Assembly (NCBI GenBank): GCA_947260005.1
Contig: CAMYOL010000076.1
Location: 1-64,000 of the forward strand
Length of the DNA stretch: 64,000 bases
DNA from: an uncultured Ectothiorhodospiraceae bacterium
GTDB lineage: Bacteria; Pseudomonadota; Gammaproteobacteria; UBA6429; Thiohalophilaceae
Reading direction: 5' to 3'
The position numbers and the translations under genes are program-made. Positions 1 through 64,000 of this stretch are shown piece by piece. Position 1 is the first letter of the stretch; each line of letters begins with the position of its first letter. Below the pieces are notes generated by a model, which was given only the letters and a program-made list of their open reading frames with translations, was not told the origin of the DNA and did not search any database.

Positions 1-2
1 AA

Positions 3-95
3 CTGCTAGCTACACATAAAGAACTGAGTGAAAGGTTGGAACGAACCATGATTGATCGACTTTTCATTTTTAACTTCCCTGTAAATAGTATTTAA
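3..95 (+). CDS. 3' end of an unidentified gene (possible ORF6N-type tail)
   Basis: An open frame enters from the left edge and stops at TAA 93-95. It reads LLATHKELSERLERTMIDRL and then a short hydrophobic end. The LATHKEL.ERLE stretch resembles the linker and coiled coil after the DNA-binding part of ORF6N/KilA-N proteins, but the usual long helix is replaced by an unrelated tail, so the gene may be shortened. Only about 30 codons are visible, so both the reality of the gene and its family are uncertain. Confidence 0.3.
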   Translation: MLATHKELSERLERTMIDRLFIFNFPVNSI

Positions 96-267
96 AACAC
101 AGTCTAACAAAAATAATAAGCTTTTTAATTCATGAAAAAATTGTTAACAAATTAAATAAATAATTACCATTTATTCAGGAAATAAACTTTATCTGTCAAT
201 CACTTTTAGCCATATCCATCACCTATTCTGAATGAAATTGAGAGTAATCAGATACTTAAAGTGTTTC

Positions 268-296
268 TTGACATTACAACTTTCCCCTTCTATATT
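268..296 (+). promoter_or_regulatory. sigma-70 promoter of the ArsR operon
   Basis: TTGACA at 268-273 is a perfect -35 box. A 17-base spacer leads to TATATT at 291-296, a good -10 box. Transcription would start about 7 bases later, at or just before the A of the ATG at 304, so the mRNA would have no leader. This fits the absence of a Shine-Dalgarno sequence before that ATG. Confidence 0.7.
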
Positions 297-316
297 TAAC
301 CACATGGTTAAATATA
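291..316. promoter_or_regulatory. palindromic operator over -10 box and start codon
   Basis: TATATTTAACC is followed by four bases and then its exact reverse complement GGTTAAATATA: 11-bp arms with no mismatch. It covers the -10 box and the ATG of the ArsR gene. Dyads of this size are typical ArsR-family operators, and this position would block RNA polymerase directly, so autorepression is inferred. Confidence 0.65.
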
Positions 317-684
317 ATAATTCTGAGCTAGATAGAGTTTTTCATGCATTGTCGGATACGACCCGGCGTGCCATTTTGGCTCGACTCGCCAATGGTGATG
401 CCCTGGTAACCGAATTAGCAGAACCATTTGAAATGTCGTTACCAGCCGTATCCAAACATCTAACTGTGTTGGAACACGCCAACTTAATACAACGGCATAA
501 AGATGGGCGTATTAGACGTTGTCAATTGAATGCGGGGCCACTGGAAACCGCCGCGGACTGGATTAAATTTTATCGTCAATTCTGGGAGGCCCAGCTGGAT
601 TCATTAGCTGAGTATCTGCAAGACAAAAAAACTGATAAACCAAAATTGAAAAACAATTCCGGACAACACCGTAAGGAGAAATGA
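304..684 (+). CDS. ArsR-family winged-helix repressor (SRPBCC-linked type)
   Basis: This 126-residue protein is a typical small ArsR/SmtB repressor. The opening HALSDTTRRAILARL and the recognition helix region SLPAVSKHLTVLEHANLI (about residues 45-62) are characteristic. It lacks the ELCVCDL metal-binding cysteines of ArsR/SmtB metal sensors, so it probably senses something else. The start at 304 is chosen because homology begins there and a strong promoter ends 8 bases before it; the frame is open further upstream but lies inside the promoter. The stop TGA (682-684) almost touches the next ATG (686), so the two genes form an operon. ArsR plus SRPBCC is a common pairing whose ligand is usually unknown. 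Confidence 0.9.
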   Translation: MVKYNNSELDRVFHALSDTTRRAILARLANGDALVTELAEPFEMSLPAVSKHLTVLEHANLIQRHKDGRIRRCQLNAGPLETAADWIKFYRQFWEAQLDSLAEYLQDKKTDKPKLKNNSGQHRKEK

Positions 685-685
685 T

Positions 686-1138
686 ATGGACACCGCCTGT
701 GCAGTAGAGAATTTTTCATTAACAATGAAGCGGAATTTTAATGCATCAAAACAAGCTGTATATGAAGCCTGGACAAACATCGATGCACTCACCACCTGGT
801 TTGCACCAACAAAAGAAATGACCACGATAATTCATGAACTGGAATTAACTATAGGTGGCAATTATCGGATTGAAATGATTGAACCGAATGGTAACCAACA
901 TATTGTCTATGGAGAATATGTCGAACTAAATCCTTTTGATCAACTGATATTTACCTGGAAATGGGAAAGTGATGAGCAGAAAGTAAATTCTCTAGTGACG
1001 ATTGATCTATCTGAAAAGAACGGGACAACCGACATGGTTTTGACGCACGAAAAATTAGCTTCACAAGAGTCGGTCGAACTGCATTCAGAAGGTTGGACTG
1101 GTTGTCTTGCGCAATTGGGTAATTTTATAACGAAGTAA
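686..1138 (+). CDS. SRPBCC/AHSA1-domain protein
   Basis: This 150-residue protein has the SRPBCC (AHSA1/YndB-like) fold, a helix-grip barrel that binds hydrophobic ligands. Visible signatures are the opening KRNFNASKQAVYEAWTN, a W-F-A-P element near residue 35, and the C-terminal HEKLASQESVELHSEGWTGC, where the family ends in EGW..CL..L. AAGGAGA lies 6 bases before the ATG. It is co-transcribed with the ArsR gene upstream, so the pair probably forms a ligand-responsive unit. The molecule bound cannot be told from sequence. Confidence 0.88.
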   Translation: MDTACAVENFSLTMKRNFNASKQAVYEAWTNIDALTTWFAPTKEMTTIIHELELTIGGNYRIEMIEPNGNQHIVYGEYVELNPFDQLIFTWKWESDEQKVNSLVTIDLSEKNGTTDMVLTHEKLASQESVELHSEGWTGCLAQLGNFITK

Positions 1139-1179
1139 AAACGAGTAAATTCAACAAAGGTAAAAATGGAGGTTTTAAA

Positions 1180-1698
1180 ATGAAAACAGGACTAGCACTA
1201 ATTTTGGCATTCTTTTTCGTCAGCACATTCAGTAATGCGAATGAAAAGATACCAGCAGCCCCGGAGTTTAGCGATGCCTTTAATAAAATGAAATCGCTGG
1301 CGGGAACCTGGAAAGGAACAATGGGTTCAGGAAAAGAAGCAAAGGAAGTAACGATAAAGTATGAAGTGATATCAGCCGGCAGCTCCGTCGTTGAAACCCA
1401 TTTCCCAGGACAACCGCATGAAATGATCTCGGTCTATAATGATGTCGATGGAAAAGTACAAATGACACATTATTGTGCCCTACATAATCAACCCACTTTA
1501 AAATTACAAAGTTTAAAAGGCGATACATTAAGCTATGACTTTGTTAAAGGGACAAACATGGATCCCAACAAAGATAAACATATGCATAGTTTAAAATTGA
1601 AAATTATTAATAAAAATAAAATATCCCAGGCCTGGACAGAATATCAAAACGGAAAAGCAGGTAAGACTAACGAGCTAATCTTGTCACGGGTTGAATAA
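1180..1698 (+). CDS. secreted lipocalin-like (DUF1579-type) protein
   Basis: The 172-residue protein starts with a Sec signal peptide (residues 1-20, cut after SNA). The mature part has the pattern of a small beta-barrel: LAGTWKGTMGSG, then VISAGSSVVETHFPG, then MISVYNDVDGKVQMTHYC. This resembles the DUF1579/heme-binding-like barrels, although no heme ligand can be assigned. GGAGG lies 8 bases before the ATG. It follows the ArsR-SRPBCC pair by 41 bases in the same direction and may share its transcript, ending at the hairpin just downstream. Function unknown. Confidence 0.75.
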   Translation: MKTGLALILAFFFVSTFSNANEKIPAAPEFSDAFNKMKSLAGTWKGTMGSGKEAKEVTIKYEVISAGSSVVETHFPGQPHEMISVYNDVDGKVQMTHYCALHNQPTLKLQSLKGDTLSYDFVKGTNMDPNKDKHMHSLKLKIINKNKISQAWTEYQNGKAGKTNELILSRVE

Positions 1699-1718
1699 AA
1701 CCATTATGTAAAAATAAA

Positions 1719-1767
1719 GGGGCGGTGACATTGCTAAATCATTATCATTATGATTTGTCACTGCCCC
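1719..1767. terminator. bidirectional terminator hairpin
   Basis: GGGGCGGTGACA (1719-1730) pairs with TGTCACTGCCCC (1756-1767) with one G-T pair, and an inner AAATCAT/ATGATTT extends the stem. It lies between convergent genes. On the minus strand the stem is followed by a T-rich stretch, which suits the end of the azoreductase gene. Confidence 0.7.
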
Positions 1768-1777
1768 GTTATATTGT

Positions 1778-2404
1778 TCACGCAACTTCAGCGGAAAAAA
1801 GCTCAGCAATCTCTGCCAGGGCATTCTCTCTGTTCAATACCATTTGCTTTTCATCCATAGTAGTGCTCTCCGTTGAAAAAAACTCTACTTGTTCGAAACC
1901 AATGAAACTGAGTAATGATTTCAGGTAAGGACGTAAAAAATCCATTGAGGCCAGTGGCGTCCCGCTAAACTGCGCACCGATAGCAATAGTGATATAGGCG
2001 GGCTTACCTTTCACCAGGCCCTGCAGATTACCATCATCACTAAAACCGAAGGTCTTGTGGATACGCACCACCTGATCGATCCAGGCCTTGAGCACCGCTG
2101 GCACCGTAAAATTATACATCGGTGTCGAAATCAACAAGGCATCGGCATTATTGAGCTCACTAATCAGTTCATCGGACAAGGCAGTCGCATCTCGGAGCGG
2201 ATTAGTCATCGCCTCTTCCGGTGTGTAATAACCAACGATGGTGTCATTTTCGATGGGGCCGATGGGATTCTTCGCCAGATCACGCCGTAGCACCTTTCCA
2301 TCAGGATGAGCCATCAGCCATTGGGACTGAAGTTCATCAGCCAGGGCGCGGCTGTGTGATTCATTTTGTCTTGCACTGGCATCAATCCTTAATAAATTTG
2401 GCAT
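1778..2404 (-). CDS. azoR: FMN-dependent NADH:quinone oxidoreductase / azoreductase
   Basis: This 208-residue flavodoxin-fold enzyme matches AzoR (AcpD) along its whole length. It opens LLRIDASARQNESHSRALA, the FMN-phosphate loop, and has PMYNFTVPAVLKAWIDQ near residues 96-112, the flavin-ring loop. The family reduces quinones and azo compounds by two-electron transfer from NADH in the cytosol, probably protecting against electrophilic quinones. AGGAGA precedes the ATG. It is divergent from a LysR regulator, with a palindromic LysR-type box between them, so it is probably the regulator's target. Confidence 0.93.
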   Translation of the reverse strand: MPNLLRIDASARQNESHSRALADELQSQWLMAHPDGKVLRRDLAKNPIGPIENDTIVGYYTPEEAMTNPLRDATALSDELISELNNADALLISTPMYNFTVPAVLKAWIDQVVRIHKTFGFSDDGNLQGLVKGKPAYITIAIGAQFSGTPLASMDFLRPYLKSLLSFIGFEQVEFFSTESTTMDEKQMVLNRENALAEIAELFSAEVA

Positions 2405-2449
2405 TGTTTTATCTCTCCTGGGTCAATGTTAAGGGTAAAACAAGCCTAG

Positions 2450-2470
2450 TTAATGATTTATCCTCATTAA
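2450..2470. promoter_or_regulatory. LysR-type operator between azoR and its regulator
   Basis: TTAATGA, seven bases, then TCATTAA form a perfect dyad containing the T-N11-A core expected of LysR-type sites. It lies 46 bases upstream of the azoR start and 41 bases upstream of the LysR start, a classic shared control point. A TATAAT at 2499-2504 ends 6 bases before the regulator ATG and is a candidate -10 box, though no good -35 box is seen. Confidence 0.55.
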
Positions 2471-2510
2471 AGCACTTATAATGAATTACATTATTGCGTA
2501 TAATGCACTA

Positions 2511-3428
2511 ATGGAGCTCGAAAACCTCGTCATTTTCGTCGACGTTATGAATAAGGGCAGCTTCGCGGCCGTGGCCCGTGATAGAGATGTCGTCCCCTCA
2601 ACCATTTCCCGCGCCATCGCTAGCCTGGAAGATGAACTGGGCATCCGCCTGTTAAACCGTACAACGCGTCGCATCAGACCTACTGAGGCAGGTCAGGTCT
2701 ACTTTCAACAGATTGAAGCGATCGTGAAAGAATTGGAGCAAGCCAAGTCCATCACCATCGATTTAGGTCAAAACCCCACCGGTGAATTACGACTTACCGC
2801 CTCCATGACCTTCGGCAACCTCAACGTCGTACCATTACTGCCTGAATTTATGTCCGCCTACCCGAGGTTGACTGTTCATCTCAACCTGTCAGATTCCGTG
2901 GTCGATCTGGTGGATGAACGGATCGATGTGGCCATTCGGCTGGGTAAACTCCCCGAAACCGGACTGGTCGCTACGCGGCTGACCAATCTGGATTATGTCA
3001 TTGTCGCCAGCCCAGCGTATTTGCAACAACACGGCACACCTGAAAAGCCTGGTGATATCCAGCAACACCAATGCATTCTCTTCCCAATGCCGGGTTTCAA
3101 TAACAACTGGTTATTTCGCGATGCCGACGGGGTCATCACTGCGGTTAAACCTGATGGCCGACTACAACTGACCAATGCCCTCGCACTCAAACAAAGCGCA
3201 ACCGATCATATGGGAATTACCATGTGCAGCAAATGGAGTGTTTGGGAAGAACTGCAAAAGGGATCACTGGTACAACTCTTTAAGGAATATGACACTGCCA
3301 TGGTCGATTTTGATAGTGCCGTCTGGTTAGTCTACCCGTCACGTAAATATTTACCGCTTAAAGTAAGAGTGTTTATCGATTTTATGAAAAGTAAATTCCA
3401 ACATGGTGGGCCGTGGAATCAAGTTTAA
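2511..3428 (+). CDS. LysR-family transcriptional regulator
   Basis: The 305-residue protein starts MELENLVIFVDVMNKGSF, the usual first helix of a LysR winged helix-turn-helix, followed by SRAIASLEDELGIRLLNRTT (about residues 32-51). The rest is the periplasmic-binding-like effector domain. It belongs with the common PA2220/AaeR-like group that sits next to short-chain or flavin reductases. The start at 2511 is preferred to the frame's earlier ATG at 2481 because homology starts there and the earlier codons lie in the promoter. It probably controls divergent azoR in response to an aromatic or quinone effector. Confidence 0.92.
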   Translation: MELENLVIFVDVMNKGSFAAVARDRDVVPSTISRAIASLEDELGIRLLNRTTRRIRPTEAGQVYFQQIEAIVKELEQAKSITIDLGQNPTGELRLTASMTFGNLNVVPLLPEFMSAYPRLTVHLNLSDSVVDLVDERIDVAIRLGKLPETGLVATRLTNLDYVIVASPAYLQQHGTPEKPGDIQQHQCILFPMPGFNNNWLFRDADGVITAVKPDGRLQLTNALALKQSATDHMGITMCSKWSVWEELQKGSLVQLFKEYDTAMVDFDSAVWLVYPSRKYLPLKVRVFIDFMKSKFQHGGPWNQV

Positions 3429-3598
3429 ATAATAAATTTATAGTAGCAGTGGTGTCTGATCATTTTTATCTCTAACAATTAACACAGTGCCACCATCTAC
3501 TATTGATATTTACTGTATAGATTAATTTTAGTTACTTCATAACCAAGCTATTTCAAGGTAGTATTAACCAGTGAAGTTGACAATGAAGGACTAGACTA

Positions 3599-4075
3599 AT
3601 GCGTTTACATTCAATTTTAATAATATTGGTTTACAGTACATTACTCATATCCTGTACCGCCAATCGCATCGTCATCATCGATAGTCAGCCCCAGGGAGCC
3701 AGCATCATTGCTGATGGAAAAGAAATCGGTAAAACACCTTTAAAGATCGAGCCAGACGAAGTTTTTCCGCCACGCTGGATTGGTGGCAGCTATATGGTGG
3801 AAGGCAATTTAGAGTTAAAAAAACCAGAGTGTGATCCGGTATCGATGAAAGTCAATGATAACGTCTTATCCAATGATATTACCCGACAACTTAAATGCTC
3901 CAATAAACAGGCCAATCAGACTGGCACGCCAGCCAGCACAAAAGACGAAAAAAAATTACAGATGAACGAAAATATTGCTCAACGCCTGGAGAATCTTAAT
4001 CAGCTACACGAAAAAGGTTTAGTCACTGACGACGAATATAAAACACAAAGACAACGAATTTTAAACGAATTGTGA
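3599..4075 (+). CDS. lipoprotein with PEGA-like and SHOCT domains
   Basis: This 158-residue protein has a lipoprotein signal with lipobox LLISC (Cys 19). Residues 23-60 carry a PEGA-like surface repeat (VIIDSQPQGASIIADGKEIG.TPLKI). The C-terminal 30 residues, RLENLNQLHEKGLVTDDEY and so on, are a SHOCT motif, a short helical oligomerisation unit usually at protein ends. A low-complexity KQANQTGTPAST linker joins them. It is an envelope lipoprotein of unknown role, transcribed alone and facing a terminator. Confidence 0.8.
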   Translation: MRLHSILIILVYSTLLISCTANRIVIIDSQPQGASIIADGKEIGKTPLKIEPDEVFPPRWIGGSYMVEGNLELKKPECDPVSMKVNDNVLSNDITRQLKCSNKQANQTGTPASTKDEKKLQMNENIAQRLENLNQLHEKGLVTDDEYKTQRQRILNEL

Positions 4076-4202
4076 AACAGTACCAAGAACCATATACATG
4101 ATTAGTTACGCTAGCATGGAAAATTCTTAGGGTTAACGTCATGGAAGGTGTTGGCCAGAATAGAATGAAGAGATTCTACATACCCTTTTACATGGAATAA
4201 AA

Positions 4203-4228
4203 ATAACCGGGCCTACTCAGACCCGGCT
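4203..4228 (-). terminator. terminator of the beta-propeller gene
   Basis: On the minus strand, CCGGG, a ten-base loop and CCCGG are followed by TTATTTTTATT, starting 13 bases after the stop codon of the gene at 4241-6463. The stem is short but GC-only. Confidence 0.6.
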
Positions 4229-4240
4229 ATCTATCTCTAT

Positions 4241-6463
4241 TTAGTATTTCTTCTTCAGCTTAACCTTTGCCTCAGCATACCGTGTTTTATGTGTTGATTC
4301 TGCTTCATCCAATTCAACACCATTAACCTGTCGATTGGGCGCTACGTCCGCTATCCGATATTTGAAGCTATGGTTTTTTCTGAATTTATTGTTCGGTGTA
4401 AAGCGCAAGTAAGCAGTATCAGGATTAGCCGTATCATCACCTCTGTTAAACACTTCGATACGACCAAACTTTAAATTCACTATATCCACTTGATCATCTT
4501 CTGTATTGATCTCTTGACCAGCCACCTTCACAAATTGAAGCCTATCACCATCTTGATCAACGTCGTTAGACAACGCATCAATGATGATGGGTTCTTTACG
4601 CCAAACTTTAACACGATCGTTTTTTGCCCGTGGCGCATGATTCAATTCATACGCAATTAATCCACCAGACGGATTGTTTTGCGCACCAATAGGGACATAG
4701 ACCATGCCACTGCTAATGATCGAACCACCATTCATACTCGCGTGATGCGCTTTATCCAACCCCAGATTAAACACCTCATTCAAATCAGCACTCTGATCAG
4801 TGAACAGTAAGTTACCATTCTCCGCATCAAGTACAAATAACTGACCTGAAGAGGCCGTCACAAACACCAGATCATTAGCCACGGAAACATGACGCAACGC
4901 CGCACCGGCTAGCAATTCAATAAAATCATTATCGTTGTCTGACCATAAAGACGTGCCTGTAGCTGCATCAAGTGCATAGACTTTAATGCGCATGCCGGTG
5001 GCCGGATTCGCATCCTCACTCACATCTTCCACATCTGCCCAAAACGCGGGACTAAAGGTTGCAAAAAACGCATTGGGAAACAGACCTGTACCAAACGAAG
5101 TTCCAAACTGTGCATCAGAAAACCCATCATCTAAGCCTTCAAAACCCGCAACATATATCACGTCGTTGGCAATCGCGGCACCAGCCTGTATACCACCGAT
5201 ACCTGTAGGTTGGCTGATTTGTCGTGACCATACCGTCTCGCCAGTATCACGATCTACTGCACGAAATAATCCACCTTTACTTCCGACCGCTGCTAAATCA
5301 CGGTCACCGACTTCGTCATCAATCGAAAACAGGATCGGAGGTGACAATACATCGGCATCACGTGGCCCATTGGGTTGGTTTGGTCCGGTAGAAACAGGCT
5401 CATTCAGATTGAACACATCACCTATATGAAACTGATTGTGCCAGACAAATTCACCTGTGTGATAATCAATTGCATAAATCGCGTCACTGCGATCAATAAA
5501 ACCGAATGGACCTGCAGTATCCGGATAACCGGCATAAGGCTCAGTGGTATTTTGCCCGGTGCCACCGATGATCAGACCACGTGAAAAATCCACCGCCAAA
5601 CCCGCACCGGCAGAAACGCCACTACCAAACTTTAATCCCGTAGCTGGATTGGTCTCCAATGTACTACGCCGCCATACTTCAAGCGGTTGAGCTGGATTAG
5701 TCACATCAAAAGCAATCTGTAACCCACCTTCAGCGCCTTGCACCAGAGCATCATTTAGAATCACATTGATACTGACGATCAATAAGTTTTTATTACCAGC
5801 CGGAATCAACACGGAATCGCCTAAGATAGAAGAGAAAGGTAAATCCGGTACTAAACGAAACGGATCAATTTGTGATGTACCCGGATCAAAATCTATCTCT
5901 GCTCCTCCATTACGGTCGACCACATGCAATTGACCATAGGCCGAACCCAGCACAAATACATGTGTATCAGTCACAATCGGGGAGGTATATATCAATTCAG
6001 GTAATACTGGCGGCGCACCATTAGCAAAATCCGGATCCACGAGAGAAGTCGTCCAATGCGTCTGTGCATTGTTAATCAATCCCGTTTTCGGATCACGCGC
6101 AAAAAGAGTACCCAATGCGTCCACATAATAAAGTGTATCATCACGAATGATCGGTGACGCCACGATACCGGTAACAGCCTTTTCAAATTCCAGACCAAGT
6201 GCCGATTCAAGAATAAAACCGGTAGGACGTGGCTCATTAACGGCACTATCATCGTTGAATGTTTCCCAGGCACGACGGAGATATACTGCATTGTCTGAAT
6301 TCAAATTCTGCTCTACAGCATTGAAATTAGAATTATTATAATCGTAAGAATATAGTGGCCAGTTATTTTCTGCGCTGACTGGTGCTGCACCTATTAGTGA
6401 GCATAAGGAAATTAAAAAGATACTTAACCTATTCTTTTTAATACTCCAATATCGGGTATCCAT
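4241..6463 (-). CDS. secreted PQQ-type beta-propeller protein with C-terminal Ig-like region
   Basis: The 740-residue protein has a signal peptide (cut after PVSA, near residue 32), then a propeller made of PQQ-like blades: DDTLYYVDALGTLFARDPKTG, THVFVLGSAYGQLHVVDRNGG, DAIYAIDYHTGEFVWHNQF, IKVYALDAATGTSLW and VFVTASSGQLFVLDAENGNL. About residues 610-740 form a separate region starting RVKVWRKEPIIIDALSNDVD, the cadherin-like/Big 'DxDGD' pattern. No PQQ dehydrogenase ligands (Glu-Asn-Asp with vicinal Cys) were recognised, so it is more likely a binding or scaffold protein than a dehydrogenase. The start at 6463 has AAGGAGAAGG just before it; an ATG 18 bases further up has no ribosome-binding site. 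Confidence 0.78.
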   Translation of the reverse strand: MDTRYWSIKKNRLSIFLISLCSLIGAAPVSAENNWPLYSYDYNNSNFNAVEQNLNSDNAVYLRRAWETFNDDSAVNEPRPTGFILESALGLEFEKAVTGIVASPIIRDDTLYYVDALGTLFARDPKTGLINNAQTHWTTSLVDPDFANGAPPVLPELIYTSPIVTDTHVFVLGSAYGQLHVVDRNGGAEIDFDPGTSQIDPFRLVPDLPFSSILGDSVLIPAGNKNLLIVSINVILNDALVQGAEGGLQIAFDVTNPAQPLEVWRRSTLETNPATGLKFGSGVSAGAGLAVDFSRGLIIGGTGQNTTEPYAGYPDTAGPFGFIDRSDAIYAIDYHTGEFVWHNQFHIGDVFNLNEPVSTGPNQPNGPRDADVLSPPILFSIDDEVGDRDLAAVGSKGGLFRAVDRDTGETVWSRQISQPTGIGGIQAGAAIANDVIYVAGFEGLDDGFSDAQFGTSFGTGLFPNAFFATFSPAFWADVEDVSEDANPATGMRIKVYALDAATGTSLWSDNDNDFIELLAGAALRHVSVANDLVFVTASSGQLFVLDAENGNLLFTDQSADLNEVFNLGLDKAHHASMNGGSIISSGMVYVPIGAQNNPSGGLIAYELNHAPRAKNDRVKVWRKEPIIIDALSNDVDQDGDRLQFVKVAGQEINTEDDQVDIVNLKFGRIEVFNRGDDTANPDTAYLRFTPNNKFRKNHSFKYRIADVAPNRQVNGVELDEAESTHKTRYAEAKVKLKKKY

Positions 6464-6669
6464 TGCCTTCTCCTTGGACATATTTTTGAGTAGGCAATGA
6501 TGCTAAATAGGGGATATCACATAACTGTCACATATTTCTCACAAAAATATCACAGACAAATAGAAAAATTCAGATTCCGCCACTTAATCAAAGCGATAAT
6601 AGATCAGAGAAAATAAATGATCTCACTGATTTTTATTGCATAAAGAAGATTACATCTTAAGATTGGATT

Positions 6670-6993
6670 CTATTTCTTCACTATCACACAGGCCATACCA
6701 AGATTTCCCTGTTTTTTATCTATTACGACATACAAAAAAATAACCTCATGACTTTTTAATAATCGGATTAAATGAAACTGTTCATCCAGTGTAATCAGAA
6801 CATCTTAAATACCACTGGTAATCCCCAATGCTTTCATCGTCTTCAGTTTAGCAAAAACGACTTCAGTATTTTCCGCCGCAGCGGTATCCAAATAAAAATT
6901 ATTATCACCATTCTGTGCCATAACCAAATCACTATCGACGAGGCAACCACTAATAAAGCCTTCAATTTCCGTTAGTCCCGATATGTCTACCAT
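6670..6993 (-). pseudogene. roadblock/LC7-like gene broken by an in-frame TAA
   Basis: From ATG 6993, with AGAGGA 7 bases before it, the frame reads MVDISGLTEIEGFISGCLVD, later TEVVFAKLKTMKALGI, and stops at TAA (6805-6807). The same frame continues DVLITLDEQFHLIRLL, then IFLYVVIDKKQGNLGMA, to TAG at 6670. Both halves match one small (about 110-120 residue) bacterial roadblock-like family, whose middle reads I-E-D-(V/I)-L-I-T-L-x-x-Q-(Y/F)-H-L-I-R. The stop sits where the family has Glu, and GAA to TAA is a single change. Either the gene is recently dead or the base is a sequencing error. The frame is also open to 7068, but without a ribosome-binding site. Confidence 0.65.
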
Positions 6994-7389
6994 TGTTGCA
7001 TCCTCTATGAACTTAATTAAATTATTAGTACCAATAATACAAGGTGAGAACATATCAACTACATCCACGTAAAGTAGTCTCCCAGTAACTGAATCCCGTA
7101 CTTTTTTATACCGTCTTCTATCCGTGTGACATTAAGAAATAAAACCAATATTTAGTATCTGTAAAAATAAATTAACAAATTTTTATATCTTAAAAAGATG
7201 GGACCAGAAAAAAATTTAGCCATATTCGATTAAAAATTGACATTTTGTGATGCAAGTCAACACAACTCTTGTTTAACTTCAAAAGAGAGCATCATTAATT
7301 AGGGAATCACGAATAGTCATGGGTAATTTTTTTCAACAATGGCATGTCTGGATTTTCAATAGGGACTCAGGCAATCGCCTGACAAAACG
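6994..7389. other. intergenic stretch without recognisable gene
   Basis: The AT-rich sequence upstream of the broken roadblock gene presumably holds its promoter. No supported gene, repeat or RNA structure was seen apart from the small hairpin at 7367-7382. Confidence 0.4.
7367..7382 (-). terminator. possible terminator hairpin after selO
   Basis: TCAGGC-AATC-GCCTGA is a perfect 6-bp stem 7 bases after the selO stop codon on the minus strand. The run of T residues after it is weak. Confidence 0.35.
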
Positions 7390-8895
7390 CTATGTCCCAC
7401 AAAAGGTCTGATATACTATTTCATCGGCCCTGGGTGGCAACCTGAATTTATCATTACCTTCCTGTTGATCATACGGATTTTGTAATACTTCCAATAAATC
7501 ATGAAACACTGAAAAATCGTTCTGATCTTCTGCCGCTCTAATGGCCGCTTCTACTTGATGATTTCGAGGGATATAAACCGGATTCACAGCTTGCATATTG
7601 GCTTGCCGTTGTTCTGTGCTAATGGAATCATGGCTTAAACGCACCTGCCATTTATTTAGCCAGTTATTAAGCTGCGTAACATTATCAAACAGGTTATTTA
7701 AGACACTATCTTGTTTTGAATTTTGTTCCAAAAATTCTCCCATTAACTGCGATAAATACGAAAAAGTCAGAGTGAAATCTGCGTGATTATGCGCCATGAT
7801 ATCCAGTAACGATTCAATAAGGACTTTATCATCACCTGCTATCGCATTATCAATATCGGAGCTTAAACCACACTTGGCCCTCATGTTTACCAACCAATGC
7901 TGTTCATAAGAATGTTGGTAAGTAGTTAATATATCTTTTGCGATTTCTACAGCGGTATCTTCATCTGGATTGAATAATGGCGCCATACACTCGGCTAAAC
8001 GTGTTAGATTCCACAGCCCGATAGCAGGTTGGTTGTTATAAGCATATCGTCCATTGCGGTCGATAGAGCTAAATACTTTGTTGTGTTCATACTCATCCAT
8101 AAAGGCACAAGGACCATAATCAATTGTCTCACCGGCAATGGACATGTTGTCAGTATTCATCACACCGTGAATAAAACCGAATTGCATCCACTTAGCAATT
8201 AATGCCGCCTGCTGATCGACCACGGTTTGAAACAGAGCCGCATAAGGATTATCCGCATCACTCAAATGAGGATAATTATGCACGATAACGTAATCTGCCA
8301 GCTTTCGAACGGCATCCAAATCACCACGAGCCGCAAAGTATTCAAAGGTGCCAACGCGAATAAAACTTCGGGCTACGCGCGTAATCACACCGCCAGGAAG
8401 CAAGCGTTCTCTTACAACTTCTTCCCCTGTCGTAACCGCCGCCAGAGCACGCGTGGTTGGCACACCCAGTGCGGCCATTGCTTCACTCACCAGGTATTCA
8501 CGTAACACCGGTCCCAACGCCGCACGACCATCACCATTACGCGAATAGACCGTAGGCCCCGAACCTTTTAATTGCACATCAAAGTTGTCGCCATCCGGAC
8601 TCAAGACTTCACCGAGCAATATCGCACGTCCATCGCCCAATTGCGGAACAAAGTTACCAAATTGATGCCCGGCATACGCCATCGCTAAAGGTACTGACCC
8701 ATCGGCAATACGATTACCGGCAAAAAAGTCGGCGAGATCGTTTGCATCTAAATCAGTGGTTGAAATACCCAGGCTCTCAGCCAGATCGTCATTGAACTTG
8801 ATGAGCTTTGGTTTCGCCACGGGTGAAGGCATCGTTTCTGTAAAAAACGACTGCCCTAAGGTGGCGTATTGATTATTAAAAGGAATATGGAGCAT
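7390..8895 (-). CDS. selO: protein adenylyltransferase SelO (YdiU)
   Basis: This 501-residue pseudokinase transfers AMP from ATP onto Ser, Thr or Tyr of target proteins and is linked to the redox stress response. Motifs run in family order: YAGHQFGNFVPQLGDGRA (near residue 75), GSGPTVYSRNGDGRAALGPV (near 112), TTRALAAVTTGE, the NTDNMSIAGETIDYGP catalytic and metal-binding region (near 245), and the C-terminal TFCGT. The C-terminal Cys (TGT codon) stands where animal SelO has selenocysteine. Length is normal. It is a single gene ending at a small hairpin. Confidence 0.95.
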   Translation of the reverse strand: MLHIPFNNQYATLGQSFFTETMPSPVAKPKLIKFNDDLAESLGISTTDLDANDLADFFAGNRIADGSVPLAMAYAGHQFGNFVPQLGDGRAILLGEVLSPDGDNFDVQLKGSGPTVYSRNGDGRAALGPVLREYLVSEAMAALGVPTTRALAAVTTGEEVVRERLLPGGVITRVARSFIRVGTFEYFAARGDLDAVRKLADYVIVHNYPHLSDADNPYAALFQTVVDQQAALIAKWMQFGFIHGVMNTDNMSIAGETIDYGPCAFMDEYEHNKVFSSIDRNGRYAYNNQPAIGLWNLTRLAECMAPLFNPDEDTAVEIAKDILTTYQHSYEQHWLVNMRAKCGLSSDIDNAIAGDDKVLIESLLDIMAHNHADFTLTFSYLSQLMGEFLEQNSKQDSVLNNLFDNVTQLNNWLNKWQVRLSHDSISTEQRQANMQAVNPVYIPRNHQVEAAIRAAEDQNDFSVFHDLLEVLQNPYDQQEGNDKFRLPPRADEIVYQTFCGT

Positions 8896-8993
8896 GTTTA
8901 TCTCTAAATTTACATTAGTTTAATGAATAACATACCCTGGATATTCATCGGTCTTATGTGTACATCACTTACACATTGACAATTGGTGGTGGG

Positions 8994-9287
8994 TTAGACA
9001 CACCCGGTCGGCTTGGGAAGACCACCATACTTCGTTATCGGTTTCATGGGACCAGTCATCCATTTTTTGAACATATCTTTCTGATTGGCATTAATATATT
9101 TGGAAAACTTACGAATCGGGGGTACCACACTGTACTCTTCGTAGTATTCGCGTGCCTTGTTAATCTGTTCCCATTGCTCATCATCGAGCTCAACCTCGTC
9201 CGCCGCGGCCATTGCGCTGGCGATCTCCGGGGTCCATATGCTCATATCGACTAAATAACCGTCACCATCACGTTCTGGAAGAGTCAT
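8994..9287 (-). CDS. TusE/DsrC-family sulfur-relay protein keeping only the terminal Cys
   Basis: The 97-residue protein is full length for the TusE/DsrC/DsvC family: DGDGYLVDMSIWTPEIA at the front, then a helical core, then PIRKFSKY, ending GGLPKPTGCV. Family members carry sulfur on the penultimate Cys (CysA), present here. DsrC proper has a second Cys ten residues earlier (ACKIAGLPKPTGCV); here that place is Thr (ITKYGGLP), which makes it TusE-like: a sulfur carrier for 2-thiouridine synthesis or a persulfide shuttle. AGGAGGT lies 8 bases before the ATG. A second family member lies at 30422-30754. Confidence 0.9.
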   Translation of the reverse strand: MTLPERDGDGYLVDMSIWTPEIASAMAAADEVELDDEQWEQINKAREYYEEYSVVPPIRKFSKYINANQKDMFKKWMTGPMKPITKYGGLPKPTGCV

Positions 9288-9554
9288 TGATTGTTACCTC
9301 CTGATTCAATTTATCATTAATTCCTGATTATTATGGTCTGGTATTTAAATTTCAATAGACTATACGCACGTAGTTTGTGTGGTTGAAGGGGTGAAAAGCG
9401 CCCGAACGCGAGTAAATGACGTGATCAGTTAATCAGAAAAGCCGGTTCATTCCTCATTCAGTAACCCAATTGTAAATTTACATATCCAAATGAGCTAAAC
9501 ACTTTAATTTGAATCAAATTTTATGGAAAATTAACAAAAAACTAAGGAAGGAAT

Positions 9555-10208
9555 ATGAAGAATACTAAATTGATAATTTCTCTGCTCTGTCTCGGAGTAA
9601 CATCGTCACTCCAGGCCTCGAATCCATCCCCCTATGCTGGACCCGATTTTGTTGCAACACAAGAGTCTATAGAAGAAGGTAGTGATCCATCAAAAGGAAC
9701 AGTTTATTTTGGTAAAGCAGGAAATCGGGTTGAGTTTGATAGCCCGATGGGTAAAACCATTGCCGGCGCTGATTATTCAAAAGGAAAATGTTGGTTTGCC
9801 AGTAACGGCGAGAAGATCTATGTAGAAGGCCGTATTGATAAAAAAACTGGTGACTGTGACGCTAACCTCAGTATGGGCCCAGCTGGAAATGAAGTCGTCG
9901 TTGGCGGTCTTATGTCATCACAACCTTGTGAAGGGTATTCGACTAAAAAGAAACTCGGTAACAAGGAACTCGCAGGTCGGGCTACTGAACAATGGGGCTG
10001 CCGCGATAATCAAGCCGGTGAAGCCATACATTCGTATGACTCAAAACTTAAATTAGTTATTTCTGAAGAAACTCGCTATTCCAGGGAAATACTGACCAAT
10101 ATCAAGTTTAAAAAGATTAACCCAGATCTGTTTGCTTCACCCAAAGGTTTTAAACGCGTTAATAAAACTCAGTTCATGCAAGCCATGATGAAGGGGACAA
10201 TGCGTTAA
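9555..10208 (+). CDS. secreted protein of unknown function
   Basis: The 217-residue protein has a clear Sec signal (cut after LQA, near residue 21). The mature part is rich in Gly and Lys, with four cysteines spaced as if for two disulfides (KGKCWF, TGDCDANL, SQPCEGY, WGCRDN). The C-terminal FKKINPDLFASPKGFKRV is the kind of closing strand seen in DUF4412-type periplasmic proteins, a weak resemblance. AGGAAGG precedes the ATG. It is a single gene ending at a hairpin shared with the convergent yheU-like gene. Confidence 0.72.
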   Translation: MKNTKLIISLLCLGVTSSLQASNPSPYAGPDFVATQESIEEGSDPSKGTVYFGKAGNRVEFDSPMGKTIAGADYSKGKCWFASNGEKIYVEGRIDKKTGDCDANLSMGPAGNEVVVGGLMSSQPCEGYSTKKKLGNKELAGRATEQWGCRDNQAGEAIHSYDSKLKLVISEETRYSREILTNIKFKKINPDLFASPKGFKRVNKTQFMQAMMKGTMR

Positions 10209-10226
10209 GGTCTTTAACTGCATTTT

Positions 10227-10269
10227 CGATCAATCTTTAATGTTTGATAATGGAACATTGAATTGATCG
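10227..10269. terminator. inverted repeat between convergent genes
   Basis: CGATCAATCTTTAATGTT pairs, with two unpaired bases, to AACATTGAATTGATCG. It lies between a plus-strand and a minus-strand gene end, so it probably ends both transcripts. No strong T tract is present. Confidence 0.45.
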
Positions 10270-10328
10270 GGAATGGAGTCATTATTCTTTCTCCAAATGG
10301 GATTTTCGTGCTACAACGGCTATCTGAT

Positions 10329-10550
10329 TTATTTATCCGTATATTTTTCTTTATTCACTAGACCACAGCTTTGTGTATCTTCGTTATAACTTATTAGCAT
10401 ATCGCCAGATTTCAATAATGCTAGTAAATGCTCAGCTTTTTCCTGCATACTCATTTCATTCCGTCCGTAATCCGTACCCTCACGAGTAACAAAATCTTCA
10501 ATCAGATCTTGTAATGCCGATTCCGATAGTGCGTCATAAGGAATAATCAT
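10329..10550 (-). CDS. UPF0270 (YheU) family protein
   Basis: The 73-residue protein opens MIIPYDALSESALQDLIEDF and continues VTREGTDYG, matching YheU's MLIPW..L....L..LIE.FV.REGTDYG from end to end. The family is restricted to gammaproteobacteria, small, soluble and of unknown function, so it mainly helps place the organism. Confidence 0.9.
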   Translation of the reverse strand: MIIPYDALSESALQDLIEDFVTREGTDYGRNEMSMQEKAEHLLALLKSGDMLISYNEDTQSCGLVNKEKYTDK

Positions 10551-11103
10551 GCTAAGTCTTCTTAAACTAAACTAAAACTTTACAGAGTTAAATATATTAC
10601 ATAGTAAAGTTAAAAATCAGATATAAATCAACCCCAAAGATTAAACTCGATTATATTTGAAACCATTACAAAGAGGGAACGAAATTGAATCAGCAAATGC
10701 GGACCTGAGAATAAAAACTATGGAGAAGGTGAGACAAAATGTCGAGAGGCTGGCCTGGGCCACGGTTTTTCATAAGTCCTTTTAAGGTTACAGAAAAATA
10801 AATAGCTATCATTATTCAGCAATTTCCCTTGATCCAGATCAGCGCAACTTTTGTAGATACGTGGTATATGTAATGTACGGCCAAAAAGGAATAAGCATTT
10901 AAGGTTATGTTTGCAGCCGGATTGAAGTGTTGTCAAACCTGATAGCACTTAGGATTTATAATGTAGTTACCGATCGAGGTGCAAACTATGTTTAACCATT
11001 ACCAGATTATCCAGGTACGGGCGGAACTGCCATTTCTAATTTCGACTATACGAAATCAAATGAAAAAGAACTAAAAAACGTGGATACCACGAAAGGAGGA
11101 CTT
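10551..11103. other. long regulatory gap before the sulfide dehydrogenase genes
   Basis: The 550 bases between the divergent yheU-like gene and the cytochrome gene contain an FNR-type box (10829-10842). The 76-codon minus-strand frame at 10718-10948 lacks a ribosome-binding site and protein-like composition and was not accepted. Confidence 0.4.
10829..10842. promoter_or_regulatory. FNR/Crp-type box upstream of the sulfide dehydrogenase pair
   Basis: TTGAT-CCAG-ATCAG differs from the FNR consensus TTGAT-N4-ATCAA at one base. It lies about 260 bases before the cytochrome start codon, so the link to that gene is plausible but unproven. Confidence 0.4.
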
Positions 11104-11712
11104 ATGAAGAACAGACACCTATGGCTGTATTTTCTGTTTATGTCCGGAAGTGTTCTCATCGGTACCGTGCCAATCCTTCTACAAGCAGCAGAAACACCCA
11201 CGGCTTCAATGTTAGCCAATTCCTGTGCCGGTTGTCATGGCACAAATGGTTCCAGTGTTGGTCCTGCCAGCCCAACCATAGCGGGTATATCAAACGATTA
11301 TTTCATCGAAACCATGCAGGCCTACAAAAAAGGGACACGCCCCGCAACCATTATGACTCGTATCGCCAAGGGTTACACCGATGAAGAAATCAAACTCATG
11401 GCTGGATTCTTTTCCAAACAAAAATTTATTCGTTATGAGCAGAACTTTGATCCAGCAAAAGCCAGGGCAGGAAAAAAGTTACATAAGAAGTATTGCGATA
11501 AGTGTCATGAAGACGCCGGACGTTCTGCTGAAGATGATGCCGGTATCCTAGCCGGACAATGGGCACCTTACCTGCGCTACAGCATGGACGATTTCAACAG
11601 CGGAAATCGTGAAATGGAAAAGAAGATGAAGAAAAAAATGGACATACTGAAGAAAAAAGAAGGTGATGAAGGCGTCGAACAACTCATTCACTTTTATTCC
11701 AGTCAGAAATAG
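11104..11712 (+). CDS. fccA: diheme cytochrome c subunit of flavocytochrome c sulfide dehydrogenase
   Basis: The 202-residue secreted protein has a signal peptide (residues 1-27, ending LQAAE) and two class-I heme sites, CAGCH near residue 38 and CDKCH near residue 130. They sit in two cytochrome c domains, each with a C-terminal Tyr/Met region. In FccAB this subunit takes electrons from the flavoprotein during oxidation of sulfide to sulfur or polysulfide and passes them to the respiratory chain. The start at 11104 has AAAGGAGGA just before it; the frame is open to 11080. It lies 12 bases before the flavoprotein gene, so they are one operon. Confidence 0.88.
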   Translation: MKNRHLWLYFLFMSGSVLIGTVPILLQAAETPTASMLANSCAGCHGTNGSSVGPASPTIAGISNDYFIETMQAYKKGTRPATIMTRIAKGYTDEEIKLMAGFFSKQKFIRYEQNFDPAKARAGKKLHKKYCDKCHEDAGRSAEDDAGILAGQWAPYLRYSMDDFNSGNREMEKKMKKKMDILKKKEGDEGVEQLIHFYSSQK

Positions 11713-11724
11713 GAGGGTAATGTC

Positions 11725-13017
11725 ATGTCACATATAGATCGCAGAAGTTTCCTTACCCTCGCTGGCGGAACTGTGTTCGCCACGGCGCTGGGATATCCTA
11801 TGATTAGTTTCGGTACGGGCAAACGGGTCGTTATTATTGGCGGTGGTATTGGCGGCGCCACAGCGGCCAAGTATATTCGTATGGCCGATCCGAGCATTGA
11901 AGTTACTTTGGTTGAACCGAAAAAGACCTATCACACCTGTTTTTTAAGTAACGAAATCCTGGGGGGGAATCGAGATTTTAAAACCATAGCATTTGGTTAT
12001 GAAGGTTTGAAAAAACGTGGCGTTAATGTCATGCATGAGATTGCCATTGATATTGATGCCACGGCAAAAACCGTCACGCTTAAAGGTGGTAAAAAACTCG
12101 GTTATGATGCCTGCATAGTCTCACCAGGCATTAGCTTTAAATGGGATGCTATTGAGGGTTATGATGCCAACGTCGCAAAAACACTCCCCCACGCCTGGCA
12201 TGCCGGACCACAAACCGTTCTGCTACGGGATCAGGTTCGTGCCATGCCAGATGGCGGCAACGTCATTATTGTAGCGCCACCCAATCCATTCCGTTGCCCC
12301 CCAGGACCTTATGAACGGGCTAGTCAGATAGCCTGGTATCTGAAAAACAACAAGCCAAAATCCAAGATCTTTATCCTGGATAATAAGAAGAAGTTTTCCA
12401 AACAAAAACTCTTCCAGGCAGGATGGCAACGCCATTATGGTTTCAATACTGATCACAGCATGATTGAATGGATCAGTGGTGATGCTGGCGGGAAAGTCAC
12501 TCGGGTTGATGCAAAAGCGATGATTGCGGAAGCCGGTGTTGATTTTAAAGGTAGTGTCATCAATGTCATACCTCCACAGCAGGCAGGCAGGATCGCCTTT
12601 GCTGGCGACCTGGTCGACAAAAAAGGTTGGTGTCCGGTCAAACAAAACACGTTCGAGTCGACACGACATAGTGACATCTATGTTGTGGGGGATGCGTCCG
12701 TGGCAGCCCCCCTGCCTAAATCAGGTTATGCAGCAAACTCAGAGGCAAAAGTCTGTGCCGCTGCTGTGGTGGCCAAACTCAATGGCCAATCCGCACCTGT
12801 ACCCTCTTATGTCAATACCTGCTACAGTCTCATCACCCCGAATGATGGCATGTCCGTCGCCATGGTGTATCGATTTGATAAGCAAAAAGGCAAGGTCATA
12901 AAAGTAAAAGGTTCAGGAGGTTTGACGTCGGATAAAGCCAGTGCAGAAATGCGAAAAAGAGAAGTATCTTATGCACACTCCTGGTTTATGAATATTACAA
13001 GGGATACATTTTTCTAA
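11725..13017 (+). CDS. fccB: flavoprotein subunit of flavocytochrome c sulfide dehydrogenase
   Basis: The 430-residue protein starts with a twin-arginine signal (DRRSFLTLAGGTVFATALG) and continues with the FAD-binding dinucleotide fold VVIIGGGIGGATAAKYIR. The loop YHTCFLSNEILGG carries the Cys that binds FAD covalently in characterised FccB proteins. Further cysteines in FRCPPGPYERASQ and GWCPVKQNTFES correspond to the redox-active pair next to the flavin in the family. It oxidises sulfide in the periplasm together with the upstream cytochrome. Length is normal, and AGGAGGG precedes the ATG. This is the strongest sign of sulfur oxidation here. Confidence 0.93.
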   Translation: MSHIDRRSFLTLAGGTVFATALGYPMISFGTGKRVVIIGGGIGGATAAKYIRMADPSIEVTLVEPKKTYHTCFLSNEILGGNRDFKTIAFGYEGLKKRGVNVMHEIAIDIDATAKTVTLKGGKKLGYDACIVSPGISFKWDAIEGYDANVAKTLPHAWHAGPQTVLLRDQVRAMPDGGNVIIVAPPNPFRCPPGPYERASQIAWYLKNNKPKSKIFILDNKKKFSKQKLFQAGWQRHYGFNTDHSMIEWISGDAGGKVTRVDAKAMIAEAGVDFKGSVINVIPPQQAGRIAFAGDLVDKKGWCPVKQNTFESTRHSDIYVVGDASVAAPLPKSGYAANSEAKVCAAAVVAKLNGQSAPVPSYVNTCYSLITPNDGMSVAMVYRFDKQKGKVIKVKGSGGLTSDKASAEMRKREVSYAHSWFMNITRDTFF

Positions 13018-13035
13018 AACAGAAAAATTCTGTTT
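13017..13035 (+). terminator. weak hairpin after fccB
   Basis: AAACAGAA-AAA-TTCTGTTT starts right at the fccB stop codon. The stem is AT-rich and lacks a T tract, so it is only a possible terminator. Confidence 0.3.
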
Positions 13036-13252
13036 AACAGCTCTTGCCAGAAAAAATATTATCAATATATTAGATATATCGCGTCTAGAACGAAGTTAAC
13101 TAGAACTCACGTAGCAAGTTTGGGAAATATCTGATGATTCTCAAAGAGAATCAAGGAACGAAGTTTGCATTATCTTTCGATTATTAAAACACCTGTTTAT
13201 TTTAGTTAACCTCAATTTCGCTTTCTACTAAAAGTAAAGCTTCCTATTTCAT

Positions 13253-13783
13253 TCATTCCTTTTCAGCCCATTCACGAATTTTACGTTTTAGTTTTTTTTC
13301 TACTTTAGGCCAAAGCTCATCCCAGTCATCTTTACTCACTTCGGTCTCTTTCATCTCTTCTCTGGTTTCATCTGTCGGTATGTCTGAGACATCAGACTCT
13401 GCCCAGTTTTTTAGCTTACGCATGACTTTTTTCTCAACTTTATCGCCTATTTCATCCCATTCCGTGTCATGCTTTTTGCGTGCCGCTGATTTACATTTCG
13501 CGTGACAGCCGCCACCCCAGACAAAGATCACCCCCATAAGAAAACCAAAATCGTACCAACCACCCGTATTATTGGTTTCATAGACCGTAACCGTGTCAGT
13601 AAAGATGTGAATGATGAGAGTAATAATCGCGATAGCCCCATGCCATAGCCCGTACCAGAAACCCGCAAGGTCTTCTCCGCCATCCACCGAGAACTGATCA
13701 CTTCCAGCAGTACAAGACATTAACTGGACTAACAAAAAGATTAATACAAACAGCTTAATTATCAGGCGAGACTGTGAAATCAT
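13253..13783 (-). CDS. lipoprotein with membrane segments and a charged helical tail
   Basis: The 176-residue protein has a lipoprotein signal (lipobox QLMSC, Cys 24), a hydrophobic stretch at about 43-60 (YGLWHGAIAIITLIIHIF) and another at 75-92 (FGFLMGVIFVWGGG). The C-terminal half is two copies of a charged helical unit: WDEIGDKVEKKVMRKLKNWA and WDELWPKVEKKLKRKIREWA. The two-helix plus duplicated-tail layout is distinctive, but I do not recognise a function. A decayed second copy of its 3' end lies near 39.9 kb, so the gene was once present at least twice. GAGGGAG precedes the ATG. Confidence 0.75.
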   Translation of the reverse strand: MISQSRLIIKLFVLIFLLVQLMSCTAGSDQFSVDGGEDLAGFWYGLWHGAIAIITLIIHIFTDTVTVYETNNTGGWYDFGFLMGVIFVWGGGCHAKCKSAARKKHDTEWDEIGDKVEKKVMRKLKNWAESDVSDIPTDETREEMKETEVSKDDWDELWPKVEKKLKRKIREWAEKE

Positions 13784-13818
13784 AGTTAACTCCCTCTAAC
13801 CGATATTAGTTATATAAC

Positions 13819-14019
13819 TTAGAACAGAAAACCTGGTCTGTCCCTAATTTGGTGATTACTCGCAAAATTCAATAACTTCAAGAATGGCATTAACACCCGC
13901 CATGGAACATTCATGATCAACATAGCAATGCGCGCCGTCACATAGATTTTATTTTCCTTGGCGATCGCTGTGGAAGAAGCTGAAACGGATAACAAAATAA
14001 TCAATATAAGTTGATTCAT
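13819..14019 (-). CDS. small secreted peptide, probably frameshifted
   Basis: From ATG 14019, preceded by AAGGAGG, the frame encodes a signal peptide (MNQLILIILLSVSASSTAIA) and then a poorly protein-like tail to 13819. One base out of frame, the same DNA reads NLCDGAHCYVDHECSMAGVN, then AILEVIEFCE and TAA at 13856. That is a compact, cysteine-rich ending that looks like the true mature peptide. The likely break is in the run of A bases just after the signal sequence. Family unknown. It lies between the lipase and lipoprotein genes. Confidence 0.45.
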   Translation of the reverse strand: MNQLILIILLSVSASSTAIAKENKIYVTARIAMLIMNVPWRVLMPFLKLLNFASNHQIRDRPGFLF

Positions 14020-14096
14020 TTTATTATCCTCCTTAATACTTTTAGCATAAAAAATTTCCGGGCCTGAGTACACTAGCCTAGTTACACCTATTGTTT

Positions 14097-14948
14097 TCAC
14101 TCGGTCTTGGAATTATTTTTAGTGTCAATAATATCCAACAGCAACTCACCATCAGTCGGATTCAACCCATGACTTGACCACGCCGGATAAACTTTTGCAC
14201 GTCCGCGCAAGACGGGCACCTGATTTAAATCCTGACTCGTGGTGGGCACCACTCCGTCTCCGGCTGTTCTTATAATCGAATGATACTGGATATCCGGATG
14301 AGGTTGCTGGTTAAGCCAGTCGATTAAATTTCCTCCACCGACCGGTGTTAAATCCAGCATGGCACCATGCGAATCTTTTAGATATTGATATTGACTACCA
14401 CCGAACACGGTCTTTAAAAAATCAACGCCAGGACCGGGACAAAAGAACGGCTTGCTCTCCACAACATTTAATCCTTCAAAGGCAGCGGGTGTCCCAAGGT
14501 GCGGCGAAGCAATGGTCACCAGAGATTTGATACGCACATACTCAGGACGAATCACGACCAATCTTGCTATGACCCCACCAGCAGAATGTCCGACAACGAT
14601 TAAGTCCTCCTTGGGATGTCGATTCTGTATGAACACCAATTCGGCGGTAAGATGTGATGCCTGTAATAATAACGGTGCGGTCGAAGGAAGTTGTACTCGA
14701 TAAAACTTTTTTTTACTGTCAGCTGATGGGTATGCTGGAAAATAGTTTACTCCGCCCGGTGTCGTCGTCACCACACCTGCATCTTGCCAACCATTATTTA
14801 ATAAAACAAAAGCTACTCCACTATGTATCCAGGTATCCACATCGGATGCCCAGCCATGCACCAGCACCATGACATCGGCACGCGCCCCTGCCGAAAAAAA
14901 ATTAAAAATGAACAACAACAATACAAAGCGAAAACGAACTGCACCCAT
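14097..14948 (-). CDS. secreted lipase/esterase, alpha/beta-hydrolase
   Basis: The 283-residue protein has a signal peptide (cut after ARA, residue 24), the oxyanion-hole element VLVHGWASD at 28-36, and the nucleophile elbow GHSAGG with Ser 122. TIASPHLGTPAA is typical of triacylglycerol lipases and PGAP1-like hydrolases, and the catalytic His is probably in WSSHGLNPTDGE near the C-terminus. It is a periplasmic or secreted ester hydrolase, substrate unknown. An FNR-type box lies about 95 bases upstream of the start. Confidence 0.85.
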   Translation of the reverse strand: MGAVRFRFVLLLFIFNFFSAGARADVMVLVHGWASDVDTWIHSGVAFVLLNNGWQDAGVVTTTPGGVNYFPAYPSADSKKKFYRVQLPSTAPLLLQASHLTAELVFIQNRHPKEDLIVVGHSAGGVIARLVVIRPEYVRIKSLVTIASPHLGTPAAFEGLNVVESKPFFCPGPGVDFLKTVFGGSQYQYLKDSHGAMLDLTPVGGGNLIDWLNQQPHPDIQYHSIIRTAGDGVVPTTSQDLNQVPVLRGRAKVYPAWSSHGLNPTDGELLLDIIDTKNNSKTE

Positions 14949-15039
14949 GACCCCGCCCTCGTGTTTTAATCATTATGTTCAAATGGTAACAAAATAGCCT
15001 GCTTGAGTTTCTCGCATTAACAGAAAATCTAAGAATGTA

Positions 15040-15053
15040 TTGACCTTGATCAA
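15040..15053. promoter_or_regulatory. FNR-type box upstream of the lipase gene
   Basis: TTGAC-CTTG-ATCAA matches the FNR consensus at nine of ten fixed positions. The surrounding gap (14949-15250) holds no gene. The nearest divergent start is that of the lipase. Confidence 0.45.
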
Positions 15054-15250
15054 TTAAAATTCTGATGAAGCCTATTTAAAATATTTATCTAGATGCATAA
15101 CCATACTGACACAAATGGAATTGAGTCAGAATAGCAAATTTACATCTTAATCTGATTCTTCGACAAGAATAGATAATTTTATTTGATTAATAACAGTTAA
15201 TTAATTATATATATCTCGATAGTGTGGTTCTTCTGAACTCACAAAACTTA

Positions 15251-15688
15251 TCAAATAAACTCGCTCTCCCATTTTTCCAGTTCTTTCAACGTTAGTTGTA
15301 TAAATGCATCAGGATTTTTTTCAAATATATCTTTTTTGTGTTTTGGGATATCAACGAACTCATGTAGATGTTTGCTCGCCCAAAGTATCAACGCCATCAT
15401 CAGCTGGATTAAATCTTTGCCCATCGCCGTAAGATAATAAAGTTTGCGACGTTGACTATCTGGGTGTGAGACGGAATCGATAAGGCCATCTTGTTCCAGC
15501 TTTTTCAGTCGGCTAGTCAGTATGCTACTGGAGATCTGTTCATCCGTTTTCAGCATGTCCTTATATTCATGGATGCCCAGAAACATAAGATTTCGGATAA
15601 TCAGTAAACTCCAGTGATCACCAATAATGTCCAAAGAGCAGGCGATTGGGCAGCCTGTTCTGTGTTTATGTTCTATTTTTGAAACCAT
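15251..15688 (-). CDS. HxlR-family transcriptional regulator
   Basis: This 145-residue winged-helix protein has the HxlR signatures: CPIACSLDIIGDHWSLLIIR at residues 13-32, with Cys 13 and Cys 17 near the N-terminus, and SSSILTSRLKKLEQDGLI as recognition helix and wing. Such regulators usually sense electrophiles, aldehydes or redox change through the N-terminal Cys. It is divergent from a two-gene unit, and a perfect dyad in the 93-base gap is the likely operator for both directions. Confidence 0.92.
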   Translation of the reverse strand: MVSKIEHKHRTGCPIACSLDIIGDHWSLLIIRNLMFLGIHEYKDMLKTDEQISSSILTSRLKKLEQDGLIDSVSHPDSQRRKLYYLTAMGKDLIQLMMALILWASKHLHEFVDIPKHKKDIFEKNPDAFIQLTLKELEKWESEFI

Positions 15689-15724
15689 AAAATAATACTT
15701 GCATGATAAAATTATTTTGCTACT

Positions 15725-15745
15725 ATACTTCTATTATAGAAGTAT
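15725..15745. promoter_or_regulatory. HxlR operator candidate
   Basis: ATACTTCTA, three bases (TTA), then the exact reverse complement TAGAAGTAT give 9-bp arms. The site is 36 bases from both the regulator start and the divergent gene start, so binding could block both promoters. Confidence 0.65.
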
Positions 15746-15781
15746 TATGAATTCAAATCTACTCTTTATAGGGAAGTAATA

Positions 15782-16186
15782 ATGAAGAAGAAGTTGGGAT
15801 ACTTTGTTGTCGCCTATTTTGTGATTACCATGCTGTGGGCATATTCATGGCACATGCTCTGGTTTCACGAACTTTATGTATCCTGGGGAGCCTTTCAGCG
15901 TGAACAACCAATCATACAACTTGGTATTGCTGCCACCCTCATTCAAGGCATTGTCATTGGTTATCTGTATCCTTTTTATTACAAGGGCGGCACAGCTGTC
16001 GTTCAGGGAATCAAATTTAACCTTGTAATTGGTTTGATGACCTATACTGCGATGGGGTTTGCGACTGCTGCAAAATTTCAGATCGAACCGATTTCTGTAT
16101 TTTTAATCTATCACACTGTCTTTCAGTTTATTCAGTTTATCCTGACTGGAACGGCACTCGGTCTGATCTACAAACCATCAACTTAA
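15782..16186 (+). CDS. four-helix inner-membrane protein of unknown function
   Basis: The 134-residue protein is nearly all membrane: hydrophobic segments at about 7-24, 46-65, 80-98 and 108-128. The first contains a Trp/His-rich end (WAYSWHMLWFHELY). It resembles small DUF1761-like membrane proteins in size and layout, though this is not certain. It is the first gene of a two-gene unit controlled by the divergent HxlR regulator; the second gene follows after 19 bases. A role in responding to the signal sensed by HxlR is inferred. Confidence 0.75.
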   Translation: MKKKLGYFVVAYFVITMLWAYSWHMLWFHELYVSWGAFQREQPIIQLGIAATLIQGIVIGYLYPFYYKGGTAVVQGIKFNLVIGLMTYTAMGFATAAKFQIEPISVFLIYHTVFQFIQFILTGTALGLIYKPST

Positions 16187-16205
16187 AAACTAAGAGGAAA
16201 TTAAC

Positions 16206-16523
16206 ATGCCTCAATTTATCTTCACATATCACGGCGGGAAAAAACCAGAGACTCCTGAAGAAGGCCAAAAGGGAATGGAAAAATGGAAAGCCTGGGCAGC
16301 CAGCCTTGGCCCAGCCCTAATCAACCCAGGGACACCGGTAGGAATGACCAAGGTCCTCACAGCCGATGGGGTTTCTAGTGCTCCTTCGGTTCACCCTATT
16401 GATGGTTTTTCAATTATTGAAGCTAACAACATGGATGCGGCACTTACATTATTAAAAGACTGTCCGCACTTTGATTTCGAAGGCACATTGGAAGTGTCAG
16501 AAATGATGCAAATGCCGTCTTAG
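16206..16523 (+). CDS. YCII-family protein
   Basis: The 105-residue protein has the ferredoxin-like YCII pattern: MPQFIFTYHGGKKPETPEE, WKAWAASLGPALINPGTPVG, and the strand-helix GFSIIEANNMDAALTLLKDC followed by PHF. YCII proteins are small dimers; some have enzyme activity on chlorinated aromatics and most are uncharacterised. AGAGGAAA lies 5 bases before the ATG. It is co-transcribed with the membrane protein upstream and ends at a strong terminator. Confidence 0.85.
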   Translation: MPQFIFTYHGGKKPETPEEGQKGMEKWKAWAASLGPALINPGTPVGMTKVLTADGVSSAPSVHPIDGFSIIEANNMDAALTLLKDCPHFDFEGTLEVSEMMQMPS

Positions 16524-16554
16524 CTAAAAGTTTTTAAAAGATACCAAACATTAA

Positions 16555-16610
16555 CGGGGTTAGAAGATTATTCACGGTTTTTTTTAAATCTTATTCTCTA
16601 ACCCCGCTTT
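16555..16610 (+). terminator. rho-independent terminator of the HxlR-controlled unit
   Basis: CGGGGTTAGA (16555-16564) and TCTAACCCCG (16597-16606) pair perfectly, with an inner AGAT/ATCT, and CTTTTG follows. It begins 31 bases after the YCII-family stop codon. Confidence 0.7.
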
Positions 16611-16750
16611 TGTTCAAGCATTCTACCGGCATAGAAATAGAATTGTGGAATGCTGCCTTTTGGGCTATGAAACAAAATTTCATAATCTTGTGATAGGAAT
16701 GTGATGATTTTTACCTAGTCTTGACTCTCAATATATTCGGGAGGGTCACC

Positions 16751-17815
16751 ATGATAAAATTACGGAAATTATTACTTACCATCTTAACACTAAGTCTAGG
16801 CATATTATTAATACAGACATCGAATGCAAGTGGAGAAGGTTACCACCGAGCAAAAGACAGAGGTTCAATTGTCATTGCCAACCGGGCATCCGGAACTATC
16901 TCTATTATCGATGTGAATAGCGACATCGTGCGTCAAACCATCGCTTTACCAGATGCAGCTAATCCTTCACAACCGATGTATGTCACGCATTCACCCAGGG
17001 CCAGGCGTGTGTTCGTAGGTGATCGCGGAAATAACCGCATAGTTATATTTGATGATCAAGACTTTGATTTTGAGACTTCTATTCCTGCTGGAAACGGCGT
17101 CTTTCACATGTGGTCGGATCCCACTGACAATCAGTTATGGGTTAATAATGATATCGATAATACAGCAACGGTTATCGATCCCATTACACTGGAAGTGTTA
17201 GCCACCGTCGCTATGCCAGAAGACCTGGTCGCATTAGGAGGAAAACCTCATGATGTTATTCTGAATCCCAACGGCCGTTCCGCTTTTGTAAGCATGGTCG
17301 GCTTTGCTGGAGAAAATGACTATGTCGTCAAATATGACACGGATAGCTTTTCTGAAGTAGCACGCACCGAAGTTGGTAAAGATCCACATGTATCTTTAAC
17401 ACGTCGTAACAAACTTTTGTATGTCCCGACTCAAAATAATAATGCCGTGTATATACTGAAACGAAAAGATTTGTCAGTAGTCAAGATTCTTGATGTACCA
17501 GGCGCACATGGTGCCGGTATGACTCGACGCGGCAAGACATTCTATACGACGAATATATCAGGTGGCGGTGTTAACGGCCTGTATACCATCGACACAAAAA
17601 CAAATACTTTAATCGGTGATGCTGTTAATACACCTCTACCAACACCACATAACATCGCCCTGACTTCACGTGGTAGTAAACTTTATATTACCCATTCAGG
17701 TGCAACAGCCGATCAAGTCTCAGTCTATCGTATTGATAAAAGAAGTCGCCTACCTGAACTGATAACCACTGTGACGGTTGGATTAAACCCGTTCGGTCTG
17801 GCATTTATACGGTAA
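16751..17815 (+). CDS. secreted YncE-like beta-propeller protein
   Basis: The 354-residue protein has a signal peptide (about residues 1-26, ending SNASG). The mature part consists of YVTN-type repeats: IVIANRASGTISIIDVNS, LWVNNDIDNTATVIDPITLE, AFVSMVGFAGENDYVVKYD, LLYVPTQNNNAVYILKRK and GLYTIDTKTN, ending GLNPFGLAFIR. These form a seven-bladed propeller as in YncE. Family members bind DNA, metal or partner proteins in the periplasm, and the role here is unknown. The start at 16751 follows GGGAGGG; the frame is open to 16721. A single gene with its own hairpin terminator. Confidence 0.85.
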   Translation: MIKLRKLLLTILTLSLGILLIQTSNASGEGYHRAKDRGSIVIANRASGTISIIDVNSDIVRQTIALPDAANPSQPMYVTHSPRARRVFVGDRGNNRIVIFDDQDFDFETSIPAGNGVFHMWSDPTDNQLWVNNDIDNTATVIDPITLEVLATVAMPEDLVALGGKPHDVILNPNGRSAFVSMVGFAGENDYVVKYDTDSFSEVARTEVGKDPHVSLTRRNKLLYVPTQNNNAVYILKRKDLSVVKILDVPGAHGAGMTRRGKTFYTTNISGGGVNGLYTIDTKTNTLIGDAVNTPLPTPHNIALTSRGSKLYITHSGATADQVSVYRIDKRSRLPELITTVTVGLNPFGLAFIR

Positions 17816-17829
17816 TAGATAATTGATCT

Positions 17830-17851
17830 GGGGCGTATTCACGCCCCACTC
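17830..17851 (+). terminator. terminator between convergent genes
   Basis: GGGGCGT-ATTC-ACGCCCC is a perfect 7-bp GC-rich stem 14 bases after the propeller stop codon, followed by ACTCTTTT. Confidence 0.75.
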
Positions 17852-17868
17852 TTTTAAAGTAACTTTAT

Positions 17869-18492
17869 TTAATCCGATTCATTAACTCCATCAAATCGGT
17901 CCGTAACCATCACATCATTCAACGGCAACTGTCCGGGCTTGGGCCAGGCGTCTTTAGTGCCTTTACCGATTGCAATCATAAAAGCAATGCTATGATCACT
18001 GGGTAAATTAATAATCTTAGCAACCGCATCGAAATCAAAGCCATCCATCGGACAACTTTTATATCCCAGCTCCTCAGCAAGTAACATGATGGTCTGTCCA
18101 ATCAAACCACAAGAGCGCATCCCTTCATCGCGTATAACTTGTGGTTTGTCACGATAATAACTATCGATTGCCGGAACCAGAAAATCCTGCACTTCCTGGG
18201 GTGCATTGTGCCAATATCGATGTGGCTCCTGTTCCCAGGCCTTGTTATCAAAACACAGAACCAATAACTCTGAAGCGTCTGTAATCTGCGCCTGATCCCA
18301 GGCTACAGCGCGAATAGCTTTACGTTGTTCTGGATCTGAGACATGGACAAAACGCCAATTCTGAATATTAAATGCAGTAGGAGCAAGAATTGCGTGCTCC
18401 ATTAATGTCTGAAAAATTTCTTCAGGCATTTTATGCTCAGGGTCATACCATTTAATGGCACGCCGAGTGCGTATCGCTTCACTAACTTTCAT
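17869..18492 (-). CDS. nitroreductase-family FMN enzyme
   Basis: The 207-residue protein has the nitroreductase pattern: the N-terminal IRTRRAIKWYDPEHKMPEE, which binds FMN phosphate through RTRR, APTAFNIQNWRFVHVSDPEQ, and a C-terminal region with MIAIGKG. Such dimers use NAD(P)H to reduce nitro compounds, quinones or flavins. The start at 18492 has AAGGAGAAA just before it; the frame continues upstream to 18519 without support. It is a single gene, and no regulator is adjacent. Confidence 0.9.
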   Translation of the reverse strand: MKVSEAIRTRRAIKWYDPEHKMPEEIFQTLMEHAILAPTAFNIQNWRFVHVSDPEQRKAIRAVAWDQAQITDASELLVLCFDNKAWEQEPHRYWHNAPQEVQDFLVPAIDSYYRDKPQVIRDEGMRSCGLIGQTIMLLAEELGYKSCPMDGFDFDAVAKIINLPSDHSIAFMIAIGKGTKDAWPKPGQLPLNDVMVTDRFDGVNESD

Positions 18493-18650
18493 GATTTTCT
18501 CCTTATGAATTAACAGCACTTTAGCTGCTCGTTATCAAACCAAACTAACGGTTGTTAGAATGGTAACTTGAAATTGACTATTGAATGACATTTTCTCTCT
18601 CCATATCGTTTGCTTTATAGCGTTAATGCATGCAGAGATAAAAAGGTTGC

Positions 18651-18678
18651 CGATTACCGATTACCGATTACCGATTAC
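18651..18678. repeat. short tandem repeat, 4 x CGATTAC
   Basis: Four exact copies of CGATTAC in a row lie in the gap between the nitroreductase start and the decayed fragment at 18.8 kb. The array is short and its copy number is probably variable. Confidence 0.9.
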
Positions 18679-18822
18679 TTTTTTTATAATGTTTCTCCAC
18701 ATGTTTTTTTTGATGACTGTCGTAAATTTAAAATTAATATTTTACTTTGTTTAGACTAGATCTAAGAATGTGTCTAGATTTTTGGTTGGGGTGTCCGCTG
18801 TCCAACCTTTTTCAAAACCTGA

Positions 18823-18999
18823 AAAATTTTAATAAAACGACATCCACATGCAGGAGAAAGTTCGAATGAATGCATAAACATTTTATATAGGTATAGCGGT
18901 GAAGAACGTATGGGCGTCATGGCGGGACTGGACAATCCGCTGGGTTCTCCCTTTATGGTGGGTGCGGCACAACGTGCCTGGCTTAAGATGGAGTGGTAA
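18823..18999 (+). pseudogene. C-terminal fragment of an unidentified gene
   Basis: A frame opens after a TGA at 18820 and runs to TAA 18997-18999, ending GVMAGLDNPLGSPFMVGAAQ and then RAWLKMEW. The composition is clearly protein-like, and the stretch GLDNPLGSPFMVGAAQRAW looks like a conserved C-terminus. There is no suitable start and nothing homologous upstream, so only the tail remains. It lies 138 bases before the broken cytochrome c gene and may have been its operon partner. I cannot name the family. Confidence 0.45.
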
Positions 19000-19137
19000 C
19001 AGCACAATTCATTTCAATTTTCCTGAGAACCAAACTCGTAGCGCAGCCTTCAATAAAAAACGTAAAAGGCCGGAAGACACACGTTACCAACACAAAATAA
19101 TTCCACCACAAAAGCATTATTAAACAAGGAACCGTTC

Positions 19138-19545
19138 ATGAACAAACAACACGTATTGATACTACTGTGCTCGGGTGTATTTAGTGTGATAACCGGGTCA
19201 ACAAGTACTGATGAATTCACTAAACAGGATTTAAAACTCTGGCAGGATGAATATATGTCGGCAGTAAAAAAAGGTCGTGAAGTCTTTACTGATCCGAAAT
19301 TAGGAACAAATGGCGTTGTCTGTGCTCAGTGTCACCCCAATGGCAGTAATACGCACCCTGAGACCTATCCCAAGTTTCAAAAACAGTTTGGCCAAATTAC
19401 ACAAATGTGGGAAATGGTTAACTAGTGTATCCATAATCCATTAGAGGGCGAAGACCTGGCGGCTGATGACCCGAGGATGTCTGCCATCCTGACTTACATG
19501 GCACACGAAAGACGGGGTAAGAAACTCACACCTGGCAAACATTGA
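19138..19545 (+). pseudogene. secreted cytochrome c gene with in-frame TAG
   Basis: From ATG 19138 the frame gives a signal peptide, then AVKKGREVFTDPKLGTNGVV, the heme site CAQCHPNGSNTHPETYPKF, then QMWEMVN and TAG at 19423-19425. The same frame continues CIHNPLEGEDLAADDPRM and ends PGKH TGA at 19545. Monoheme cytochromes of this type read (M/L)WEMINWCI.NPLEG, so the TAG replaces the conserved Trp; TGG to TAG is one base. The full protein would be 135 residues. The heme is still encoded, but the C-terminal helix is lost unless the stop is read through or is a sequencing error. Confidence 0.72.
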
Positions 19546-19782
19546 CTATAAAATTGGCGATGGCAAGTGCGAATAGTTTATATTTGTCATCGCCCTAGCG
19601 AGATCTAAAGTGTTTTCTCATATTTAATTAAACCTGGAACATTCAAGATGGAAAACTGTATTCTTTAATAAAATCACAAAGCAATCAATTACTGAACACG
19701 ACGTCCTAACCGCTTACTGATTCATATAACTCAATTCGGCATGCAAATCATTTCTCTCTGACTAATGTTATATAATTATTGT

Positions 19783-22700
19783 CTAGCGGATTAATTCATC
19801 CAACTTGTGTGGTCTGTCAATACCATACCCTTGCAGATAATCAACTCCAATACCTTTAAGAATTTCGATAGATTCATCGTCCTGAACAAATTCCGCAATA
19901 ACTTTTTTCTCCATAAAATGGCCTATTTCACATATAGATTTAACAACTGCATAATCATTGCGATTATTAACAATATCCTTAATAAAAACACCATCAATTT
20001 TAAGATAATCAACGGGTAAACTCTTTAGGTAAGAATATGAGGACATTCCAGTACCAAAATCGTCAAGCGCAAATTTGCACCCTGTAGCTTTAATGGTTTG
20101 TATAAAATCCGCAGTATCTGATAAATTGGTAACACCTGCCGTCTCTGTGACTTCAAAGCAAATTTTTTCAATTGGTACTGATGTTTTATTCTCTTGCTGA
20201 TAGATGAACTCGATCAGCTGTTCGTTATTGAGTGATTGTCCTGATAAATTAATACTGAACGCAGAAACATCGGTTACCATATCTTCGTATTTAGCTAACC
20301 ATTGAAAAGCATTTTTAATTACCCACCGATCTACCGCCACCATACGATTATGATGTTCAGCTGCCTGAATAAAATCACCAAGTGATTTATTACCACCCAG
20401 TTCGTCAGAAATTCCCAGCAAAATTTCATAGTGTGACCGTTGATCAAGATGTGGCTGAGTAGGAGCAATTTTTTGACATCGCAAAAATAAGGCGTCTTCA
20501 TCAAGGGCTTTGTCAATTTTAGTTGCCCATTCCATATCTTTTTTGCGCCGTGATAATCTATTTGATCCTATATGAGCAATTTGAATCTGGTTGCCACCCG
20601 ATTCCTTCGCAATAATGCAACTGGATTCTGCGGTCTGGAAGAGCGAAGCAGCATCGTCTGAATTTGCAGTAACGATAGCGATACCCGTACACAATGTTAC
20701 CGCCATGCGGTTATCTTGCCATTCGAATCGATAGTCTATAAATTTATCCATGATATCTTCGATTAATTCCACAGCATCATCCATCGATGTTTTTTGTAAC
20801 AAAAGTGCGAATTGATCGGCACCAATCCTGGAAAGGGCATTTTGTTCCTCAATGTGAGTATTGATTAATCCAACAACCTCTTTTAATAATTTGTCACCTG
20901 CATCGTACCCATAGCTTGTGTTGATTACCTTGAAATTGTCAATATCGATATAACATACTGCGTGTTTGCTCTTACTTTGCTTTGCATCATCGACAGCATG
21001 TTGAATACAATTTATGAATTCACGTCGATTAATTAGTCCTGTTAGTTCATCGTGCGATGACTGAAATAAAAGCTGTTGATGCAACTTTTGCAGCATGCTG
21101 TATTGTGCGCGATCCATTGCTGGATTGTCAGTTCCGTCCAGTACCATCGCCTTTCCTGAGCGAAACATATCAGCAAGTTCAAGATTTGTTGTGATTTTAT
21201 CTTTGCGGCCCATTACGTTGACAAATACAAGTTTCCCCTTGCGCGGTGCAATCCAGGCCACTTTCAGTCGCTTGTAATTATCACTGTCATCATCAAATAG
21301 AACCCAGTGATTTTCTTTTAAACGCGAAACCATTCGAAACCATTTGTCGTGTTCTTCTTCAACTTCGTCAATACTATCAACACTGGATTTTTCATTCGTA
21401 TTCTCTCTTTCTTCCTTAATAGCCTCAGCGACAACTTCCTTAATATTCTTTTCAAAGGATTGTTGTTGGACATTAATAAGTATATCCAGTTGTTGCACTG
21501 CTCGAAGAAAAACTTGTGTAGTACCGTCAAATTCCTTATTAACAAGATTAATGATCCAATTGAAGGCTTGTTTAACTGCTGCCTGTTCTTCTTTATCTTC
21601 TGCACTGGCAAGCACTTCGAGTTCTGCAAGTTTATTAATGACATCCCGAACCACATGATTTTTATCAGTAAATATTTTCTCATCTAATAAAGCCATTTTC
21701 ATGATCGGCGCGGTCAGATTCTCGAGCCATGGACGGACGCTATGTGCAACTTGCATATCATTTAACAATGATTTAAAAACATTTTCAGTTACATCAATAA
21801 TACGCCCTTGCTGTACACTTAATGTCTTAGCAGAACTATCACCATCTTTCCTGGTAAGTTTTTCATTCAGTTTATTACGAAACTCTTCCAGACTTTTACC
21901 ATCACCTGTTACTACTTTAGCTGGTGTCACTATGTTACCAATCACGTCTAACACTTCTTCAGTACTATAAAAGTCTGACTGATTATTAACACTCTCTTGA
22001 ATCGAATAACGTTCACCCTCAAGTTTTGGTAAACTCGTTGAAGCAATACTAGAACTACTTGTGACTTTAATTTGATGCTGTAGGTTTCTTATCTCTCCAA
22101 CTAATTCGTAAAGAGACTGTTGTGAAATTTTGTTATCAGATTTTATTTTTTCAGATTCAGTTAAAATAGCTTTATCATCACCTGTATTAACCGAGTCATT
22201 TTTTTGTGAAATATTATCAGTTGTTATTTTATCTTTATCTACTATTGATCTTTCTGATTTTCTGGCATAAGAGACTATATCTTTAAGGTTGGGTAAAATA
22301 TCATTATCGATTAATACCTGGTTCATTTCTTTGTATAGGGATTCTGAAATTGATACAACAGCGGTTCGAAATGCATCATAACAAACAGGTTTTATTCTAT
22401 CGTCAAACTCCATAGTCTCGAGCATATTCTGAAAACTATTAGCAAATAAAGCAGGTCCATACGGGTTGTTACGTCTATCAACATACTCTCCATATAGGTA
22501 GCCCAATCTATGTTCGATTCCGCTTAGCAGTTGCGAATATTCACTTTCAATATTGTTTATAATCTTTGAATTGGCAAGCCAGATATTGAATTCTTCATCA
22601 CTAATCAGCTGGAGTGAACTGGCGGTGTTTTCATCATAAAACTCACTAATGTCGTCTTTTTTTAATGTCTGGATGCCTTCTAATGAAGTTTCTATTTCTG

Positions 22701-23331
22701 ATATAAATGTAGTAATAATAAAATTTTTGTTCTTGGTGATGGTTTCAACAGCCTTAAACATCATATTTTCAATACCAATATCATTTTCATCTTTTACTGA
22801 ATTTAACAGATTTTCAACTGCTAACATCACGAAATTATCGAGCAAGGGTTGAAGGTGTCCCTTAATAATAGAATTACAATTATTTAAAATTTCATTGAGC
22901 TGTCTTGAATTAAATTGTTCCTGGGCAACATTTTCGTTAGTTATACAATTATTTTGCCGAACAGGTTGCACGTTAAGTTCAGAATGCTTCTGTAAAGCCT
23001 TTAATGCAATTTGATCGGGATTCATGAAGGAAACACCCAAACTGTCCTGATCTGCACGAACTACCTGGGCTCGCATGCGAAAATCATCGCCATCAATCTT
23101 AAGAGTGATGAGACAGAGACTCATTTCAAGTGATTTATCAGCAGGGAGCAAACAATCTGGCGGAAAGGCTATCAATAGGCCACCAGGGCAATAATCACGA
23201 GCCTCTCCACTATGTTTTTCTAATCCCGCAAATTTAATTTCTACCGGTACGGATATAGGATGCCGGGTATGAGCACGACGTTCTCTACCAGTTGGGGATA
23301 CGGAATTTATTGTTGATCCGGTCTGATCCAT
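19783..23331 (-). CDS. PilZ-DUF1631-GGDEF-EAL c-di-GMP protein
   Basis: The 1182-residue protein combines four regions. Residues 15-110 are PilZ, with the RxxxR c-di-GMP contact (ERRAHTRHPISVPVEI) and a modified DYCPGG in place of D-x-S-x-x-G. About 130-760 are a long helical DUF1631-like region. About 770-930 are GGDEF (SHDELTGLINRREF), whose active site reads GADQF, so cyclase activity is probably lost. About 940-1180 are EAL, with EIL in place of EAL but DDFGTGMSSYSYLKSLPVDY intact. It may bind or degrade c-di-GMP, linking it to motility or attachment. A single gene. Confidence 0.88.
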   Translation of the reverse strand: MDQTGSTINSVSPTGRERRAHTRHPISVPVEIKFAGLEKHSGEARDYCPGGLLIAFPPDCLLPADKSLEMSLCLITLKIDGDDFRMRAQVVRADQDSLGVSFMNPDQIALKALQKHSELNVQPVRQNNCITNENVAQEQFNSRQLNEILNNCNSIIKGHLQPLLDNFVMLAVENLLNSVKDENDIGIENMMFKAVETITKNKNFIITTFISEIETSLEGIQTLKKDDISEFYDENTASSLQLISDEEFNIWLANSKIINNIESEYSQLLSGIEHRLGYLYGEYVDRRNNPYGPALFANSFQNMLETMEFDDRIKPVCYDAFRTAVVSISESLYKEMNQVLIDNDILPNLKDIVSYARKSERSIVDKDKITTDNISQKNDSVNTGDDKAILTESEKIKSDNKISQQSLYELVGEIRNLQHQIKVTSSSSIASTSLPKLEGERYSIQESVNNQSDFYSTEEVLDVIGNIVTPAKVVTGDGKSLEEFRNKLNEKLTRKDGDSSAKTLSVQQGRIIDVTENVFKSLLNDMQVAHSVRPWLENLTAPIMKMALLDEKIFTDKNHVVRDVINKLAELEVLASAEDKEEQAAVKQAFNWIINLVNKEFDGTTQVFLRAVQQLDILINVQQQSFEKNIKEVVAEAIKEERENTNEKSSVDSIDEVEEEHDKWFRMVSRLKENHWVLFDDDSDNYKRLKVAWIAPRKGKLVFVNVMGRKDKITTNLELADMFRSGKAMVLDGTDNPAMDRAQYSMLQKLHQQLLFQSSHDELTGLINRREFINCIQHAVDDAKQSKSKHAVCYIDIDNFKVINTSYGYDAGDKLLKEVVGLINTHIEEQNALSRIGADQFALLLQKTSMDDAVELIEDIMDKFIDYRFEWQDNRMAVTLCTGIAIVTANSDDAASLFQTAESSCIIAKESGGNQIQIAHIGSNRLSRRKKDMEWATKIDKALDEDALFLRCQKIAPTQPHLDQRSHYEILLGISDELGGNKSLGDFIQAAEHHNRMVAVDRWVIKNAFQWLAKYEDMVTDVSAFSINLSGQSLNNEQLIEFIYQQENKTSVPIEKICFEVTETAGVTNLSDTADFIQTIKATGCKFALDDFGTGMSSYSYLKSLPVDYLKIDGVFIKDIVNNRNDYAVVKSICEIGHFMEKKVIAEFVQDDESIEILKGIGVDYLQGYGIDRPHKLDELIR

Positions 23332-23940
23332 TAACTACTTTCCAGCGACAATTTTATTCACTTCCTATTTTGTCTAACCCATAGCAACGCTAAGGGAAAA
23401 GGGACACCTTATATATATATCATCGACATGTCTGGACAGAGGCTTTAAGAGTATCGAATAAAAAAACCCAATTTTTCTAATAAATACAAACACCATTTCG
23501 CCCCACCACAAATAATTTGTTCCTTTTTACCTGTCAGGAATCACATTGGTAGAGCCCTGCTTAAATATAACCACCTGATTTTATTGCTATTTTCCAGTAC
23601 CCGTCCAACATTAAAACACCGCGTTTTGGTGTTCAATTGTGAATGCCAATTTTTAGTGGTATCAGTCAGTCGATTTAGACCAGAATCTAACCAATACTTA
23701 CTGAACGCTTCACTTCTGAATGACTAACGTGGATGCCAACTACGATGATGAATCAGAACATCTGGCGCTAACAGCTCGTTATCGCTAAACTACTCAATTC
23801 TCTAAAACTCTTTCTCTGATATTACTTATTGATGAATAGGTAAAAATAACAAACGCAGCTGAGTGCAATTATGTCCTAACTGAAAAGAGGCGGTTATGAA
23901 ATTTAGGATATATTAATATGTATTATCTATATCGCGTCTT
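23332..23940. other. 600-base intergenic region without gene
   Basis: No supported gene was found. A small dyad AACACC...GGTGTT lies at 23615-23633, and a 22-codon frame at 23720-23788 (ending HLALTARYR) has no ribosome-binding site. The region may be degraded coding DNA, but no family was recognised. Confidence 0.35.
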
Positions 23941-24303
23941 CTAAACCAGATAAAAAAACAAAACCACTGAAATATAGATCACAATGGCAATCGTGAGCAA
24001 GTAACCGATAAATCGTGACGGCGCTTCCTTGAATATATCGATTATGGATCGAGCTTGCCCAGAATCCACCCGTTCTTGATACTCTTTACGCGCCCGCTCC
24101 TGACGCTGAATCTGATAGTCATCGATTAACGCTCGGGCCTTTACCAATGGCGTCTCGTTTTTTAGCCAAATACCCGGCATCGACAAGCCCATAATTCCAG
24201 CCGAGGTTTCGTAAAAATCAATTTCGTTCTCGTTTAGCAAATCACGGATATCCTGCGCTTCATCATCCGGCACAAATCTGAGGTCAAATAATAATATAGA
24301 CAT
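23941..24303 (-). CDS. DUF6164-family membrane protein
   Basis: The 120-residue protein opens MSILLFDLRFVPDDEAQDIR, then DLLNENEIDFYETSAG, IMGLSMPGIWLK and ALIDDYQIQRQERAR, and ends in one membrane helix (YLLTIAIVIYISVVLFFYLV). This matches the small DUF6164 family common in gammaproteobacteria: a DUF2007-like soluble domain of about 85 residues fused to a C-terminal anchor. Function unknown. It is a single gene, divergent from the glutamine amidotransferase gene. Confidence 0.8.
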   Translation of the reverse strand: MSILLFDLRFVPDDEAQDIRDLLNENEIDFYETSAGIMGLSMPGIWLKNETPLVKARALIDDYQIQRQERARKEYQERVDSGQARSIIDIFKEAPSRFIGYLLTIAIVIYISVVLFFYLV

Positions 24304-24434
24304 ACGAATAACCCATAAAAACTGTTTTGTTAAATGCTATGAAGGTTAAAATAAGGCAAATCGTTCTAAATAATCTGGCCTGGCTAATCGTAACAGATAA
24401 TATAATTTTTCTCGTCCCATGCCATAATAGTTAT

Positions 24435-25202
24435 ATGACTTCCTCTAAATCTATCCTTATTCTACAACTCCGCCCTGAAGATGCGACCTCAAACAGCGAA
24501 TACGCCTGTTTTCTTAAGTATGGTGGACTAAAGACCGAGGATACATGCAGGCTCCGTATCGAAAAACACGGCATACCAGATAACCTGAATATTCACGAAT
24601 ACGCTGCCATCATCGTTGGCGGCAGCCCGTTCGATATCAGTACCCCAGCAGATCAGAAATCCACTATGCAGAAAACTATCGAAGCTGATTTTAACAGGTT
24701 ACTCAATCAAGTCGTTACCCAGGACTTCCCTTTTCTTGGTGCCTGTTCTGGAAACGGTCTACTAGGCCAATACCTCGGTACGCGTATCTCCACCCAATAC
24801 GCTGAGGCCGTAGGCTGCGTATCGTTAGATGTAACCGAAGCTGGAAAAACCGACAAATTACTCATGGGCTTACCATCACAAATTGATGTGCTACTTGGCC
24901 ATAAAGAAGCCGTCGACACCATTCCTGAAGGAGCAACCTTGCTGATGACCGGTCTTAATTGTCCAGTACAAATGTTCCGCATTGGCCAGAATGTCTATGC
25001 CACACAATTCCATCCGGAAGGCGACGCCGAGGAATTCTCATTACGAATCGACACCTACCGTAATCACGGCTACTTCGAACCACACGAAGCCAATGAATTA
25101 AAAAAGCGAGTCAGCCTGAAACCAACCCGACATGCCCAGGCGATTCTCCAGAGGTTTGTCGATACATATTATTGGCAAAGAGAACTAACTCAAATTAAAT
25201 AA
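24435..25202 (+). CDS. class-I glutamine amidotransferase (GMP synthase-like)
   Basis: The 255-residue protein is a stand-alone class-I glutaminase domain: FPFLGACSGNGLLGQYLG carries the catalytic Cys (family GxCxGxQ, here with Asn for Gln), and ATQFHPEGDAEEF carries His and Glu. The opening ILILQLRPEDATSNSEY fits the COG0518 group acting on small molecules or peptides. The start at 24435 follows alignment; codons upstream to 24327 look non-coding. No Shine-Dalgarno is present, and CATAAT ends 6 bases before the ATG, so a leaderless message is possible. Substrate unknown. Confidence 0.85.
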   Translation: MTSSKSILILQLRPEDATSNSEYACFLKYGGLKTEDTCRLRIEKHGIPDNLNIHEYAAIIVGGSPFDISTPADQKSTMQKTIEADFNRLLNQVVTQDFPFLGACSGNGLLGQYLGTRISTQYAEAVGCVSLDVTEAGKTDKLLMGLPSQIDVLLGHKEAVDTIPEGATLLMTGLNCPVQMFRIGQNVYATQFHPEGDAEEFSLRIDTYRNHGYFEPHEANELKKRVSLKPTRHAQAILQRFVDTYYWQRELTQIK

Positions 25203-25277
25203 CCGATATCACATTGATTTGATTAATCCGATGACTATATTAACAGGATATCAATATAAAGAATTAATTTATTAACT

Positions 25278-25694
25278 ATGCGCTTTCAAAACCCATCTAT
25301 AAATGAAATCAAAAAGATTCTCAAAACGGTCAGACATATCGCCATTGTTGGCCTGTCACCGAAACCGAATCGGCCCAGTCATAGGGTCGCAAGTCACCTA
25401 CAATCTTTTGGTTACCATATTATCCCCGTGCGGCCTGCAGTTGATGAGATCCTGGGGGAACAAGCTTATGCGGATTTAAATGAAGTACCGGAACCTATTG
25501 ATATGGTGGATGTATTTCGTGCTCCTGATAAAATTAGCCCAATCATAGACAGCTGTATCGAACACAAAATAGCTATTTTATGGTTACAAGATGGTGTGGT
25601 AAATGAAGCCCAGGCATTACGCGCACAACAGGCAGGTATAACCGTTATTATGGACAGATGTACTTATCGTGACTATGTATCATTCGTCAAATAA
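25278..25694 (+). CDS. CoA-binding domain protein (YccU-like)
   Basis: The 138-residue protein is a single Rossmann-like CoA-binding domain: HIAIVGLSPKPNRPSHRVAS near residues 21-40, YHIIPVRPAVDEILGEQAYA, PIDMVDVFRAPDKI, and the end MDRCTYRDY, where YccU relatives have (M)D.C...E/D. The fold resembles the N-terminal part of succinyl-CoA synthetase alpha. Its cellular role is unknown. It follows the amidotransferase gene by 75 bases on the same strand and may share a transcript. Confidence 0.9.
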   Translation: MRFQNPSINEIKKILKTVRHIAIVGLSPKPNRPSHRVASHLQSFGYHIIPVRPAVDEILGEQAYADLNEVPEPIDMVDVFRAPDKISPIIDSCIEHKIAILWLQDGVVNEAQALRAQQAGITVIMDRCTYRDYVSFVK

Positions 25695-25834
25695 TCCTCA
25701 CCAGCCAATAAGTTAGTCTATTCCATATAAGTTGAAACATTAATTTTCTAATTAGTAGTATGCTACAAAAAAATTGAAATTTTCAAAGAGCATTTAAATA
25801 CACCCTTATTAAAATATCATTTCAATCCCTTATA

Positions 25835-27112
25835 CTACTTTTGATGAAAAAATTTATTGTCAATTTTGATCACGACGATGGCCATCACTAACACAATTAA
25901 CAAAATGGACAATGTCATCATGATATCCTGAAGCAAACTGGGATCAATAAGTAAAACCAGGCCAAAGGCCAACATCATTGCTCCTGATATCAGCTTTAAC
26001 CGTCGCCCCTCTGTCTCCTGTAACTGGCGTTTACCCATAGTCCAGGTAAACAGCAATACGATTAGCATTAATGGTGTAATGTAGATTAGGTTGTAAAATG
26101 CCAAATACAGGTAGTACTCAAAATCAGATAATTCATTTAAGGTCAGAATTCTTGTATACACCATCGGGAAACCGGCTGTACACAAAAACTCATACAGATT
26201 TGCAAAAAAAGCGAGCCCCAATGTTGCAAGCAGCATTGTCAATAGTGAGCGTGACTGCAGTAACGCTCGTGCTCGTTGATACAACGCCGGTTTAGTATTA
26301 GCAGGGATAGTAAGTGAAATACCCTTTTTAAACCAAACAAAGTCTTTAACATTAATGACACCAACTACTATTGCGATCAAGGCGGCTATAGTGGTAATAA
26401 TTTCAAGTTGGCCAATAGCTCTAAATAAATTTAACCATGCGGCCATGAACAGAAAATAAAGCAAACCGGAAATAAACACGAACACACCACCAATCAGCAA
26501 CATACGACTGCGCTTACGTGTGTGCAACATCATACTCATAAGAAACATTAAGACAAAAAAGGCGCAGGGATTAAAAGCATCGACACCTGCAATCACAACC
26601 GTCATGAATGGTAAACTGCCGCCACTTATATCAAATTCACCAAAAAACGGTAACACTACTTGTGCTTGTTCAAATTCAGATATTGAATAACTTACTAATG
26701 TTCCATGTGAATCGATATGTTTTCGACATTTATTTAGCAAGGACTCTATTTGTTGAGGTGAATATTCTGCATCATAGCCCGTTATAACAGTATTACAAAA
26801 CACAAAAGCGGGAACTGACTGAGCCTCTCGTTCCAGCGAGCGCATCATCCATTGGTATCGTGTTACATTTTCCGGCTCTCCGACTAATTGAAAGGATCGT
26901 ACCTGTAGACGGTTTTGTTCATCGGCTAACATCTCCACAAAAGGTAATGCATCAAGGCAATGCGGACATTTTTTAGACCAAAAGAAATAAACATTAATAC
27001 GGGTATTGCCGGCAGCATCATGCTCAAACCAGGTATTATCAGGAAGCGTTGCTGCTATAGCTAGTTTTGGCAATAGCATCAATAGTAAAAAAAATAATAT
27101 AAAAATACGCAT
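25835..27112 (-). CDS. membrane thioredoxin-fold protein with DsbD-like helices
   Basis: The 425-residue protein has a signal sequence, then a periplasmic thioredoxin/glutaredoxin domain (about 25-145) with active site WSKKCPHCLDALPF (CPHC near residues 50-53). About eight hydrophobic segments follow from residue 165 to the end, including GVDAFNPCAFFVLMFLMSMM with an NPC motif as in DsbD/CcdA transmembrane cysteine pairs, and another Cys in LYEFLCTAGFPMVYTRI. The layout suggests electron transfer across the membrane to periplasmic thiols. It is a single gene and cannot be given a specific name. Confidence 0.8.
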   Translation of the reverse strand: MRIFILFFLLLMLLPKLAIAATLPDNTWFEHDAAGNTRINVYFFWSKKCPHCLDALPFVEMLADEQNRLQVRSFQLVGEPENVTRYQWMMRSLEREAQSVPAFVFCNTVITGYDAEYSPQQIESLLNKCRKHIDSHGTLVSYSISEFEQAQVVLPFFGEFDISGGSLPFMTVVIAGVDAFNPCAFFVLMFLMSMMLHTRKRSRMLLIGGVFVFISGLLYFLFMAAWLNLFRAIGQLEIITTIAALIAIVVGVINVKDFVWFKKGISLTIPANTKPALYQRARALLQSRSLLTMLLATLGLAFFANLYEFLCTAGFPMVYTRILTLNELSDFEYYLYLAFYNLIYITPLMLIVLLFTWTMGKRQLQETEGRRLKLISGAMMLAFGLVLLIDPSLLQDIMMTLSILLIVLVMAIVVIKIDNKFFHQK

Positions 27113-27358
27113 ACAAACCTGATCAGAGAGTAACTTAGGTTAAATATACTAAGAACCGACTAAATATACACAAACTTTTTAGAATTCTGATATCTCATCG
27201 GTCGCAATTATTTCGTGGTCAAGACATACAAATAACGTTCCATCAATCGCTCATATCCTGAAGTCATCGGCCACATCTATCATTATCAAAGACTTATCGC
27301 TAACGTGATTATGTTCAGTGGTGCTCAGGCCAATAGCATGCAACCGTTTTACTATAAC

Positions 27359-28339
27359 TTAGTAATAATATATTTGAGCTAACAATTCAGATAGATTTGC
27401 TTTTTCTCCAGGTTGAGTTTTACGCATCACTCCTCTTTCCTGTAAAAGATTGATCAATTTTGTGGGAGCAACTTTATAATCCCCCACTATTTCTGCATGA
27501 CCAGCCGCGATTTCGATATTATCTAATCCCTTAGCTTCATCAACTCGACTAAAATATTGTTCTTTTATGCTAAATACAAAGTCATCCTCAATGCATGAAC
27601 CACTCTCATCGCGTTTACGACAGCTACCTGTCTCATCAGTTACAATTTTCAAGTGTGAAGTGACTCGATCGTGCAAAGTACCTGGTTGCTGAATATACGA
27701 TGACGATGCCGTTATCTCATACCACTTATCACCACTAATAAGCTGACAAATGGGTACAACAAGACCCAGAGTTAACCAGCGCATTGTCGTTGAAGCACAG
27801 TGATCGGCTGCAGCAATACCTGCATAGGGAGCTGAAATGGTAACAAGTTGTAATGAACTATTATCAACAGAAAGCTGGTCCTGACGCCCTTTTGTTAACG
27901 CACTACGAGCGACCAGCCCACCCTGGCTGTGACCAATCACGGTTAAATTAGGGTTTTCCATTTTATCTGAAAGTGTATTCAAAGCCATTATTAACTCACT
28001 AGAGCTCTTCATCAAGCTATCGCGATCATTGTAGTTAAAACACACTGTTTGTTGACCATGAAATGCGAATACCTGCGCTAAAGAACGAAATCGTGCTGCG
28101 GATCCATAACAGCCATGCACAATCACGATCACCGGTTCATTTGAATGAAGCCTGATAGTAGGATCAGATGATGTCGTACAGGACGTAAACCCTTCAATGC
28201 TCACACTAAGGTTTGACTTGGGTAAATATTTACTATCGATACTCGAAAATTCTGGATCGGTTGGAATCGGCGTTGTACATCCTGACAACCAGATTAGAAC
28301 GATCAGAAGAAAGAACATTGACGGAAATTTTTTATCCAT
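27359..28339 (-). CDS. lipoprotein alpha/beta-hydrolase (lipase-like)
   Basis: The 326-residue protein has a lipobox (IWLSGC, Cys 21), the oxyanion element VIVHGCYGSA near residue 75, and the nucleophile elbow VIGHSQGGLVARSAL near residues 136-150. The candidate catalytic His lies in AAGHAEIV near residue 280. It is an envelope-anchored serine hydrolase of the PGAP1/lipase group, substrate unknown. It is the second of three such hydrolases in the window (see 14097 and 58617) and is not similar to them outside the catalytic core. Confidence 0.82.
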   Translation of the reverse strand: MDKKFPSMFFLLIVLIWLSGCTTPIPTDPEFSSIDSKYLPKSNLSVSIEGFTSCTTSSDPTIRLHSNEPVIVIVHGCYGSAARFRSLAQVFAFHGQQTVCFNYNDRDSLMKSSSELIMALNTLSDKMENPNLTVIGHSQGGLVARSALTKGRQDQLSVDNSSLQLVTISAPYAGIAAADHCASTTMRWLTLGLVVPICQLISGDKWYEITASSSYIQQPGTLHDRVTSHLKIVTDETGSCRKRDESGSCIEDDFVFSIKEQYFSRVDEAKGLDNIEIAAGHAEIVGDYKVAPTKLINLLQERGVMRKTQPGEKANLSELLAQIYYY

Positions 28340-28405
28340 GCTTCCTACCTTAATAATTGGATCTTAATTAGTAAAGGCGGCATCACAGCCAATAATACTT
28401 TTATT

Positions 28406-29950
28406 TCATTTAACATGCTCTAGTGCATTTTGCGCAAAACTTGCACCGATACCATCATAATAATTAAATATGTAATCAGCCCCAGCGACCTTAAGTTGTT
28501 CAACTTCTTCATCAAATACTACGGTGGTTGAGATAGCACCACTAAAACCAAGCTTGCGTAACTGACGTGCAGCAAGAACTTTAGCAGTCAGCTCTGGCAT
28601 CGCTAATAATACAGTATGTACACCTTCAAAAGAAAGGTTACTCCAAAAACCTGGATCCTCTGCGTCCGCGTACAAAACACGCCGCCCCTCTTTACGGTGT
28701 TGCTCCACTTTTATAGGGTCTGAATCCAGGCCAATCACACGTTCTTTTTTGTGAGATAGCAAATCATAGGCTCCCGTACCAATTCGTCCCATTCCCATAA
28801 CCATGACATGTGAGTTACCTATATTAATTGGTTCATCATCAGGGTGCCTTTCACGAGATTCAAAACGAAGTAGAAATTTCTCAAGCCATTCGTAAATTTC
28901 ATGTGCATAACGATTCAGTGGAGCAGCTATCGCAAATGAAAGAGCAACGGCAACAGCGAGCAATACAAGCCACTCCTGGGTGAGCCAGCCCTGCCCCACT
29001 CCCATACTAGCCACAATGAGACCAAATTCACTATAAGTCGCAAGGCTCAGGCTGGCGAGAAATGAACTCCGCGCACGCAGTCTGAATAAAAGTAGAATAA
29101 AGAAAAACAAAAGCGCCTTGAGTGGCACTAGCAAATTAATAATAAAAGCCTGCTGTAACATATTCAGATCAGGGTGACCTAATAAGCCAATTTGTAGAAA
29201 AAATCCCACAAGCAGAATTTCTTTCAGGCTCCAAAGAGAATCAGATAGCTCAACAGCGCGTTTATGACTCGCGATCATGACTCCTAGTAACAATGCGCCC
29301 AGTTCAGAACTAAGACCGAAATATTCAAAACTAGCCCCGCCAATGACCAGAGCAAGTAACAAACCATATAGGACGATAAGCTCACCATGCCCCGTAATAT
29401 TTAGTAACCGAAGCAGGACGGGGCGGATAAATAATAAGCCAAACAAAATAAATGCCCACGGAGAAGGTGCAATTCCGTTACCTATGCTCAGCACCGCAAC
29501 GGCGACTAAATCCTGCATAATCAGAATGCCAATGGCAACGCGTCCATGAAAAGCACGTAACTCTCGTTTACTCTCGAGTACCTTCGCAGCAACCACTGTG
29601 CTCGAAAAGGCAAGTGCAATCGCTATTAACAGTGCAACCTGGCTCTCCAAATTGAACGCGACCATCAGGATAATGTACACAAGACCGACGCTAATCAGCA
29701 TATGCAGCAAAGAGCCCGCTAAAATTTCTCTGCGGATCAAGGTACTCAAACGAATTTTCAATCCGACACTGAACAGTAATAATAAAACCCCGGCATGTGA
29801 AACTTCCTCTAGGATTTCGTTACTCCCGTATCCTAAGATGCTAAGCAGAAAGCCAGCCGCAAGATAACCCACCAGCGGAGGAAGACCAACCTGACGCATG
29901 AAAAGCCCAAGTACAAACGCAAAACTGAGCCAGATTGCCGCTGTTGCCAT
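28406..29950 (-). CDS. CPA2-family K+/H+ antiporter with TrkA-N domain
   Basis: The 514-residue protein has about 12 membrane segments over residues 1-365 (Na+/H+ exchanger fold), with FMRQVGLPPLVGYLAAGFLL at the front and VAVAVLSIGNG after the conserved ILIMQDLV (Asp in the ion site). A cytosolic TrkA-N domain (about 390-500) contains HVMVMGMGRIGTGAYDLL, the NAD(H)-binding GxGxxG. This is the KefB/YbaL arrangement, usually glutathione- or nucleotide-gated potassium efflux for pH or electrophile defence. No KefF/KefG partner is adjacent. Confidence 0.9.
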   Translation of the reverse strand: MATAAIWLSFAFVLGLFMRQVGLPPLVGYLAAGFLLSILGYGSNEILEEVSHAGVLLLLFSVGLKIRLSTLIRREILAGSLLHMLISVGLVYIILMVAFNLESQVALLIAIALAFSSTVVAAKVLESKRELRAFHGRVAIGILIMQDLVAVAVLSIGNGIAPSPWAFILFGLLFIRPVLLRLLNITGHGELIVLYGLLLALVIGGASFEYFGLSSELGALLLGVMIASHKRAVELSDSLWSLKEILLVGFFLQIGLLGHPDLNMLQQAFIINLLVPLKALLFFFILLLFRLRARSSFLASLSLATYSEFGLIVASMGVGQGWLTQEWLVLLAVAVALSFAIAAPLNRYAHEIYEWLEKFLLRFESRERHPDDEPINIGNSHVMVMGMGRIGTGAYDLLSHKKERVIGLDSDPIKVEQHRKEGRRVLYADAEDPGFWSNLSFEGVHTVLLAMPELTAKVLAARQLRKLGFSGAISTTVVFDEEVEQLKVAGADYIFNYYDGIGASFAQNALEHVK

Positions 29951-30421
29951 TATAATTACCGTTCATATGAATTAGGTCTTATTTTCTAACATATTTCAGA
30001 TAATTACATCCGCTATTTACTAATTAAAATCATTATTAATGTATAGAATGGTTCTGGGTTGACCTGACGATGTTAAATTTTTCAATTTATTAATCTTGAC
30101 CACATATTTTCCACTAAAGGAATGCTAATGAGAAAAATGACGAAGGAATGTACACCGTTCAGAGTTAAATTACTTGATTTTCGATAGGATCACTAAAATG
30201 TTCTCCCGCAAACCAGAGGGCTTTTTTATTTTCCAGCAAGACGATATGAACTGGTGAGATACTCAGAATAACTGCTTCAGCAAAAGTATATAATAGTACG
30301 ATTGATATAACATGATATCATAATCTAATACATACAAATTAGCATCTCATCCGGCGACACTATTTATCTGTATAGCCTCACGATAACAAAAGGTCTAATC
30401 CCTCTGTGACCCTTTTCAGTT
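29951..30421. other. intergenic region before the second dsrC-like gene
   Basis: AT-rich, with no accepted gene. A 19-codon frame near 30128 (opening MRKMTKECTPFRVKL) has AAAGGA six bases before its ATG but is too short to judge. Confidence 0.35.
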
Positions 30422-30754
30422 TTACATATCATTCAAATAGGTTTTCGCTTCTTCCCCCGGATCAGGCAATCCAGCGACGCACCAGGCATTCAAGCAGGAA
30501 CCAAACAGGTCGTGAACCCAGTTCTTATCTTTTTGATAATCTCGACATATATTATTAATTGAAGGGGCAACGCCAAATTTAGTGTAGTAACTGCGTAGTG
30601 TGTAAATGATGAGCCAATGATCATCGCTTAATTCATCAATCCCCACCATAGAAGCTAATCTTTCCGCAACGGTTTCATTCCACCGATGTGGATCAAACAA
30701 CAAACCGTTTTCATCCAACGTAGGTAAAGCGACAGTATCAGCTACTGTATCCAT
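30422..30754 (-). CDS. DsrC-like protein lacking the terminal redox Cys
   Basis: The 110-residue protein has the DsrC/TusE fold signatures: LPTLDENGLLFDPHRWNETV, then WLIIYTLRSYYTKFGVAPSI, then AWCVAGLPDPGEEAK. In DsrC the C-terminal arm is A-C-K-I-A-G-L-P-K-P-T-G-C-V. Here the first Cys (AWCVAGLP) is kept, but the end diverges after AGLPDP, so the penultimate Cys is missing and the tail is longer. It may be a regulatory or decoy member rather than a sulfur carrier. GGAGG lies 5 bases before the ATG at 30754; a TTG at 30775 is also in frame. Two tiny genes follow upstream on the same strand. Confidence 0.85.
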   Translation of the reverse strand: MDTVADTVALPTLDENGLLFDPHRWNETVAERLASMVGIDELSDDHWLIIYTLRSYYTKFGVAPSINNICRDYQKDKNWVHDLFGSCLNAWCVAGLPDPGEEAKTYLNDM

Positions 30755-30796
30755 ATCAACCTCCGTCCAGTTCAAATAACTGGTTCGAAATATCGT

Positions 30797-31015
30797 CTAG
30801 TTATTGTCATTTTCACGGTAATGCGGGTCCGTCCAGCAACGGGGGAGCGCTTCTCCAGATAAAAATAGTAGGTCTGCCTTGCTGAATGTATCCGGATCCT
30901 GTTGTTCTTCACCTTCTTGAAAACGACCAGTCACAAAGGGAATATTCAGATTCATCAAATCTATAATATTGATCACTTCAATCATATGATCGTGCGTTCG
31001 TGTTTTTAATAACAT
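30797..31015 (-). CDS. small protein of unknown function next to the dsrC-like gene
   Basis: The 72-residue protein starts MLLKTRTHDHMIEVINIIDL and contains VTGRFQEGEEQQDPDTFSKA. It is acidic and soluble, with no signal sequence and one Cys. AGGAGA lies 7 bases before the ATG. It ends 42 bases before the DsrC-like start on the same strand, so they are probably co-transcribed, and a role linked to that protein is inferred from context alone. I do not recognise the family. Confidence 0.6.
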   Translation of the reverse strand: MLLKTRTHDHMIEVINIIDLMNLNIPFVTGRFQEGEEQQDPDTFSKADLLFLSGEALPRCWTDPHYRENDNN

Positions 31016-31298
31016 GGTTTTCTCCTGTCTAAATTTCAACTATACCTTGCAACAAACACCTCCATTAAACACCTGAGGATGAGGTTGATAGATCGCACGA
31101 TCAACGTCACTCAGTTCAGATCGAGACACATCTACGATCAACAAAACTTCGCCATGACTGATTGAAGAGATAAATACGTTCCATTAGACTTTAGGTATGC
31201 GTATTGAAAAATATAACCCGGCAAAGTAGTACAGTTGCCTTTTCATAACACCTCCTTAGTACTGCAGTGAATACGAAATGACCTGGAAGTATGAGTCG

Positions 31299-31409
31299 TT
31301 AACCTTCTTCTACATAGTCTTCACCCGTCAGCACAATGACACAGGGTTGTTTCTCGGGATCAGACACTTCACGGAAGCAAATAGAAACAGTCGGGGTACG
31401 GATAATCAT
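31299..31409 (-). CDS. 36-residue conserved-looking microprotein
   Basis: ATG 31409 is preceded by GGAGGG at good spacing, and the frame reads MIIRTPTVSICFREVSDPEK and then QPCVIVLTGEDYVEEG, ending TAA. The balanced composition, two Cys, alternating strand-like pattern and strong ribosome-binding site argue for a real gene. It is the first of three small genes running towards the DsrC-like gene. Function unknown. Confidence 0.5.
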   Translation of the reverse strand: MIIRTPTVSICFREVSDPEKQPCVIVLTGEDYVEEG

Positions 31410-31664
31410 AGTAGTGCCCTCCAGGGGTATTGAAGGATACCTTAAGAGTAGTTAACCTAGTAATATAGTCAAGTATATTGCTATAAATAATCTGGCTGTT
31501 AGAAATTCAATAAGCGTATGATTACTCTTGATTTTTGGCCCTTCTTTTCTAAATCATTGGGCAAATTTTCTGTTTGAATCTTGCAGCGATAACCAATTTC
31601 TTAACTCAATTGCAAATGTTTTAAATGGAACCTGGCTACATTGATTTTGTGGTTCGTGTGAAAT

Positions 31665-32315
31665 TTATAATTTTTTAGCGATGAGTGTAAATTCTGAATC
31701 CGAGCTATGACTAAACCTGGTTTTATCAACGATGTTAAAGCCTGTTTTATCCAAAACTTGCTCCAGTTGCCGGGTTGTCAGTAAATTCATTTTTGGCAAA
31801 AATCCCAGGTGCCCCGCGATTCGCAATAACTTACCTGAGAGTTTACTTTTATCCCCCAGACACACGGTTTCAGAAATAAACAGACCATTGGGTTTAAGAA
31901 GATCATGGATACGTTGAAAAACAGCTTCGATATCCTCAAAAAAATGTAATACATAAAAGGCCATCACCACATCAAAACTATACGGCGCAAAACGTTCATC
32001 AAATAATGATGTTTGTAGAAATTCGACATTATCCAATTGGCGACCCGCTTCAATTTGCTGGGCTTTTCTCTGTTCGGCAATAGCAAGTAATTTGTGAGAG
32101 ATATCAATACCCGTGACTTGTTTAACGTTACCGGCAATATCTCGACATTGCGTACCAGTACCACAACCTATATCCAGCACAACTTTGTCAGGTGTAAGAT
32201 AGTTTTTTAGCTTCTGAATTTTTGTCTCATAGGACGGCCTATCAGGAACAGGCGAGGCCGCATATTTAGACGCGATCAGATTCCAGAATTTTTCAGGCGA
32301 TTTTTTAAATAACAT
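31665..32315 (-). CDS. class-I SAM-dependent methyltransferase
   Basis: The 216-residue protein has the SAM-binding motif I (VVLDIGCGTGTQCRDIA, about residues 46-62), the acidic loop VTGIDISHKLLAIAEQR, motif IV FDVVMAFYVLHFFED and the SETVCLGDKSK loop. The N-terminal EKFWNLIASKYAASPVPD is typical of UbiE/Coq5-like small-molecule methyltransferases. The substrate cannot be predicted, and neighbours give no clue. Confidence 0.88.
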   Translation of the reverse strand: MLFKKSPEKFWNLIASKYAASPVPDRPSYETKIQKLKNYLTPDKVVLDIGCGTGTQCRDIAGNVKQVTGIDISHKLLAIAEQRKAQQIEAGRQLDNVEFLQTSLFDERFAPYSFDVVMAFYVLHFFEDIEAVFQRIHDLLKPNGLFISETVCLGDKSKLSGKLLRIAGHLGFLPKMNLLTTRQLEQVLDKTGFNIVDKTRFSHSSDSEFTLIAKKL

Positions 32316-32389
32316 ATTCTTATGAACAACTTTTTATTAAGTCTTTATTCTAACCCCAATGAAATAGTTCCAATTAATTGTTGCGAGTT

Positions 32390-33691
32390 TCAAGGAACCG
32401 GACTTAGATTACGTTCGAATATCTCGCGCCATACACTATGTGATGGCCGTGGGCTGCCATCATAGTTACGTAATGCCATATTACCGAAAACACGTAATAC
32501 TGTTTCACCAAAATCACCAGCTGCAGTATAAAACGCATCCGCGAGTATGCAGGTATCACTCGTTGCCGGATCGCACGGACACGTAGTCGCCACAGTACCA
32601 TCAAGATAGTCGCGGTTAAGCCACCAGATGACGGCTTCAAACTCCTGCGTCTGTGCTTCATCAAGGAGCCAACGCAAGTAATCATCCTGATTCGTGTTAT
32701 TGGCGCTTGCCACAGGAAGTAAGTCTGCGCCACAACTACTGTTAACACCATGTTGGTAGCTTTGCAGAACGTTCACCGCAGCCCACCCGGTTTCGGAAAC
32801 CCAGATCTTACGAGTCGTCTCTGCCTTGACGCGTGCATAAGTATCTGTAGGGTAACTAAAAGAATAGTCTGGCCAAAACGTCCAGGCGATCGGATAGATT
32901 GAAAATGCAATGCGATCACCTGGAATGGTCAATACCTCCGCCAATCGATTATCAAAACAGGTATCAAGTGTCGTTCCAATCACACACGCTGCCTGAGCAT
33001 CGGCGATACCATACATGTGTTCCATCTGAAATGTTGGAAACATAACGATGGATGGATAGCTTACCTTTAGTTCGGTATGCACATCGCGGTACCACGCCAA
33101 CCAGGCTGCTTTCTGTAACGGGCATTGTGTGAATTGGATGTTCATCTCAATGGCCGGGCTAACATAATCCGGACCGACCAGATCAATGAGGTACTTCATA
33201 TAAGAAATGTAAGCCGTCTTGTAGGTATTTGCATTTGGATCGCTAGCAAAGGTATAACACCCATTGGCATCCACCGGGGCCCAGTTTTCAACCTTGTTTC
33301 CATTTGCATCCAACCGCGGAGCCAGAGTCTTGCGTCCACCGAGCGGTGATAGTGAGAGATAAATGCTCTTACCCGTGTCCCTGGCCGTGTTCGAAAAGTT
33401 CGTCCATTGCGTCACCCAGGCTTGCGGGGGGGTACAACCCGCTGCATTGCACTGCTCCCATGGTACTCCCCAAAAGTCATCGCCATGAATAGAAAGCAGA
33501 TCCTTGTCGTCCAGATTCTCAAATCGCCAGTCCGGGAAGGCGGTAGACGTCGCAAAGAAAGGCGACGTACCCATTAAAAAAGATCGTGTCGGCCCGGAAT
33601 CGCCGGAAGAACCGCCACCACCACAGGCATACAGCGTGATACCCAAAATCACCACAGATAGATAAACGGGTAATTTGTGCAGAACATTCAT
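32390..33691 (-). CDS. lipoprotein with glycosidase-like TIM barrel
   Basis: The 433-residue protein has a lipobox (LYACGGGG, Cys 22) followed by a Gly/Ser linker. The rest resembles clan-A glycoside hydrolases: AIEMNIQFT near residue 168 could hold the acid/base Glu and KIWVSETGWAAV near residue 290 the nucleophile Glu, since ETGW closes beta-strand 7 in several families. Several Cys pairs (CNAAGCTPP, CPCDPATSDTC) suggest disulfides. Family number and substrate are not clear. The start at 33691 is chosen for the signal peptide; the upstream extension to 33811 is not protein-like. Confidence 0.68.
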   Translation of the reverse strand: MNVLHKLPVYLSVVILGITLYACGGGGSSGDSGPTRSFLMGTSPFFATSTAFPDWRFENLDDKDLLSIHGDDFWGVPWEQCNAAGCTPPQAWVTQWTNFSNTARDTGKSIYLSLSPLGGRKTLAPRLDANGNKVENWAPVDANGCYTFASDPNANTYKTAYISYMKYLIDLVGPDYVSPAIEMNIQFTQCPLQKAAWLAWYRDVHTELKVSYPSIVMFPTFQMEHMYGIADAQAACVIGTTLDTCFDNRLAEVLTIPGDRIAFSIYPIAWTFWPDYSFSYPTDTYARVKAETTRKIWVSETGWAAVNVLQSYQHGVNSSCGADLLPVASANNTNQDDYLRWLLDEAQTQEFEAVIWWLNRDYLDGTVATTCPCDPATSDTCILADAFYTAAGDFGETVLRVFGNMALRNYDGSPRPSHSVWREIFERNLSPVP

Positions 33692-33927
33692 TGATGTTTC
33701 TCTTATTATAAATTTTATATGTTGCTCAATCGATCCAAGTCTACATTGCCGAGCCTTCAAAAACGTGTTCAGTCGACACAAAACAGGCAATAAATATTCG
33801 AATATACCCATTAGCGGCGTTAGAGAGAGGCCGGGATGAGGATAAAATGTAACAGGATATAACTATCCGGGCAGTTCGATATAAAAATGAAATCCGTATG
33901 CATCCTGAATGATCTCAGACGTATTTT

Positions 33928-35226
33928 TTACTGGCACATTGGCGTGTCTATAGACCGGGATTGTATTGGACTTCCTTTTTCTTTCATCGGGCGGATTACG
34001 CCAATCATTTCATATACTATCTGATCAATTTTGGCGCTCGGCTCTTTGGCAGTGATATAAACTCGCCAAACATGATCATCCTGAACAACATAACTCTCCA
34101 GATAAACTAAATCTTCGTTACTCTCAAAAGACGCAAAAACGTAATAATCAGGGCCAAGCACTGAAAATAAACTTTGCTCATAGTCTTTCCTAAGACCTGG
34201 GAACATGATCATAAAATTGAATTTTGCGACTATATAATCGGTATTTTTCATCGGGCTGAATAAAGAAAATTGTGGATCATCGTAGCGACTCACCCACGTT
34301 GCGAGTTCATGATTTTTCATCAAAAATGGATAATTCTCGGCTACATACAACCCTGCGGCAACGATGGGATCGATAATCCAGTCTTCAAATGATTTATCCT
34401 TTTCCTTGCCTGAGTATCCTGATGATTTAAGGTATTTAAATACAACTTTTTCCTTTGTTTTCACTACCGTCATTTCAACAGGTCGATTACCAATAGTTAG
34501 CGTATAAGCATTCCCATGGGTACTTTTTTTATATTTTCTGCATGCGTTTAGCTGTTTGAATTTGTTCTGCTCAAACAAACCCAGCCTACCAATAGTCCAT
34601 AACTCAGAGGATAGCTTCGATGCCTGCATCTGTTCAGGAAATAAACCGGCCTCTTCCGCCTCAATCTCAGCAGGAACAATGACGTCATCATAGACTATGT
34701 AATTAACGCTTACGATGATATAGAGTAACATCAACCAGATGGCGACAAAGATGGAGGCGATCCTGGTCTTTCTAGCGGGTGTACCATTCACTGGGTGCAC
34801 TGCGCGCGTTCCCGACAATAAATCATGCACGGTTGCCCTATCACTTCGAATCAAAGCGGTAACTAAAGAGATCAACCCCAGTGAAAACCACTCTATTATA
34901 AAAGCAAGCGCACGTAATAATGCTTGCCAAAAAGCGGGGTTCGCTCCCTGCCTGGTTTGAATTTGATATCCAAAAATCCAGGTAATAAAAGTTCGGCCAT
35001 ATATAACTGGCAGAAGTAGTTGATCAAGCAGGAAAATGGGTAATACTGAATACTCTATTGCCTCAACAACCCAGGTCTCTTCTCCGCCAAGATAATAATC
35101 ATATTGATCTGGATAGATCTGAAAGCAGAGGGCGATATAAGCCCAATAGAAACAATTCTCAGCAATAAATGCTGGAAATCGACGGAAAAGACTAATATAT
35201 CTAAGACTCAGATGCTTATTATTCAA
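33928..35226 (-). CDS. RDD-family membrane protein with large extracytoplasmic domain
   Basis: The 432-residue protein begins with an RDD domain (about residues 1-190): RFPAFIAENCFYWAYIALCF, LLLPVIYGRTFITWIFGYQI, and DRATVHDLLSGTRAVHPVNG, which is the closing RDD signature. A further membrane segment (IASIFVAIWLMLLYIIVSV) leads to a soluble region of about 250 residues with no recognised domain. RDD proteins are linked to Na+/H+ or solute transport in some bacteria. Function of the fused domain unknown. Confidence 0.78.
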   Translation of the reverse strand: MNNKHLSLRYISLFRRFPAFIAENCFYWAYIALCFQIYPDQYDYYLGGEETWVVEAIEYSVLPIFLLDQLLLPVIYGRTFITWIFGYQIQTRQGANPAFWQALLRALAFIIEWFSLGLISLVTALIRSDRATVHDLLSGTRAVHPVNGTPARKTRIASIFVAIWLMLLYIIVSVNYIVYDDVIVPAEIEAEEAGLFPEQMQASKLSSELWTIGRLGLFEQNKFKQLNACRKYKKSTHGNAYTLTIGNRPVEMTVVKTKEKVVFKYLKSSGYSGKEKDKSFEDWIIDPIVAAGLYVAENYPFLMKNHELATWVSRYDDPQFSLFSPMKNTDYIVAKFNFMIMFPGLRKDYEQSLFSVLGPDYYVFASFESNEDLVYLESYVVQDDHVWRVYITAKEPSAKIDQIVYEMIGVIRPMKEKGSPIQSRSIDTPMCQ

Positions 35227-35470
35227 AAATACACGCTAAGGATATCGTTTTTATACTTACATTATAGATCTAAGTCTAAACACTGACTACAAATATACTC
35301 CTCTAGCCACGATGTTTATGCATCAATCTGGGAAGGAAAAAGAGGTCGTGGACAGTGAGTTATCATATTGACTCTCCATTAAAAAGTAGAGGTAAAAGTA
35401 GTGCTATTGACGGCATTCACTTTGAAAGTAACGAGAGAATGGTATTTCCTTATGTCTCTATAGGATTGTC

Positions 35471-36034
35471 TCAATAATCTCTTCCGAACTCAATTTTCGG
35501 TTGTACCGGTTTTAGAAAGCTTGCTAGAAAAAGGAGATTTATATGCCAAATAAATCTTGCCCCAACCAATAAGCCATCGTTTACCATTTCGCAAGTTTTA
35601 TTATGTAAATATTTGAAACTCTGATTCATGAAGTTTTTAACCGCCTGCCCGGAATGTATATCAATCGAAAACAAATACATATCTTTCAAGACATGAACTG
35701 AGGGTGACTCTGGATTAATACCTTCACGCTTAAACACTGACTCGGTACCTGCCGAACTAGAAGGTAATGACCAGGTAACGTCAGGCGACGGAATATATAT
35801 TTTTAAATACTCCTTAAATAAAGGCATATTAAACATTTTAAGTTCATTAACTTCTTGATTAAACAAACAATTGGGTGTCCAAAGCAACATAAAATTATCA
35901 ATAAATCTAAATATATCATTGTTTCTACGTTCTAGATTTTTATATGGTCTAACGGCATCTCTTAACTGACAAAAATCATGAAAGACGTTTTTATGGACCT
36001 CTTTTACTCTTAATCTTGGACATTCGCTCGGCAT
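35471..36034 (-). CDS. unidentified protein, probably missing its 5' end
   Basis: The frame encodes 187 residues of protein-like sequence, including NDIFRFIDNFMLLWTPNCLF, YIPSPDVTWSLPSSSAGTES and ARFIWHINLLFLASFLKPV. The first dozen codons are the exact antisense of the conserved HSLGMHRR region of the adjacent desaturase, so the ATG at 36034 is not native. A truncated coding region was probably joined head-to-head to the truncated desaturase. I do not recognise the family. Confidence 0.4.
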   Translation of the reverse strand: MPSECPRLRVKEVHKNVFHDFCQLRDAVRPYKNLERRNNDIFRFIDNFMLLWTPNCLFNQEVNELKMFNMPLFKEYLKIYIPSPDVTWSLPSSSAGTESVFKREGINPESPSVHVLKDMYLFSIDIHSGQAVKNFMNQSFKYLHNKTCEMVNDGLLVGARFIWHINLLFLASFLKPVQPKIEFGRDY

Positions 36035-36734
36035 GCATCGGCGTTTTATTCATCAAAGCTATCAATGTCCCAAATGGTTGGAACATCTATTTGTCTATTT
36101 TGGAGTACTCGTGGGACTCGCTGGACCATTGGGCATGATGTTCACCCATGATTTACGTGACTGGGCACAACGACAAAATCGCTGCCATCCCTATTTTGGT
36201 CATAAGGCGCCTTTTTTCAAAGATGGGTTTTGGCAAATGCACTGTGATGTCATCCTGAATAAGCCTCCTTTATTTGCGCCAGAAAAAGAGATAGCCGAAA
36301 ACCGGTTTTATCAGTTTGTTGAAAAGACCTGGATGTGGCAGCAGTTACCGATCGCACTTTTGTTTTACTTAATTGGTGGTATTGACTGGGTAATTTGGGG
36401 TGTTTGTCTTCGTGTAGCAGTTTCTGTTACGGGCCATTGGCTCGTCGGTCACTTTGCTCATAATACCGGTCATCGTGAATGGCATGTTGAAGGCGCAGCT
36501 GTGCAGGGTTTCAATATTAAATTTCTCGGACTAATCAGCATGGGAGAATGCTGGCATAACAATCATCATGCCTTTCCTAATTCCGCATTACTGGGAATTC
36601 ATGATAATCAAGCCGATCCAGGTTGGTGGGTGTTACGGTTTTTTGAAAAAATCAATCTGGCATGGGCAATCAAACTTCCCAAAGACTTACCTGTCAGACC
36701 TGAGCTGATCGAGATTAAGAGTCATACTCTTTAA
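35982..36734 (+). pseudogene. 5'-truncated acyl-CoA (delta-9) desaturase
   Basis: Homology to membrane fatty-acid desaturases starts in mid-protein: LWTSFTLNLGHSLGMHRRFI with histidine box HSLGMH, then THDLRDWAQRQNRCHPYF, HWLVGHFAHNTGHREWH and WHNNHHAFPNSALLG (box HNNHH). Desaturases need an N-terminal membrane helix pair and all His boxes. Here the frame has stops at 35967 and 35979 and no homologous upstream part. The only ATG (36033) lies inside box I, so its first His would not be translated. The gene therefore appears inactive, cut near 35985. Confidence 0.7.
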
Positions 36735-37023
36735 AACCATTAAATTCATTTTAAATTGTTATAAAAACAAAAATCGGAAAATACCGCCATGTAACATCTT
36801 AATCCCTTATTAAAATGATAATCGTTCCCCATATTATTACCACTAAGACGATAGCATAGGGGCGTTTGCAATATTACAATTGACGATTTCACTCTTACAT
36901 ATTTAAAATATACGTCGATTACGATGCCGTTAAGTATCCAGGGTAGGACGGCAAACATTTGAAGTGCCATAACTGAATAATAACATTTATTATGAAGTCT
37001 TTAGGATGGGGACCGTGCTCAAT

Positions 37024-37914
37024 ATGCACAAAATATTGATGATAGCATTGATTCTGACAGGGATGATTGGCTGTGCCAGTACGAGTCCTGTTCGATTTGC
37101 GGCGATTGGAGACACACCTTATTATGAAAGTGAGAATGAGCTAGCACTCCTATCAGAAACACTTGAGTCAATTTCAAAAAACAACATCCCATTTATCATT
37201 CATGTTGGTGACATTTTCCGGGGCTGGACACCTTGCTCTCCTGATCTATATAAATACAGAGCGGAGATTTTTAAAAAATCTCCCGTTCCACTTATAATTA
37301 CAATTGGTGACAACGAATTTAATGACTGTTTCGAACCCGAAGAGGCGCAAGCTTACTTTAGAGAGATCATACTCGGTACCCCACCTATTAATCAGATCTT
37401 AAAAGGTTATGACAATGATAAAGATTCAGTTCACATCACACGCCAGGTTGAGATGATAGAAAATTCGATCTGGAGTGCTAACAAAATTGATTTTATTATG
37501 TTTGTCCTACCTGATCTGCCGGGAAATTACCCGCTTAGTCCCGAACAGATATCGACCATCTTAGATGCGAACACCAAATTTATCCGGGATGGTTTTATAA
37601 AAGCGAAACACAATAAACGAGATGCCATGGTTCTAGTGACACACTCTGAGCCCGCCCTGTGTCGAGTACAAGGATGTAAACGCTTTAATTCGATGATCGA
37701 AAAAGAAATTAAATCTTTTGATAAACCCGTATTGCTGATTAACGGAAGCAACCACAGCCGTACCTTCGTGGATGGTGGGTATCAGGATATATCAAACTGG
37801 TGGCACCTGCGTCCCGGTAACACTCCAGAAGAACATTGGCCAGAAATATCGTTCTCATCGAAAACAAAACGATTTTCTGTTAAATGGATAATGGGACCCG
37901 CAGCGGAAGAATAA
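37024..37914 (+). CDS. metallophosphoesterase-like lipoprotein
   Basis: The 296-residue protein has a lipoprotein signal (GMIGC, about Cys 17), then calcineurin-like motifs: RFAAIGDTPYYESE (D for metal), FIIHVGDIFRGW (GD), TIGDNEFNDC (GDN.F.D, as in GDNE) and VLVTHSEPA. It probably hydrolyses phosphoesters in the periplasm or at the membrane. The start at 37024 is preferred for the signal peptide; an ATG at 37006 is in frame. It is a single gene with AT-rich surroundings. Confidence 0.78.
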   Translation: MHKILMIALILTGMIGCASTSPVRFAAIGDTPYYESENELALLSETLESISKNNIPFIIHVGDIFRGWTPCSPDLYKYRAEIFKKSPVPLIITIGDNEFNDCFEPEEAQAYFREIILGTPPINQILKGYDNDKDSVHITRQVEMIENSIWSANKIDFIMFVLPDLPGNYPLSPEQISTILDANTKFIRDGFIKAKHNKRDAMVLVTHSEPALCRVQGCKRFNSMIEKEIKSFDKPVLLINGSNHSRTFVDGGYQDISNWWHLRPGNTPEEHWPEISFSSKTKRFSVKWIMGPAAEE

Positions 37915-37964
37915 CACGATACGTTTTAGAATGTTCGCATCGCAGTGATGAGTTTATATCTTGA

Positions 37965-39482
37965 TTAAGTAGGTGGGAAATTTTGCATCGCATCCTCAAT
38001 ACCCGCATTTGCTTCGTCCTGGCTCATCAAAGGTCCACTCAGGACCGTCTGACCAGTCATTCGCCATATCGGTTTATTTGACTTAGTATCAACAATCGTC
38101 ACAACCAACGTTGCTTCGTGTTCAGTATCAACAGGAACATTGTTTAGAGGATCATTGCTGTCATCCATAGGGGTTAAACTCAATCCATCTTTGGTTTTCA
38201 AACCCAAGACATACTGAACATCGATATCGGCATAGGCATGATTCAATTGAAAACCTTTTTTCTTAAATGCAAAGGTCAATGCCGTACTTAATAACGCTTC
38301 CATATCACCCCGACGTTCTTTACTAACTTTTAGTGGTGTGATCTTGAAAGATTGATAATTCTCAAAACGGACCGTTTTATCAAAACCAACCTGTTTTTTT
38401 AATGCGGTGCGCTGACTTGGGCTGTTTTGTTCGAGCTTTAATTTAACAGTTAAATTATTCCGGGAGTCGGCTAAACGTAATGCTTCCTGATCAGCAATCT
38501 TACCGGCTTTATAGGCTTCATAAAGGGCATCATCAAAGGTTTTTCCGATACGACCAGAGGTCTGCCCCATCGCCTCTTTAATCTTATCTAAATCACCTTT
38601 TAAGATTAGTTCGGCAATATAAGGTGTCTTAATCATGACCTCTACAATGGCGACACGCTTGCCACTAAGCCCGGCGGCAAGTCGTTGTGACACAATAGCA
38701 TTCAAGTGCATGGACATATCCATAAATAGTTGTTTATGTGTCGCCTGCGGAAAAAAATTAATGACCCGATCCAGTGCCTGGTTGGCGTTGTTAGCATGTA
38801 AGGTCGCCAGACATAGATGCCCGGTTTCAGCATAAGCAAGAGCATGTTTCATGGTATCCATATCCCGGATCTCACCAATCATTATTACATCAGGCGCTTC
38901 ACGAAGCGCGTTTTTTAATGCGTTTTCATAAGACAACGTATCTAAACCAATTTCACGTTGATTAACTAATGATTTTTTGTGATGGTGAATAAATTCAATT
39001 GGATCTTCTATCGTTAAGATATGTCCTGGCTGGCTGGTATTACGATAATCAATCATCGAAGCAAGTGATGTCGATTTACCTGTACCAGTACCACCGACCA
39101 TGAGTATTAACCCGCGCTCTTCCATAATTAGTTCACGTAACGATTCCGGTAAACCTAATTGCTCAATAGAAGGAATCTCACTTTTTACATATCGTGCAAC
39201 CAGAGCGGGATCTCCACGCTGCTTAAATAAATTGATACGAAAGCGACCGATATTATTCAGGTAGATACCGAAATTCAATTCCAGCTCTTTCTCGAAAGCT
39301 TTTGATTGTTCGTCGTTTACCAGTGAATAAGCTAATTGATAAGCGATTTCCGGAGTAACCACATCTTTACCCAAAGACATGGGTTTGCCTTCAATTTTGA
39401 TGACCGGGGGAGCACCGACCGAGATATAGAGATCTGATGCTTGATGTTCAACCATTTTTGCTAACAGTTGCGTAAGATCCAT
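37965..39482 (-). CDS. PilT/PilU-like retraction ATPase fused to a DUF4136-like domain
   Basis: Residues 1-350 are a secretion-superfamily ATPase: Walker A GGTGTGKST near 131, HILTIEDPIEFIHHHKKSLV (Asp box), VIMIGEIRDMDTM (Walker B), and LATLHANNANQALDRVINFF (His box). The ATPase is of the PilU type that drives type IV pilus retraction. The last 140 residues do not belong to PilU. They read FDKTVRFENYQSFKI, VQYVLGLKTK, TLVVTIVDTKSNKPIWRMTG and AMQNFPP, the pattern of DUF4136, which is normally the whole of a periplasmic lipoprotein. No stop or frameshift separates the two. Confidence 0.88.
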   Translation of the reverse strand: MDLTQLLAKMVEHQASDLYISVGAPPVIKIEGKPMSLGKDVVTPEIAYQLAYSLVNDEQSKAFEKELELNFGIYLNNIGRFRINLFKQRGDPALVARYVKSEIPSIEQLGLPESLRELIMEERGLILMVGGTGTGKSTSLASMIDYRNTSQPGHILTIEDPIEFIHHHKKSLVNQREIGLDTLSYENALKNALREAPDVIMIGEIRDMDTMKHALAYAETGHLCLATLHANNANQALDRVINFFPQATHKQLFMDMSMHLNAIVSQRLAAGLSGKRVAIVEVMIKTPYIAELILKGDLDKIKEAMGQTSGRIGKTFDDALYEAYKAGKIADQEALRLADSRNNLTVKLKLEQNSPSQRTALKKQVGFDKTVRFENYQSFKITPLKVSKERRGDMEALLSTALTFAFKKKGFQLNHAYADIDVQYVLGLKTKDGLSLTPMDDSNDPLNNVPVDTEHEATLVVTIVDTKSNKPIWRMTGQTVLSGPLMSQDEANAGIEDAMQNFPPT

Positions 39483-39861
39483 ATTTCCCCTCCTGGTATG
39501 CTCAGTATTATTTTATATTACTAATATATCAAGGTCTTATCTGGCTAATATAACTGAGTATTGGAAAATATAATAGAGACAAATACTTAATTTACCTGGT
39601 AATACATGTTAATAATGCAAGCTACTAATATTTCAGGTCAGAATTCGCTTAGTTCGATATACGCAGTTAACTTAATTAGATTTTTGATACAGAATCATAA
39701 AAGTAGAATAGATTTATTGATCAGCATTCTATGCAATCTATAATATATTAGAAACTAAGTGAGCAGAACCTGTAGAACAATTTTAGCAAATACTTGATGA
39801 AATATAACAGTTTTCTAAGGAGAACCCCAAGAGTTCTAAACGATCTCTAGTAATGTTTTTC

Positions 39862-39982
39862 TTATTCCTTTCCTGCCTAAATCATTAATTTTACATTTAA
39901 ATTTAATCTCTACTTTTGCCCAAAATGCATCCTCGTTATTTTACTCACTTCGACATCTTTTGTTGCTGTTTCACCTGTTACT
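39862..39982 (-). pseudogene. decayed second copy of the lipoprotein gene tail at 13.3 kb
   Basis: On the minus strand one frame gives VTGETATKDVEVSK, and after a one-base shift NNEDAFWAKVEIKFKCKIND and LGRKG. The intact lipoprotein ends ETEVSKDDWDELWPKVEKKL then KRKIREWAEKE. The alignment covers about 40 residues with one frameshift, and the DNA also aligns. No upstream part of the gene remains in the 579-base gap 39483-40061, which otherwise holds nothing recognisable. Confidence 0.65.
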
Positions 39983-40061
39983 CCTTATTAAACTACTGTC
40001 TAATATTTGGAATATCTGTTATACAGGTATATAGGGTGAGATATACCCTAATCAAAAATAT

Positions 40062-40865
40062 TTAGTGACGAATACCAGATAAGGTTTTTTTGAATATCGC
40101 ATCATAGGTTCCATCTTTTTTCATTTCATGTAGTACGCGGGTTATATCCGCAGCAATTACCTCGTGTCTTTTGTGGACGTAGAGAAAATTTGGTTTGGTT
40201 ATAAGTGGTGGCTCATTTGTATAGAGATCAAGTCCAAGTTCTTTAAACTTCCATGTACCCATAACCCGATCAAGGATCACTACATCTATGCGACCTTTGT
40301 CAAGCAATTCTAGAAGTTGTCCAAAATCATTAACTTTTACTAATGATTTTGGTTCTCCAATATTTTGTTCCACTATTTTCCATCCATTAATAATACCAAC
40401 GTTATATGATTTTAAACTGCTCCAGTCTTTTATTTTAATTTCTGGATCTTTTGTATAAGCCATATATTCGAAGTCGAAGACTTTTACTTTCACTCGAATA
40501 AGATCTTGTTGTGTTTCTTCAATTGCTGCAGCTCGCGGTACGGTACCATCAACTGTACCATTATTTGTGAACACGATTGCACGCTGTGCTGGAAGATGGA
40601 TTAAATTGTAATGGAGGTTCAGGCGTTTGAACATTTCGTCAATCATGACATTAAACAAACCCGTTCCATCATTAAAATATAGAGGGGCACCAACCGAGGT
40701 CGACATGATAAAGGCTTTTTCCTCGGCGTAAGTATGTACAGGCATAAAAAGTCCAGATGCCATTAATAATATCAGTGACCATTTTTTATATATTGGAATT
40801 ATGTGGGGCCTAAACGTAGGACGTGTACGAAGAATTTTGCTCATGCTGGACAATTTAGCCTTCAT
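40062..40865 (-). CDS. periplasmic amino-acid-type substrate-binding protein
   Basis: The 267-residue protein has a signal peptide (ending THTYAEE in effect, near residue 48) and a type-3 periplasmic-binding fold: MSTSVGAPLYFNDGTGLFNV, the DLIRVKVKVFDFEYMAYTKD hinge, and FGQLLELLDKGRIDVVILDR near residues 190-209. No permease or ATPase gene is adjacent, so it may be a receptor rather than a transporter part. It is divergent from a GGDEF-EAL protein 74 bases away, a pairing often seen where the binding protein senses a ligand for the membrane enzyme. Start 40865 or 40844. Confidence 0.8.
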   Translation of the reverse strand: MKAKLSSMSKILRTRPTFRPHIIPIYKKWSLILLMASGLFMPVHTYAEEKAFIMSTSVGAPLYFNDGTGLFNVMIDEMFKRLNLHYNLIHLPAQRAIVFTNNGTVDGTVPRAAAIEETQQDLIRVKVKVFDFEYMAYTKDPEIKIKDWSSLKSYNVGIINGWKIVEQNIGEPKSLVKVNDFGQLLELLDKGRIDVVILDRVMGTWKFKELGLDLYTNEPPLITKPNFLYVHKRHEVIAADITRVLHEMKKDGTYDAIFKKTLSGIRH

Positions 40866-40939
40866 TGCAGAAATTACAAGTGTCTGATTAAATATATTCG
40901 TGTTTAGAATTTCTGTAAATTTACTATACTCTACAAATT

Positions 40940-42973
40940 ATGCGGATGTTTACCTCATTCCTGAAGAGTAAGATCGCCAGACGGTTGGTCATCTATATTC
41001 TTTTATTCAGCTCAATGGTGACTGTGATATTGACAGCCATCCAATTGATGCAGGAATACCGTTACGACGTTTCACTAATTGAATCACGATTCAAACAAAT
41101 TGAGGAAACCAATAAAGCGGTTATCGAAGAAAATCTCTGGTTGATTGATATGCAATCTATTGCCTTAATATTTGAAGGTATTCTTCGTGACCGTGATTTT
41201 GAGTATCTGGAAATTATAGATGAAAAAGAACAAATTCTGATCGCAAAAGGTAGTATACCGGAAGGTCATATACGACAAACAAATATTAATCTTTCCTACG
41301 AGAAAAATGGAACAACCTATCCATTAGGTAGACTGAAAGTAGTGGCGACTCTTGAACATGTCTATCAACATCTTTTTGATACTGTTCTGATAATTTTGTT
41401 TAATCAAGCAGTTAAAACTTTTCTAGTATCATTGTTTATCATCGCCATTGTGTGGAAGCTTATCACTCGCCATCTAAACAGTATTAGTGATTATGTTGTT
41501 AATCTTGATCTCGGTGAAAGTCCAAAGGAATTTAAGTTAGACCGTTTTGAAGACCGTTGGTCTAAAGATGATGAACTAAACCGGGTAGTGGATTCTCTTA
41601 ATATGATGAGAAAAGAATTATACCAGTCATATCGGGATATCGAGCATCAATCAACTCATGATCACCTGACTGGCTTACCAAACCGTCATCTACTTGAGCA
41701 GCGTCTTAAATATGAGTTATTACAAAGCAGTCGCCGTAAACGCTATGGGGCACTGTTATTCCTTGATCTCGATAATTTTAAATTATTGAATGACTCATTA
41801 GGTCATGTCGTAGGCGATGAAGTGTTATGTCAGGTCGCGCATCGTTTCGAAGTGGTTGTACGCAAAGGCGATACTTTAAGCCGTGTTGGTGGTGACGAGT
41901 TTTTAGTCCTGCTGACTATGTTGTCATCTGACAGTAGTAGGGCGGCCCAGGAGGCATACGACATTGCACAGAAATTACGCCAGCAATTGAATATGGAAAT
42001 TAATATTGGCAGCCACCAATACAGGGTGACAGTGAGCATCGGTATTGAGCTTTTTCTGGATGAGCCGGAAAATTTCGAGACGATCCTGAAACATGCAGAT
42101 AATGCCATGTATCAGGCAAAAGCAGATGGTCGTAATACAATTCGTATGTACCATTCCAAAATGCAGGAGGCAGCAGATAATCGCCTGGCAACTGAGCGTA
42201 ACCTGATTGGAGCAATCAATAAACATGAGTTTGAACTTTATTACCAACCAAAGGTTGACCTGAACAGACAGATTGTCTCTGCTGAAGCGCTGATCCGCTG
42301 GGTTGAACCAGGTGGAGAAGTGATATCACCCATCACTTTCATTAATATATCGGAGGAATCAGGTCTGATTATACCTATAGGCGAAGAGGTATTCAGAATG
42401 GCATTTCAGTACGTAGCAGATAATTTCAGTTTATTGAATCGTGCAGGATTAAGTGATTTCGCTATCAATGTATCACCACGCCAGTTTTCCGATGTGGATT
42501 TCATTAAAACCATCATTTCTGAAATAAGTAAGTCAGGACTTGAACCAAGTTTATTCACCCTGGAGATTACTGAAGAGGCAATGGTGAGAAATATTGATGA
42601 TACCATCGAGGTTATGAATATATTGAAACGTCAGGGATTCAATCTTTCTATTGATGATTTTGGAACCGGATATTCTTCGTTACGCTATCTCAAAGATTTC
42701 CCGTTGAACGAGTTGAAAATAGATCAGTCTTTTGTTAACACGATTACCGAAAATAGTGAGGACGAGGCAATCGTTTCTTCGATTATTCTCATGGCAAAGA
42801 ATCTTGATCTTGATGTTATAGCTGAAGGAGTTGAAACCGAACAGCAATTTGATCTACTAAAGAAAAACGGTTGCGAACTTTTCCAGGGATACTTGTTCTC
42901 AAAACCAGTAAATCACATCGACTTTTTACAGTTACTCGAAAAACAAATTAGATCGAAGATTCATTCAGTTTGA
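40940..42973 (+). CDS. membrane GGDEF-EAL protein (c-di-GMP synthesis/degradation)
   Basis: The 677-residue protein has a membrane segment at about 12-33, a periplasmic sensor region to about 145, a second segment at 146-170 and then a HAMP-like link. The GGDEF domain (STHDHLTGLPNRHLLEQRL) has an intact VGGDEF site near residue 317. The EAL domain has SAEALIRWVEPGG near 448 and IDDFGTGYSSLRYLKDFPLN near 570, so both activities could be functional. The sensor region probably reads a periplasmic signal, perhaps through the binding protein encoded divergently 74 bases away. Confidence 0.9.
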   Translation: MRMFTSFLKSKIARRLVIYILLFSSMVTVILTAIQLMQEYRYDVSLIESRFKQIEETNKAVIEENLWLIDMQSIALIFEGILRDRDFEYLEIIDEKEQILIAKGSIPEGHIRQTNINLSYEKNGTTYPLGRLKVVATLEHVYQHLFDTVLIILFNQAVKTFLVSLFIIAIVWKLITRHLNSISDYVVNLDLGESPKEFKLDRFEDRWSKDDELNRVVDSLNMMRKELYQSYRDIEHQSTHDHLTGLPNRHLLEQRLKYELLQSSRRKRYGALLFLDLDNFKLLNDSLGHVVGDEVLCQVAHRFEVVVRKGDTLSRVGGDEFLVLLTMLSSDSSRAAQEAYDIAQKLRQQLNMEINIGSHQYRVTVSIGIELFLDEPENFETILKHADNAMYQAKADGRNTIRMYHSKMQEAADNRLATERNLIGAINKHEFELYYQPKVDLNRQIVSAEALIRWVEPGGEVISPITFINISEESGLIIPIGEEVFRMAFQYVADNFSLLNRAGLSDFAINVSPRQFSDVDFIKTIISEISKSGLEPSLFTLEITEEAMVRNIDDTIEVMNILKRQGFNLSIDDFGTGYSSLRYLKDFPLNELKIDQSFVNTITENSEDEAIVSSIILMAKNLDLDVIAEGVETEQQFDLLKKNGCELFQGYLFSKPVNHIDFLQLLEKQIRSKIHSV

Positions 42974-43025
42974 TATAGAGTGATTAGGGTCGGAGTAAAT
43001 ATAGCACTATATTTCAAAAGAGTTT

Positions 43026-44297
43026 TTACTCTACCCCGGTCGATGTCATCGATTTCGATTTAAAATGTACAAGCATCAATGTTGCCAACATACCCATGAC
43101 TGAAAAAAGTGTCAGCATTAAGAAAAAGTGCTGATGACCTGCCGCACCGGGGGAAGCATCAAGAATACGCCCTGCGATCGAGGCGAAAAATATATCGGGG
43201 GTAAAACCAATAACCGAAACCAGACCCACGGCCGTCCCCGTTACATGGCTGGCAATTTTTGTTTCCTCAATTAACGCAAAATACACACCACGTATGCCGT
43301 ATACAGCAACAAAGGTCACCAATATAGTTGCATAAATAAGGTCAACGCCATAGCTTGAAGGTAAGGTAAAACTTAACGCACAATAACTCGCAATTAAGAC
43401 AATAAACATAATCATAATCACTCGGCTTGCGATAAATCGATCGACAATGTACCCGGTTGCGACAGCGGCGATGGGCCGCAAATAAGCGGCCATAGAAGTA
43501 AATTGAGCCGACTCCACTTCATTCATAGCTAATACATCACGGGCATACAACGCATAATTATCGAGGCCTTTGTACCCGCTATAAGCACAAATAATGATAA
43601 TAGCTTGCAACCAAACGACTCGTTGTTGCATAACACTTTTTATATCGACAAAGACCCGTTGGCGAGCGTCTGAATTGGTGTTATGCGATTCAGGAATAAT
43701 CCACCATACGAGTAATGCCGCGAATAAAGTCATAAAGGTATAAAAATATATCACTGACTGGATGGCATGTTGTCGTTGTAATAGTGTTAATTGAGCTATA
43801 TCCACCGGTAAAAAATAACTTAATAACCATACGGCAACTGAAGCAGTACCGGCCGCCACTAAACCACGACCGCCATCGAGTATGCCAAACGCACGCCCTT
43901 GTTTATGTTTACCGCCCCACTCTCGTGTCGTTTTAATCATGGCAGCCCAAAAAAGTAATATAGAGGTTAATCCCCAATAGCCAAATAGGACCGCAAGACC
44001 AAACCCACCGGGAATTTGCGCTAGATACAAACCACCGATGGCAGTGGCCACTAACGAGGTAGTCATTAACTTTCTAGCCGAAAAATGATCGGCAATGGCG
44101 CCACCAGGAAAATACGCCAACATGGCAATGATTCCATAAATAGCAAACACATCACCTAGCTCAGCATTATTCAGGTCAAACACGTCCAGTACCGTGGGTC
44201 GAAAAAATCGAGCGACATGAAAAGGCAAACTAAAAATCATTTCCCCCGAAAAAACCAGGCAAAAAATAATGAGCCATTGAGAATTATTTTTCTTCAT
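43026..44297 (-). CDS. MFS transporter (anion/organophosphate-like)
   Basis: The 423-residue protein has about 12 membrane segments. The loop AYFPGGAIADHFSARKLMTT after helix 2 is the MFS motif G-x-x-x-D-(R/H)-x-x-R-R variant, and DGGRGLVAAGTASVAVWLL starts helix 5. The general form suits the OPA/UhpC-GlpT branch. Substrate unknown. It ends close to the GGDEF-EAL gene in a convergent arrangement, and no co-transcribed enzyme helps assign it. Confidence 0.82.
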   Translation of the reverse strand: MKKNNSQWLIIFCLVFSGEMIFSLPFHVARFFRPTVLDVFDLNNAELGDVFAIYGIIAMLAYFPGGAIADHFSARKLMTTSLVATAIGGLYLAQIPGGFGLAVLFGYWGLTSILLFWAAMIKTTREWGGKHKQGRAFGILDGGRGLVAAGTASVAVWLLSYFLPVDIAQLTLLQRQHAIQSVIYFYTFMTLFAALLVWWIIPESHNTNSDARQRVFVDIKSVMQQRVVWLQAIIIICAYSGYKGLDNYALYARDVLAMNEVESAQFTSMAAYLRPIAAVATGYIVDRFIASRVIMIMFIVLIASYCALSFTLPSSYGVDLIYATILVTFVAVYGIRGVYFALIEETKIASHVTGTAVGLVSVIGFTPDIFFASIAGRILDASPGAAGHQHFFLMLTLFSVMGMLATLMLVHFKSKSMTSTGVE

Positions 44298-44564
44298 CTT
44301 GGTGAGTGTTAAAAAGGATATATAGCGGCAGATAAAAAAATTAAATATTCCGCATTCATCACAATTCCTTTATTCCCCTTTATCCATTAATAATGTAACC
44401 AGTTCTTACATTAATACACAGCAATTAAATATGTGGTCTTTCAAGACCTGACTCTATTACTCCGTTATCATTTTATTCCTGGAATAGGCATTGAATGATA
44501 CCTCTTTCTGCTTTCTTATCCACTGCATCAATTGATTTCCCAGATCCAATCCCATATAGATTAG

Positions 44565-45149
44565 TTAATCCACAAACGTTCGCTTTAACAGCCTTTTCAT
44601 CCAGCTAATATATTGTTCCGTTGTCCAGCCGCTTTCAATCGTCAATTGTTCCCAGTTATTAATCGAGATCAGGGTCATAAACATATCGGTGGCTTCTTTT
44701 GGCGACCACCCTTTTATCAGTTTGCCTTCGCGCTTGAGTGTGTCAATGGTTACCTGGCAAACATCACGTAAACAATTCATACTGTTCGTCCACGCAGCGG
44801 CCATCGCTTCATCCGTATCACGTGACATCAACATCGGCTTGGCCAAACTGTAAATCTCTGGAATATAGTTACCCCAAATATCGACACACGCTTCCAGAAG
44901 CTCGATACCAGTCTTTGCTGAATTGAATAGATTAAGCCGTTCATTGAGTCCTTTGACCTCATCGACATAATTCATGGTCGCGATCATCAATTCGGTTCTT
45001 GAGGCAAAATGGAGATAAACCGCCTGCCGAGAAATGCCCGCCGCTTTGGCAATATCACTCATGTTAACGCCCTGTCCCTGGTGCTGTTCCAGCAATTGCC
45101 AGGTCGCTTGCAGAATACGGGTTTTAGTACTGATTTCTTCACTTGACAT
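44565..45149 (-). CDS. TetR-family transcriptional regulator
   Basis: The 194-residue protein begins with the TetR DNA-binding domain: TKTRILQATWQLLEQHQGQG, then NMSDIAKAAGISRQAVYLHF (helix-turn-helix, about residues 28-47) and ASRTELMIA. The C-terminal ligand domain is divergent, as is usual. It is divergent from an SDR-like/DUF1330 operon with a perfect dyad between them, so it most likely represses both directions and releases on a small molecule. Confidence 0.92.
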   Translation of the reverse strand: MSSEEISTKTRILQATWQLLEQHQGQGVNMSDIAKAAGISRQAVYLHFASRTELMIATMNYVDEVKGLNERLNLFNSAKTGIELLEACVDIWGNYIPEIYSLAKPMLMSRDTDEAMAAAWTNSMNCLRDVCQVTIDTLKREGKLIKGWSPKEATDMFMTLISINNWEQLTIESGWTTEQYISWMKRLLKRTFVD

Positions 45150-45185
45150 GCTGTAAAGCGTAACCTAAGCTTTACATACTGTCAA

Positions 45186-45200
45186 TTGACACCGTGTCAA
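45186..45200. promoter_or_regulatory. TetR operator candidate
   Basis: TTGACAC-C-GTGTCAA is a perfect dyad with 7-bp arms, 37 bases from the regulator start and 30 bases before the ATG of the divergent operon. TTGACA within it could also serve as the -35 box of the plus-strand promoter, so repressor and polymerase would compete. Confidence 0.65.
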
Positions 45201-45229
45201 GTAATCAAATATTCATTAAGGAGAATGTT

Positions 45230-45853
45230 ATGAAACTCATCATCTTCGGCTCAACAGGTAGTATTGGGCAACAGCTTGTAAATCAAGCACTTATGCAAGG
45301 ACATCGTGTTACGGCCTTTGCGCGAAATACCTCGAAGGTCGATATCGAGCACAAAAACCTGCAACTCAAACAAGGCGATGTCATGGATCCTGCGTCGCTA
45401 CAAAGCGCCATACAAGGCCATGACGCGGTACTGGTGTCCATAGGGGCAGGCCGAAAAGGCACCGTTCGCTCAGAAGGCACGCGCAATATCATCAACGCGA
45501 TGAAAGAGGTCGGCGTATCCCGTTTAATCTGCCAATCCACTCTTGGCGTGGGCGATAGCCGGGGCAACCTGGACGCGCTGTGGAAATACCTTATGTTTGG
45601 ACTGCTACTACGCCCCGCCTACGCCGATCATGTGCAACAAGAAAACCATGTCAGGCAAAGCAAGCTGGACTGGACCATCGTACGTCCGGGCGCCTTCATT
45701 GATGGTGATCGCACCGGACAATACCGGCACGGCTTCCCCGGCAACGATAAAACAACAAAACTAAAAATCTCCCGCAGTGATGTGGCCGATTTCATGTTGA
45801 AACAATTGTTCGATAATACCTACCTATACAAGACCCCGGGCTTGTCTTACTAA
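45230..45853 (+). CDS. NAD(P)-binding SDR-like reductase
   Basis: The 207-residue protein is an atypical short-chain reductase: MKLIIFGSTGSIGQQLVNQA (nucleotide-binding GxTGxxG), GDVMDPASLQSAIQGHDAVL, LICQSTLGVGDSRG and DWTIVRPGAF, the NAD(P)-binding NmrA/BVR-like pattern. It may reduce or sense NADP(H). The start at 45230 follows AAGGAGA; the frame is open to 45194 without support. It is the first gene of a TetR-controlled pair, with the DUF1330 gene 24 bases after its stop. Confidence 0.88.
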   Translation: MKLIIFGSTGSIGQQLVNQALMQGHRVTAFARNTSKVDIEHKNLQLKQGDVMDPASLQSAIQGHDAVLVSIGAGRKGTVRSEGTRNIINAMKEVGVSRLICQSTLGVGDSRGNLDALWKYLMFGLLLRPAYADHVQQENHVRQSKLDWTIVRPGAFIDGDRTGQYRHGFPGNDKTTKLKISRSDVADFMLKQLFDNTYLYKTPGLSY

Positions 45854-45877
45854 CGGCTAAGTTATAAGGAGAAAATT

Positions 45878-46177
45878 ATGTCTGTTTACTTTATTGCAAG
45901 TTATAACATTGTGGATATAGAGGCACATGAACGTTATGTGCTGGCGGCACAACCCCTACTCGAAAAGCACGGTGGGGAAATTCTGGTTGCCGACGATGAG
46001 GCAAAAATGATTGAAGGAGACGGCGCAGAGGAGAATGTCATCGTCAAGTTTGATTCTGAGGCAGCGGCCATGAATTTTTATAACGACCCAGACTATCAAT
46101 CGATCAGGCAGATTCGACTCGATGCAACAAAAAATGGAATGCTGATGTTGACCAAATCGTTTGATATGCCAGCTTAA
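45878..46177 (+). CDS. DUF1330-family protein
   Basis: The 99-residue protein has the dimeric ferredoxin-like DUF1330 pattern: YFIASYNIVDIEAHERYV, PLLEKHGGEILVADDEAKMI, NVIVKFDSEAAAMNFYNDPD and YQSIRQIRLDATKNGML. These small dimers resemble antibiotic-synthesis monooxygenases and may act on quinone-like or aromatic compounds. AAGGAGAA precedes the ATG. It is co-transcribed with the reductase upstream, which suggests both act on the molecule sensed by the TetR regulator. Confidence 0.9.
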   Translation: MSVYFIASYNIVDIEAHERYVLAAQPLLEKHGGEILVADDEAKMIEGDGAEENVIVKFDSEAAAMNFYNDPDYQSIRQIRLDATKNGMLMLTKSFDMPA

Positions 46178-46214
46178 CAATTTGGCTTAGAGCACAAGAC
46201 GTTCTGAATAAATT

Positions 46215-46274
46215 GGGTCAGGTCTTAGATTAACACATAGCTATCCAGGCTGTAGCACGCTAAGACCTGATCCC
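46215..46274. repeat. palindromic element A (REP-like)
   Basis: The arms GGGTCAGGTCTTAG and CTAAGACCTGATCCC pair along about 14 bases with one bulge; the loop begins ATTAACACATAG. It lies between convergent genes. Two further elements (54245-54284 and 63594-63637) share the arm core (G/A)-x-CTT-(R) and the loop opening TT(A/T)ACACATA. It could act as a terminator as well as a repeat. Confidence 0.6.
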
Positions 46275-46282
46275 GATTTTAT

Positions 46283-47134
46283 TCAATCTTTATTAAACCG
46301 GCTGGCGAACACTCTCTTCCCATTTTCATGGCCAATTTTTCTAGCAACCTCATTTGGCAGCGCATTCAAGAGTTGCCTTTGCCATCTCATCACTGTATCC
46401 ACTCTTAGCCATCGTTGTGGTGTATAGGTATCAATACCCAGCATAAAACGATCGGCATGATCAATGAGTAACGCTTGCCAGTCTTGCAGGAAATGGTTAT
46501 TAGTAAAAATATCCCGACGAAAAGACAGGTCGGCCCAGAGGTTGTCATGCTTTTCAAACATATCACGTATAACATAGGCATACTCAAAGCCAGCGTGGGC
46601 CCATAAAATTTTTGCATCCGGGTCCTGCTCGAAGATGTATGAGATGGCCTCTGCATCAGAATGAACGTGCAACATCAGCTTGTGTTGTTTAGCTAAATGA
46701 ACAAGCTCACGTATCACGGGCAGGTTGGCCTGTTCGTTATCAATGTGAAATTCACCTATCGCAACATAACGATATTTGGCTAAGCGTTCTTTCAGGTAAG
46801 GAATCACTGTCTCATCATGCATCCACGTCTTAATCGTGCCGCGTTGACGATAGGGACGTAATACCGGGATGACGAATTCAGGCGCGGCCTGATACAAGCT
46901 TTGTGTACCTTCATCACTGGAGCTGGACACCAGTGCGCGGGTAATCCCCGCTTCGCGCAGGCGATGGATGGCGTCTTGTGGTGAAATGGCCTCCCACACA
47001 TCCTGGCTATAGTGGATATGAGCATCAAATATTGGTTGGTGCTGAGATTGAAACGGTTCTGCAATGACTGAACTTGCCAGACTGAACTGTAGTATAACGA
47101 TTAACTTGAGATGGTTTATCTTTTTATGAAACAT
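46283..47134 (-). CDS. secreted amidohydrolase-like TIM-barrel protein
   Basis: The 283-residue protein has a signal peptide (cut near VIAEP, residue 26) and amidohydrolase features: FDAHIHYSQD (metal-binding HxH), a Gly/Leu-rich beta pattern, IGEFHIDN, HVHSDAEAI and ILWAHAGF (further metal ligands). It resembles the amidohydrolase-2/TatD group, acting here in the periplasm. Substrate unknown. It ends next to palindromic element A and is upstream of neither operon. Confidence 0.8.
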   Translation of the reverse strand: MFHKKINHLKLIVILQFSLASSVIAEPFQSQHQPIFDAHIHYSQDVWEAISPQDAIHRLREAGITRALVSSSSDEGTQSLYQAAPEFVIPVLRPYRQRGTIKTWMHDETVIPYLKERLAKYRYVAIGEFHIDNEQANLPVIRELVHLAKQHKLMLHVHSDAEAISYIFEQDPDAKILWAHAGFEYAYVIRDMFEKHDNLWADLSFRRDIFTNNHFLQDWQALLIDHADRFMLGIDTYTPQRWLRVDTVMRWQRQLLNALPNEVARKIGHENGKRVFASRFNKD

Positions 47135-47173
47135 GGAATGGTTATCACCACTGCAGGGAAGCAGGTGTTAGGT

Positions 47174-47239
47174 CACCTGGTTGAGCTTCGGACTCCCTTC
47201 TCCCTGCCGTCGTGATCCCATTTATTCAGCAACCAGGTG
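47174..47239. repeat. inverted repeat after the nap operon
   Basis: CACCTGGTTG (47174-47183) and CAACCAGGTG (47230-47239) pair perfectly with a 46-base loop, just after the napC stop codon on the minus strand. It may protect the 3' end of the nap message. Confidence 0.45.
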
Positions 47240-47244
47240 AACGA

Positions 47245-47841
47245 TTACCAACCTTCGACACCCGTCATATCAGGAAGCTGATGGGCAATTCCTTTGTGAC
47301 AATCAATACAGGTTTTTTCGTCATTGGCTAATGCGGTCGAGTGTTGCTCTGAAGCCCGTTTACTTTGACGGGTAAAATCCATGAATTCAAAGTTATGACA
47401 GTTACGGCATTCCAGCGAGTCATTGGCTTTAAGCCTTGCCCATTCGCGTTCTGCCAACTCCCGACGTTTTGCTTCAAACTTTTCACGTGTATTGATAGTA
47501 CCAAACACTTTACCCCATACTTCTTTAGACGCCTGCATCTTGCGCGCAATTTTATCTGTCCAGTCATGAGGAACATGACAATCAGAACATTTTGCCCGCA
47601 CTCCTGAACGGTTTGTAAAGTGAATGGTATGCTGTAACTCTGCATAAACATTTTCGCGCATTTCATGACAGCTCGTGCAAAATTCTTCAGTATTGGTAAA
47701 TTCCAATGCAGTATTAAAACCACCCCAAAAGATAATACCCATAATGAAACCGCCCATGGTTAAAAAACCCAGGCTGTAGTGAACACTAGGGCGACGAATC
47801 ACACTCCAGTAGAATTTAATTATTGTTTTCAATCTTTTCAT
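47245..47841 (-). CDS. napC: tetraheme quinol dehydrogenase NapC
   Basis: The 198-residue NapC/NirT-family protein has an N-terminal membrane helix ([19 protein letters not shown]) and four heme sites: CTSCH near 55, CSDCH near 85, CRNCH near 145 and CIDCH near 178. It oxidises membrane quinol and passes electrons through NapB to NapA in the periplasm. It lies one base after the napB stop codon. As no napGH genes are present, NapC must be the quinol link. Confidence 0.95.
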
Positions 47842-47842
47842 T

Positions 47843-48295
47843 TTACTGACTCTGTTCGATGTTCAATAGATCATCTATATCAATAAACTCATTTCCCACT
47901 AAGGGTTTCGCATCAGTCTGAATGACATGACATTGACTACAGAAATAGCGGCGAGGTGAAACATCGGCGAGAAAGTTTCCCTCGCGATCCATATAATGCG
48001 TCACACTGATCATGGGCGCCCGGCTTTCCTCAGTGAGTTTTCGACTGTGACAGGACAAACACTTATTGGTTTTCAAATCGACCTGATAGTTATCGATCTT
48101 ATGTGGAATCGTTGGTGGCTGCATCGGGTAGTTTCGTTTACGTTTTATATCCTCATTATCAACTTTAGGCATCACCGGCGGCGTACCCTGCTGGTTTAAA
48201 CTCGTATCGCCTCTGAGTGTGGCGATATTCTCCTGTGCTTGAACCCATGACACAGTAAAAGCCATGACCAGAGTCGTTATGATTAATTTTTTCAT
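47843..48295 (-). CDS. napB: diheme cytochrome NapB
   Basis: The 150-residue NapB has a signal peptide (cut after VQA) and two heme sites, CLSCH near residue 80 and CSQCH near residue 122, with the family's RRNYP-like [18 protein letters not shown] and [20 protein letters not shown]. It passes electrons from NapC to the NapA active site. It starts 30 bases after the napA stop codon. Confidence 0.95.
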
Positions 48296-48325
48296 CTTTT
48301 AATCTCCTCTTATTTTAATCACCTC

Positions 48326-50821
48326 TTAGGCCTTAACCACTTTTACAGCACATTTTTTAAAGTCTGCTTCTTTTGAGATCGGATCGGTGGCATCCAGAGT
48401 GACTTTATTAATCAGCTGACTGGCATCAAACCAGGGAACATAGACCAATCCAGTTGGCGGTTTGTTACGGCCTCGTGTTTCGACCCGCGTCAAGATCTCA
48501 CCACGACGTGAAATTACTTTTACTTCGTCACCACGACGCACGCCTCGTTTACGAGCATCATCCGGGTGCATAAAGACAACCGCATCGGGGAAAGCTCGAT
48601 ATAACTCTGGAACACGTTGGGTCATTGAACCCGAGTGCCAGTGTTCAAGGACACGCCCGGTCGATAACCACAAATCATATTCTTTATCCGGTGACTCTGC
48701 AGCCGGTTCATAGGGCAAGGCAAAGATCACAGCCTTGCCGTCTTTTTTGCCATAAAACTCAAACCCCTTACCCTTTTTAACATAGGGATCAGTGCCTTCC
48801 TTGAATCGCCATAAGGTTTCTTTTCCGTTTACAACCGGCCAACGCAATCCCCTTGTGGCGTGATAGGTATCAAAGTCGGCAAGATCGTGTGCCTTACCGC
48901 GGCCAAATTTGGCATACTCTTCAAATAATCCCTTTTGTAAATAGAAACCGAAATGTTTTGATTCATGATTTTCAAAATCCGGATTCAAATCTTTCAATGG
49001 GTATTTATCTACCTGACCATTGGTAAATAAAACTTGATACAAGGTTTTACCCCGATATTCAGGATTTTTATCCAGAATTTTTTTTGGCCACACTTCATCG
49101 GTTTTAAAGCGTTTGGAAAACTCAACCAGTTGCCATAGATCCGATTTCGATTCACCCGGTGCATTAACCATCTGATACCAGAATTGGGTACGTCGTTCCG
49201 CATTACCATAGGCCCCTTCTTTCTCGACCCACATAGCAGTTGGCAAGATTAGATCTGCTGCTTGAGTTGTGACCGTAGGATAAGCATCGGAAACAACAAT
49301 AAAATTATCTGGATTACGATAACCCGGTAAGGTTTCTTCATTCATATTCGGTGCTGCTTGCACATTATTGTTGACTTGCACCCAATAGGCATTGATCTTG
49401 CTATCACGTAAGTGACGATTTTGTAACACCGCGTGCGCGCCGACCCAGCCCGGTAAAAGACCTTCAGGTAACTTCCATTTTTTCTCAGCAAATTTACGAT
49501 GCGCCGGATTCTTAACAACCATGTCAGCAGGAAGACGATGTGAAAACGTACCGACTTCTCTAGCGGTACCACAAGCGGAGGGTTGTCCAGTTAATGAGAA
49601 CGGACTGTTACCAGGTGTTGAAATTTTTCCGGTTAATAAATGGATGTTGTAAATCATGTTATTCACCCAGACACCACGTGTGTGTTGATTCACACCCATG
49701 GTCCAGAGTGACATCACTTTGATCTTAGGATCTGCATATATCTCAGCCAGTTTTTTTAATGACTGTTTAGAAACACCGCTTAATTCAGAGACAGTGTCCG
49801 CATCATACTTACTGACAAATTTGGCAAACTCATCAAAGCTACTGGGTTTTGAACCGCCTGCTTTTTTATTATTGACTGCCTTCTTTTCAAGCGGATGTTC
49901 AGGTCTTAAACCATAGCCAATATCCGCATTCCCCATCCGAAAGTTGACGTGTTTGTTTACGAAATTTTTATTTACCTGCTTGTTCTGGATAATGTAATTA
50001 GCAATGTAATTTAAGATTGCCATATCCGTTTGTGGGGTAAACACCATTGGTATATCGGCTAGATCAAATGAACGATGCTGATACGTTGATAAAACGGCCA
50101 CTTTGACGTGAGGAGCACTTAAACGACGATCGGTTAAACGCGTCCACAGGATCGGGTGCATCTCAGCCATGTTTGAACCCCACAGTACAAAGGCATCGGC
50201 ATGTTCAAAGTCATCATAACAACCCATGGGTTCATCAATGCCAAAGGTTCGCATAAAACCACCAACCGCAGAGGCCATACAGTGACGAGCATTGGGATCA
50301 ATATTGTTAGATAAAAAGCCGGCCTTCATTAACTTTGCGGCAGCATAACCTTCCCAAACCGTCCATTGACCGGAGCCGAACATCCCAACCCCTCTTGGAC
50401 CTTTGGCTTTTAAAGCCGCTTTGAATTTCTCGGCCATGATGTCAAAGGCTTCGTCCCAGGAAACAGCGGTAAATTCACCATTTTTATCATACTTACCATC
50501 TTTCTTACGTAACAAGGGCTGTGTCAGACGATCTTTGCCATACATAATTTTCGACAGGAAATATCCTTTAACGCAGTTCAATCCTTTATTGACGGGTGAG
50601 TTGATATCACCATGAGTCGCCACAACGCGACCAGCTTTGGTAGCAACATTCACACTGCACCCTGTACCACAAAATCTACATGCTGCTTTTGACCATTTAA
50701 GTTTCGTTTTACTTGAGTCGGTAACAAGGTTCGAAGCACTCGCAGGTAAACTTAAACCTGCTGCAGCCACTGCCGTTGCCACGGCATTTTGTTTAATAAA
50801 ATCTCTACGCGTAGTTTTCAT
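48326..50821 (-). CDS. napA: periplasmic nitrate reductase catalytic subunit NapA
   Basis: The 831-residue molybdoenzyme begins with a twin-arginine signal ([19 protein letters not shown]), then the [4Fe-4S] site [20 protein letters not shown] with the fourth Cys at [10 protein letters not shown]. The Mo ligand Cys is in [20 protein letters not shown]. It reduces nitrate to nitrite with a bis-MGD cofactor and is exported folded through Tat, with NapD binding the signal. The length is normal for NapA, and no key residue is missing. Confidence 0.97.
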
Positions 50822-50825
50822 CGCC

Positions 50826-51098
50826 TTACTCTCCCTCTATACCGTCATCAATTTCGTGGTAGACCATGGTGGTGTTTAAGACACCATTAACTGTTTGAAT
50901 CTGATCGATCACCGCTAAAATACCTTGCTCATTTTCAGTCTCCAACAGGGCAACAAACTTGCCGGCTGGATCCGGAGCATGTATCTCAACTTGATCCATT
51001 TTTTTTACGCTGGCAAGCACCTGTTTGTATTTGTCAGGCAAACAATGGACGACCAGGCTCGAAATATGTACTTGATTAGTTTCAAGTGCCATGTGCAT
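50826..51098 (-). CDS. napD: NapA-signal-binding chaperone NapD
   Basis: The 90-residue NapD opens [20 protein letters not shown] and contains [20 protein letters not shown], the ferredoxin-like NapD fold. It binds the NapA twin-arginine signal so that export waits for cofactor insertion. It overlaps the end of napF by 17 bases, indicating translational coupling, and ends 4 bases before napA. Confidence 0.93.
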
Positions 51099-51600
51099 AT
51101 ACTTCCTGTTTTATAGTTTGATCGGAAACTATGTTTAAGGCATTGGCTGGGCAGACCTGCACACACATACCACACCCGCTGCAGTCTTCATTTTTCACTG
51201 CGGGTCGTGGTGTCCAGCCAATGAGATACTCAAATTTGATAGCATTGCTATCACAGCTATCCCGGCAACTCTGACAGGCAACCCCCAAATAGGTCAGACA
51301 TTCCGTTCCGAGACTGATCACTTGCTGCCACGGTTTGCTACCTAGATCATCTTTGAAAACGGAGTGGGTACACACACGGGCACATTCTCCACAAAAGACA
51401 CAACCCCCCTTTGTAAAATCTATCTGGGGAAAACCCTCTTCACCGACACGAATAATGTTTTCCTGGCAGGCATTGATACAGTCACCACATTGGGTGCAGG
51501 CCTGATAGAAATCGATGTCGTCCCGTGTCCAGGGAAGGAGTAATGCAGCATGTTTGTTTGAAATACGACCACGTAGGAAATTTCGACGTTCTAGATCCAT
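51082..51600 (-). CDS. napF: iron-sulfur protein NapF
   Basis: The 172-residue NapF has four Cys clusters: CTQCGDCINACQENIIRVG, CVFCGECARVC, CQSCRDSCDSNA and CSGCGMCVQVCPANAL, each suited to [4Fe-4S] binding, and the family's N-terminal LERRNFLRGR. NapF helps mature NapA in the cytosol. It is the second gene of the operon and overlaps napD. Confidence 0.93.
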   Translation of the reverse strand: MDLERRNFLRGRISNKHAALLLPWTRDDIDFYQACTQCGDCINACQENIIRVGEEGFPQIDFTKGGCVFCGECARVCTHSVFKDDLGSKPWQQVISLGTECLTYLGVACQSCRDSCDSNAIKFEYLIGWTPRPAVKNEDCSGCGMCVQVCPANALNIVSDQTIKQEVYAHGT

Positions 51601-51630
51601 TCAGTTTATATACCTTCGTGCTATTGATGT

Positions 51631-51783
51631 TTATTGGCCAGGAGGACCAAGAATGAGCTGAGTGATCCAGACAAGAAATCCAAATCCTCCAACTATAATG
51701 ACGGATAGTACCGGTGCTAGAAAAACAGCCAACATAATAAAACTGTTGCGTTCATCTATTTTAGTTATTTGTTTTTCAGTCAC
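51631..51783 (-). CDS. napE: small membrane subunit NapE (GTG start)
   Basis: A 50-residue frame starts at GTG 51783, with GGGAG seven bases before it, and reads TEKQITKIDERNSFIMLAVF, followed by a membrane helix, VGGFGFLVW and ITQLILGPPGQ. Both the size and the (F/L)GF.VW...LI.GPPG ending match NapE. It opens the nap operon, 30 bases before napF. It is easily missed because of its length and GTG start. The function in nitrate reduction is not established. Confidence 0.85.
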   Translation of the reverse strand: MTEKQITKIDERNSFIMLAVFLAPVLSVIIVGGFGFLVWITQLILGPPGQ

Positions 51784-51885
51784 TTATAACTCCCTGGCAC
51801 AGTTGTCTTAGAACCGGTTACACAGATACTCATGATTAAATAATATCGCTTTATTAGAATTTACTTAAATACAGCAACTGTAACA

Positions 51886-51899
51886 TTGACATATGTCAA
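51886..51899. promoter_or_regulatory. FNR/DNR-type box upstream of nap
   Basis: TTGAC-ATAT-GTCAA is a perfect 5-bp dyad with four-base spacer, the FNR/DNR/Anr form, centred about 109 bases before the napE start. It fits oxygen- or NO-responsive control of the nap operon. A transcription start was not mapped. Confidence 0.65.
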
Positions 51900-52003
51900 T
51901 AAAACGATGGCTCTTATAAATCCATTGTTAAACAGCAAAGAAACTCCAGTGAATTATAGTCATAAAAACAAGCAAAGAAAGGCCAATGCAAAAGGTAAAT
52001 ACT

Positions 52004-52648
52004 TTAGTGTTTACTCTGACCCCAAATATGAATACGAACATGTTCGTAGGGGTAGATTAAATCAGGGTCTTTAATATTGCTTAACTCGGCCAGTTCAGGA
52101 TAGCGAAAAGGATTATTGACATACGCCTCGGCAATATCCCAAAGCGTATCTCCTTTAACCACAACATGGGTGACAACACGGAGCTGTGTTTGTGGTGTCT
52201 GCACTTGTTTACCGAGTGTTAATTCAAAGACTTTCGCTTGCTTGATGGGTTTTGCCTGGGCAAAGGCAATCGGTGTTAGATTACCAGACATCTGGCTTAA
52301 GTTTGCCCCAGGCGGAGTGCTATGATAGTTATAATTTACTATGCCGATTCCTGGCATAAATAGTAAAAACATAAAAACAGCCAGGCTCTTAAACAGTTTA
52401 TTAACACGTGTTTGTCCCGGTTCTGAATCAATTGCACCCGTAGCGGATTGCATAGCTATAGGAGCCGGGCTTGTTGATTGCTGAGATTGTTGTATACCTA
52501 AATGAGAAAGATGCTGGTAATCCGCATTAGAACTCGTGCGGATACTTTGATAGGGATCGGGTTGGTCACGGTAGCCAGGCACATCCCCTGGGATAACCCA
52601 GAAAAATTCGCCTCGAATGGACTGTTTGTTATTATTTTGATCTAACAT
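52004..52648 (-). CDS. membrane protein with C-terminal LysM domain
   Basis: The 214-residue protein has a cytosolic N-terminal part rich in Gln and Ser (about 1-88), a membrane helix (LFKSLAVFMFLLFMPGIGIV), a spacer and a C-terminal LysM domain: THVVVKGDTLWDIAEAYVNN, then PFRYPELAELSNI and DPDLIYPYEHVRI. LysM binds peptidoglycan. The bitopic layout suggests anchoring of an inner-membrane protein to the cell wall. The stop lies close to the nap promoter region; it runs in the same direction as nap but is upstream of it. Confidence 0.82.
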   Translation of the reverse strand: MLDQNNNKQSIRGEFFWVIPGDVPGYRDQPDPYQSIRTSSNADYQHLSHLGIQQSQQSTSPAPIAMQSATGAIDSEPGQTRVNKLFKSLAVFMFLLFMPGIGIVNYNYHSTPPGANLSQMSGNLTPIAFAQAKPIKQAKVFELTLGKQVQTPQTQLRVVTHVVVKGDTLWDIAEAYVNNPFRYPELAELSNIKDPDLIYPYEHVRIHIWGQSKH

Positions 52649-53092
52649 TTGTCCCCTCGGTTAAAACCGGGTCCACTCTTCCAGGACCAGTGAACATGTT
52701 TGCCAATATACTTAGCCCTTTTCACAGATACACAACCTGTTTCACACTTTAACATAAACGAAACCAACAAAGCAGTTGGATAGTATCTACCTGGTTAATT
52801 TAAAATCACTATGTCCTTTCACCCTTTTTAAAGAACACTATTCGCTAATATTAGAAATGACTGTTCTTTAGCGTTCATCTGGTTTTCTGACTTTTTAAAT
52901 TTTGCTAACTTAATTTAAGACAATATTAATGGCCCATCGTTATACGTAAGATTATAGATATTTAGATGCTTACTATCATCTAAGCCAAAATGGCTCAAAC
53001 ACTTTTCTATTAGCAGCCTTTAATACTTTGTAATAGTTAAAGCAAACATTCCAAATTGGGGGACCCAATGGCCATAGGCATGATAATTAATT
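52649..53092. other. intergenic region without gene
   Basis: AT-rich, no supported gene. It presumably carries the promoter of the LysM gene. Confidence 0.35.
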
Positions 53093-53365
53093 TTATAACG
53101 TACATGGCTGATTTTTATATTCCCGTATGGACGGATCAAACGAAGTTTCATGTAAATAATTAAATAATGTATTGGCTACATAATCTGAAAAAACCAATAC
53201 TGATTGTTCCCAGTAACTAACTCGTACTCAACCATCAACTTTAAAAACCACGCACGTCCATAGGGCATTTCAAATGCCGGATGCTTTTTTAAATAGGCCA
53301 GTTCTTTTTGCATTGCTTCCCTATTAATAGATGAGAGAACTGTCGAAAGCAGTATGAGAAAGGGG
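53093..53365 (-). pseudogene. frameshifted remnant of a DUF2891 gene
   Basis: One minus-strand frame reads INREAMQKELAYLKKHPAFE then MPYGRAWFLKLMVEYELVTG and NNQYWFF; after a one-base shift the next reads DYVANTLFNYLHETSFDPSI and stops at 53093. DUF2891 proteins contain A-E-L-A-Y, then ERPYGWAWLLKL, then a helix ADA(L/V)A..LL..L and TYP(I/V)R, in this order, so both halves belong together. The normal protein has about 330 residues; only about 85 remain, without a start. Confidence 0.6.
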
Positions 53366-53403
53366 ATAAAAAACCCGATGGGCGTGTAGGCTCACATCGG
53401 GTT
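53366..53403 (-). terminator. terminator of the Ig-like/cytochrome lipoprotein gene
   Basis: On the minus strand AACCCGATG and CATCGGGTT form a perfect 9-bp stem followed by TTTTT, 31 bases after the stop codon at 53434. Confidence 0.8.
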
Positions 53404-53433
53404 AACATTTTACGAAATGACGCGTTAAGTAAG

Positions 53434-54087
53434 CTAACAGTTACCTGGAACAACGTTGTTTAAGTAGAAGAATACAGCATCTTGTTCAGAATCACTCCAG
53501 CCTGATGCGTAGCTTGTCATTGTTCCGCCATTTATTTTCGGATAAAAAACTGTTGAATCGACACATTGTACTGGAATCTGTCCAGGGGCGTCACCACCTG
53601 CACCATGACAGCGTAGGCAATCCGCATTATAGTTATCTTCGCCAACTTCAAACTGTCCGGGGGCCGCTTCTACCATTATTAAGATAATTTCACTAGCTGA
53701 CTCACTATTATTTTGCACGGTGAATTCTAATTCATATGAACCTACTTCAGTATCAGATGGCGTCCAATTAAATGTGCCATTACCCGACATATTAAAAGTT
53801 GCATCATTACCACTTGCTACATTAAAAGGATCGGCGCTGCCAGCCAACACGGATACTGAATAAGACAGGGTCCCACCATTTGGGTTGGACGAAGATAAAG
53901 TGAAATTGACACTACTATTAGCCGCTGCTGTTTGATCACCAATCGAATTCAACGATAATGTCGGAGTATTTCCTCCGGTACCACCAGTCCCTCCTGTACC
54001 ACCTGTATCATCTGACGAGTCGCCACCACCACATGCCGCCGTTAAAAATACAGCAACTGCAGCTAAAATTAACGATTTGATTCTCAT
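53434..54087 (-). CDS. lipoprotein with Ig-like domain and C-terminal cytochrome c motif
   Basis: The 217-residue protein has a lipobox (TAACGGGD, Cys 19), a Gly/Thr linker, a bacterial Ig-like/cadherin-like domain (about 45-145: SLNSIGDQTAAANSSVNFTL, DPFNVASGNDATFNMSGNG, FNWTPSDTEVGSYELEFTVQ) and then EVGEDNYNADCLRCHGAGGD with a heme site CLRCH near residue 160. The last part, FYPKINGGTMTSYASGWSD, fits a small cytochrome c with an axial Met. It may be a surface or periplasmic electron carrier whose Ig-like domain positions the heme. Not a named family. Confidence 0.78.
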   Translation of the reverse strand: MRIKSLILAAVAVFLTAACGGGDSSDDTGGTGGTGGTGGNTPTLSLNSIGDQTAAANSSVNFTLSSSNPNGGTLSYSVSVLAGSADPFNVASGNDATFNMSGNGTFNWTPSDTEVGSYELEFTVQNNSESASEIILIMVEAAPGQFEVGEDNYNADCLRCHGAGGDAPGQIPVQCVDSTVFYPKINGGTMTSYASGWSDSEQDAVFFYLNNVVPGNC

Positions 54088-54244
54088 AAACTATCCCCCG
54101 ATACCTGAATGACGAGAAAGACATTTCTCGAAACTAATACCACATTTTTAATAATTTACAGGAGTAAAGAGTAGAATAAAGGAACTATTAGGCACTATTC
54201 ACTAAAACTACCCACCCGGGCTGTTATATAGCAGCTTACAAGTT

Positions 54245-54284
54245 AAGATCTTGCGTTTACACATAACAACGCAGAGCAAGACCT
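54245..54284. repeat. palindromic element B (REP-like)
   Basis: AGATCTTGC and GCAAGACCT pair with one mismatch around a loop beginning GTTTACACATAAC. The flanks extend the stem (GTTA/TAAC). It shares arm and loop sequence with elements A and C. Confidence 0.55.
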
Positions 54285-54347
54285 AACCTCGATATCACCA
54301 CAGATATCCGTTATCTCTGATGAGTAGAACACAAATGCTCTTGTATT

Positions 54348-55388
54348 TTATTTCAATTTGCTTGAAGACCAAATGGTGGCATGACCAACTTTACGACCAG
54401 GTCTGGCCTGCTTGTTGTAGTCATGTAGATGCAAGCTCGGCGTTGCAAGCAATTCGGCGCGATCGGGTATCTCGCCAATGAAGTTAATCATCTTTACGTA
54501 ACCATTAGCTTCGGTGTTACCCAGTGGTAGTTTGCAGATGGCTCGAAGATGATTCTCAAATTGTGAGGTCACCGCACCTTCGATTGTCCAATGTGCTGAA
54601 TTATGTACTCGCGGTGCCAGTTCATTCGTGAGTAGCTCTTCACCGGTGTCGAATAACTCCAGCGCCATAACACCAACATAATTCAAATGTTCGAGGATAC
54701 GTTTGGCATAGCCTTCGGCTTTTGCTTGAATGGCATCATCCGGCATACTAAAGGCCGTTTTTAAAATTCCATCCTCATGGAGGTTCTCGGAAATAGGATA
54801 AAAACGAATTTCACCCTGTTTGCTTCTCACAGCAATGATCGAAACTTCACGCTGAAACTTTGCAAAGCCTTCTAAAATCAAAGGCACACCCGCGAGTTCA
54901 TCCCAGGCCTTTTTCACATCACCGGCTTCACGCAGCACATACTGACCCTTGCCGTCATACCCCATAGTGCGTGTTTTTATGATGGCCGGAAGACCAATGC
55001 TGTTAACAGCGCTATTAAGATCTTTTTCATTTTCGACATTCGCAAACGGTACGGTCGGAATGCCAAGATCCTTGAACATGGTCTTTTCACAAATACGATC
55101 GTTGCTCGTTTCTAAAGATTGTTCGGAGGGAAAGACATCAACACTATTAGATAAGAAGGCAATGGAAGATGATGGAACGTTTTCAAATTCGAAGGTGACG
55201 ACATCGGCCTTGTTGGCCATAACTTTGAGTAACTCGGTATCGTCGTAATCACCGCATAGGTGTTCACCCAATGGTGCGGCACAGGCGTCTTTGTCAGGAT
55301 CGAGAATGATAAATTTCAATCCCAATGGAATACCTGCCAGAGCCAGCATTCTTGCAAGCTGACCACCACCGATGATACCAATAATCAT
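54348..55388 (-). CDS. purK: N5-carboxyaminoimidazole ribonucleotide synthase PurK
   Basis: The 346-residue ATP-grasp enzyme opens [20 protein letters not shown] and contains [28 protein letters not shown] and [20 protein letters not shown], all typical PurK motifs. It makes N5-carboxy-AIR from AIR, bicarbonate and ATP in purine synthesis. Its ATG overlaps the purE stop by four bases (ATGA), so the two are translationally coupled. Confidence 0.96.
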
Positions 55389-55897
55389 GACGCGGTTCGG
55401 GGATCCGGGTTGGCGAGTACATTCTCTGTTTGTTTGTTACGGAAGTCGTTTAACGCATTGCGAACCTTTTCATCGTGATTCGCGACAATACCGGCGGCAA
55501 GCAAGGCGGCATTCACTGCACCAGCACGCCCAATCGCCAGGGTACCCACTGGAACGCCAGCTGGCATTTGCGCGATCGACAATAACGAATCCATGCCATT
55601 CAGGGCCTTGGATTGCACGGGAACCCCGAGTACCGGCACAGCAGTCTTTGCCGCGACCATACCGGGTAAATGGGCCGCGCCACCAGCGCCGGCTATTATG
55701 ACTTCCAGTCCGCGTGCGGCGGCCGATTCGGCATAGCTGAATAATTTATCAGGTGTGCGATGCGCCGAGACCACTTCAACCTCATGTGCCACACCGAGGT
55801 TTTCTAATGTGTCGGCAGCATTTTTCATTGTTTCCCAGTCGGAAACAGAACCCATGATGACTCCCACTTTGGGTGAGTCGGCAGTTTGTTTACTCAT
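55385..55897 (-). CDS. purE: N5-carboxyaminoimidazole ribonucleotide mutase PurE
   Basis: The 170-residue class-I PurE has [20 protein letters not shown] (the SxSD phosphate-binding loop), [18 protein letters not shown] with the catalytic His, [17 protein letters not shown], and [20 protein letters not shown] followed by MPAGVPV. It converts N5-CAIR to CAIR, the next step after PurK, whose gene overlaps by four bases. This is the usual purEK operon. Confidence 0.97.
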
Positions 55898-56679
55898 TCG
55901 TTGATTGCCTTATAGATAGAATGCGGATGAAGCACGGATGTCTATAGTCAAATCCTGGTGGCCACTTCTCGCAAAACCAAAGATACAGTATACGCTATAT
56001 TGCGCTCATTTTAAGCATGTAATTAGGCACAGACTGAACCTTCCCTCTGTTCATAGCCCTTTTTTTACTAATAAGCCTGTATGAGCGTCCATTATTATTG
56101 CTAAATTAGTAAAAAGTGTATGGCAGCTAATGGCTACCACCCCTTGTCGTCACAGTTATGGCCACCACAGTCGGATCGGAAATTTTACGTTCCACGGAAA
56201 TGCCAAAAAGTCGCTCGCACACCTCGTCTGTTCAGCACCAAAATGCGACTCGCTCTGTAAAACCAGGGCTAACTGGCTCGGGCAATACCGCCTTGTTTGA
56301 CCACGACCCAGAAAATATGCAAATGTTTGGAATTAATCATAGTTTTTAGATAGTTCGATTTTTCAAATATATCATAAATCATATTTAACTTTAATGTAGT
56401 TTGGGTCAGTACTATGTTTGGAGCTGACTGGATTGAAATTAACCCAACTATTAACTACTAAGTCGGCACGAATTTGGGTTGGCACTTCAGCAATCTATGG
56501 TGATGCCGTCCTACTCGGGGACTTACTTGTAAAGCCTTTATTGGTAGAAAAATCATGTCCATCAAGACCCGCAGATAGTGGCTTATTTCAATATTGAACA
56601 AATCCAGGTTTTACGGCAACCATCACACACCATACTTAAATTAATAATCATACATTTATCAATATTTATTCCTTAGCCA
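55898..56679. other. long gap with a possible porin tail
   Basis: Of about 780 bases only the fragment at 56158-56349 is protein-like. The rest has no supported gene or repeat. Confidence 0.35.
56158..56349 (+). pseudogene. possible C-terminal remnant of an outer-membrane porin
   Basis: The frame ends FDHDPENMQMFGINHSF TAG. A terminal aromatic residue after an alternating strand (MFGINHSF) is the C-terminal signature of outer-membrane beta-barrels, and MFGI.H.F is common in bacterial porins. Upstream codons look less protein-like and no start is convincing, so at most the last strand or two of a porin survive. The identification is tentative. Confidence 0.3.
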
Positions 56680-56742
56680 TTGCGATACTATCGTGCGATT
56701 GATAAATTCAATTATACACCCTTTATTGGAAACCATTTGATC

Positions 56743-57780
56743 ATGACACTTCTATTGCTCTACTTAGCTATTGCCATCGGCGTTTCGTTTTTATGCTCGA
56801 TTCTGGAGGCAGTACTATTGTCGATCACACCCAGCTATGTTGAACAAATCTCAGCCGACAAACCCCGTTCAGGCAAGTTGCTTACCAGGGTTAAACAGCG
56901 TCTTGATGAGTCCTTGTCCAGTATTTTAATACTCAATACCTTCGCCCATACCATGGGTGCAGCTGGTGTGGGTTCACAGGCCATCAAAATTTATGGTGAA
57001 AAATGGGAAACGGTAATTGCAATATTGTTAACCTTAGCCATTCTGTACTTCTCCGAGATCATTCCTAAAACACTAGGTGCGACATTTTGGCAAAAACTGG
57101 CGGTACCGTCTGCATTCATGATTAACTGGCTTGTCAAGCTTGTCTATCCATTGGTCTGGTTCTCGACCCGCTTAACAAAACTCTTCAGCAATAACAAAGG
57201 CAATGAGATTACCCGCGAGGAAATTATTGCGCTTGCCTCATTAGGCCACAAAGATGGGACATTATTTTCACAAGAAAATGAGTACTTATCGAATGTTTTG
57301 CAACTGCGTGAAATTCATACTGAGCAAATTCTCACACCACGCACAGTGGTACACATGCTCGATGAGTCCACCAGCGTAAGTGATGCGCTGAATCATCCAA
57401 AGTCCAAACAATTTACACGTATTCCGATTTATCGCGATAATAACGACGATATCACTGGTAAAGTCATTAAGCATGATTTATTTGAAGCGGAGCGTACCGG
57501 TAATGGCTCGGCACCAATCAGTAACTACGTAAAAAAAATATATCGAGTATCGGAAAAACTACCGGTACCACAATTACTCGATATGTTTATAAAGCATCGT
57601 GCTCATTTATTTTTGGTAGAAGATGAATTCGGCCAGACCGTTGGTGTTGTTACACTAGAGGATGCAATAGAAACGCTATTGGGACGTGAGATTATCGATG
57701 AAAGTGACACAGTCGAAGATATGCAGGAGTTTGCCAAAGTAAAATACCGGGAACGCCTGCGCAAGGACAATGATCAATAA
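56743..57780 (+). CDS. CNNM/HlyC-CorC family membrane protein with CBS domains
   Basis: The 345-residue protein has a DUF21 (CNNM) membrane domain (about 1-170, four hydrophobic segments, SFLCSILEAVLLSITPSYVE, ILYFSEIIPKTLGATFW) and a CBS pair (about 190-330: LREIHTEQILTPRTVVHMLD, ITGKVIKHDLFEAER, LFLVEDEFGQTVGVVTLEDA, ETLLGREIIDESD). The C-terminal CorC_HlyC transporter-associated domain is absent, which is the short form. These proteins are linked to Mg2+/Co2+ efflux. The start at 56743 follows membrane homology; the TTG at 56680 is less likely. Confidence 0.9.
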   Translation: MTLLLLYLAIAIGVSFLCSILEAVLLSITPSYVEQISADKPRSGKLLTRVKQRLDESLSSILILNTFAHTMGAAGVGSQAIKIYGEKWETVIAILLTLAILYFSEIIPKTLGATFWQKLAVPSAFMINWLVKLVYPLVWFSTRLTKLFSNNKGNEITREEIIALASLGHKDGTLFSQENEYLSNVLQLREIHTEQILTPRTVVHMLDESTSVSDALNHPKSKQFTRIPIYRDNNDDITGKVIKHDLFEAERTGNGSAPISNYVKKIYRVSEKLPVPQLLDMFIKHRAHLFLVEDEFGQTVGVVTLEDAIETLLGREIIDESDTVEDMQEFAKVKYRERLRKDNDQ

Positions 57781-57920
57781 ACTAGACTCCAGCGACATAT
57801 TCCGTATCAATGATGTCTATTCGTATTAATTATTAAAGGCTTTTAGTAGAGTTATTACTCTCGGCTCTGGCTTCCTGCGTCGCCCTACCTCCTGCGTGAC
57901 CCACATGGACGTGGGGAATG

Positions 57921-57945
57921 CAGATTATGCAGGAGCAATAATCTG
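57921..57945. repeat. hairpin beside the truncated carbonic anhydrase
   Basis: CAGATTAT and ATAATCTG form a perfect 8-bp stem with a nine-base loop, ending 12 bases before the first homologous codons of the carbonic anhydrase remnant. It could be involved in the deletion that removed the front of the gene. Confidence 0.5.
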
Positions 57946-57956
57946 TCCATGCAGTC

Positions 57957-58481
57957 GTGGAACCTGCTTCGACCGACCCGGTATATCGTGCAGAACATGA
58001 CATTGCCCACCTGCTTGACGGCGATGTACATGATATCGGTGTCATTATTGGCGACACCATTGAGGTTCATTTTGTACATACCAGTTGCAACGTGCATTAC
58101 GAAGATCTTGATCCCGCGAATGGCCTGGGTAACTGTACAACGGGCGTCTGTGCCAATCCGCAACTTCGCGTTGTCGCTCAGGTTTTCAAGGTAGCTGACC
58201 ACGATGCGGACGTCACCGACCTGGAACAACCAATGACACACGATGATGCCAGGGTTGTTTATACAGGCTCAACAACCGGATCAAAGTTTAATAATGATCA
58301 CTGCTCTCCTTTTCAGGTCACCTGGGATGTGAAAAAGACCTACGCAACAATCGACGCCCATGATGGTATGGCCGAATGGTCACATCAACGGGAACAACAT
58401 GCCCATGGAGTCAGAGAGCTCGTTACTCGCAGCGAATTGTTGAGCCCGATCAAGAAGAAAAAAAATCGTAGCAACGACTAA
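57957..58481 (+). pseudogene. 5'-truncated delta-class carbonic anhydrase
   Basis: The frame (GTG 57957) encodes 174 residues matching the C-terminal half of bacterial delta-class carbonic anhydrases: GDTIEVHFVHTSCNV, GNCTTGVCANPQLRVVAQVF, VVYTGSTTGSKFNNDHCSPF, QVTWDVKKTYATIDAH and HAHGVRELVTRSELLSPI. The missing front of the family includes the N-L-C-N-I-H-F-H segment with zinc-binding His residues and the signal peptide. Without them the product cannot be active or exported. A TAA interrupts the frame at 57939, and no ribosome-binding site precedes the GTG. It is either a remnant or a rearranged gene. Confidence 0.72.
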
Positions 58482-58527
58482 TGATGCCGAGAAAATAATA
58501 TAAATTTAAATAAATTGTTTTGACCCA

Positions 58528-58555
58528 AAACTGGGACGCGAAAGTGTCCCGGTTT
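58528..58555 (+). terminator. terminator after the carbonic anhydrase remnant
   Basis: AAACTGGGAC and GTCCCGGTTT pair with one G-T pair around an eight-base loop, followed by ATTTATA. It may also end the convergent hydrolase gene. Confidence 0.65.
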
Positions 58556-58616
58556 ATTTATACTTCATTTTCATAAAAGGAGTCAGGTTGTTCCTCCCTT
58601 TCTCCAATGGAGATTA

Positions 58617-59819
58617 CTATTGTAACTTTACTTTCCAATTAAACAAACCTGTGTCTCCATCTTTTATTTCATCTATACCGATGACTTTTTTAATTGATCC
58701 ACCTGGTATGTGATAATCAAATTTCTTTTTGTTAAATAAGAAACGATTCACAATTTTCTGTACTCGTTCATCTTTTAGAATAAAGCCATGCGAGTAATCT
58801 CGATACCAAAATGCATCTTCAAGCATAATTGTCATCACATCATCGTAATAACAACATGAGCTAATATGCGCGACTCGACCATCACCATCCTCGGTCCTTT
58901 TGGCATTTTCAAAGTCAACGAAATTATTGACATTATCCTGTCCATTTTTTAGAACTGCTACAGATTGCCAGGTTTTATAACCGCCTCTAGCAATCACCAA
59001 TATACGTTCACGTTCTTCTGGCTTAAGTTTGGATAAGTCGCAAAGTTCCTCATTAACGACTTTCTTAGCACGGCTTAGTACTTTTTTCATTTTTTGTGGT
59101 ATTGGACCATTTCCACTGGTTACATTACTTTGCCAGTGTGAAAAATTAAGGAAGCTATGTTTGCCGGATGGTTTATAGATACTGGCCGACTCATAGGTTG
59201 GCAATAGCTCCAATGCACCTGGCATTGTCCGTAACAACTTCCGGATTTTTGACTTCACATTGGGAAAAAAACCTTCGCCAATAATAGCGCCACTGACTAT
59301 ATCAATCGAACCCTGAAATGGAGGAACAGTAAAAACAATTTTATTGACCTTGGCAAATCCTTTTCTTTTTAAATAGCTTCTCAGTACAAAATTACCCAAA
59401 CTGTGTGTGATAAAATCGAAAGTCTTTATCGGCTTTGTCGAATTTGGAAATTTATTTTTATAAAAATCATCTCTCGCATTGGATTTATCAATCAAATAGC
59501 TAATATACTCTTCGAGTCGTCTACCATTTTCAGAAGCTGACAACCGCCAGTCATAGTTAAATATATAGATTGGCTTCTTGGTATTGAGATCTTGAAGAAA
59601 TTCGCCATACGCAAGTGTCTCTATCTCACTTGGTTTAATCACACTCGTCGGATTTTCTTCAAAATAACGATTTTTATATAAAGCGGTTAATTCAAGATCC
59701 TCTATAGACTCGAAATTGCTTTGTATCCCTGACCAAACTGTATCCCAGCTGGTTCGATTGGTTTCGACCAGTTTTGTCCCTTTAATTCCTGGAATAAATA
59801 TAACGGCATCACCATCCAT
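58617..59819 (-). CDS. LCAT-like alpha/beta-hydrolase
   Basis: The 400-residue cytosolic-looking protein (no signal peptide) has the lipase-type VIFIPGIKGTKLVETNRTSW at the front (G-I-K-G-(S/T)-x-L as in LCAT/PDAT), YNYDWRL-like IFNYDWRLSASENGRRLEEY, and the nucleophile elbow DFITHSLGNFVLRSYLKR (Ser near residue 148). The catalytic Asp is probably in RTEDGDGRVAHIS and the His in DYSHGFIL. It is likely an acyltransferase or phospholipase on lipids. Codon use is more AT-rich than the neighbours, so recent acquisition is possible. Confidence 0.8.
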   Translation of the reverse strand: MDGDAVIFIPGIKGTKLVETNRTSWDTVWSGIQSNFESIEDLELTALYKNRYFEENPTSVIKPSEIETLAYGEFLQDLNTKKPIYIFNYDWRLSASENGRRLEEYISYLIDKSNARDDFYKNKFPNSTKPIKTFDFITHSLGNFVLRSYLKRKGFAKVNKIVFTVPPFQGSIDIVSGAIIGEGFFPNVKSKIRKLLRTMPGALELLPTYESASIYKPSGKHSFLNFSHWQSNVTSGNGPIPQKMKKVLSRAKKVVNEELCDLSKLKPEERERILVIARGGYKTWQSVAVLKNGQDNVNNFVDFENAKRTEDGDGRVAHISSCCYYDDVMTIMLEDAFWYRDYSHGFILKDERVQKIVNRFLFNKKKFDYHIPGGSIKKVIGIDEIKDGDTGLFNWKVKLQ

Positions 59820-60020
59820 AACAAACTCCCTCTATTCTGCTCTTATATATCTCATTATATTAATGTTAGTTCTCCTTTTATTCAACTTTGTGAATTAAGG
59901 AGACATATTATTCAACTCATAGTTGTTTGGGACTACGGTAATTCCGTCAACAGGCTCGTTAGTTAGGCCAATGAACAAGGTAGAATTGAGAGGTCGGGAT
60001 GAACCGCCCCCAATTTGACC

Positions 60021-60710
60021 CTAAATATTTATAAATATACCACCAGATACAAGTAATATAATCCCACTGATTAACCAGGATAAAAACAATGATCGATACC
60101 GCCTGACAAGTTTATATTCAAAATGCGTACTAATTATAAATGGTAACCAGTTATGCGGTGGTTTGGTTATACGTTCCAGTTTATCCGTTAGTTGACCATA
60201 CCGATGTTCTTTATCATTTCGTACTGTAATAACATCATCTGTTTTTGATGCAGGATGCAATGTATCCATCCACCCCAGCACATATATAGATTCTTCTACA
60301 CCTATCCAGGTTACTTCATGTTTTTCTCCATCTTGATATTCATCATATTCTCTCTTTGCATGAACATCCGCATAGACAGGGTCGATAGCACATCTACCTG
60401 TATTATCTTCTATATAAAAACGGTAATTAGACTCTTTTACTTCTGTATTCGTATATTCATCGTCACTATATTCATCTGTTTTCACATATCGATACCAGAC
60501 GCAAGGGATGTTTTTACGCGGTACCATCAAAACCTGGTTTTCAAGTGGAAGTGTCTTACCTTTTAACTCCACCATTCCCTGTGGTGAACTGGCAACGTTC
60601 GATCCTGGTGTATCTTCCATAATTCTTACTAACTTTAAATAGTTAATGGCACGCCAGAATAACCAGATAGAAATCACCAGCATGAGGTAACCTGCTATTA
60701 ATTTTTCCAT
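60021..60710 (-). CDS. GIDE-domain membrane protein
   Basis: The 229-residue protein has an N-terminal membrane helix, a GIDE-like region (about 35-170: TPGSNVASSPQGMVELKGKT, VPRKNIPCVWYRYVKTDEYS, NYRFYIEDNTGRCAIDP) and a C-terminal helix (LFLSWLISGIILLVSGGIFI). This is the mitochondrial E3-ligase-like GIDE/BAM arrangement without the RING, as found next to lemA in many bacteria. No lemA gene is adjacent here. A membrane-stress role is inferred; function unproven. Confidence 0.82.
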   Translation of the reverse strand: MEKLIAGYLMLVISIWLFWRAINYLKLVRIMEDTPGSNVASSPQGMVELKGKTLPLENQVLMVPRKNIPCVWYRYVKTDEYSDDEYTNTEVKESNYRFYIEDNTGRCAIDPVYADVHAKREYDEYQDGEKHEVTWIGVEESIYVLGWMDTLHPASKTDDVITVRNDKEHRYGQLTDKLERITKPPHNWLPFIISTHFEYKLVRRYRSLFLSWLISGIILLVSGGIFINI

Positions 60711-60893
60711 ATATAATTATAGTCGGTGCGTTTCGTCAAACACATCAAACTCAAGAGAAAATAAAACAACTTCATCAGGACAATAGAATCTAATCATGCG
60801 TTAACTCACTACGATGTAATATATGATTTACAAGACCTTGATCCGTTTTTTTTCTTAGGAAATAGTTAAGAAAAATAATGCCGAACTCTTTAT

Positions 60894-61145
60894 TTACATC
60901 TTCTTAATCAGGCTAACGATAAACAGAAGCACCAACGCACCTATCGTGGCCATCACCACTGAACCGATAAATCCACCGGCCGTAACGCCCAGCAAACCAA
61001 ACAGGAAACCACCGATCACTGCACCAATAATTCCGACCACAATGTTACCGGCGATACCAAAACCCCTGCCCTTGAATAACTTGCCAGCGAGCCAACCAGC
61101 CAGTGCGCCAATGATTAACACCATCAAAATGCTTTCTATTTGCAT
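60894..61145 (-). CDS. GlsB/YeaQ/YmgE-family small membrane protein
   Basis: The 83-residue protein is the Gly-rich transglycosylase-associated type: GALAGWLAGKLFKGRGFGIA, then GNIVVGIIGAVIGGFLFGLL and a last helix VMATIGALVLLFIVSLI. Three membrane helices with G-rich packing match YeaQ/YmgE. It is usually stress-induced in gammaproteobacteria, with unknown biochemical role. Confidence 0.92.
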   Translation of the reverse strand: MQIESILMVLIIGALAGWLAGKLFKGRGFGIAGNIVVGIIGAVIGGFLFGLLGVTAGGFIGSVVMATIGALVLLFIVSLIKKM

Positions 61146-61330
61146 AATCTCTCTCTTTGTTTATTAGTTGATACATTAAGGGATAAAAGGTATCGGGATG
61201 TATTCATTCTAGCCAAGTTTCTTCGCAGGTGAAAGAAAAATGACCAGAACAAATGAAGCGCATTACCAGTATTTGTGCCGCTAAAACGAAGAGGTTTAAT
61301 AGGTTTAGTCTGATCCTCTAGGTACCTGGC

Positions 61331-61356
61331 AAAAAAAAGCGGCCTTTAAGGCCGCC
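61331..61356 (-). terminator. strong rho-independent terminator of the large lipoprotein gene
   Basis: GCGGCCTT and AAGGCCGC pair perfectly. On the minus strand the stem is followed by eight T residues and begins about 29 bases after the stop codon at 61385. On the plus strand it is followed by CTTTTT, so it could work both ways. Confidence 0.85.
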
Positions 61357-61384
61357 TTTTTGATTTCCAGCCTTACTATAATAA

Positions 61385-62950
61385 CTAAATAGTAATATCG
61401 GTTGTAACAGATTGCCCATCTAATTGGGTTGTTGTCAAACTAAGACTGGTTGCATCTACTGGGTAGCGTAAAGATAAATACGGGTTCTGGCTTATATAAG
61501 GCGTAAAATAAGCAATTGATTTAGTAACCGTGTCTGCACTAAATGCTACGCTCGTAATATAATCACCCGTATTCATAGGATGTGAAACGAGCATTCTCAT
61601 TGTACCGCTTGTTGCTCTCGTCCTGACACTATTACTGCTTAATGTCGTTGCTACGCAGGGTGTTGATGGACAGTCTACTGCCGATCCCGCGATCGTGATA
61701 CTCACATTTGCGACATTTGCACGAAGATTACCGTTGCCGTCATCAAAAACAGCAATAATATTCCCAGTTGCTGCCATTTTAATGCGGATACTAACAGACT
61801 CATTTGTATCATTACTTCTGACAAAGTCAATCCTTGCAGCGGGGATAGTGGGATTGCTATCAACGAATACCCAGAGTGTACCAACCTGTCCTGGTGCCGT
61901 AATTGTCACCGGGACAACCGCTCCATTTTCAGCTATGGGAGGTGCTCTTAGCGTAATATCGGGGCTTATATAATTTGCTAAATTCGCACTAACAGTATTG
62001 TAAATCGCCATAGCACCATTAAAGGCATCTGTTAATACATCAGGGTTGCTACCACCGGGGGTTGAACCGCCACCAGTATCGGTTGATTGTTTTGTCCCAG
62101 TAAATGTACCTGAATCATTTGAAAATGTATTTGTCCAGGAACCACTAAAGTTATCATCGACATCAATGAGTCCAAAAAACGTAGCACCAGTGCTGGTACT
62201 TCCCACGCTGGCATTTCCGTCTGATGAAACTTGACCTGTAATTGTAAAGTTTCCATCAGTATCTGAAATTCCATCACCCGAGATAACACCGTTCTCATCT
62301 ACTGTCATAGACCAAGTTCCACTATCATCACCAGTAAAACTGCCTTCATATAAACCAGAATAAGCTGTAAATAAATCTGTACTCAAAGCCGTTTGAGCTT
62401 GTTCGCGTGTCACCAAAGTTCGGGTGCTTGCGGTAGACACATCTGTTAAATTTTGAACGATCGTTGTGACATTACCGTCCGCTCCAAATTCAGAAACAGT
62501 TTGTGCAAAGTTTACTGTTGCACCAATGGCTTGATTCGAAATAACCGTTGTAATTTGAATGCCATTCGACAAATCATTATCATCATCAATAGTTACCAGA
62601 AAACGCATGATATTTATAACGGCCTCATTCGTTTCATCAGTTGCACCCGCCACAAAATTAACAATTGAAATTCGAGATCTACCAGAAACAGTGCCAATAA
62701 CGATATCGCCTATTCTAAATATTATAGTTTCACCTTCTTCATAGCTATATTGTCCATTTTCGTCAGTGACCCCAGATTCACCACCGGACTCATAGGAAAG
62801 GCCTTCAACAAGACTTACATCCATGTTTCCCTGTATTACGTTCGGAGTTGTGCCCGGTTCCTCTTCACTTCCACCTCCGCCACCACCGCAACCGACAAGA
62901 ACACTCATCATTATTACTGCGAACATTTTAATATTAAATATACTTTCCAT
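61385..62950 (-). CDS. large lipoprotein of unknown function
   Basis: The 521-residue protein has a lipobox (LVGCGGGGGG, about Cys 19) and a region GLSYESGGESGVTDENGQYS (about 50-70) like the start of carboxypeptidase-regulatory-type repeats. Residues 110-200 read FLVTIDDDNDLSNGIQITTV and ALSTDLFTAYSGLYEGSFTG, followed by a repeat-like DDSGTWSMTVDENGVISGDG. The last 220 residues look like a beta-rich binding module with one Cys pair (VDCPSTPCVATT). The start at 62950 has GGAGG just before it; the ATG at 62965 lacks one. I do not recognise a function. It ends at a strong terminator. Confidence 0.75.
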   Translation of the reverse strand: MESIFNIKMFAVIMMSVLVGCGGGGGGSEEEPGTTPNVIQGNMDVSLVEGLSYESGGESGVTDENGQYSYEEGETIIFRIGDIVIGTVSGRSRISIVNFVAGATDETNEAVINIMRFLVTIDDDNDLSNGIQITTVISNQAIGATVNFAQTVSEFGADGNVTTIVQNLTDVSTASTRTLVTREQAQTALSTDLFTAYSGLYEGSFTGDDSGTWSMTVDENGVISGDGISDTDGNFTITGQVSSDGNASVGSTSTGATFFGLIDVDDNFSGSWTNTFSNDSGTFTGTKQSTDTGGGSTPGGSNPDVLTDAFNGAMAIYNTVSANLANYISPDITLRAPPIAENGAVVPVTITAPGQVGTLWVFVDSNPTIPAARIDFVRSNDTNESVSIRIKMAATGNIIAVFDDGNGNLRANVANVSITIAGSAVDCPSTPCVATTLSSNSVRTRATSGTMRMLVSHPMNTGDYITSVAFSADTVTKSIAYFTPYISQNPYLSLRYPVDATSLSLTTTQLDGQSVTTDITI

Positions 62951-63108
62951 TACTTTTTCCTCCATTTTCCAATTTAGAATAAACTTTTTATCTGTATTTT
63001 TTTGTGCCCGAATTGGTTCAATCTCTCCAGCCTAAAAATAATTTCGAAAGATTTTTTTCTTTAATATGATCCAACCATTAGAGTCAGGTCCTGACTCCAT
63101 AATTTATC

Positions 63109-63285
63109 TCACCGACCAACAAAACGTGAAGCAGTGACCGTATCTATAGAGTTTGGTGTTGTACTTAGATTGGAATCAAAAACTGGGGCTGAATTTGTTG
63201 GAGTCTCACCGCTCCCACCTCCAAGACAAACAGTGGATGCAAGAAGACTTAAACTCATTACAAAGAGTTGTATTGAGTGTTTCAT
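63109..63285 (-). CDS. small secreted lipoprotein-like protein
   Basis: A 58-residue frame starts at ATG 63285 with AGGGGGA seven bases before it: MKHSIQLFVMSLSLLASTVC (signal with a lipobox-like end), then LGGGSGETPTNSAPVFDSNL. The Gly-rich start after the Cys resembles that of the large lipoprotein downstream. It may encode a tiny lipoprotein co-expressed with it, though a near-perfect palindrome (63081-63097) lies between. The frame is below usual length cut-offs. Function unknown. Confidence 0.55.
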   Translation of the reverse strand: MKHSIQLFVMSLSLLASTVCLGGGSGETPTNSAPVFDSNLSTTPNSIDTVTASRFVGR

Positions 63286-63475
63286 TAGTATTCCCCCTAT
63301 GATTGGATCAGCAATTCATGAAGAAAGAAGTCTGACATTACCAAGCTTAGTGTTCTTCTCACTATTCCAATAGAAACTTATTTGACTAACAACGCAAATC
63401 GTAGAACTAATTTGTATTTATTTTTAAAATATTTTTGGCTTAGACTGCTTTTTCAGAGTGTAACTTTAACAATGG

Positions 63476-63512
63476 TTACCTATTAAGCGTAACTACGTGG
63501 TTACGTAGGTAA
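63476..63512. repeat. nested palindromes
   Basis: CTACGT-GGTT-ACGTAG (63493-63508) is a perfect hairpin, and TTACCTA (63476-63482) can instead pair with TAGGTAA (63506-63512). The two structures exclude each other, as in a switch or a protein-binding site; no role can be assigned. Confidence 0.45.
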
Positions 63513-63593
63513 GGTTGACTATAATTTCTGCACACAAAAGCATAACGGACATTAATGACGCCAGCGTGACTTGCGGGGTCAACTTGCGGGGGC

Positions 63594-63637
63594 AGGCCTT
63601 GCGTTAACACATAATGGCATGTGGCATTGCAAGACCT
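63594..63637. repeat. palindromic element C (REP-like)
   Basis: AGGCCTTGC and GCAAGACCT pair with one G-T pair; the loop begins GTTAACACATAATGG. It is the third member of the element family (A at 46215, B at 54245). Confidence 0.55.
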
Positions 63638-63810
63638 TGTATCTTTAATTTTGTTATTCTTGTTATTGCTCGTTATTGTTCAAAGTTTTTCGACTTTACC
63701 TATAGCATCACCGGCATCCTATCTCATGCTCTATGAACGATCGAGTACAAATGAAACCCGTTGATATGATGCATTGCAAAAGCTGACCACGTTACCACTA
63801 ATTAGTTATA

Positions 63811-64000
63811 TTACATATCCATACGTAATCCGCTTTTAGTCCATTCCGCGTAACCACCTCTAAACCAATAAACACTTTTATAACCCTTTGATACCGCTAA
63901 TCCGGCACCCTTTGCGGCGTCAGGACAGTTTTTGTCTCCATAAAATACGACAACAGTATCTGTCGACGCGATCGAATCGGCTAAACGTTTTGCGGACAAT
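63811..64000 (-). CDS. rhodanese-domain protein, 5' part beyond the window
   Basis: The frame enters from the right edge and encodes the last 62 residues. VVVFYGDKNCPDAAKGAGLA carries the likely catalytic Cys of the rhodanese loop, and SVYWFRGGYAEWTKSGLRM is the usual rhodanese C-terminus (V.(L/W).GG...W...G). The TTG at 63999 is unlikely to be the start, as a rhodanese domain needs about 40 more residues. It probably moves sulfane sulfur, in keeping with the sulfur genes in the window. Confidence 0.8.
   Translation of the reverse strand, partial: LSAKRLADSIASTDTVVVFYGDKNCPDAAKGAGLAVSKGYKSVYWFRGGYAEWTKSGLRMDM

Follow-up and report, generated by a model that had tools for sequence, protein, structure and literature searches.

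A natural fusion of a PilU-like ATPase and a DUF4136 domain in one genus of Thiohalophilaceae

One frame, two domains

Retraction ATPases of the PilU type are cytosolic, whereas most DUF4136 relatives carry signals for export. How a domain of the second kind came to lie behind a motor of the first, and what it might do there, is the question raised by a gene at positions 37965-39482 (reverse strand) of the window, i.e. the whole 64,000-nucleotide stretch of DNA analysed here. The original prediction had seen in this region a single uninterrupted frame for an ATPase and a ~140-residue DUF4136 domain ending FPP, and had offered two readings of it, recruitment of the domain to the cytosol or recent fusion of two separate genes. 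We found by open reading frame analysis, Pfam and TIGR01420 that the gene does encode such a fusion, 505 aa long, running without a break from an ATG (39480-39482) to a stop (37965-37967) and ending FPPT. An AGGAGG resembling a ribosome binding site (39489-39494, reverse strand) sits six bases 5' of the ATG, and sequence comparison revealed AGGAGA at the equivalent place in a second genome of the same genus (G002; the window's own genome is G000, and G001 and G003 are the other genomes of the genus). Our preferred reading, which we hold with moderate confidence, is that the product acts as an accessory PilU-type retraction ATPase carrying its C-terminal DUF4136 domain in the cytosol.

Residues 1-350 (38433-39482, reverse strand) form a PilT/PilU-family ATPase. 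The TIGR01420 (PilT/PilU) model scored 413 bits over residues 3-342 (cut-off 319.1), the Pfam T2SSE model matched residues 78-272 (E 1.3e-40), and the closest solved chain by sequence was PilU 9n32 (E 1.1e-111). In an alignment of 30 ATPases, K136, S137, E204 and H229 all occupied invariant columns. We take residues 130-137, including K136 and S137 (39072-39095, reverse strand), to be Walker A, E204 of the sequence GEIRD (38871-38873, reverse strand) to be the catalytic glutamate of Walker B and H229 to be the His box residue; judged from these columns, the nucleotide sites of the fusion ATPase are intact. Walker A, Walker B and His boxes are named for this family in a passage of PMC6762196, where AIRNLIRE is given as a PilT motif absent from PilU. 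At the columns of this motif, the PilT of the window's genome (L004) reads AIRNLIRE and the fusion YIAELILK. A midpoint-rooted tree of 55 family ATPases separated PilT from PilU with 100/100 support and placed the fusion and its G002 counterpart with the latter, where their fully supported branch (length 1.03) was distinct from canonical PilU. In a wider tree, also midpoint-rooted, of 50 ATPases that included rows from 29 loci of the class, the pair stood alone (branch length 0.75) with no resolved sister group, and the closest unfused ATPases were up to 59% identical. The PilU-like character originally proposed for this half thus held up: as in PilU, there is a full ATPase core with invariant nucleotide-site residues and without AIRNLIRE. 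Unlike PilU, the fusion sits by itself on a long branch in both trees, does not lie beside pilT (a separate pilU adjoins pilT in this genome) and ends in an additional DUF4136 domain of 140 residues in the position of the short tails of others. Thirty ATPases were read from 29 class loci, which hold part of the class matches; past the same point, 29 of them continue into a C-terminal tail of 11-71 residues and the remaining one into a tail of 3 residues. These tails, whose place the DUF4136 domain occupies, are often acidic. Because 29 of these 30 have such tails, a domain tethered at this point seems compatible with the motor. In G001, a 504-residue PilU-like ATPase (contig C31; L076:6078-7592) has a Pro/Glu/Ser-rich extension of ~140 residues at its N-terminus.

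The DUF4136 domain and its predicted location

A linker without a stop codon (residues 351-365; 38388-38432, reverse strand), whose 15 residues are all identical in G002, leads into the DUF4136 domain (residues 366-505; 37968-38387, reverse strand). On the full protein, the DUF4136 model PF13590 scored 52.8 bits (gathering score 32.8; E 8.1e-14) over residues 366-504, covering profile positions 4-152 of 152, and residues 345-505 alone gave 56.6 bits (E 5.3e-15). An AlphaFold2 model of residues 351-505, made from an alignment of 58 sequences that included the fusion itself and two G002 pieces, had a pLDDT of 78 and a pTM of 0.72 and displayed five strands and two helices. A Foldseek search with this domain model returned first 4l8n, a Parabacteroides PDZ-domain protein (E 1.6e-8), and then PelC chains from 9.6e-7 (5t11_K). 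Structure comparison with the domain model matched 4l8n (Z 14.6, 146 residues, 9.4 Å), PelC 5t11_K (Z 12.8, 125 residues, 3.4 Å), TraT 9fs5 (Z 11.7, 144 residues, 3.9 Å), the solved DUF4136 protein BT2437, 4f54 (Z 11.6, 126 residues, 5.2 Å), FlgT 3w1e (Z 10.0, 120 residues, 3.2 Å), CsgG 4q79 (Z 9.5, 124 residues, 4.0 Å) and LptE 4rh8 (Z 8.2, 113 residues, 4.2 Å); all these comparisons concern the monomer fold, and a family missing from the match list is not thereby ruled out. The sequence profile of the domain alignment matched 4f54 (4.9e-6), 4l8n (7.4e-5) and three further entries at E 0.4-0.9. As modelled, the fold is the DUF4136 fold, common to a set of envelope proteins (PelC, TraT and CsgG), so the structure prediction that had been proposed as a check upheld the family assignment. 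In a model of the full-length protein, residues 353-372 were below pLDDT 50 and the DUF4136 part, which two alignment rows reach, was poor (ten-residue block averages of 36-68 from residue 371), and for this reason neither packing nor docking of the domains was read from it.

The best-scoring relatives of the fused domain are lipoproteins of the same family, at ~26% identity. Like DUF4136 lipoproteins in general (PF13590; solved example 4f54), the fused domain is complete by profile and predicted fold; it differs from them in being placed behind an ATPase, with no signal peptide or lipobox and without the glycine-rich insertion of many relatives. With PelC, the lipoprotein that forms a dodecameric outer-membrane ring in Pel export, it shares the monomer fold, but sequence identity is 8-13% and the lipobox is absent. 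TraT, CsgG, FlgT and LptE are envelope proteins that are likewise similar in fold, whereas in the fusion a motor of the cytosol bears this fold.

A simple pattern detects a lipobox in 50 of 58 DUF4136 relatives, and either a lipobox or a hydrophobic N-terminus is present in 56, in agreement with the contrast drawn originally between exported relatives and a cytosolic motor. In the fusion, no cysteine, lipobox or hydrophobic stretch lies between the ATPase and the DUF4136 domain; the sole cysteine (C224) and the highest 19-residue hydropathy mean (1.33) are both located in the ATPase. Residues 331-393 contain no ATG, GTG or TTG codon, and M394, already inside the domain, is the only one up to residue 400. 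From the lack of a signal peptide before the domain, the single cysteine, the low hydropathy and the missing start codons, we infer that the fused domain stays in the cytosol with the ATPase, which fits the first reading of the original prediction, that the domain was recruited there. It is highly improbable that an internal start additionally yields the domain as a protein of its own: a promoter-like match does occur at 38383-38355 (reverse strand), in a scan that gave 4 matches in total against 7.6 in shuffles, but the stretch free of start codons extends into the domain, and with its one cysteine in the ATPase the protein has no lipobox to offer ahead of the domain.

Distribution and age of the fusion

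The search in relatives suggested by the original prediction revealed the same junction in G002. There, the fused frame opens with the start codon on contig C21 and continues without interruption to residue 446, at the contig end (95% identity), and contig C200 holds the final 88 residues and the stop (93% identity); the 87 bases common to both contigs differ at 3. Pfam recognised DUF4136 in both of these partial pieces, each under the gathering score (19.9 and 31.6 bits), and ~140 bases 5' of the gene were also alignable between G000 and G002. The two versions differ at 163 of 1338 bases and, within codons 361-446, 29 of the 39 differences fall at third positions. An assembly artefact joining two genes is an extremely unlikely explanation, even though the assemblies are drafts and contig C16 of G000 does carry a PilU-like gene and, ~14 kb from it, one for a DUF4136 lipoprotein: the junction is in frame and unbroken in two species that differ to this extent and largely at third positions, no stop codon separates the parts in the assembled sequence of either (G000, G002), and elsewhere the window has matches in further genomes of the genus. 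On the other side, the short G002 contigs with the fusion (5.4 and 3.1 kb) come from an assembly with 7% contamination, which we count against the accessory-PilU reading.

Comparison of G000 with G002 gave a dN of 0.017, a dS of 0.69 and a dN/dS of 0.024 for the ATPase part, zero amino-acid changes with a dS of 1.10 over 15 codons for the linker, and a dN of 0.049, a dS of 0.91 and a dN/dS of 0.053 for the DUF4136 part (G002 contigs C21 and C200 joined). The low dN/dS values indicate purifying selection on both halves, and a junction common to two species at a dS of 0.7-0.9 and a dN/dS of 0.02-0.05 argues for a fusion that is maintained and not recent. The second reading of the original prediction, a recent fusion of two separate genes, is contradicted by these values and by the long, fully supported branch of the ATPase. 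The sequences suggest instead that the fusion either arose before the two lineages parted or passed from one to the other at a time remote enough for these silent changes to build up. Its dS (0.69-0.91) is lower than that of three other G000/G002 gene pairs (1.55, 1.75 and 2.12; a fourth, C55 against C151, was left out at 34.6% identity, with no dS). Nucleotide identity to G002, however, is 86% for the fusion, which falls within the 69-90% of other stretches of the window (8 matches), and we therefore draw no conclusion on horizontal transfer from the lower dS.

The same comparison bears on whether the domain is a passenger, folded and without a role, behind an ATPase that acts as an ordinary PilU. 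The narrow distribution described below and the tails of other PilU-like ATPases, which vary widely in length and sequence at this place, would be compatible with such a passenger. However, decay is what would be expected of a useless 140-residue domain, whereas its dN/dS is near that of an exported DUF4136 lipoprotein pair from G000 and G002 (0.043 over 122 codons, dS 2.12), and we therefore regard a passenger as improbable.

When the C-terminal part was searched in 96 relatives, five matched, namely G000, G002 and three genomes with free-standing 198-residue frames. Within the family, the domain lies behind this ATPase in 2 of 40 genomes (G000 and G002, both drafts), which we also count against the accessory-PilU reading; no fusion was found in G001 (95% complete), in G003 (only 70% complete) or in 36 family genomes outside the genus. 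PilT/PilU-type matches (E 1e-80 or better) occurred in 38 of the 40 family genomes, many of which are incomplete, and any DUF4136 match in 20. DUF4136 matches were obtained in 61 of 369 genomes of the class, where the window's alone lies in an open frame of at least 500 residues, and at 1e-6 in 98 of 398 genomes of the phylum, where, among the matches listed (to E ~1e-8), four besides the window's lie in frames of more than 400 residues. Profile scans of these 40, 369 and 398 genomes, which are overlapping sets, yielded no third fusion, for the 398 among the matches listed. Twelve other DUF4136 hits in long frames, the four from the phylum and eight further ones, were inspected, and in 11 of them an export signal directly precedes the domain, as a lipobox-like cysteine 4-33 residues before it in ten and, by eye, as a hydrophobic stretch ending SGAC in L187; L190, a hit below the gathering score, has no export signal close by. 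The ATPase profile had zero matches in these 12 loci. Scanning the GTDB contig collection with residues 330-505 returned only the two G002 contigs, the scan being one of exact 8-residue patterns that may miss distant fusions and may omit the window's own genome, and no relative of the fusion was found in a viral collection.

We also considered whether once-adjacent genes had been joined. No DUF4136 was found near PilU-like genes in 19 regions of 8-13 kb selected from among the class ATPase matches (0/19, E 0.01), nor was there a neighbour pair in 63 further loci that have DUF4136 and lack a PilT-type gene (mostly with 1.5-kb flanks, some overlapping), and on this sample such an origin was rejected. 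Tandem triplets of PilT/PilU-type ATPase genes are present in 6 of the 19 regions (L160 and L163-L167, from G219, G273, G158, G150, G364 and G369). In both species, another PilU-like gene shares a contig with a gene for a DUF4136 lipoprotein, at a distance of ~14 kb in G000 (C16, L088) and ~10 kb in G002 (C392), a loose linkage of the two families.

Possible roles of the tethered domain

The window's genome encodes PilB (849.5 bits) and PilQ (515.5 bits), both above cut-off, and elsewhere a tandem pilT-pilU pair, and on this basis it probably has a type IVa pilus machine. It contains in all four PilB/GspE-like and six PilT/PilU-like ATPases, among them a further PilT-like pair on contig C20 (L005 and L006) that is 40% identical to the fusion ATPase and sits on long branches. 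From what is known of the family, the accessory ATPase that we favour would, like PilT and PilU, assemble into a homohexamer and would work with PilT at the base of this machine. The passages of PMC6821130, PMC6762196 and PMC13142100 that deal with PilU describe a hexamer dependent on PilT, and the simplest model offered in PMC6762196 places PilU beneath PilT. More tentatively, six tethered DUF4136 domains might serve the motor as a platform for binding or as a second ring, and in this way stabilise the hexamer or dock a partner and so tune PilT-dependent retraction. The regulation of pilus retraction that the original prediction had in mind is thus a possible role. We count against this accessory role that no pilus-related neighbour of the fusion exists in the window.

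The boldest form of this idea, a two-tier motor in which an envelope fold of the PelC/TraT/CsgG type, moved into the cytosol, makes a second ring beneath the hexameric ATPase, we consider rather unlikely. If true, it would amount to a built-in brake, clamp or docking collar replacing a separate regulator. Rings of twelve are reported for PelC in the relevant part of PMC12141448 and rings of ten for TraT in that of PMC11733297. According to the same passages, the PelC ring owes its stability to PelB contacts and to acyl chains anchored in the membrane, and TraT without its lipidated helix is monomeric; that both rings lean on lipid anchors counts against a ring of the fused domain, which has none.

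The monomeric state of truncated TraT (PMC11733297) also agrees with another possibility, which we rate as less probable than not, that the domain is a flexible monomeric adaptor bringing the ATPase to a particular pilus machine, place or partner with no action on the motor itself. The linker is predicted to be flexible (residues 353-372, pLDDT below 50), and with four PilB/GspE-like and six PilT/PilU-like ATPases in the genome targeting could matter. LptE, GNA1162 and FlgT, which have the same fold, work largely via docking to other proteins. Against an adaptor, no candidate partner adjoins the fusion gene.

Whichever way the domain works, its attachment has consequences for both families. 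An excerpt of PMC5192318 gives the function of DUF4136 as unknown, and in PMC4111624 a model so named is tabulated as lantibiotic-associated; attachment in nature to a motor whose mechanism is known offers a handle on the role of the domain. The fusion is equally a natural probe of what the free C-terminus can bear in PilU, whose action through PilT is called a key open question in a section of PMC6762196. A piece of an envelope-protein family, now apparently intracellular on a motor, was gained and kept in at least two species of one genus. No such PilU fusion was found in literature titles and abstract openings, a scope that leaves most subscription papers and InterPro architectures aside, so prior notice is possible.

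The fusion gene stands alone. Downstream lies a convergent gene with a Metallophos match; upstream, 579 bases separate the fusion from the end of the next gene on the same strand, which has a solute-binding-protein match. Beside the fusion in G002, on the opposite side from the Metallophos gene of the window, is a remnant similar to that gene (contig C21; L082:1513-1648, against window positions 37006-37914), broken by a stop and a frame change, and the metallophosphatase-like gene and the fusion may have moved together. The other flanking genes are not common to G000 and G002. Two genes from the fusion, the window encodes a CHASE5-GGDEF-EAL protein (40940-42973), and a link between c-di-GMP and the fusion motor is conceivable.
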